From: a virus
Virus record (IMG/VR): IMGVR_UViG_3300047274_000085
Coordinates: 1 to 20,831 of that record
Reading direction: 5' to 3' (one strand)
DNA length: 20,831 nucleotides
Shown: one piece after another, positions 1 to 20,831 of the stretch
Numbering within the stretch: position 1 is the first letter of the stretch
Layout of the letters: each line of letters opens with the position of its first letter
Program-made: the position numbers and the translations under genes
Notes under the pieces: model-generated
Databases searched by the model: none
The model's input: only the letters and a program-made list of their open reading frames with translations
What the model was told of the DNA's origin: nothing

Positions 1-1182
1 CTTAAGAGTAATACCGGTCCTTGATAGTCTATCTCTTGGTCTATGAATAACAGGTCCTATATTTTGTAAATTGTTTTTAGTAATCCTGTGATAATTTTTC
101 TTTCGATCATTTCCAAAGTATCCAGTGTCGATATAGTAGAAATCTCTCCCAGTTGCCCAACATTCTTTAATCTGCTTTCTCTTTCCGAGCCCTCTGAGAG
201 CTACCGGAGTCATTGATGTTGCAGTCTTGTCCCAAAGAGTGATCTGGCCACCCACGCCCATAATAAAATTTTCAAGTACTGGATCATATTTGGCATTTTT
301 TTGAATATGCTTTTCTCCTATGTCGCCTTCATTTACTGCGGCAACTACTTTGTTAGTATTAATCATTTCAATTTCCTTAAATATATCCGCCTTTGTAATT
401 TGATAATACTGTCCTGCCGGATCAACTCTATATTGTATTAATTTATCAACTATGTTTTTAATTTCTTCTGGAAGATATAAAAACTTTTTATCTCTCGATG
501 CTACTGTAACGTCTTCTTCGTAGAGTAATTTCTCCCTCTCCCAGTTCGCACCGTACTCACAATGAAAATAATTTTCAAACCAAGGGCCGCCTTCAGTATA
601 GTGTATAGCTTTAGGTTTTCCATTCTCTGGTTCTTTATACCAGTTTACTAACCAGTTCCACTCGTGACTTATGGAACCTATCTCTTCATCCTTAAGCCAT
701 TGAAATCTGTGTAAGAACGCACCAGTTTCACTGTTGACTAACTCCGGCGTGACTACACTATTCGACGGGTGGCCGCAGTTCCATAGGATCATCGATGACC
801 AATTCTTTCTTGGGTATAGGTGTTGACTCTTACCATCCATCTTAACGGTATTCGTTGGATTATAGTCATGTTGCACAACCATCACAGCATACTGATCATC
901 GGCAAGATTGAATAATTCTTTGATATCTGCTTGCCACAAAAAGTCACAGTCTACAAATACTGCCCAACCTTTGTAATCGGTGAGATGGGGAACTAAGAAT
1001 CTACTAAAAGTGAATTCAGTAGATCCTAGAGAATCTTCGGGTCTCCAGTAGATATTTTTATCCCTTAATTCAGGTAACTTTAAAGGAATAACTTCAGCAT
1101 GTGGCTGATGCCTTAATATACTATGTCTGCATATTTGGTATGCGATATCTTCTCTCGAGTCGTAGCCTACAAATACTTTCAT
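1..1182 (-). CDS. Glycosyltransferase with extra C-terminal domain (3' end cut by window edge)
   Basis: The frame is open for 394 codons from ATG 1182 to the window edge, so the C-terminus is missing. Residues 1-85 read as a nucleotide-diphospho-sugar transferase: a beta-strand start (MKVFVGYDSRED), then a hydrophobic strand ending in VFVDCDFLW with a DxD metal/sugar-nucleotide motif at D78-D80. This resembles family-8-like enzymes. The catalytic part probably runs to about residue 250 (aromatic-rich, YTEGGPWFENY). After about residue 275 a second segment begins, with MGVGGQITLWDK and then FYYIDTGYFGN, which I do not recognise as part of a glycosyltransferase. The start overlaps the stop of the upstream nucleotidyltransferase-cupin gene by four bases (ATGA), so the two are probably translated together. 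The likely role is modifying a phage or host surface glycan, with transcription from the late promoter ahead of its partner. Donor and acceptor cannot be told. The enzyme class is fairly sure; the role is inferred. Confidence 0.75.
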   Translation of the reverse strand, partial: MKVFVGYDSREDIAYQICRHSILRHQPHAEVIPLKLPELRDKNIYWRPEDSLGSTEFTFSRFLVPHLTDYKGWAVFVDCDFLWQADIKELFNLADDQYAVMVVQHDYNPTNTVKMDGKSQHLYPRKNWSSMILWNCGHPSNSVVTPELVNSETGAFLHRFQWLKDEEIGSISHEWNWLVNWYKEPENGKPKAIHYTEGGPWFENYFHCEYGANWEREKLLYEEDVTVASRDKKFLYLPEEIKNIVDKLIQYRVDPAGQYYQITKADIFKEIEMINTNKVVAAVNEGDIGEKHIQKNAKYDPVLENFIMGVGGQITLWDKTATSMTPVALRGLGKRKQIKECWATGRDFYYIDTGYFGNDRKKNYHRITKNNLQNIGPVIHRPRDRLSRTGITLK

Positions 1183-1925
1183 CGTCTTTCTATGTCCTCT
1201 TCCACACACTCAGAGCCGTGTTGTACTTCTAAAATATGACACGGAGTAGTTCCGGTATTGTATGCTCTATGCCAAACTTCTATGCCAATGTCATAACTGC
1301 TGTTTGTTGAGATCTTTACGTTATTTTTTGATCCCAGGTATTCAGTTTCAACATTTATAGTTCCACTTAATACGTGCCAGTGTTCTGATCTTTTAAAATG
1401 CCGTTGCATACTTAAACTCTGTCCAGGCATGACGACCAGCTCTTTTACCTTGTAAACTTTATGGTCATCTAGAACACGCCAGTAACCCCACGATCTTTCC
1501 GTCTTTGGTTCTTTCCATTCTTGCAAGATCCAACTACTAGAATTTTTCTTATCTTCGCCGCCGACGCCAAAAACAAATTCTACATCTTCAAATACCATCT
1601 CCGGTATATTGTCTTTTGTTCGGTCACCGCCGTTAGCAAATATTATTTGATGATTAGGAAAAATATCTTTGACCTTGCGGATAGCATCAACGGCTGTACC
1701 ATCATCATCGTTAAAGTTGATGACTCTATCTACACAATGTAGTTCCCCAATGATAGTAGCTCGCTCTCCCCAAGGTAAGAAAGGCCTACCTTTTTTACGG
1801 GTAAGCCAATCGTTTGAATTTATACCAACAATTAATTTATCGCCAAGTTCTCTTGCAGAGCGAAGATATGCTATGTGTCCAGAATGTAACGGATCAAAAC
1901 CACCAGTAACTAAAACTATTTTCAT
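1179..1925 (-). CDS. Nucleotidyltransferase-cupin fusion (cytidylyltransferase-like + ManC-type isomerase-like domain)
   Basis: A 248-aa two-domain protein. Residues 1-135 are a cytidylyltransferase-like nucleotidyltransferase: TGGFDPLHSGH at 7-17 carries the HxGH motif (H14, H17), followed by NGGDRTK at 98-104 and SSSWI at 129-133. Such enzymes join a nucleotide to a phosphorylated sugar or alcohol. Residues about 145-248 are a cupin like the C-terminal part of type II mannose-6-phosphate isomerase/ManC, with PGQSLSMQRH at 167-176, EHWHVLSGT at 181-189 and a closing ILEVQHGS..EEDIERR. The fusion suggests one protein making or epimerising an activated sugar for the glycosyltransferase that follows with a four-base overlap. 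The ATG lies five bases after a late -10 box, with no Shine-Dalgarno sequence in between. The domains are clear; the substrate is unknown. Confidence 0.85.
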   Translation of the reverse strand: MKIVLVTGGFDPLHSGHIAYLRSARELGDKLIVGINSNDWLTRKKGRPFLPWGERATIIGELHCVDRVINFNDDDGTAVDAIRKVKDIFPNHQIIFANGGDRTKDNIPEMVFEDVEFVFGVGGEDKKNSSSWILQEWKEPKTERSWGYWRVLDDHKVYKVKELVVMPGQSLSMQRHFKRSEHWHVLSGTINVETEYLGSKNNVKISTNSSYDIGIEVWHRAYNTGTTPCHILEVQHGSECVEEDIERR

Positions 1926-1930
1926 AGTCG

Positions 1931-1937
1931 TATTTAC
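1931..1937 (-). promoter_or_regulatory. Late -10 box GTAAATA for nucleotidyltransferase-cupin gene
   Basis: On the minus strand GTAAATA is followed by CGACT and then the ATG. The box contains the TAA stop of uvsY (1934-1936). With the T4 late spacing, transcription would start on the A of the ATG. Confidence 0.55.
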
Positions 1938-2389
1938 AAGGTAGCATCCTCCATTCCGGCAACTCTGAGCTTGACAATATTAGTGAGTTGCCACTGCTTT
2001 TGGTCAAGTGCTTTAGTAATACCTAGCCACTTGTTCCTAAGCAGAGCAAATTCATTGATGATTTTTTCAAAATCGACTACATCAGACTCGCCTTCTACAA
2101 ACTTTTCACAGTCTCTAGAACTTAAAGCTCGTTGGTAGTTTTCAAGATACTTTCGAAAGAATTGACTCTTAAGCCTACGCAATTCGATGTTCAAATACTC
2201 TAAAATAGCTTCAATCTCTTGAAGTTGATTAAAGCGTTGTTCTACAACACCCGGCATACTAGCCGCGGCTTTTTCAATATTACCCGTTATACGGCATTCA
2301 CTTCTCGCGGCCTGTAATTCAGCCTCATAGTATGCTACAGCGTCTGGGATATGCGAGATATCCTTAGAAATTTTAGTGTACCAGCTCAT
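1934..2389 (-). CDS. uvsY: UvsY-like recombination mediator
   Basis: A 151-aa, mostly helical, charged protein close in length to T4 UvsY (137 aa). It lies downstream of the uvsX recombinase, with one small gene between, as the pair lies in many T4-like phages. The C-terminal segment (KALDQKQWQLTNIVKLRVAG) resembles the end of T4 UvsY, where a short helix that includes a run like TFQIKNAIDW closes the protein. UvsY loads UvsX onto gp32-coated single-stranded DNA and forms oligomeric rings. A central region with LEYLNIELRRLKSQFFRKYLE could form coiled coil. The start lies three bases after the stop of the 82-aa gene. Upstream bases are purine-rich (GACGAAGAT) but contain no strong Shine-Dalgarno, suggesting coupled translation. 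The assignment rests on context plus weak similarity. Confidence 0.72.
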   Translation of the reverse strand: MSWYTKISKDISHIPDAVAYYEAELQAARSECRITGNIEKAAASMPGVVEQRFNQLQEIEAILEYLNIELRRLKSQFFRKYLENYQRALSSRDCEKFVEGESDVVDFEKIINEFALLRNKWLGITKALDQKQWQLTNIVKLRVAGMEDATL

Positions 2390-2392
2390 TGA

Positions 2393-2641
2393 TTAATCTT
2401 CGTCTTGATCGTAATCCCAATTGTCTTCTTCGTACTCGTCCTCAACTGCATCTTCATCTAGATAAAATTCAATGGCATCATCTAAAGTTTCATCAAATCC
2501 AGTTGCAGACTCTAATGTCTTGTCGCTAATTCCGTGATCGGCTAGCAGGTCAACATAGCGTTCTGCTACTGCATCTAAAACTTTTTTATCTACATATTCT
2601 TTGAACAACATCCAGATATCAGCAATTTGATTTTCATTCAT
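2393..2641 (-). CDS. Small acidic protein between uvsX and uvsY
   Basis: An 82-aa protein. The N-terminal 55 residues look helical (IWMLFKEYVDKKVLDAVAERYVDLLADHG) and the tail is extremely acidic (about residues 63-82, almost all D/E with a few aromatics). Its first codons overlap the end of uvsX by eight bases, and a GGAGAG site lies about 11 bases upstream inside uvsX, so it should be made together with UvsX and UvsY. The acidic tail resembles a DNA mimic or a tail binding a basic surface, much as gp32 uses its acidic C-terminus. A role in recombination or replication is inference from position only. I recognise no named family, although similar small proteins lie beside uvsX in related marine phages. 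Confidence 0.8.
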   Translation of the reverse strand: MNENQIADIWMLFKEYVDKKVLDAVAERYVDLLADHGISDKTLESATGFDETLDDAIEFYLDEDAVEDEYEEDNWDYDQDED

Positions 2642-3701
2642 GATCTACAATCTCTCCAGTTTCGAGGTCAATGTTAGATAATTGTACTTGAGGATTCTTA
2701 GCAAAGTCTACCATGACTTTGTCCAAACAACCACCTTCGTTACGCTCCCATTCTTTACGATAGAATTTGAGTTCTTCTGACCCTGCGTATTTAAGTCGAT
2801 TGCCATCTTTTTGTAAGAAACCTTTTGCTTCAAACAGGTCAACACATCCACTGTATGGATTCATGCCTGTTTCATAAGGAATCTTAACCTGCACTGATTC
2901 AAAAGGTTTAGCGTAACGTGTCTTCATGATTTTACATGCGGCACGGATACCTTTAACTTCTGAAATCTTGTTGCCATCTTCGTCTTCCTTCAACTTCAAT
3001 TTCTTCATTGCAACCACGATAGAAGAAGCGTAAATGAATCCTTGTCCTCCGGAGATTTTGTCGTCAGGATCGAACATATCCTGGCTCGCGTATGTATGAT
3101 TTGTTGCCACCAAACCCACATTAGCACTACCAAACATATTAACACAGTTGCGCACCAGAGCTGTAAGCGCCTTTGGTTTTCTACCCATATCACCTTTTAG
3201 ATCTCCTGCTTCAAATTGATTAACATCTGTCGGTGTTAACAACATACCAAGTGAGTCAATTACAAACAAGACCTTTGGTCTGTCTTCCATTGCCTTGTAT
3301 TCTTTCATAAACTCATTGATAGTTTTAGCAACATCGTCAATCATTGCCATGTTGAGCTTAAGAAGCTTGTCTTCGGCAGTATCTACACCAAGTGCGTGTA
3401 GCCATGCTTCATCTAATGCGTTTTCTGAATCGATAAGAACAACATAGATTCCTTGTTCCTGTGCGTGTCTAACTAGATTACCTGAACAGATATACGATTT
3501 ACCTGCACCAGATTCGCCAGCAAACACAGTTACCTTGCCTAGTGGGACACCTTTATGAAAGTCACCGCTGATAAGATAATTTAATGCGTAGTTTCCAGTT
3601 GAAACCCAATCAGTAGGATCTTGGAAGCCGACGCTAAGTCCGTCAATACTTTTTGTTAATGTTTTTCTAAATTTTGATAAGTCAAATGCCTTTGTAGCCA
3701 T
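2634..3701 (-). CDS. uvsX: UvsX RecA-like recombinase
   Basis: A 355-aa RecA/UvsX-family strand-exchange ATPase (T4 UvsX is 391 aa). The Walker A motif GESGAGKS is at residues 62-69, the Walker B strand VLFVIDS at 144-150, and NHTYAS and a DDKISGGQG loop near 201-221 fit the DNA-binding and ATP-sensing loops. It forms filaments on single-stranded DNA, drives strand invasion for recombination-dependent replication and repair, and works with gp32 (upstream) and UvsY (downstream). I chose the ATG at 3701 because AAAGGA lies seven bases before it and the protein then begins MATKAFDLSKF. A longer GTG-started reading from 3734 would begin inside a hairpin. The gene ends in an eight-base overlap with the small acidic gene. 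Confidence 0.95.
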   Translation of the reverse strand: MATKAFDLSKFRKTLTKSIDGLSVGFQDPTDWVSTGNYALNYLISGDFHKGVPLGKVTVFAGESGAGKSYICSGNLVRHAQEQGIYVVLIDSENALDEAWLHALGVDTAEDKLLKLNMAMIDDVAKTINEFMKEYKAMEDRPKVLFVIDSLGMLLTPTDVNQFEAGDLKGDMGRKPKALTALVRNCVNMFGSANVGLVATNHTYASQDMFDPDDKISGGQGFIYASSIVVAMKKLKLKEDEDGNKISEVKGIRAACKIMKTRYAKPFESVQVKIPYETGMNPYSGCVDLFEAKGFLQKDGNRLKYAGSEELKFYRKEWERNEGGCLDKVMVDFAKNPQVQLSNIDLETGEIVDHE

Positions 3702-3722
3702 AATAATTCCTTTAGTAGATAC

Positions 3723-3747
3723 GAATGAGGGCACGAGGCCCCCATTC
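3723..3747 (-). promoter_or_regulatory. Intercistronic hairpin between gp32 and uvsX genes
   Basis: A ten-base inverted repeat (gaatgagggc / gcccccattc, one G-T wobble on the minus-strand RNA) surrounds a five-base loop. It lies 11 bases after the gp32 stop and 21 bases before the uvsX ATG. No T-run follows it on the minus strand, so it is unlikely to be a full terminator. It may instead slow ribosomes or RNases, or adjust the gp32-to-uvsX transcript ratio. Confidence 0.55.
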
Positions 3748-3758
3748 TATTTTAGTGC

Positions 3759-4742
3759 TTACTGCTTACGATTACGAATCATAGCAAGGATGTCTTCTGC
3801 TCGGCCGCTACTAGTAGCCTTAGAATCATCTTGCTTAGGTTCTGCCGCAGGTGCTGCCTTTGCAGGCTCTTCCCACGGAGCATCTTCCTCGTCAGCAACC
3901 GCTGCCTTGGCTACGACTTTTGGTGCAGTGTTTGGGTCACCAGTTGCCGCGCCCATGCCAGAAGGCTTAAAGTATTGACCCCAACGATCCATATCAAATG
4001 CTTCACCGTCTACAGACGCTTCGAACATTTCTTTGATCACTTTGAGCTCAACATCAGTTGGCTTCTTAGGTAGGTAATCTTTAAGATTGAACAGTCCGTG
4101 TGCTTGGACTGCGGCAGATTCTGCATCGTCTAATGGACGAGTACGACGGCTCCACTTTGAAGTAGAGTAGTCAGCATAACCGCCTTTTGAAGTTTTGATT
4201 AGTTTAAAGTCAACGCCATTGACTGTGTCTGTTGGCAGATCATCCATTTCAGGATCAAGCAGAGCACTCTTGATCAATTGGAAAATTTGAGGTCCGATGA
4301 TAAATCTACGGATTGGATTTTCTGGATGTTCAGTTTCTTTTAGACCGTCTTCTACGACAAATCCTTGGAAAATGTATGAACGCTTTTTCCAATATTTACG
4401 ACCCATGTCTTCTAGACTAGGATCTTTGAACCAGCCACGTACTTCTGAAAGGATTGGACAAGTTTCACCATACATCTCCATGCAAGGAACGTTAACGATC
4501 ACTTGTTTAGAGTCAGTAGAACCTTTTACTCCAGCGAAAGGCAATTTGATCATTGCACGTTCGACCCAGAAAAAAGTATTGTCGGGATTTCCGTCTGGAA
4601 GAAAACGGACTGTTGATTCGGAACCTTCTTTTAAGTTCCAGAAGGGGTAAATTGAATTATCACCACCTGTTTTGTTACCATCGCCTGTTGCACGGCCTTC
4701 TTGTTCTTTTAGTTTTGCACGAATTTCAGCTAAAGATGCCAT
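3759..4742 (-). CDS. gp32: Single-stranded DNA-binding protein gp32
   Basis: A 327-aa homologue of T4 gp32 (301 aa). The N-terminus (MASLAEIRAKLKEQE) is the basic helix used for cooperative binding, a core of aromatic and basic residues follows (SIYPFWNLKEG, KYWKKRSYIFQGFVV, RFIIGPQIFQLIKS), and the C-terminus is acidic and A/P-rich (about residues 282-313), the part that recruits partner proteins in T4. It coats single-stranded DNA during replication, recombination and repair. The zinc site is altered: C87 and C95 remain, but the next position of the T4 CPxC pair is leucine (CPIL) and no histidine is seen at the usual place. The start has AGGAGA eight bases upstream. A structured leader (4743-4852) precedes it, and UvsX, the acidic protein and UvsY follow. 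Confidence 0.93.
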   Translation of the reverse strand: MASLAEIRAKLKEQEGRATGDGNKTGGDNSIYPFWNLKEGSESTVRFLPDGNPDNTFFWVERAMIKLPFAGVKGSTDSKQVIVNVPCMEMYGETCPILSEVRGWFKDPSLEDMGRKYWKKRSYIFQGFVVEDGLKETEHPENPIRRFIIGPQIFQLIKSALLDPEMDDLPTDTVNGVDFKLIKTSKGGYADYSTSKWSRRTRPLDDAESAAVQAHGLFNLKDYLPKKPTDVELKVIKEMFEASVDGEAFDMDRWGQYFKPSGMGAATGDPNTAPKVVAKAAVADEEDAPWEEPAKAAPAAEPKQDDSKATSSGRAEDILAMIRNRKQ

Positions 4743-4790
4743 AATATTTCTCCTATTGTTAGCCTAATTTAATTTTAGTTTGCCTTTAGT

Positions 4791-4815
4791 TTGTTTTAGG
4801 ACCTTCCTAAAACAA
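4791..4815. terminator. Perfect 10-bp inverted repeat in spacer upstream of gp32
   Basis: ttgttttagg and cctaaaacaa pair perfectly around a five-base loop (acctt). It abuts the next hairpin by one shared base. It could act as a back-up terminator or as part of the gp32 leader structure. Confidence 0.55.
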
Positions 4816-4846
4816 AAAACGCATACGTTGTATTGTATGCGTTTTT
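4815..4846. terminator. Bidirectional terminator-like hairpin
   Basis: A 12-bp perfect inverted repeat (aaaaacgcatac / gtatgcgttttt) with an eight-base loop. T-runs close the stem on both strands, so it looks like a Rho-independent terminator readable either way. On the minus strand it would end transcripts of the 598-aa gene (stop at 4888). It also sits exactly where a transcript from the late box at 4846-4852 would begin. Confidence 0.7.
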
Positions 4847-4853
4847 ATTTATG
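4846..4853 (-). promoter_or_regulatory. Possible late -10 box CATAAATA upstream of gp32
   Basis: CATAAATA on the minus strand matches the late box found at other genes here. The predicted start is near 4840, inside the hairpin stem, giving a leader of about 98 bases for gp32. A smaller inverted repeat (gcaaga / tcttgc, 4857-4873) lies just before it. The match may be fortuitous in AT-rich spacer. Confidence 0.35.
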
Positions 4854-4887
4854 TTTGCAAGAAGAAATCTTGCCTAAATGTGACTTA

Positions 4888-6684
4888 TTATGCCAAACCG
4901 GCTAGTTTTTTGATTCTATAGCTTTCAGTCATAGATACTAGGTTCTGCATAATGCCATGTGCATGGCGTACAGCATCTTCTCCAAATTTCTTCTCAACTG
5001 CTAGAAGTACACCGGTTTCGCCTTTGGGGAAGTTTCCAGTCTCTCGGTCAAACATACTGCTCACAAATTCTGAAAGCTCATCTTTTGGTTGTTCTTCTTG
5101 GCCAAAGAAATCTTCAATCTGTAGACCGGCTTGGGTCATAGCATCTTGTAGAGTGATTTCTTTTTCACCAAACTTAAACTTATCGCCAGGTTTCATTCCT
5201 GCGGCTTTGGCTCTTTGTACTGCCTGAGCAAATGCATTGCCTTCTCTTTCGATGCTAGCAGTAACCGGCTGTTCTGCAGGTGCTGGCTCTGCCGCGGCAG
5301 GTTCTTCAGCTGGTAGTTCTTCAGCGAATCCTAATTCACTAGCGATATCCGTTCCTCTTTCTTCATCTTTGATTTTGATATAATCTTTGATAACATTTCT
5401 TGCATCGGATTCCGGATTTACATCTGCCAATTCTCTGAATATATCAGACAACTCTTCATCATTAATTAGACCACTCAATGATTCAATAGCGTTCGTGCCA
5501 TCAGTACCCACTGGCAACTCTTCGGCCATGATCTCTTTGAGCTTTTCAATGGCTGTTGAGTTATCACCACCTTTAAACAATGCTCCCGACGATTCACCAA
5601 CTAGTTGATCTAAGAAATATTCATAGTTTTGTAACTCGCTAATTTCTCTAGCCACTGTGTCTTGAACATCTTCACTTTGTGTGGATAATAAATCTTGCGG
5701 GTTCAATTCTTTAACGGGCAATTCACTTTCGTCAACTAACTTATAGATATAAGGAAAAACATTTTTTAGTTCTTCGTTAAATGTTCTAATCGTTAGTCTA
5801 TCAATCCAATCGTTCATTACGTCTTCTGGAATTTCTCTAGACTCTTTGTTTTCAAAAGATTCTGCAAAACTCTGATAGTAGTTTTGATTTTGTAGACCGT
5901 GTATTTCTTTTTTGACTTGATCAATACGCTCTAAAACTTTTGTATGGATACTACCCATTGTTTCAGAAACCATATTGTTACGCTCAACATAACCTTTAAA
6001 CATTCTTAGCTTTGATAATTCTTCGCTGAGCCCAATAATGTGTTCTCCGATAGCATCATAACTGTTGCCGCCATTGGCCACGTGTCTAGCTAGGGCTCTA
6101 GCACCATTTAAGTGCTTATATGGATAGCGGAATCTTTCACCTTGAGAATTTTCAATATAGATGCTCTCAATGTGTTGTGTTCTTCCCGCTGGAAGGTTAT
6201 AGTTTACGGGTTGACTATGCTTAACGATAAGTTTAGCTTCACCAAGATCTTGGTAGCTGGTCTTGCTAGTTCCCCATAATTTACTTTCTGTCATTTGTGG
6301 TTCTCCGTTCCGTTTAGCTAAGAACTGATAATCTCTTTTATCTAAGTTACTCTTTGATATATCACGAGTTTGAAAATTCAACAAATTTTGTTTAGCAAAT
6401 TCGCGTAGTTCTCTTAAAAAATTAAACCAAGATGCTTTTGTTCCGCTAGTTTGATTTTCAACAATGTCGTTGCTATACATAACAACAAGACCGTCTTCTT
6501 CAGATAAACTAACAGAAATAGTTCCAAGCGCATTTCCGTTTTTAGAAAAATCAAACTCAAAAAATCTAGCTAGATTAGGTTCATCTGTGACTTTGCTTTC
6601 TGCATCGCCAAGCTGGATTTTAGAAAATTGTGTTCTAATTTTTCCGAATAATTCTTCCGCAATGATATCAAGGTTTTTATTCAT
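4888..6684 (-). CDS. Conserved phage protein of unknown function, 598 aa
   Basis: I do not recognise a named family, although proteins of this style occur in marine T4-like phages. The N-terminal 240 residues look like a folded alpha/beta part (RFFEFDFSKNG, LVVMYSND, a charged RTQHIESIYIEN strand, RYPYKHLNGARALARHV). Residues 240-450 are helical and charged, and an A/E/P linker (AEELPAEEPAAAEPAPAEQP, about 454-473) leads to a C-terminal part of about 125 residues (GMKPGDKFKFGEKEITLQDAM). The protein starts MNKNLDIIAE; residues 8-10 (IAE) fit the [L/I]xE prohead-protease rule, but this may be chance. The ATG is five bases after the GATAAATA box that overlaps the gp17 stop, so late expression is likely. 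A terminator-like hairpin follows. A structural or head-assembly role is only inference. Confidence 0.85.
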   Translation of the reverse strand: MNKNLDIIAEELFGKIRTQFSKIQLGDAESKVTDEPNLARFFEFDFSKNGNALGTISVSLSEEDGLVVMYSNDIVENQTSGTKASWFNFLRELREFAKQNLLNFQTRDISKSNLDKRDYQFLAKRNGEPQMTESKLWGTSKTSYQDLGEAKLIVKHSQPVNYNLPAGRTQHIESIYIENSQGERFRYPYKHLNGARALARHVANGGNSYDAIGEHIIGLSEELSKLRMFKGYVERNNMVSETMGSIHTKVLERIDQVKKEIHGLQNQNYYQSFAESFENKESREIPEDVMNDWIDRLTIRTFNEELKNVFPYIYKLVDESELPVKELNPQDLLSTQSEDVQDTVAREISELQNYEYFLDQLVGESSGALFKGGDNSTAIEKLKEIMAEELPVGTDGTNAIESLSGLINDEELSDIFRELADVNPESDARNVIKDYIKIKDEERGTDIASELGFAEELPAEEPAAAEPAPAEQPVTASIEREGNAFAQAVQRAKAAGMKPGDKFKFGEKEITLQDAMTQAGLQIEDFFGQEEQPKDELSEFVSSMFDRETGNFPKGETGVLLAVEKKFGEDAVRHAHGIMQNLVSMTESYRIKKLAGLA

Positions 6685-6689
6685 ACGTG

Positions 6690-6697
6690 TATTTATC
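6690..6697 (-). promoter_or_regulatory. Late -10 box GATAAATA for the 598-aa gene
   Basis: GATAAATA, then CACGT, then ATG 6684, on the minus strand. The box includes the TAA stop of gp17 (6693-6695). T4-type spacing predicts a leaderless transcript. Confidence 0.6.
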
Positions 6698-8291
6698 CAA
6701 TGGTTGAGGAAACGAATATAGGCATAGGCATCTCAAAGTCGTCTTCGCCCATGCCTTCGTTGCTAGAGAATGTGTCAAAAACCCTCGAATCCCAATCTGC
6801 TAAAACTTGGCTCATGCGTACTATGAGTAGTAGGGCACTTACAAGATCGTCTTCCTCTCCTACTTTAGCTTTAAAACTTATACCAGTAGCGATAAATGCT
6901 TTTAGTTCAGATATTAGAACTTTAGAATTTATCTTCATTTTTCCAGATTCAATGAGATATTTTAGTCTAGCGGCAGCTGATATTTTAGTTTTATGCGTAG
7001 TGTTAAACCCCTTACGGAATTTTCTAACATGTCCTTTGCGTATGGGCTCGCTAACAAATAATCCCGGAAATTGGTCTTCCCCAATGTCGTTGATGCAGAC
7101 TAGCCCTGCTTCACCTACTGTGTTATTTTCTAAACTCCAATAGATATTAGAGCTATTTTCCTCGCCAATGCTTTCTTGGATATATTTTAAGATTTCTTTT
7201 AAGACTCTAATTTGTCCCTGTATCGGTGTTAGATTATGATGCCACTCTGCTACTTGGATGAAACTTGGTAATTCAAATACTTGTATACCTGCAGAGTTAC
7301 CGCCAGTACCTAGTGCAGGATCTAAAGCAATAGCATATATGTGATCTTTGCTAGGTTCTTTAAACCAGCGTGTTTGCCCCATATTCATGATAGGAGCTTT
7401 GCCTTCCATACCAGCTAGTGTAATGGAGTTAATTAATGTTTCATCATAGACTAAGAATTCGCAGTTATATTCACGACGAAATCGTTCTTCACCGATACGA
7501 CCACGTTCAGCAGTTGCCCATGCTTCGTCACGATCGGGATGTTCATTCCAGTGACAGGTGTAGGGGAAAAATCCGTTGATACCAGTTTCTTGCTCGTTAC
7601 CAAATTCATCAAATTTTTTGTTAGCTTCTTTCCATATTATAGCAAACGTATCCTCGTCTGAGTTAGGAGTAGAAGTAATAATAGCACGACCACCAGTTGC
7701 TAGTGTTGGCGAAATGGAAGTCCAGAATTCATCTGCGATGTTAGGCGGTACGAACGCAAACTCGTCACAGTATAGCAATGATATAGACATACCACGACCA
7801 GTGTTGCCAGTAGTGGTTGTAGACACAATGCGTGACCCATTATCGAATTCTATACTACCTTTGTTATAGTTAATAACACCGCTTCGAATATGATCTGGGC
7901 ACAGTTCATACGCATATCGTATGCGTTGCATGATTTCTTGAGAACCAGTAAACTTGTGAGCAGAAATTAGAATAGTCTGATCCGGGTGGAACATCGCATA
8001 CCATAACAGATATCCTGCCGCGCAGGTAGTCTTACCCATCTGTCGAGGTAACATGTTGATATTAAATCTATGATTGTGATATGCATCTAATAAGCGTACT
8101 TGATACTCAAACGGTTGGAACAGCATCTTACCTCTAACAGGATGCTGTATATAAAAATAATTTTGAGTAAAGTAATGATAACCGGTGTCAGGGTCCGAAC
8201 ACGCAAGAAGGTCCTGAATCTGTTGTTCAGTGAATGTTTCTTTAGTATGTGCTTTTTTGGTTAAAACACCGTCTAATGATTTACTAGCCAT
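6693..8291 (-). CDS. gp17: Terminase large subunit gp17 (packaging ATPase-nuclease)
   Basis: A 532-aa homologue of T4 gp17 (610 aa), the motor that drives DNA into proheads and cuts the concatemer. ATPase domain: Walker A-like PRQMGKTT at 82-89, Walker B LLYCDEF at 172-178 with catalytic E177, and coupling motif TSTP at 206-209. C-terminal RNase H-like nuclease: acidic residues in ALDPALG (D324), SLENNT (E388) and EEDDLVSALL (D481/D482). The ATG at 8291 is chosen because the protein then begins MASKSLDG and the codon sits five bases after a GTAAATA late box. An upstream GTG at 8321 lies inside a terminator hairpin and is rejected. No Shine-Dalgarno is present. The partner small subunit gp16 lies two genes upstream in the same direction. 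Confidence 0.96.
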   Translation of the reverse strand: MASKSLDGVLTKKAHTKETFTEQQIQDLLACSDPDTGYHYFTQNYFYIQHPVRGKMLFQPFEYQVRLLDAYHNHRFNINMLPRQMGKTTCAAGYLLWYAMFHPDQTILISAHKFTGSQEIMQRIRYAYELCPDHIRSGVINYNKGSIEFDNGSRIVSTTTTGNTGRGMSISLLYCDEFAFVPPNIADEFWTSISPTLATGGRAIITSTPNSDEDTFAIIWKEANKKFDEFGNEQETGINGFFPYTCHWNEHPDRDEAWATAERGRIGEERFRREYNCEFLVYDETLINSITLAGMEGKAPIMNMGQTRWFKEPSKDHIYAIALDPALGTGGNSAGIQVFELPSFIQVAEWHHNLTPIQGQIRVLKEILKYIQESIGEENSSNIYWSLENNTVGEAGLVCINDIGEDQFPGLFVSEPIRKGHVRKFRKGFNTTHKTKISAAARLKYLIESGKMKINSKVLISELKAFIATGISFKAKVGEEDDLVSALLLIVRMSQVLADWDSRVFDTFSSNEGMGEDDFEMPMPIFVSSTIG

Positions 8292-8296
8292 AATAG

Positions 8297-8303
8297 TATT
8301 TAC
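8297..8303 (-). promoter_or_regulatory. Late -10 box GTAAATA for gp17
   Basis: GTAAATA, CTATT, ATG on the minus strand, directly after a terminator hairpin. The predicted first transcribed base is the A of the gp17 start codon. Confidence 0.6.
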
Positions 8304-8310
8304 AATAAAA

Positions 8311-8332
8311 AAACGGGCCACAAGGCCCGTTT
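8311..8332 (-). terminator. Rho-independent terminator after the 153-aa gene
   Basis: aaacgggcc / ggcccgttt form a nine-base GC-rich stem with a four-base loop (acaa). On the minus strand the stem is followed by TTTT. It ends the gp16-to-153-aa transcript just before the gp17 promoter. Confidence 0.85.
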
Positions 8333-8351
8333 GAGTGTACTAGTCTATGAC

Positions 8352-8813
8352 TTAACGACTCTTGATTTCTTGATACAAGTTACTAAGTCTTGTTGTTAGA
8401 GATTCCATAGCCATAGGATTGCCACCGCCATTTGCCGCAGGAGCTTCTAATCCTTTGCTATGTAGATCATCACCTGTAGCTGTTACATCTGCTACATCGC
8501 CGTAGGTTTCTTCAGGACTGTTAGCCAGTGCTTCCTGCTCAACTCCGTCGCCCAGTGATTTGATCATAATAGGCATTTCATCACCCATGCCATCGTCTTT
8601 TTCTAGATTTCTCAAAATATCTAAAAGATCTTTGATTCCACCAGAACCAGAACCGCTCATGTTAACACTCATGTTAACTGAATCTTGTTGTCCAGGAGAT
8701 GACATTGACATAGGTCCTGGGCCCATACCGCACTCTTCTTCAACGTCAAGTTTTTCTTCTTGTACTGGCTGATCTAATTCAGCCATTCTTTGCATTAATT
8801 CTTGAAAGTTCAT
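8352..8813 (-). CDS. Met/Gly/Ser-rich protein of unknown function, 153 aa
   Basis: An acidic protein with a short helix at the start (MNFQELMQRMAELDQ), a low-complexity stretch rich in M, G, S and P (about residues 29-60, including NMSVNMSGSGSGGIKDLLDI), and a final helix (LTTRLSNLYQEIKSR). The central NMSVNMSGSG...IKDLLDIL pattern is like small proteins beside head genes in other marine T4-like phages, but no function is known to me. The first ATG overlaps the stop of the 184-aa gene by four bases (ATGA), and AAAGGA lies eight bases upstream, so translation is coupled. A terminator follows directly. With its position between gp16 and gp17 and its mostly disordered make-up, a scaffold, core or packaging helper role is possible. 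Confidence 0.8.
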   Translation of the reverse strand: MNFQELMQRMAELDQPVQEEKLDVEEECGMGPGPMSMSSPGQQDSVNMSVNMSGSGSGGIKDLLDILRNLEKDDGMGDEMPIMIKSLGDGVEQEALANSPEETYGDVADVTATGDDLHSKGLEAPAANGGGNPMAMESLTTRLSNLYQEIKSR

Positions 8814-9364
8814 TTTTCTGTTCCTTTAGGTGCTTTTTTAGCTAGGATAGCATCATTGACACCTTTGTATTGTTGTGGCTCGTGTTCTTTTCTAGTTTTA
8901 GATAATTCTTTTAGAAAATTAGCGACTCCTTTATCCCCTACTACTTTTTGATTATTTTCTTTTTCATAATCTTGAGTTAGTAGAGCCTTTTCGCTCTTTT
9001 CAGAAGCAGAATTTTCTGCATTTAGTTCTGCTTCCTCTTCTTCTTTTAAGCTACGAACACGAATACACTGAGCACTCATTCCTGTATGCTCAGAAATATA
9101 ATTTGTTAGAACAGTACTAGTTGTTGGATATTCTAGTTCAATATCAAATACTGTTACTTGTGCATTTTCCATCGCAGGAAAATCTACAAGTTTATTTTGT
9201 ATAGGTGCTGTTTTTGTTTTTGCAAATTTGCTAACTTGATATTTTTTAAGAGCAGTTTCTGTAGTCACTTCAAAATGTTCGGGAAGATCACCCGCCACTT
9301 TTAGCTTAAACACATACTTGTTAGCTTCTTTACTTTCGATTAGATAGTCTGTAAACGATTTCAT
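8810..9364 (-). CDS. Candidate internal head/core protein with capsid-targeting-like N-terminus
   Basis: A 184-aa protein beginning MKSFTDYLIESKEAN. T4 internal proteins begin MKTYQEFIAE and are cut by the gp21 protease after an [L/I]xE triplet at residues 8-10. Here residues 8-10 are LIE in the same place, so the first ten residues look like a capsid-targeting sequence. Residues about 15-105 form a plausible small folded domain, and the rest is charged and probably disordered (EEEEAELNAENSASEKSE). The start has AGGA about eight bases upstream and a GATAAATA late box 18 bases upstream. It overlaps the next gene by four bases and follows gp16. Delivery into the head as an internal or core protein is inference from the N-terminus. 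Confidence 0.8.
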   Translation of the reverse strand: MKSFTDYLIESKEANKYVFKLKVAGDLPEHFEVTTETALKKYQVSKFAKTKTAPIQNKLVDFPAMENAQVTVFDIELEYPTTSTVLTNYISEHTGMSAQCIRVRSLKEEEEAELNAENSASEKSEKALLTQDYEKENNQKVVGDKGVANFLKELSKTRKEHEPQQYKGVNDAILAKKAPKGTEK

Positions 9365-9381
9365 ATTAAAATCCTGATACC

Positions 9382-9870
9382 TTATTTATCCATGTTTTTA
9401 AGTTTTTCTAGAAGACTATTTCGATCAGTTACTATCACGCCGTTGCCTGATATGTTTATACCATTGTCTTCTGGATTCGCATCTTGATCGAGTTTAGCTT
9501 TCTTAAGCTGTAACTCAATCATTTTTAATTTTTTATCAATCTTTGCGGCTTTAGCGTCTATAGCATTTTTAAGCATTGAGCCTGCTACTTCAAAAATTCT
9601 TCCAGAATATCTCGCTTCAACGTTCATGCCTAGATCCATAAGGTCGTCATAAGCATCTGTAGCTCGCTGTGCTAGAGAATCAAATTCTGCATCGCTGGCA
9701 TCACCTAGACCTTTTACTGCGGGCAAGGATGCTGAAATCTTATCTAATTCATTGATGTCTCTAAAGAAAGTTTGTGCTTCTTCTTTTTTAGCCAAATCTT
9801 TAGACTTCTCGTCTTTTTTAACGATCTTTTTAGTTTCAGGTAAATTAAGAATTTCTTCTAGTTTCTTCAT
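9382..9870 (-). CDS. gp16: Terminase small subunit gp16
   Basis: A 162-aa protein, nearly the length of T4 gp16 (164 aa). The central region (ATDAYDDLMDLGMNVEARYSG, then RIFEVAGSMLKNAIDAKAAK and a charged helix KKLKMIELQLKKAKL) fits the helical oligomerisation core of T4-family small terminases, which in T4 reads as a run of helices around HPRAFEVTATLMKTI. The flanking N- and C-termini are charged and likely flexible. gp16 forms a ring that stimulates gp17 and helps recognise DNA for packaging. It follows gp4 and precedes the candidate internal protein. The ATG lies five bases after GATAAGTA, a one-base variant of the late box that overlaps the gp4 stop. No clear Shine-Dalgarno is present. 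Confidence 0.85.
   Translation of the reverse strand: MKKLEEILNLPETKKIVKKDEKSKDLAKKEEAQTFFRDINELDKISASLPAVKGLGDASDAEFDSLAQRATDAYDDLMDLGMNVEARYSGRIFEVAGSMLKNAIDAKAAKIDKKLKMIELQLKKAKLDQDANPEDNGINISGNGVIVTDRNSLLEKLKNMDK
9383..9390 (-). promoter_or_regulatory. Late -10 box GATAAATA for the 184-aa gene
   Basis: GATAAATA on the minus strand overlaps the gp16 stop (TAA 9382-9384). It predicts a start near 9377 and a 13-base leader that contains AGGA before ATG 9364. Confidence 0.55.
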
Positions 9871-9875
9871 ATAAT

Positions 9876-9883
9876 TACTTATC
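9876..9883 (-). promoter_or_regulatory. Variant late -10 box GATAAGTA for gp16
   Basis: GATAAGTA, ATTAT, ATG on the minus strand, one base off the usual box but with the same five-base spacing. It contains the gp4 stop TAA (9879-9881). Confidence 0.4.
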
Positions 9884-10316
9884 GTTTTGCGCCGTTGTGG
9901 AATAAGTCTTGTTCATTGAGTATCCTAAATTTTATACCCTTTGATTTACACCAAGTCTGTGCAGCCTGCCATTTGGCAAGATTTTTTACATACTGCATTT
10001 GATTATGTCGATTCTTGCCAACCTTTTCTCGTAGAGTTTGATTTTGTGGTTTTACTTCGATTAACTCAACATTCATCTTATTATTCTTATCTACATATTG
10101 TATAAAAAAATCTGGAACATATATAGTTTGTTTGCCAGTCAACGGACAACGATAAGGTATACTGATAGCTTCACTGGCCCACTTTTGTATTGATGGATTA
10201 TTGTCGCAGAATCTCATGAACGCCCATTCCCATGAACTCCTGTATGTTGGACTTTTATTGCCTACATATTTTTCAGGGTTTTGTAGCGTATATTTTCCTT
10301 GAGCAAATCGACTCAT
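9879..10316 (-). CDS. gp4: Head completion protein gp4 (nuclease-like)
   Basis: A 145-aa homologue of T4 gp4 (150 aa). The N-terminus (GKYTLQNPEKYVGNKSPTYRSSWEWAFMRF) matches the T4 pattern of GKW..KNI.KY...P...TYRSNWE, and the middle carries a PD-(D/E)xK-like nuclease signature: PDFFIQY at about 63-69 and an ELIEVKP strand (E-x-K) at about 78-84. The C-terminus KWQAAQTWCKSKGIKFRILNE closely follows T4 KWKAAQSLAEKRGIKFRILTE. gp4 acts in head completion before tail joining, probably trimming or sealing packaged DNA. The start overlaps the stop of the 123-aa gene by four bases, with AAGG close upstream. Confidence 0.93.
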   Translation of the reverse strand: MSRFAQGKYTLQNPEKYVGNKSPTYRSSWEWAFMRFCDNNPSIQKWASEAISIPYRCPLTGKQTIYVPDFFIQYVDKNNKMNVELIEVKPQNQTLREKVGKNRHNQMQYVKNLAKWQAAQTWCKSKGIKFRILNEQDLFHNGAKR

Positions 10317-10684
10317 AACCTTATATTACGACTTTCTAAGGTTTCTTCTACAGTAGTTAATTTAAATCCTAGAGCAGATGTCCTATCTCTGTAGGCATTC
10401 ATAATCTCTGTGACTACTTGACTTAGTTGAATTTCAGATAGTCCACTGAGTGTATCAACTAATTTAAAAGGACTTACATCGTCAAGTCTAGCCTGATTTA
10501 AAAGTACGATGGCTGTGCTTTTTGCAGCCTGTTCAGAAAATCCTCTTTTTAAAAAGAAACCAAGAACTGCATCAATTTGATTCGATGGAAACGTGATCTG
10601 ATGTTTAAAATATTTGTCGAAAAATGCTCTAACTTCTTCTGAGCTCTCAGTGTTTTCAACTGGTGGTAAATTTGTTATTGCCAA
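10313..10684 (-). CDS. Conserved phage protein of unknown function, 123 aa, TTG start
   Basis: A largely helical protein (EVRAFFDKYF, DAVLGFFLKRGF, AAKSTAIVLLNQA, QVVTEIMNAYRDRTSALGF), with no motif I can name. It sits between the tube-fold gene and gp4 and overlaps gp4 by four bases. The start is taken as TTG at 10684. The reading MAITNLPPVEN has no ATG until far into the protein, and the strong site GGAGGA ends about nine bases before the TTG, made of the last codons of the upstream gene. The two-base gap after the upstream stop also fits re-initiation. A virion assembly role is suggested only by its neighbours. Confidence 0.75.
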   Translation of the reverse strand: MAITNLPPVENTESSEEVRAFFDKYFKHQITFPSNQIDAVLGFFLKRGFSEQAAKSTAIVLLNQARLDDVSPFKLVDTLSGLSEIQLSQVVTEIMNAYRDRTSALGFKLTTVEETLESRNIRL

Positions 10685-10686
10685 GA

Positions 10687-11754
10687 TTAAGGTCCTCCGC
10701 CGGTAACGTTCCTAGCAGTTGCCACAGTAGTTGTTGCGGTATTAGATATCGGGAACGATGTATTGTTTATTCCGCTAATACCTTGAGTGGCTACAGTTTG
10801 GAGGCCTTTTGTAGCAATGCCTGTAACTTCTTGAGTTACACCTGCTTTGCTGAGATTTTTTGCATTTTGATATGTGTTTACTGCGGTAATAGCTGTAGAG
10901 ATAAAATCTAAAGGACTTTCAAATGCTCGACCGCTGGCTATGTTACCGGATACTGCTTCAATACCAGCTAATACTCCGCCAGAACCAAATAATGTTCTTG
11001 TTCCACCACCTGCTAGGCTTAGAGGACTTGGAACAGTATCGTAATGTTCGATACCAAATCCCGGAGGATTTCCTTGATATACATTACCAGTATCATAATA
11101 GACCGCTTCGTAGTCAAGAGTCATTGAATTTTCTACTGGAGCAGATGCAGAATAATCCATAGTGTCATGATTCCATGCACTGATAATTGGATTAACTAGT
11201 GTAGCACTGTTCCACGAGTGTCTTGCCATTTGATAGATAGTAATCTTATCAAAGAATGGAATGCTACTGTTATTATCTAGACCGTAGGTTGTTCTTACAT
11301 AACTAGGTCCTAGCATACTGGTTCTGTTATATGCACCATATTGCTTAGACGCTGTAGGATCTGCATAGTAATAGCTGTAGTAGTTTTCCCACAATTGACG
11401 AACAACGCCAAAGTTATCATCATGGAAGGTGATGTTAATTGGTTGATAATCTATTTTTGTCTGTACTACTTTTTTTCTATTGTACTGATTTAACTTTTCT
11501 GTAGTTATTTGAAACTTAGGCATGTCTGCCTTTTTAACCAACATATTGATTTCGTTCTGATGCTGATACTTAAAGTTTAAACTTTTAAGAGCATTAGTAT
11601 TAATACTAAAAACTACGTGGAAAAGAAACTTAACCTTAGGCGCTAGACGAAAATCATTATCAGTGAATAGTCTAGCCGCGTGTTGGAAATCCCCAAGTGT
11701 TCCCTTAGGGTTTAATAATCCGTTGGTTAAGTATTTTAAAAAAGGACTGGCCAT
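10687..11754 (-). CDS. Tail-tube-fold protein, probable baseplate/tube initiator (gp48/gp54-like)
   Basis: A 355-aa protein whose first 225 residues echo the tail tube protein gp19 next door: LAPKVKFLFHVVF here against LMPKLKYRFRVMF in gp19, then a MPKF....LNQYNRKKVVQ stretch against NVTFADQVIEVYNSKIHYAG, and a strand-rich PINITFHDDN against ATIAVSLRDD. The C-terminal 110 residues are G/A/S/T-rich and probably extended. In T4 the baseplate proteins gp48 and gp54 share the tube fold and start the tube, so this is most likely one of those. Which one cannot be said without structure comparison. The start is five bases after a GATAAATA late box, with no clear Shine-Dalgarno. A terminator separates it from gp19. 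Confidence 0.75.
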   Translation of the reverse strand: MASPFLKYLTNGLLNPKGTLGDFQHAARLFTDNDFRLAPKVKFLFHVVFSINTNALKSLNFKYQHQNEINMLVKKADMPKFQITTEKLNQYNRKKVVQTKIDYQPINITFHDDNFGVVRQLWENYYSYYYADPTASKQYGAYNRTSMLGPSYVRTTYGLDNNSSIPFFDKITIYQMARHSWNSATLVNPIISAWNHDTMDYSASAPVENSMTLDYEAVYYDTGNVYQGNPPGFGIEHYDTVPSPLSLAGGGTRTLFGSGGVLAGIEAVSGNIASGRAFESPLDFISTAITAVNTYQNAKNLSKAGVTQEVTGIATKGLQTVATQGISGINNTSFPISNTATTTVATARNVTGGGP

Positions 11755-11759
11755 ACTTT

Positions 11760-11767
11760 TATTTATC
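11760..11767 (-). promoter_or_regulatory. Late -10 box GATAAATA for the tube-fold gene
   Basis: GATAAATA, AAAGT, ATG 11754 on the minus strand. The predicted transcript starts on the ATG itself. Confidence 0.6.
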
Positions 11768-11803
11768 GGTATGGATTAACTGGGTAGTTTATAAACATCC
11801 GTA

Positions 11804-11829
11804 AAAAAGGGCCAGTTAAGGCCCTTTTT
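11804..11829 (-). terminator. Rho-independent terminator after gp19
   Basis: aaaaagggcc / ggcccttttt form a ten-base stem with a six-base loop (agttaa), one base past the gp19 stop codon. T-runs lie on the downstream side for minus-strand transcription; the stem is symmetric, so it may work both ways. Confidence 0.85.
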
Positions 11830-11830
11830 A

Positions 11831-12457
11831 TTAGATACCGCCGCCGGTTGCTAGTGTGTTTACTGTACGTCCAACTACTGTACCTAAGCCAGTACCTTGT
11901 GGTGTCTGGATACAGTTGTCTGGTTGTATAGTTAAATCAATTGTAGCAGGACCTTGTTCTGCATAGCTTAGTGATTGATAGTTTGCCGCAGTAATGTAGC
12001 AACCATAGCACTCCCATGTTTCTAAAACATTAGGAGTATTAGCGCCGTTACCGCCGTCTAACATTTCAATTCTCATTGAGAATTTATAATCAATTGCTGA
12101 AGCCGCCGAGCTCTGTTCAAAGAAGTCAAACTGCTTTTGCATCTGTTCGCCAACTAGTTTTTGTACAGCGCCGGTTACGTCATCACGTAGGCTAACAGCA
12201 ATAGTAGCCCATGTGTGCTTGCCAGCATAGTGAATCTTACTGTTGTAAACTTCAATAACTTGGTCAGCAAACGTTACGTTTGGACGAGCCGCAGAAATTA
12301 CTTGTTTTGTAAGTTCTGTTGTTGGTGTTGATACACCAAAGTTTTCAAACATCACTCTAAAGCGATATTTTAACTTTGGCATTAACAGTCCCTGTGCGCT
12401 AGCGGATTGATCGCTAGCTAGGGGAACTGTAAATTTTGATAATGTTGCGATTGCCAT
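11831..12457 (-). CDS. gp19: Tail tube protein gp19
   Basis: A 208-aa homologue of T4 gp19 (163 aa), which stacks in rings to form the inner tube that carries DNA through the sheath. The core pattern of the family is visible: LMPKLKYRFRVMFENFG near residues 25-41, a VIEVYNSKIHYAGKHTWATIAVSLRDD beta region at about 67-93, and closing strands ATIDLTIQPDN. It lies just after the sheath gene on the same strand, as in T4. A TATAAATA late box overlaps the gp18 stop, and AGGAG sits eight bases before the ATG, so it has its own strong promoter and ribosome site, fitting a protein needed in many copies. A terminator follows directly. Confidence 0.93.
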   Translation of the reverse strand: MAIATLSKFTVPLASDQSASAQGLLMPKLKYRFRVMFENFGVSTPTTELTKQVISAARPNVTFADQVIEVYNSKIHYAGKHTWATIAVSLRDDVTGAVQKLVGEQMQKQFDFFEQSSAASAIDYKFSMRIEMLDGGNGANTPNVLETWECYGCYITAANYQSLSYAEQGPATIDLTIQPDNCIQTPQGTGLGTVVGRTVNTLATGGGI

Positions 12458-12475
12458 TTCTTAGCTCCTATGTTC

Positions 12476-12483
12476 TATTTATA
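12476..12483 (-). promoter_or_regulatory. Consensus late -10 box TATAAATA for gp19
   Basis: TATAAATA on the minus strand is the exact T4 late consensus. It contains the gp18 stop (TAA 12479-12481). The predicted start near 12470 gives a 13-base leader carrying AGGAG. Confidence 0.7.
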
Positions 12484-15400
12484 GCCCAGAGATCTCGCCA
12501 GTGTTCTTCAAGCGTAATGGAATGTAAATGAATTCCACTGCCTTAACTGGTTCAATAGCGATATCAATGTACAACTCGTTACGATCGATTCTGCTTGGAG
12601 TGTTGTTAGACTCATCGCAAACTACTAGGTAGTCGTAAAGAGCACGTTGACCTACTAGTTCTAATAATAGGCTTTCAACTGCGGCCTTAATCTCATCTCT
12701 AGTGATCTTGTCATTAGGTTCAAAGATATAAGGTTTAGCAAGAGCACTTAGCTGTCTACGTAGATAAACTACTAGACGTGCTACGTTAATACGATCTAAT
12801 GCACTTGCGGCTCTAGCACGAGTATATTGGCCATAGTTAACTAGACCAGTACCTGTGATAAATGTAATTGGGTTTACTTTAATGCTTGCTAGTGTATCAC
12901 GTTGACCAACGTTTAGAGCGACTGATTTAAATTCGCCTTCTTGGCTGTCAACATAACCAACTGCTGTAGCATTAGTAATACCGCCACGACGTACACCTGC
13001 TGGTGCAAACCATGGATAAGCAACTTGGTCGTTCAACGCGATAGTGCGTAGGATCATGTGGCTTGGTGGAACAACTACGTTGTTACCAAAGTTATCGCTG
13101 GTGTAACCCCATGGATAAAATACGCCTAGATACTCATCGCTAGATACTAGACCAACATCGTTGTCTTCTACTGCTAGATCTTGGTTTGTACCCCAATTTA
13201 ACAATGTTGTAGCATCGCTGGTTAAACGTGCAGGTGTGTCGCCAACTACGAATGCTGTTAATCCACGATCGTAGTTTAAGCTAACTAGTTCACCGATTAG
13301 TTCTGGATAACCTGGGCAAGCAATCAAGTTAAACACACGTGATTCTTCATCACGGATCTGTTGGTTGCTGTTTACAGTTGCCTGTAGAGCTTGTACGATA
13401 ACCTTGCGCTGTGCCTTACGTCCAAATGTTCCTGAACCGTCTTCTTGGTTTCCGGACTCTGTTACCCAACGGTGTGGATAGTAGCTGTCCATTGACTCGC
13501 TGTTGTTGAAACGCTCGTTGTCTCCGGCGACATCAACATAATTCTGTACGAATTTCTTAACGTTGAATCCTGAACGACGTAGGTTCCATAGCAACATGCC
13601 TTTTGGATATAGTGCTGGATCTGGAGCGTCAAAGTCTAGGAAGTTGTTGGTTAATAAGTCTTCAATTGACCCAGCTTCATCACTGTTTGCGCCTGCTGTG
13701 TTGTAACGAGCATCAGCGAATAACACACCGTCTTCTGTGCTTTGGTCTGTCTTGTCAACTAATACCCAACGCTGTAGATCTTTGTTGTACTTGTAGATAG
13801 TTGGGAAATTCTCAATATCGTTTGTGTCAATCCATAGATCGCCGTTAGCCAATGGGCTATCGTCGCTCTGTGTTTCTGGTTCTGTTGCAGAAACGATAGG
13901 ACCTGCTGGATCAGTAGCATCATCCCCTGTGTCATAGAATGGGCTTGTTGAATCTTTGTAGCCTACCCATGTAGAACCGTTGTGAATCATGATGTCAATT
14001 TCATCAACAACTGAGCTATACCATAATGTACCGTCTTCAGTTAATGAACTTGGAGCATCTGCGCCAGCTGTGTAGCTTAGTTCTTCCCATAGTGTAGCAA
14101 GGAAGTCTGCACCAGTGCCAGCAGCCGCATCAACTAGGTTAGTAGTTGCCGCAGATCCAGATGTTGCAAAACCAATGTCGGATAATCCGCCATCTGTGTC
14201 AGTGATTAACATTTCACCGCCCTGTGCATGGCTGATCACAACTCTGTTCTGGCTGTCAACTTCTGCTGTAACATTTTGGAATCCAGCGGAATTAATTGCG
14301 CCGGCTACAACATCTGCATCAGTTGTGGCACCAGTCGCTGTAAAGCTAACTGTTATTACTGATTCTAAACTTTCGCTTCCAGCATCTGATTCTGCTAGAT
14401 TAAAAGTATATGTGCCAGCCGCTAAACTCGATGCTGTAATCTTAGCAGAAGTGATTGTTGTTGCACCGACTGCGGATCTACGGAAAATTGTAAAATCTGC
14501 AACTGTTGGGAATGTGTCAACACCAGAATTTTCTGTTACGTTAGATTTGGTAAACAATGTTCCAACTGCTAGGTTTGCACCACCACCCGTTCTGTCTAAA
14601 TTGTATAGAGCTGACTGATTTGTAGCATAGATAGGAGCCTCAACTGCTTCCCATAGCTGTGTTGTTGAATTATAACGCTTGACTCTCCAACGTGCTCCGC
14701 TGTTTGGTTCTGTAGTTTTAATCCATACAGACCCAGTTGGACGTGGCTGAGTGTCACGTGTCTTATAAGCAGGAACTTGTGTATGTTTGTCGATGGTTAA
14801 CTTAGGCATGTAGTATGTGCCGGCTGTTAGACCTAGTGCAGATAATGTAGCTGTGCCTGCCGCAACTACAATGCTGTTAACTGTACCGTCGGAATAAATT
14901 TCTAATACGTTATTTCTAACACCAGCACTTACGCCACTAATTGCCGCATCATTAATTGAGTCAGCTACTGCGCTGATTGTTGTTCCGTCTATAGTGACAG
15001 TGTTACCGTTAAGTAAAAGTGTTGTTGCATCGACGATAGTTCCTACTGCACCGCCAAGCACTGTTGGCCAGCTTGCTGTCCAGTCGTTTGAACCAACTTT
15101 AACCCATGCTCCGTCTCTGTTCTTGTAGAACATTTCGTTAGCTGTTGAAGTTGTAACAATAGCGTAGTCGCCAATTGCGCCAACGGATGTTTTCGGAATA
15201 CCACTAGATACCTTAGTTGTATCTGTAATCACGATCGGAGTCTTATTAGTGAATGTCTGTGCCGAAGCCGGTGAGCTTGTGCTCTTAGCTGTGCCGTCCC
15301 ATTCAAAAATACCAAATGCTGTGTTGGCAGTGTCAAACCAGTATGTACCGTTTGATGGTTCACCAGTTGGTGCATCTGCGCTAGCATCTAGCTGATTTAG

Positions 15401-15745
15401 GTCAACGTCTGCACGTACTACGAAAGCACGGTTGCTAACACCTAACAAGCTATAGGCCGCTTGTAGACCGTATTCGTTCTGCTCGCCAGCATGGATAGGA
15501 TTGTTATTAGCGTCAGTTTTAAATACTGGATCGCCGAATGTATCCGCCAAGTCTTTCTGGCTAGTTAGAAGATAAACTTCTCCAGCGTTGGCCTTAAGTG
15601 TGCCAGGTGCTGTACCTGTGCCTCCGCCGTTGGATTTGTTTTCAGCTGAGGCGACAATAATCAAAGGTACTGTGCCAGGCTCAGCTGGTGTATAAAAGGA
15701 TTCGTCAATTACCTTGACTTCTACGCCTGGTGAACTTAATGCCAT
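12479..15745 (-). CDS. gp18: Tail sheath protein gp18, greatly enlarged with repeated modules
   Basis: A 1088-aa sheath protein (T4 gp18 is 659 aa). Residues 1-115 and 675-1088 match the conserved sheath parts: the MALSSPGVEVKVIDES start, ALQATVNSNQQIRDEESR, an APAGVRRGGI loop, and the C-terminal polymerising domain (ASALDRINVARLVVYLRRQL, then LYDYLVVCDESNN). The 560 residues between hold at least five short Gly-Trp modules of the form G-x-x-W-x-x-T ... NG-x-W at about 132-152, 192-217, 338-367, 572-595 and 635-663. Between them are two beta-rich blocks with alanine/aspartate-rich helices (ADSINDAAISGVSAGV; VVAGAINSAGFQNVTAEV). The inserts should decorate the outside of the sheath. It has an AATAAATA late box, a 27-base leader with AGGAG, and gp19 directly downstream. 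Confidence 0.96.
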   Translation of the reverse strand: MALSSPGVEVKVIDESFYTPAEPGTVPLIIVASAENKSNGGGTGTAPGTLKANAGEVYLLTSQKDLADTFGDPVFKTDANNNPIHAGEQNEYGLQAAYSLLGVSNRAFVVRADVDLNQLDASADAPTGEPSNGTYWFDTANTAFGIFEWDGTAKSTSSPASAQTFTNKTPIVITDTTKVSSGIPKTSVGAIGDYAIVTTSTANEMFYKNRDGAWVKVGSNDWTASWPTVLGGAVGTIVDATTLLLNGNTVTIDGTTISAVADSINDAAISGVSAGVRNNVLEIYSDGTVNSIVVAAGTATLSALGLTAGTYYMPKLTIDKHTQVPAYKTRDTQPRPTGSVWIKTTEPNSGARWRVKRYNSTTQLWEAVEAPIYATNQSALYNLDRTGGGANLAVGTLFTKSNVTENSGVDTFPTVADFTIFRRSAVGATTITSAKITASSLAAGTYTFNLAESDAGSESLESVITVSFTATGATTDADVVAGAINSAGFQNVTAEVDSQNRVVISHAQGGEMLITDTDGGLSDIGFATSGSAATTNLVDAAAGTGADFLATLWEELSYTAGADAPSSLTEDGTLWYSSVVDEIDIMIHNGSTWVGYKDSTSPFYDTGDDATDPAGPIVSATEPETQSDDSPLANGDLWIDTNDIENFPTIYKYNKDLQRWVLVDKTDQSTEDGVLFADARYNTAGANSDEAGSIEDLLTNNFLDFDAPDPALYPKGMLLWNLRRSGFNVKKFVQNYVDVAGDNERFNNSESMDSYYPHRWVTESGNQEDGSGTFGRKAQRKVIVQALQATVNSNQQIRDEESRVFNLIACPGYPELIGELVSLNYDRGLTAFVVGDTPARLTSDATTLLNWGTNQDLAVEDNDVGLVSSDEYLGVFYPWGYTSDNFGNNVVVPPSHMILRTIALNDQVAYPWFAPAGVRRGGITNATAVGYVDSQEGEFKSVALNVGQRDTLASIKVNPITFITGTGLVNYGQYTRARAASALDRINVARLVVYLRRQLSALAKPYIFEPNDKITRDEIKAAVESLLLELVGQRALYDYLVVCDESNNTPSRIDRNELYIDIAIEPVKAVEFIYIPLRLKNTGEISGL

Positions 15746-15777
15746 CTTAGAATCTCCTAAAGGTTTTGTTCTACTAG

Positions 15778-15785
15778 TATTTATT
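15778..15785 (-). promoter_or_regulatory. Late -10 box AATAAATA for gp18
   Basis: AATAAATA on the minus strand predicts a start near 15772 and a 27-base leader with AGGAG placed seven bases before ATG 15745. It lies in the 109-base spacer shared with the divergent HNH gene. Confidence 0.6.
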
Positions 15786-15841
15786 GGTTTCCAACCAAAA
15801 CCGCCCAGTTATACTACCTGAAAAGGGATGAAAAAGGGCAG

Positions 15842-15849
15842 GATAAATA
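15842..15849 (+). promoter_or_regulatory. Late -10 box GATAAATA for the HNH gene
   Basis: GATAAATA, CGTGT, ATG 15855 on the plus strand, the same five-base spacing as at minus-strand genes. It decides the start of the HNH gene. Confidence 0.6.
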
Positions 15850-15854
15850 CGTGT

Positions 15855-16196
15855 ATGACACGGCCTTTATGTATCTGCGGCCTAAGACCAGCCGCAATTA
15901 ACTATCACAAGAATGGACGCACCTTCTACCGTAAGAAGTGCGAAGCTTGCCTTAAGCATGGTGGAATAGAGAAAGGGCTACCGCGCTGGTATCGTGACGG
16001 TTATAGGATGAAGAACGTCTGCGACAAATGCGGGTTTAAGAGCAAGTATAAAGAGCAGTTTAATGTTTTTCACATGGACGGAAATCTAAACAATAGCCGC
16101 CCAAGTAATCTTAAGACAGTGTGTGCAAACTGTCAACGAGTCCTACATAAAGAGGGCGTTCAGTGGCGTCAGGGCGATCTACGACCAGATTTCTAA
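15855..16196 (+). CDS. Small HNH-type, double zinc-site nuclease
   Basis: A 113-aa protein with two zinc sites: C6-x-C8 with C29-x2-C32, and C56-x2-C59 with C90-x2-C93. Between the second pair lies HMDGN (H73, D75, N77) then N80 and NL, the usual layout of a treble-clef HNH nuclease, and H98 may complete it. The layout is like small phage HNH enzymes and distantly like T4 endonuclease VII, which resolves branched DNA before packaging. The gene is the only plus-strand one between gp18 and gp13. The start at 15855 is chosen for its late box; an in-frame ATG at 15828 lies upstream of that box and has no spaced ribosome site. Its 3' end overlaps the gp1 gene by 86 bases. It could be a packaging nuclease or a homing enzyme. 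Confidence 0.82.
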   Translation: MTRPLCICGLRPAAINYHKNGRTFYRKKCEACLKHGGIEKGLPRWYRDGYRMKNVCDKCGFKSKYKEQFNVFHMDGNLNNSRPSNLKTVCANCQRVLHKEGVQWRQGDLRPDF

Positions 16197-16806
16197 TCTG
16201 TTCAAATAGCTGATCAATAGTTCCGTTGTTATCAATTTCAAGGTCAATACCTTTGCCGATCCAAGCTGTTTCACTTGAGTGAATCTTTAGTGCTTCCATG
16301 CGAGCTTTGCTGATAGCCCAACTCATGTTAGTAGGACCGCAGTTCATATTGTATGCATCCTGATACCATTCGGGATCTGCTCCTCTAACTACTCTAACTA
16401 CTTTCCCGCCAGCATTATGTATAGCTTTAATTTCGTTAGGAAATCGCACGTCACTAATAACAATATCGTCGCTGGTCTTACGCATTTTGTTTTCTAAGCT
16501 AGCGATCCAGATGTCATCATGGAATCCATTTCGGCATACTTCGGTACCCCAATACTGTAGTACCCATCTAGGGGTTAGTGTGGGCATTCCTAGTCTTTCA
16601 GCCCACCACGGATCTACCTGCTCTCGCCATTCACGAGCTTCTTTAGTACGCCCTTCTAGTAAAGTACGATCCCAACCAAATACTGCGCTTACCGCATCTT
16701 TGAGAGTGTTTGCAAAGGAGTCTCGTCGGAATCCGTGAAAGTTAACCAAATAATCTGCGGCAGTATCTTTGCCGGAACCAATAAATCCAACGAATCCAAT
16801 AATCAT
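16111..16806 (-). CDS. gp1: Deoxynucleoside monophosphate kinase gp1
   Basis: A 231-aa homologue of T4 gene 1 dNMP kinase (241 aa), which phosphorylates dNMPs to dNDPs, including modified ones in T4. The P-loop GFIGSGKDT is at 7-15, a GFRRDSFANTLKDAVSAVFG helix follows, then the WVLQYWGTEVCR stretch and the IVISDVRFPNE strand, all typical of the family. It supplies the nucleotide pool for replication. The C-terminal coding bases are shared with the 3' end of the opposing HNH gene. AGGAGA precedes the ATG and sits in the loop of a seven-base hairpin (16806-16827). Having a nucleotide-metabolism gene between the sheath and gp13 structural genes is a departure from T4 order. Confidence 0.9.
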   Translation of the reverse strand: MIIGFVGFIGSGKDTAADYLVNFHGFRRDSFANTLKDAVSAVFGWDRTLLEGRTKEAREWREQVDPWWAERLGMPTLTPRWVLQYWGTEVCRNGFHDDIWIASLENKMRKTSDDIVISDVRFPNEIKAIHNAGGKVVRVVRGADPEWYQDAYNMNCGPTNMSWAISKARMEALKIHSSETAWIGKGIDLEIDNNGTIDQLFEQIRNLVVDRPDATERPLYVGLVDSLHTLS

Positions 16807-16827
16807 AGTATCTCCTAAGCGATACTA
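16806..16827 (-). promoter_or_regulatory. Hairpin displaying the gp1 ribosome-binding site
   Basis: tagtatc and gatacta form a seven-base perfect stem, and the eight-base loop holds the AGGA of the gp1 Shine-Dalgarno site. The stem reaches the first base of the start codon. It could set translation efficiency. A TATAAAATA sequence upstream on the minus strand might serve as promoter. Confidence 0.45.
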
Positions 16828-16863
16828 TATTTTATACAGATTTGTTACAAGGTCAAATTTTTC

Positions 16864-17625
16864 TTAGCCAATTATGAAACTGTAGCCAGTTCCACCAGAA
16901 ACTAGTGTTTCTAATTCTTTGTCTAGCTTTTCTAGGTCTTCTTTACCCGAGGATTTTAAATCAGAGCCGTTAAGTGCTCCACCACCTTGCGGGCCAGCGA
17001 TGCTGGCAAACTTACTGCGAGCTTCACCTAACATGATTTTACAGTTGGCTAGAGCATAATCTCTGATCCATTGCTTGGCATAAATGTCTTCAATTATAGT
17101 ATAGTCTGGTCTGTAATTTTGGCAACGTAGCATTAAAACTTCGCCTTCGGTAAACGGACGCTGTAGGATCCTTAGTGTACGGCTAGTAGGAATCCATTGG
17201 AATTCAATGTAGCTACCAAACATTTTACCCACCATTTCTTGATAACCAGCGAACATATAATAGGTGCTAATGCCTCCTAGCATTGTACTGTTCAACAAGT
17301 AGGTGTTTGTATAGGCTAGATTAAATGGCTCAAAATTAGTACCAGTTCCGCCGCCAGTTCTAGATCCTAGGGTTCTACGGAAAACACTTTGAACGTTGAT
17401 GATTTCTTGAGGGAGTGTGTAGTCGTTTTTGTCTTTTTCTAAGGTTAAAAACACATAGCTTTCTTCTACAGAATTTGAACTACGCTGTCTAAATCTAGTT
17501 AGAGCGCGATCTAATGCAGTTTCATAATGCACTGGATCTAATTCTACATCAATCATACCGTCACCTAGCATAGTGCGGCAATAATCGTATACTCGTTGTT
17601 TAACTTCTGTTGGATTGTCTGACAT
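16864..17625 (-). CDS. gp13: Neck protein gp13
   Basis: A 253-aa homologue of T4 gp13 (309 aa), a head-to-tail neck protein that joins the portal vertex after packaging. Family-like features are the helical start (VKQRVYDYCRTMLGD), the LDPVHYETALDRALTRFRQRS helix, the VFLTLEKDKNDYTLPQEIINVQSVFR beta segment and the YAKQWIRDYALANCKIMLGEARSKFA helix near the end. The C-terminus is G-rich. The start is ATG 17625 (MSDNPTEV), served by GGGGGAG; an earlier in-frame ATG at 17640 abuts the promoter and would give an untranslatable leader. It is divergent from its partner gp14. Confidence 0.9.
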   Translation of the reverse strand: MSDNPTEVKQRVYDYCRTMLGDGMIDVELDPVHYETALDRALTRFRQRSSNSVEESYVFLTLEKDKNDYTLPQEIINVQSVFRRTLGSRTGGGTGTNFEPFNLAYTNTYLLNSTMLGGISTYYMFAGYQEMVGKMFGSYIEFQWIPTSRTLRILQRPFTEGEVLMLRCQNYRPDYTIIEDIYAKQWIRDYALANCKIMLGEARSKFASIAGPQGGGALNGSDLKSSGKEDLEKLDKELETLVSGGTGYSFIIG

Positions 17626-17640
17626 TTCGTTCTCCCCCAT

Positions 17641-17656
17641 TATTTATCGCTAAATA
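17641..17656. promoter_or_regulatory. Back-to-back late promoters for gp13 and gp14
   Basis: ATAAATA (minus, 17641-17647) and CTAAATA (plus, 17650-17656) are separated by two bases, forming a near-palindrome. T4 late promoters need only the -10 box, so two can sit this close. The predicted leaders are about ten bases (gp13, starting GGAGA) and two bases (gp14). Confidence 0.65.
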
Positions 17657-17663
17657 TTGTACT

Positions 17664-18959
17664 ATGCCACGATTATCACTTTACAAACCCGAAAAAGGTG
17701 CAGACTATAAGTTTATAGATCGCCAAATTTCTGAAATGTTTCAGATTGGTGGTACAGACGTTTATCTGCACAAATATCTAGGACCTAGAAATCCAGACGA
17801 TGCAGATGCTACGGCTGATCAACCGCAGTATGACGTTGTTAAAGAAACTAACATACAAGACCTATTATTTTTAGAAAATCGTGATAGGAAGTATAGTTCT
17901 GATATCTATAGAATACGTGGTGTATACAATGTACAAGATATTGATTTTAATCTAAGTCAATTTGCTTTGTTTATTGAAAACGATACGATTTTCATGACTG
18001 TACACATCAACGACTTTGTTAAAAACATAGGTCGTAAACCCGTAGCCGGTGATGTTGTTGAGTTACCGCATTTGAGAGACGAACACGCCCTCAACGATCA
18101 CGACATAGCCCTACCAAGATTTTTTGTTATCAGTGATGTTGCTAGAGCCGCAGAAGGATTTAGCAAAACATGGTATCCACATTTATATAGATTAAAATTA
18201 AGTAAGTTTAATGACCAGCAACAGTTTTCAGATATCCTCGTTAAGCCTGCTGATTCAGATGTTAACTTCAAAGGTGAATTTAGTTCTACAACAACATACA
18301 AAGTAGGAGATGTTGTTAGATATGAAGGCAGTCTATATCAAGTAACCGCAGAAACTACAGGTAACTTGCCCACAGACGCAGATTATTTCAGCACGTATAC
18401 TGGTCCTAGTCTACAACAGGTGCTTAGTGCTAGATCTAAAGAGTTAGAAATCAATGATGCTGTACTAGCTCAAGCAGAATCTGATTCGCCACTGAGCGGA
18501 TACCAAACTGAACAATTCTATACACTAGCAGTTGACGACCAAGGTAAACCCTTGTTAAAGACAGCAGACGAAACAGATATAGATACTTCTTCTACAACAT
18601 TAGATGCTAGTCGCATGGCTGAGAGACCAAAGAGGAGTGGATATACCGGTTACTTATTAGGAGACGGTATACCAGACAATGGTGTAGATTTTGGTCATGG
18701 TACTGCTTTCCCAGCCAGTGCCGTTGACGGTGACTATTTCTTAAGGACAGACTTCTTTCCAAATCGTCTGTTTAGATTTGACGGTATACGCTGGATCAAG
18801 AGAGAGGATGCTGTACGACATACACTAACAAATACCGATTCTCGTAGCACTCTTAAAACCGGTTTCATTAATAATACAACCACTGATACTATTGCTGGAG
18901 AAGAAGTAGCTGAAAGACAAGCACTTTCTAAGGCACTTAAACCTAAGGCGGATCTATAA
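17664..18959 (+). CDS. gp14: Neck protein gp14 with inserted modules
   Basis: A 431-aa homologue of T4 gp14 (256 aa). The conserved first 190 residues include ETNIQDLLFLENRDRKY, a DIYRIRGVYNVQD segment, HINDFVKNIGRKPVAGDVVELPH and HLYRLKLSKFND. Two additions are visible. Residues 201-245 have the form of a chitin-binding-type module (TYKVGDVVRYEGSLYQVT), and residues 355-380 carry DGDYFLRTD ... LFRFDGIRWIK, the same kind of Gly-Trp module seen in gp18. Between them (residues 250-270) lies the conserved ELEINDAVLAQAE segment. gp14 joins gp13 at the neck. The start at 17664 follows the CTAAATA late box by seven bases; an ATG at 17610 would lie inside the gp13 gene. The stop overlaps the gp15 start by one base. 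Confidence 0.88.
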   Translation: MPRLSLYKPEKGADYKFIDRQISEMFQIGGTDVYLHKYLGPRNPDDADATADQPQYDVVKETNIQDLLFLENRDRKYSSDIYRIRGVYNVQDIDFNLSQFALFIENDTIFMTVHINDFVKNIGRKPVAGDVVELPHLRDEHALNDHDIALPRFFVISDVARAAEGFSKTWYPHLYRLKLSKFNDQQQFSDILVKPADSDVNFKGEFSSTTTYKVGDVVRYEGSLYQVTAETTGNLPTDADYFSTYTGPSLQQVLSARSKELEINDAVLAQAESDSPLSGYQTEQFYTLAVDDQGKPLLKTADETDIDTSSTTLDASRMAERPKRSGYTGYLLGDGIPDNGVDFGHGTAFPASAVDGDYFLRTDFFPNRLFRFDGIRWIKREDAVRHTLTNTDSRSTLKTGFINNTTTDTIAGEEVAERQALSKALKPKADL

Positions 18960-20536
18960 TGCAGTTTTTCTACGACGGTCAAATAAGAAGATATATTATA
19001 CAAGTTATTCGTTTAATGTCTAACTTTGTAGTCAAACACGGCGACGGCACTCTCCAACGAGTTCCAGTAATGTACGGCGACATTGATCGCCAGGCTGCAC
19101 ATATAATCAATCAAGGTTCTGAAAACAATCTAAACTCTGCTCCAAGGATCGCAGTTTATGTTACTGATTTAGATCTTGATAGAACTAGACTAGGTGATGC
19201 TACTCACGTAGGAAAAGTACATATTAGAGAAAGATCTATCGAAGACGGTTCATATACTAGTCAACAAGGACAAAACTATACTGTTGAACGTTTGATGCCT
19301 ACTCCCTACAAATTAACTCTTAAGGTTGATATATGGAGTACTAGCACAGAACAAAAATTACAGATATTAGAACAAATTTTAGTATTGTTTAATCCGAGTT
19401 TAGAAATACAGACTACAGACAATTTTGTTGACTGGACCAGTTTAAGTGTTGTTGAACTAGGTGATGTAACATTTAGTTCAAGATCGATCCCAGTAGGTAC
19501 TAACATCAGCATTGACGTTGCTAGTTTAAGTTTAGAAACACCTATATGGATCACACCTCCTGCTAAGGTTAAGAAACTCGGTGTTGTTACTAACATCATT
19601 GCTGGAGTCTTTAGTACAGTTGGAGCTCCAGAAACCGGTTACATTGACGGGCTAGGCACCGACATTATGGGCGGTCAAGCATATCCTAGCAATCCTATCC
19701 TTAATCAAAAAACCACCATCGGTAATTTTGACATTGTTGTCACTGAAGGTAGTATTAGACTAGTAAGCAATACAGATCCAGGAAGTTATCTAGCTTGGAC
19801 TATGATCCTTGATCAAAGCCCCGGAACCTATCAAGCAGGACTCAGCAAGATTTATCTACTACAAAGTGACGGATCAGAGATCGTTGGATACATCAGTTTA
19901 AATCCGTTAGATGGCACATTCCTGTCTGTTAATTGGGATGAAGACACGTATCCATCAAATACGTCAATCGAAGGCCCAGCTAGAGATTCAAACTCGTGGG
20001 GATCTTTTGACGCAATCATTGATCCGACTACGACCGGTCCTAGCAATTTAGAAATAGGTACTAGATATCTTATCATTGAAAGCATCGGAGGTGGCGTAAG
20101 AGATACGTTTACTACTACTAGTAGAATCCAAACCATCAACACAGGTGTAGCATTTGATAAAGTTAATGAGTTCAAATTACTCGTCGACGATGCAGAGGTT
20201 GGTGCAAATTCAGCCAACAGGAACGGAAATTTTTATATCGTAGCTGACGAAATTATTCCTGCTGGCAGTGTTGTAACATATATACTTAACTTCAACGAAG
20301 ACGGGCCGGATGCTTGGAAAAATAGCAACAGTAGTGACTTTATAGCAGAAGCTAACGATATCATCGAGTGGGACGGCGATACTTGGCACGTAGTATTTTC
20401 GGCGCAAGAGCACGACGATGTTATTGTTTATCAGACAAACATCTATACTCTAGTTCAATATAAGTGGAATGGAGTGAGTTGGGTCAAGTCCTTCGACGGA
20501 GAATATAGGCGAGGCGAATGGAGACTGGAACTTTAA
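18959..20536 (+). CDS. gp15: Tail sheath terminator/stabiliser gp15 with long C-terminal extension
   Basis: A 525-aa homologue of T4 gp15 (272 aa), the ring that caps tube and sheath and joins the tail to the neck. The conserved part covers about residues 1-200: FFYDGQIRRYIIQVIRLMSN, RVPVMYGD, NYTVERLMPTPYKLTLKVDIW, QKLQILEQILVLFNP and a closing LSLETPIWITPP. Residues 205-525 are extra and rich in G, S and T. They end in two tryptophan-rich modules, IIEWDGDTWHVVF at 468-480 and VQYKWNGVSWVKSFDGEYRRGEW at 499-521, like those in gp14 and gp18. AAGGCGG lies eight bases before the ATG, inside gp14, and the stop and start overlap (TAATG), so it is translationally coupled to gp14. Confidence 0.9.
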   Translation: MQFFYDGQIRRYIIQVIRLMSNFVVKHGDGTLQRVPVMYGDIDRQAAHIINQGSENNLNSAPRIAVYVTDLDLDRTRLGDATHVGKVHIRERSIEDGSYTSQQGQNYTVERLMPTPYKLTLKVDIWSTSTEQKLQILEQILVLFNPSLEIQTTDNFVDWTSLSVVELGDVTFSSRSIPVGTNISIDVASLSLETPIWITPPAKVKKLGVVTNIIAGVFSTVGAPETGYIDGLGTDIMGGQAYPSNPILNQKTTIGNFDIVVTEGSIRLVSNTDPGSYLAWTMILDQSPGTYQAGLSKIYLLQSDGSEIVGYISLNPLDGTFLSVNWDEDTYPSNTSIEGPARDSNSWGSFDAIIDPTTTGPSNLEIGTRYLIIESIGGGVRDTFTTTSRIQTINTGVAFDKVNEFKLLVDDAEVGANSANRNGNFYIVADEIIPAGSVVTYILNFNEDGPDAWKNSNSSDFIAEANDIIEWDGDTWHVVFSAQEHDDVIVYQTNIYTLVQYKWNGVSWVKSFDGEYRRGEWRLEL

Positions 20537-20831
20537 TTGACTGTAGCGGTGCATTAATCTGTGCTAAAAATACCAAACGATTTTTACTTCTACAGAAAAA
20601 AGACGGTCGACATGCAACACGCTGGGGCTTAGTTGGTGGTACTAATAATATTGGGGAATCTGCATGGCAAGGGCTTCAAAGAGAAATACAAGAAGAACTT
20701 GGCCTTGTTCCTAATATCAAAAAAACGATTCCGTTAGAAAAATTTGTATCTAACGACAGTCTCTTTAATTTTCACACATACTTTTGTATAGTTGAATCAG
20801 AATTTGTTCCTACACTCAGCGATGAGCACAT
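20518..20831 (+). CDS. Nudix hydrolase (3' end cut by window edge)
   Basis: An open frame of 104 codons runs off the right edge, beginning METGTLIDCSGALICA. The full Nudix box is present at residues 41-63: G-x5-E-x7-REIQEELGL, preceded by TRWGLVGG. Nudix enzymes cleave nucleoside diphosphates linked to another group, such as oxidised dNTPs, NADH or nucleotide sugars. The chosen ATG lies 19 bases inside the end of gp15, with AGGCGAGG just upstream, so it is probably co-translated from the gp14-gp15 transcript. Placement in a late structural operon, and not among replication genes, is unusual. The substrate is unknown. Confidence 0.85.
   Translation, partial: METGTLIDCSGALICAKNTKRFLLLQKKDGRHATRWGLVGGTNNIGESAWQGLQREIQEELGLVPNIKKTIPLEKFVSNDSLFNFHTYFCIVESEFVPTLSDEH

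What the first reader, a model, noticed from the sequence alone, without database searches (positions are those of the whole stretch)
9335..9364. Capsid-targeting-like N-terminus on the 184-aa protein
MKSFTDYLIE-S parallels the T4 internal-protein signal MKTYQEFIAE-A: same length, an MK start, aromatic residue at position 4 or 7, and an [L/I]xE cleavage triplet at residues 8-10. This predicts that the rest of the protein is packed into the head and may be injected as a host-directed effector. The 598-aa protein (MNKNLDIIAE) has the triplet at the same place, more weakly.
Basis: partly seen in the sequence, partly recalled or inferred. Interest (0 to 1): 0.72.

Follow-up and report, generated by a model that had tools for sequence, protein, structure and literature searches.

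The report
T4-style prohead signal on head protein
An uncharacterised protein of a giant T4-related phage starts with a ten-residue tag matching the one T4 uses to send proteins into its growing head and then cut the tag off; relatives show that the tag is real and conserved, but the protein looks like a standard head component and not an injected weapon.

Summary
MKSFTDYLIE-S (residues 1-11 of the ORF at 8810-9364, minus strand) matches the T4 capsid-targeting sequence at the four positions known from T4 genetics: targeting residues 4 and 7, processing residues 8 and 10. In 85 environmental relatives residue 8 is L or I in all, residue 10 is E in 84, residue 9 is almost free, and a linker of variable length follows. 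Genome scans find this pattern at very few other starts, mainly the scaffold genes of the same phages and T4's ipII, ipIII and gp24. Every relative genome examined has a gp21-type protease, and their major capsid proteins carry LxE-type cleavage sites.

The protein is a fast-evolving but universal, syntenic core gene of T4-related jumbo phages (PHROG 14802, beside the terminase genes). Homologues are in the virions of PA5oct and CBB. That fits a conserved minor head protein better than a variable injected effector. In RaK2-like phages residue 10 drifts to D, A or S; in T4, Asp-10 blocks cleavage but not targeting. PA5oct has lost the triplet. The 598-aa protein's IAE is not conserved.

Cleavage itself is inferred, not shown. 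This is a new member of a known kind.

The parts
9335..9364 (-). Residues 1-10, MKSFTDYLIE: predicted T4-type targeting sequence / propeptide
   Evidence: Alignment of 85 environmental homologues and N-terminal scans of eight genomes
9335..9343 (-). Triplet LIE (residues 8-10), predicted gp21-type recognition site; predicted cut between 9335 and 9334, before Ser11
   Evidence: [LI]8 in 85/85 and E10 in 84/85 environmental homologues; the only [LI]xE triplet of this protein that is near-universal (others 63, 10, 14 and 52 of 85)
9372..9375 (-). AGGA, ribosome-binding site seven bases before the ATG
   Evidence: Read from the sequence
8813..9334 (-). Predicted mature protein, residues 11-184 (starts SKEANK): a beta-alpha-beta-beta-alpha-beta domain (about 17-105) and a helical, charged C-terminal part
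   Evidence: AlphaFold2 model, mean pLDDT 65.7, pTM 0.44; PHROG 14802 'virion structural protein' E 3.5e-8
9382..9870 (-). 162-aa terminase small subunit-like gene (conserved neighbour)
   Evidence: phrog_445 terminase small subunit E 1.6e-6; synteny
9879..10316 (-). gp4-like head completion / head closure gene (conserved neighbour)
   Evidence: phrog_218 E 2.3e-45, TnsA-like nuclease domain
8352..8813 (-). 153-aa protein, fast-evolving; in the place of PA5oct structural protein gp281
   Evidence: (gene order)
6693..8291 (-). Terminase large subunit (gp17-like)
   Evidence: phrog_36964 E 8e-121, Terminase_6N
4888..6684 (-).
   Evidence: phrog_13484 virion structural protein

Best explanation
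The 184-aa protein is a conserved minor head protein of a T4-related jumbo phage. Its first ten residues form a T4-type propeptide. The hydrophobic face (F4, Y7, L8) binds the prohead core or scaffold and brings the protein into the prohead. The S77 (gp21-type) protease then cuts after LIE (Glu10). The 174-residue mature form, starting SKEANK, stays in the head. In the RaK2-like branch the protein keeps the targeting residues but has mostly lost the cut. Shown here: the conserved pattern, its rarity elsewhere, synteny, and virion membership of homologues. Inferred: binding to the core, the cut at Glu10, and location inside the head.
For: Residues 4, 7, 8 and 10 are kept and residue 9 is free in 85 environmental homologues. 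These are the positions that T4 genetics assigns to targeting (4, 7) and processing (8, 10), and gp21 cuts after L/I-X-E (PMC9026906). Among starts with an ATG and ribosome site, the pattern is the only one in the window and, in the 383-kb relative G001, occurs only on its homologue. In 121Q, RaK2 and Vibrio 2.275 it also marks the gene between protease and capsid protein (scaffold), and in T4 ipII, ipIII and gp24. S77 protease in 7 of 7 relatives. Capsid proteins of those relatives have an LxE (LFE in RaK2) followed by S, N or T at the expected cleavage position, e.g. KYLAE|SASAGAT in G001. Several homologues match the T4 internal head protein family phrog_2667 over residues 1 to about 45, best E 0.0016. 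Homologues are in virions: CBB_210, PA5oct gp282. Place between small and large terminase in most relatives.
Against: No N-terminal peptide of any homologue has been reported in the papers read. PA5oct's virion homologue reads MKSFRDYYDAS, without the triplet, although its capsid protein keeps LVE; Phosso reads LSS; RaK2-like phages have D, A or S at 10. So cleavage cannot be essential across the whole family. F4-Y7-L8 could simply be one face of an N-terminal helix; the neighbouring terminase small subunit has a similar face (MKKLEEILNL). The internal-protein profile matches are weak.
Confidence: 0.72

Rival explanations
1. Injected effector: the mature protein is carried with the DNA and acts on the host, like T4 IPI or Alt.
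For: Same propeptide design as the T4 internal proteins (PMC9026906); weak phrog_2667 matches; it evolves faster than most neighbours (49% to G001 against 55-88% for UvsY, UvsX, TerL, TerS, gp4, tube and sheath).
Against: Single-copy, syntenic core gene present in every relative examined, from hosts as different as Agrobacterium, Pseudomonas, Vibrio and Klebsiella; T4 internal proteins are variable (PMC9026906). T4 gp24, a shell protein, carries the same kind of propeptide.
Confidence: 0.13
2. The N-terminus is just an amphipathic helix that docks the protein to a partner in the neck or terminase complex; there is no targeting and no cleavage.
For: Residues 4, 7, 8 (and 11) lie on one helical face; the model has a helix at 4-14; RaK2-like phages keep 4, 7 and 8 while 10 drifts; the terminase small subunit has a similar face.
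Against: Glu10 lies off that face yet is kept in 84/85 environmental homologues while residue 9 is free, and substitutions at 8 are only to Ile, which fits the protease motif [LI]xE better than a docking helix.
Confidence: 0.13
3. Chance resemblance on an unrelated protein.
For: A bare [LI]xE near the N-terminus is common and not linked to virion membership in PA5oct; PA5oct, Phosso and RaK2 lack it.
Against: Conservation in 85 environmental sequences and recovery of known head genes by the same pattern.
Confidence: 0.02

Closest known systems
T4 internal proteins IPII and IPIII (capsid-targeting sequence MKTYQEFIAE)
   Same: Ten-residue N-terminus, MK start, aromatic/hydrophobic at 4 and 7, [LI] at 8, E at 10, small residue next
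   Different: The rest is unrelated; here the gene is conserved and syntenic beside the terminase genes, while T4 internal proteins are variable. Injection not shown here.
T4 gp24, capsid vertex protein
   Same: Same pattern, MAKINELLRES, and the same P1' Ser
   Different: Not a gp23/gp24-like sequence or length; no sign that it is a shell protein
gp22-like scaffold of 121Q, RaK2 and Vibrio 2.275 (MSKLEKLLKES)
   Same: Same N-terminal pattern in the same genomes
   Different: Scaffold gene lies between protease and capsid gene and encodes an unrelated, longer protein (365-371 aa)
PHROG 14802 virion structural protein (RaK2 ORF047, 121Q gp557, CBB_210, PA5oct gp282)
   Same: Same family, same gene neighbourhood, virion members known from mass spectrometry
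   Different: RaK2-like members mostly lack Glu10; PA5oct lacks the triplet

Membership tests
PHROG 14802 (jumbo-phage virion structural protein) | Profile match over most of the protein | tested here: met
   E 3.5e-8 over residues 3-167; all 27 aligned homologues match
PHROG 14802 (jumbo-phage virion structural protein) | Gene lies next to gp4-like and terminase genes | tested here: met
   in Phosso and Atu_ph07 ribonucleotide reductase and other genes are inserted upstream
T4-type capsid-targeting sequence | Hydrophobic/aromatic residues at 4 and 7 | tested here: met
   F4, Y7; kept in 85/85 environmental homologues
T4-type capsid-targeting sequence | [LI]-x-E at residues 8-10 | tested here: met
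   LIE; 84/85 environmental homologues; not met in PA5oct, Phosso and most RaK2-like members
T4-type capsid-targeting sequence | Sufficient to bring a foreign protein into the head | not testable with these tools
   Needs a fusion experiment
Substrate of a gp21-type (S77) prohead protease | Protease of this type encoded by the phage | tested here: inconclusive
   Present in 7 of 7 relatives; the window is a 20.8-kb fragment without that region
Substrate of a gp21-type (S77) prohead protease | Mature protein in the virion starts after the triplet | not testable with these tools
   No N-terminal peptide data found; supplementary files not available
T4 internal (injected) proteins | Mature part homologous to a T4 internal protein | tested here: not met
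   phrog_2667 matches only residues 1 to about 45 of some homologues and is weak, none for the window protein itself
T4 internal (injected) proteins | Ejected into the host with the DNA | not testable with these tools
   Needs infection experiments

The most novel reading that the evidence does not exclude
A widespread family of environmental jumbo phages carries a universal, terminase-linked head protein that uses the T4 targeting-and-cleavage tag, and its mature form is ejected with the genome as a core infection factor common to all these phages.
Probability: 0.1. Interest if true: 0.72.

Novelty: new member of a known kind. Interest (0 to 1): 0.46.

Why it matters
It assigns a likely place and a maturation step to an unnamed core head protein that is very common in environmental phage data (at least 563 matching stretches). 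It also suggests that the T4 targeting tag is not confined to variable internal proteins. The family contains a natural experiment: relatives with Glu10 should be cut, and relatives with Asp10 (RaK2, K64-1) should be targeted but left uncut, as found for T4 mutants.

Tried and rejected
Bare [LI]xE near the N-terminus as a marker of virion proteins in PA5oct: no association. The 598-aa protein as a second carrier: triplet not conserved. The weak DUF87/HerA match (E 0.0058, below the Pfam cut-off): ignored. Solved structures by sequence: nothing. Fold search: no PDB match at E <= 0.001; ribosomal protein S6 and ACT-like ferredoxin folds are among the best, around E 0.003-0.03, with a modest model, so no function was read from it. 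Viral structures: the best hits are unnamed proteins, one of them from Atu_ph07. The Atu_ph07 start at 152425 that fits the pattern is antisense inside another gene. Papers on RaK2, CBB and Atu_ph07 give virion data but no N-terminal peptides for this protein in the main text. No paper found connects a targeting sequence with this phage group; those found concern other phages such as SPN3US, P1 and P22.

Full report
What is there. The window is a 20.8-kb virus record from a T4-related jumbo myophage. On the minus strand run sheath, two tube genes, a 123-aa gene, a gp4-like head completion gene, a terminase small subunit-like gene (162 aa), the 184-aa gene, a 153-aa gene, terminase large subunit, the 598-aa gene, gp32-like, UvsX and UvsY (gp32 and UvsX by similarity to relatives). 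The order matches Pseudomonas phage PA5oct and, with insertions or replacements, Sinorhizobium Phosso, Agrobacterium Atu_ph07, Vibrio 2.275.O, Escherichia 121Q and Klebsiella RaK2. The 184-aa ORF has a proper ribosome site (AGGA, 9375-9372) and only seven in-frame codons before its ATG, so the N-terminus is secure.

The motif. MKSFTDYLIE-S has F4, Y7, L8 and E10.

Conservation. In 27 sequences (the window protein and 26 IMG/VR homologues; median pairwise identity 35%, lowest 27%), L8 and E10 are among 15 invariant columns besides Met1. With 59 further distinct homologues (85 sequences long enough to align), residue 8 is L (80) or I (5), residue 10 is E in 84 of 85 (one G, L332), residues 4 and 7 are hydrophobic or aromatic in all, residue 9 is free, residue 11 is S in 75, and a two-residue length difference follows at 12-13. 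Some homologues carry one extra N-terminal residue, so these are aligned positions. Four other [LI]xE triplets in the protein are conserved in 63, 10, 14 and 52 of 85. A fixed L/I and E around a free residue is what a protease site would leave; a docking helix alone does not explain Glu10.

Specificity. The four-position pattern was sought at gene starts of G001 (a 383-kb relative), PA5oct, 121Q, RaK2, Vibrio 2.275, Atu_ph07, Phosso and T4. It is the start of 12 of 4,214 predicted genes; the rate after internal methionines (15 of 14,405) would give 4.4. In the stricter scan (ATG plus ribosome site, with the window added) 15 starts remain: the 184-aa family in the window, G001, 121Q, Vibrio and Atu_ph07; the scaffold in 121Q, RaK2 and Vibrio; ipII, ipIII and gp24 in T4; and four others, one of them antisense inside a gene. 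'Scaffold' rests on position between the S77 protease and the capsid gene, not on a profile match. The hits are few and related by descent, so the identity of the genes says more than the count. As a check that failed, the bare triplet near the N-terminus does not mark virion proteins in PA5oct.

Protease. All seven jumbo relatives have an S77 protease above the curated cut-off. Their capsid proteins carry an LxE-type site just before the conserved AxxGxTxxGN stretch, for example KYLAE|SASAGAT (G001), RFLVE|NASAGAT (PA5oct) and LME|NATAGAT (Atu_ph07). These cut sites are inferred by analogy with T4 gp23.

Exceptions. RaK2, K64-1, Muenster, BF, XbC2 and Hallingskeid have Asp at 10; XaC1 has Ala; Munch and Phosso have Ser; PA5oct reads YDAS. 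CBB, GAP32, 121Q, Vibrio and Atu_ph07 have Glu. Residues 4, 7 and 8 are kept in nearly all. The simplest reading is that targeting is the more general function and that cleavage has been lost several times in the cultured RaK2-like branch and in PA5oct and Phosso.

Virion membership. CBB_210, the CBB homologue, was found with 13 unique peptides and 60.5% coverage (PMC5259590). PA5oct gp282 is annotated as a structural protein by ESI-MS/MS. Homologues in 121Q, GAP32 and RaK2 are annotated as structural. None of this says whether residues 1-10 are present.

Effector or head part. T4 internal proteins are described as not highly conserved and linked to the arms race. The 184-aa family is instead present, single and syntenic in every relative examined. 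It evolves faster than most neighbours (49% to G001), which leaves some room for the effector reading. The profile for T4 internal head proteins (phrog_2667) matches about half of the 20 members scanned one by one, always from residue 1 to about 45, best E 0.0016, but not the window protein itself; this most likely reflects the tag and not shared mature parts. The AlphaFold2 model (pLDDT 65.7) suggests an N-terminal helix and a ferredoxin-like domain; fold searches gave no informative relative.

The 598-aa protein. Its IAE at 8-10 is IAN, IAS, VAD, IAK or IAD in close relatives and absent in others. It is not a second carrier.

Verdict. The most likely mechanism is core targeting followed by cleavage after Glu10, on a conserved minor head protein. 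Injection is possible but not favoured. The family and the signal type are both known; their combination on a universal core gene, and the natural Glu/Asp split, appear not to have been described in the papers searched here.

Noticed in passing
NC_071039.1 (PA5oct) 260677-262300, minus strand (L260): Three adjacent genes start MRLNEINLIE-T, MKILEFNLTE-K and MKLSEICILE-S, each with [LI]xE at 8-10; the first two products (gp105, gp104) are annotated as virion proteins by mass spectrometry. Candidate packaged proteins of PA5oct.
   Followed up: partly
NC_000866.4 (T4) 18966-19130, minus strand (gene 61.1; L272): The 54-aa product starts MKTFKEFIKE-D, closely like the T4 targeting sequence; annotated only as hypothetical.
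   Followed up: no
NC_071039.1 (PA5oct) 180349-181020 (L262): A second gene annotated as head maturation protease (gp212, ESI-MS/MS), separate from gp331 beside the capsid gene.
   Followed up: no
Head clusters of PA5oct, 121Q, RaK2 and Vibrio 2.275 (gene after the portal gene): The small (73-80 aa) core protein begins with an [LI]xE close to the start in several phages (e.g. MKLVELFEA, MLKDIFESS, MKINDIITEG), which may be another protease site.
   Followed up: partly
window 1179-1925, minus strand: 248-aa protein that reads as a nucleotidyltransferase (HxGH motif) joined to a cupin-like domain; of the eight genomes compared only G001 has a partial match.
   Followed up: no

Follow-up and report, generated by a model that had tools for sequence, protein, structure and literature searches.

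Multi-domain tail sheath proteins of more than 1000 residues are already known from giant phages. Type 3 multi-domain sheaths, in the available text of Evseev 2022 (PMC9230969), have a conserved core formed from the two ends of the chain and beta-rich additions, mostly called Ig-like, which lie away from the tube; ideas of adhesion and stability for such extra domains are already in print there. The sheath of Agrobacterium phage Atu_ph07 was modelled in the same study with five or more domains, and the available text contains no repeat or slot analysis (the word 'repeat' occurs 0 times). FliD-like sheath domains have been published for XM1 (PMC10457771) and for PhiTE, Sf14 and Adele (PMC12846349).

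The DNA analysed here is a stretch of 20,831 bases from a virus record (referred to throughout as the window), which encodes a sheath protein of 1088 amino acids. Like the Type 3 sheaths it has a two-ended core with beta-rich additions, which consist of five Gly-Trp modules (M1-M5) and two beta-alpha-beta cassettes (BA and BB); of the latter, BB is matched better by flagellin/FliD outer domains than by Ig domains. The insertion domain of XM1 and the lateral domain of PhiTE, Sf14 and Adele are of the same fold type and are also carried on a sheath core, but there is one such domain per sheath, whereas the window sheath has two cassettes set on a Gly-Trp frame.

The closest known proteins are the sheaths of Atu_ph07 (ASV44714, 1086 aa) and of Sinorhizobium phage Phosso (1091 aa), which are about 50% identical to the window sheath in the best aligned segment and have a mean identity of 43-44% over pieces covering 86-88%. 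Both have the same core, the five Gly-Trp modules in order, and two of the three intermodule connections (slot 1, M1-M2; slot 2, M2-M3; slot 3, M3-M4) filled by extra domains; however, slots 1 and 2 are filled and slot 3 is short in Atu_ph07, whereas slots 2 and 3 are filled and slot 1 is short in the window sheath. The RaK2-like sheaths (RaK2, CBB, 121Q and Munch; 884-888 aa) and that of PA5oct (879 aa) share the core and a filled slot 3, with M1, M3 and M4 detectable (some weakly), and the gene order dNMP kinase - sheath - tube is common to RaK2, CBB and the window. Unlike the window sheath, these proteins have an empty slot 2 and weak or missing modules, and are 200 residues shorter. T4 gp18 has the same core fold and the same order of core halves, while Gly-Trp modules and cassettes were undetected in it.

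The sheath gene and its neighbours

The 1088-aa protein was identified as the major sheath protein of the tail in a jumbo-type myophage related to T4 (T4 gp18 superfamily). The PHROG_10581 tail sheath profile matched across residues 1-1083 (E=1.5e-234), PF17482 (Phage_sheath_1C) matched with E=5.5e-16 (58.9 bits against a cut-off of 26.9), and T4 gp18 was matched by sequence over residues 842-1077. The core fold, built from both chain ends, aligned to 9f4a, the sheath of a Klebsiella phage KP1-variant, with a VIA Z of 29.7 (335 residues, 3.3 A) and to the solved sheath 3j2m with a VIA Z of 26.8; among viral models the closest (TM 0.72) was that of a sheath of 1037 residues from an uncultured myovirus. 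Residues 1-115 aligned with residues 1-115 of the XacN1 sheath (hhalign, E 2e-34). PF04984 (Phage_sheath_1) was without a match at E 0.001 anywhere in the window; this model misses some sheath families, and the fold aligns. The features of the gene are as follows.

12479..15745, minus strand: tail sheath protein gene (gp18-like), 1088 aa; PHROG_10581, PF17482, T4 gp18 and VIA matches
15401..15745, minus strand: sheath core, N-terminal half (residues 1-115); mean pairwise identity of 77% among family members; XacN1 match
15248..15382, minus strand: Gly-Trp module M1, residues 122-166 (GTYWFDT...GIFEWDG); profile match to M4 (87%) and M5 (68%)
15068..15190, minus strand: Gly-Trp module M2, residues 186-226 (GDYAIV...YKNRDGAWVKVG); conserved within the family
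14798..15055, minus strand: cassette BA in slot 2, residues 231-316; FliD/flagellin IN-like, homologous to BB
14630..14764, minus strand: Gly-Trp module M3, residues 328-372 (GSVWIKT...VKRYNSTTQLW); profile match to M5 (75%)
14135..14494, minus strand: cassette BB in slot 3, residues 418-537; predicted flagellin/FliD outer-domain fold (AF2, VIA)
13940..14062, minus strand: Gly-Trp module M4, residues 562-602 (GTLWYSS...IMIHNGSTWVGY); profile repeats
13742..13885, minus strand: Gly-Trp module M5, residues 621-668 (GDLWIDT...IYKYNKDLQRWVLVD); profile repeats
12482..13741, minus strand: intermediate domain followed by the C-terminal core (residues 669-1088); mean pairwise identity of 71% over 669-780 and 82% over 781-1088

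Two tail-tube paralogues were found downstream of the sheath gene; on its upstream side are genes for a dNMP kinase, for a head-tail adaptor and for a sheath stabiliser of the gp15 type, an arrangement consistent with a T4-related structural cluster. The second tail-tube-like gene (10687-11754, minus strand, 355 aa) stands beside the usual one (208 aa); its product has a C-terminal extension, since only residues 38-223 match tube families, and the lengths of its homologues vary widely. The gp15-type stabiliser (18959-20536, plus strand) is also long at 525 aa, with PF16724 over residues 4-214 and a variable, tryptophan-containing C-terminal half (identity of 65% over residues 1-155 against 27% over 300-450). 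A virion structural protein (phrog_11591; 17610-18959, plus strand) carries a CBM_5_12 carbohydrate-binding module at residues 224-248, which looks like an optional insert as, of the 39 homologues in the fetched loci, only 6 extend over the segment. A small HNH-like ORF (15828-16196, plus strand), below the Pfam cut-off, separates the sheath gene from that of the dNMP kinase, lies on the strand opposite to the sheath gene and is a possible homing endonuclease. At the start of the window (1-1925, minus strand), a cytidylyltransferase fused to a mannose-6-phosphate isomerase-type cupin adjoins a family 8 glycosyltransferase, and sugar-nucleotide and glycosylation functions are possible for these genes in the phage.

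Repeats and cassettes within the insert

The original prediction held that this sheath is about 430 residues longer than that of T4 and that the extra length lies between conserved ends, and both statements were borne out: the protein has 1088 residues against 659 (+429), and positions 13720-15380 correspond to residues ~123-675, flanked by residues 1-115 and about 680-1088. The figure of about 560 residues also given there is true of the region as a whole, but it does not describe a clean insertion, as the net gain over T4 is 429 and T4 gp18 has unrelated middle domains where the 1088-aa sheath carries its 560-residue region. The five modules and two cassettes occupy residues ~120-670, between the two halves of the core.

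The family alignment (close relatives together with Atu_ph07 and Phosso) was cut into segments for profile-profile comparison. Module pairs were recovered with probabilities of 87% (M1-M4), 75% (M3-M5) and 68% (M1-M5), while the best pair involving a core segment, used as a control, reached only 2.8%; the cassettes BA (residues 226-322) and BB (residues 395-545) were matched by hhalign with a probability of 93% (E 2.3e-7). Following column shuffling, none of 60 shuffles reached the observed score for BA-BB, M1-M4, M3-M5 or M1-M5. The link of M2 to the other modules was not clearly above chance, the M2-M4 score being reached by 1 of 60 shuffles. On the basis of the comparison and the shuffles the Gly-Trp repeats are real, and the claim of at least five modules stands for M1, M3, M4 and M5, which are linked as repeats, and for M2 by motif only. 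The neighbouring gp53-like and gp15-like proteins have motifs of similar appearance, but profile comparison with them gave a probability of at most 8%, and HMMs of the modules had no convincing match among the 1096 non-sheath ORFs of the loci.

An AlphaFold2 model of the full-length sheath, built from a 77-sequence alignment, had a pLDDT of 87.6 and a pTM of 0.71. Each Gly-Trp module was modelled as three short strands (for example 637-640, 649-654 and 659-662), and the cassettes as strands, one main helix and strands, with the helices at 257-266 and 476-486. The two beta-rich blocks with an alanine-rich helix had been correctly anticipated, and are moreover two copies of one domain type. The insert is multi-domain with real repeats, rather than one ordinary sheath domain, and the confident model of a core, two cassettes and Gly-Trp modules gives the protein the three or more compact domains (core included) by which Type 3 sheaths are recognised.

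A resemblance of the cassettes to the hook-IN domain was visible from the sequence ahead of any fold search. When BB alone (residues 413-545) was modelled with AF2 (pLDDT 90.8) and searched with Foldseek, the top eight matches were all flagellin or FliD, with modest E-values (best 0.008), and Ig matches were weak (prob <0.4) and ranked behind the flagellar ones. BB aligned to a Vibrio flagellin with a VIA Z of 9.9 (98 residues, 3.1 A), to the extra domain of the PhiTE sheath (residues 86-175) with a VIA Z of 9.4 (2.3 A over 85 residues) and to E. coli FliD with a VIA Z of 8.7. As predicted by the model, BB has the flagellin/FliD outer-domain fold, and BA would have the same fold by its homology to BB. 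The Flagellin_IN family (PF07196) matched BA below the curated cut-off (E=0.72; 10.5 against 22.7 bits), with no match in the six frames, and a search of PDB sequences with the BB profile returned nothing at E 10, so that the relation to flagellin rests on the fold and the weak Pfam match. The cassette is accordingly described as folding like flagellin/FliD domains, and is not assigned to the Flagellin_IN family.

Frame and slots among relatives

The sheath family is abundant, relatives of the 1088-aa protein being encoded on at least 596 IMG/VR contigs, and sheath lengths in the comparison set ranged from 659 (T4) to 1292 aa. In a large clade of T4-related jumbo phages an oversized sheath is the norm, and the feature is not confined to this phage. 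A complete M1-M2-M3-M4-M5 frame was present in 146 of 168 sheaths, always in this order; since modules were assigned iteratively under an order constraint, weak assignments in distant sheaths (those of the RaK2 group) are biased in favour of the frame. Viral contigs were also scanned with back-translated patterns from the Vibrio 2.275 sheath, which gave no loci, and from the Atu_ph07 sheath, which gave three only; these low numbers reflect the narrowness of the patterns.

Intermodule lengths were bimodal, at 9-29 or 117-126 residues for slot 1, 1-23 or at least 74 for slot 2, and 44-73 or at least 140 for slot 3, and the M4-M5 spacing was short in every case. All slots are empty in the 792-aa sheath of locus L149, while slot 2 is filled in L170, slot 3 in L127, both of these in the window sheath, and slots 1 and 2 in Atu_ph07. 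The fillings were homologous across slots, as seen for slot 2 of the window sheath against slot 1 of Atu_ph07 (E 1.7e-8) and for slots 2 and 3 of the window sheath against each other (E 9e-7). Any relation of the slot 2 insert of the L106 group to BA was undetectable, and slot changes are therefore not all of one event type. The largest filling seen, of 530 residues, was in slot 3 of the 1292-aa sheath of L117, and apparently contains further internal repeats in which glycine, threonine and alanine abound.

Turnover and divergence of the cassettes

By parsimony on core-only trees, which were quick trees, slot 2 needed at least 11 changes, against at least 4 in slot 3 and 1 in slot 1. Within the clade of the window (94 sequences) there were at least six gains or losses of the slot 2 cassette BA, and the Gly-Trp frame and BB were retained in all members. 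BA is absent from L130 and L132, the cores of which are 88% identical to that of the window sheath, and is cleanly missing from L126, with the reading frame kept. Mean pairwise identity was 82% for the C-terminal core, 77% for the N-terminal core, 60% for the Gly-Trp frame, 48% for BB and 43% for BA. An exposed decoration that contraction can do without would fit both the rapid divergence and the repeated disappearance of BA from sheaths with an intact core.

Placement and possible role

Taken as one joint reading, the sheath is quite probably a conserved core with an outer Gly-Trp frame, the tolerant slots of which accommodate outward cassettes that face the environment. The core (residues 1-115 and about 680-1088) would be expected to bind the tube and contract as in T4, and between its halves the chain passes through five short Gly-Trp modules, each of three strands and always in the same order, which would make up an outer frame. 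The M1-M2, M2-M3 and M3-M4 connections are tolerant slots, at which phages of the clade have inserted or lost extra domains, slots 2 and 3 of this sheath each holding one putative flagellin/FliD-type domain. Each sheath copy would then show its cassettes on the outside of the tail, remote from the tube, in a position where changes to them would leave contraction unaffected. By analogy with the homologous lateral domains of solved sheaths the cassettes are probably placed outward, given the rule, stated in the available text of PMC9230969, that extra sheath domains point away from the tube, and given the lateral domain of PhiTE, which is of the same fold type and is reported to have no direct part in contraction (PMC12846349). 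Hundreds of copies per tail, as had been supposed, are plausible by analogy with the relative phAPEC6, the tail of which has 25 hexameric sheath rings and about 150 copies (PMC7247149). Stability or adsorption in sea water had also been proposed, but the hosts of the closest relatives that have names are soil bacteria (Agrobacterium and Sinorhizobium), and a marine setting is therefore not what these phages share.

It could be argued that the cassettes and Gly-Trp modules act as a cement, contacting neighbouring sheath subunits and stiffening or stabilising a long tail without facing the environment. Sheath size rises with genome size, cementing is already proposed in the available text of PMC9230969, and the Gly-Trp frame and BB occur in every member of the clade of the window, as structural parts should; yet BA comes and goes among close relatives with cores still 80-88% identical, and both cassettes are the fastest-diverging parts of the protein, which is unusual for a load-bearing interface. 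We regard cementing as an appreciable but lesser prospect. A role as weak adhesins for host surface glycans would agree with the rapid divergence and turnover of the cassettes, and Ig-like and similar surface domains of phages are suspected of glycan adhesion (PMC9230969, available text), but no binding-module match was found within the sheath insert and a shared fold says nothing of function; this role is considered unlikely.

The insert might also be supposed to form or anchor the long tail 'hairs' of CBB and phAPEC6, as these phages are related to phages with long sheaths (884 aa in CBB, 887 aa in 121Q) and the phAPEC6 sheath protein is of 97-kDa. Hairs occur, however, at only three ring positions on the phAPEC6 tail of 25 sheath rings (PMC7247149), those of CBB measure about 119 nm, a length well out of reach for a cassette of about 100 residues, and the whiskers of Atu_ph07, with its 1086-residue sheath, are mainly on the capsid (PMC6102473). 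This highly improbable role was rejected on the published cryo-EM and TEM (phAPEC6, PMC7247149; Atu_ph07, PMC6102473).

Surface decoration is the best reading because the insert lies at the site of the lateral domains in other sheaths, is the part that diverges fastest and is in part dispensable in close relatives. We favour environment-facing display as the role, with weak host-surface contact or shielding for the dispensable BA, while the Gly-Trp frame and BB, both kept throughout the clade of the window, may be the more structural part. More tentatively, and with some doubt, the clade may have evolved a surface-display platform, in which a fixed Gly-Trp frame with three slots has flagellin-like and unrelated cassettes swapped in and out.

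No description of a Gly-Trp frame with slots and cassette turnover was found in the literature searched, which left most subscription journals outside. What is added here is the slot-by-slot layout, in which the order of the Gly-Trp frame is kept and three slots are empty or filled. As the window sheath and those of L126, L130 and L132 form natural pairs differing mainly by one lateral domain, the role of an extra sheath domain is directly testable. Flagella and phage tails, which are helical assemblies unrelated to each other, would both use the flagellin/FliD-type fold for an outer domain. If the platform reading is true, what the tail displays to hosts or competitors would change without touching the contraction machine, much as the outer domains of bacterial flagellins vary around a constant filament core.
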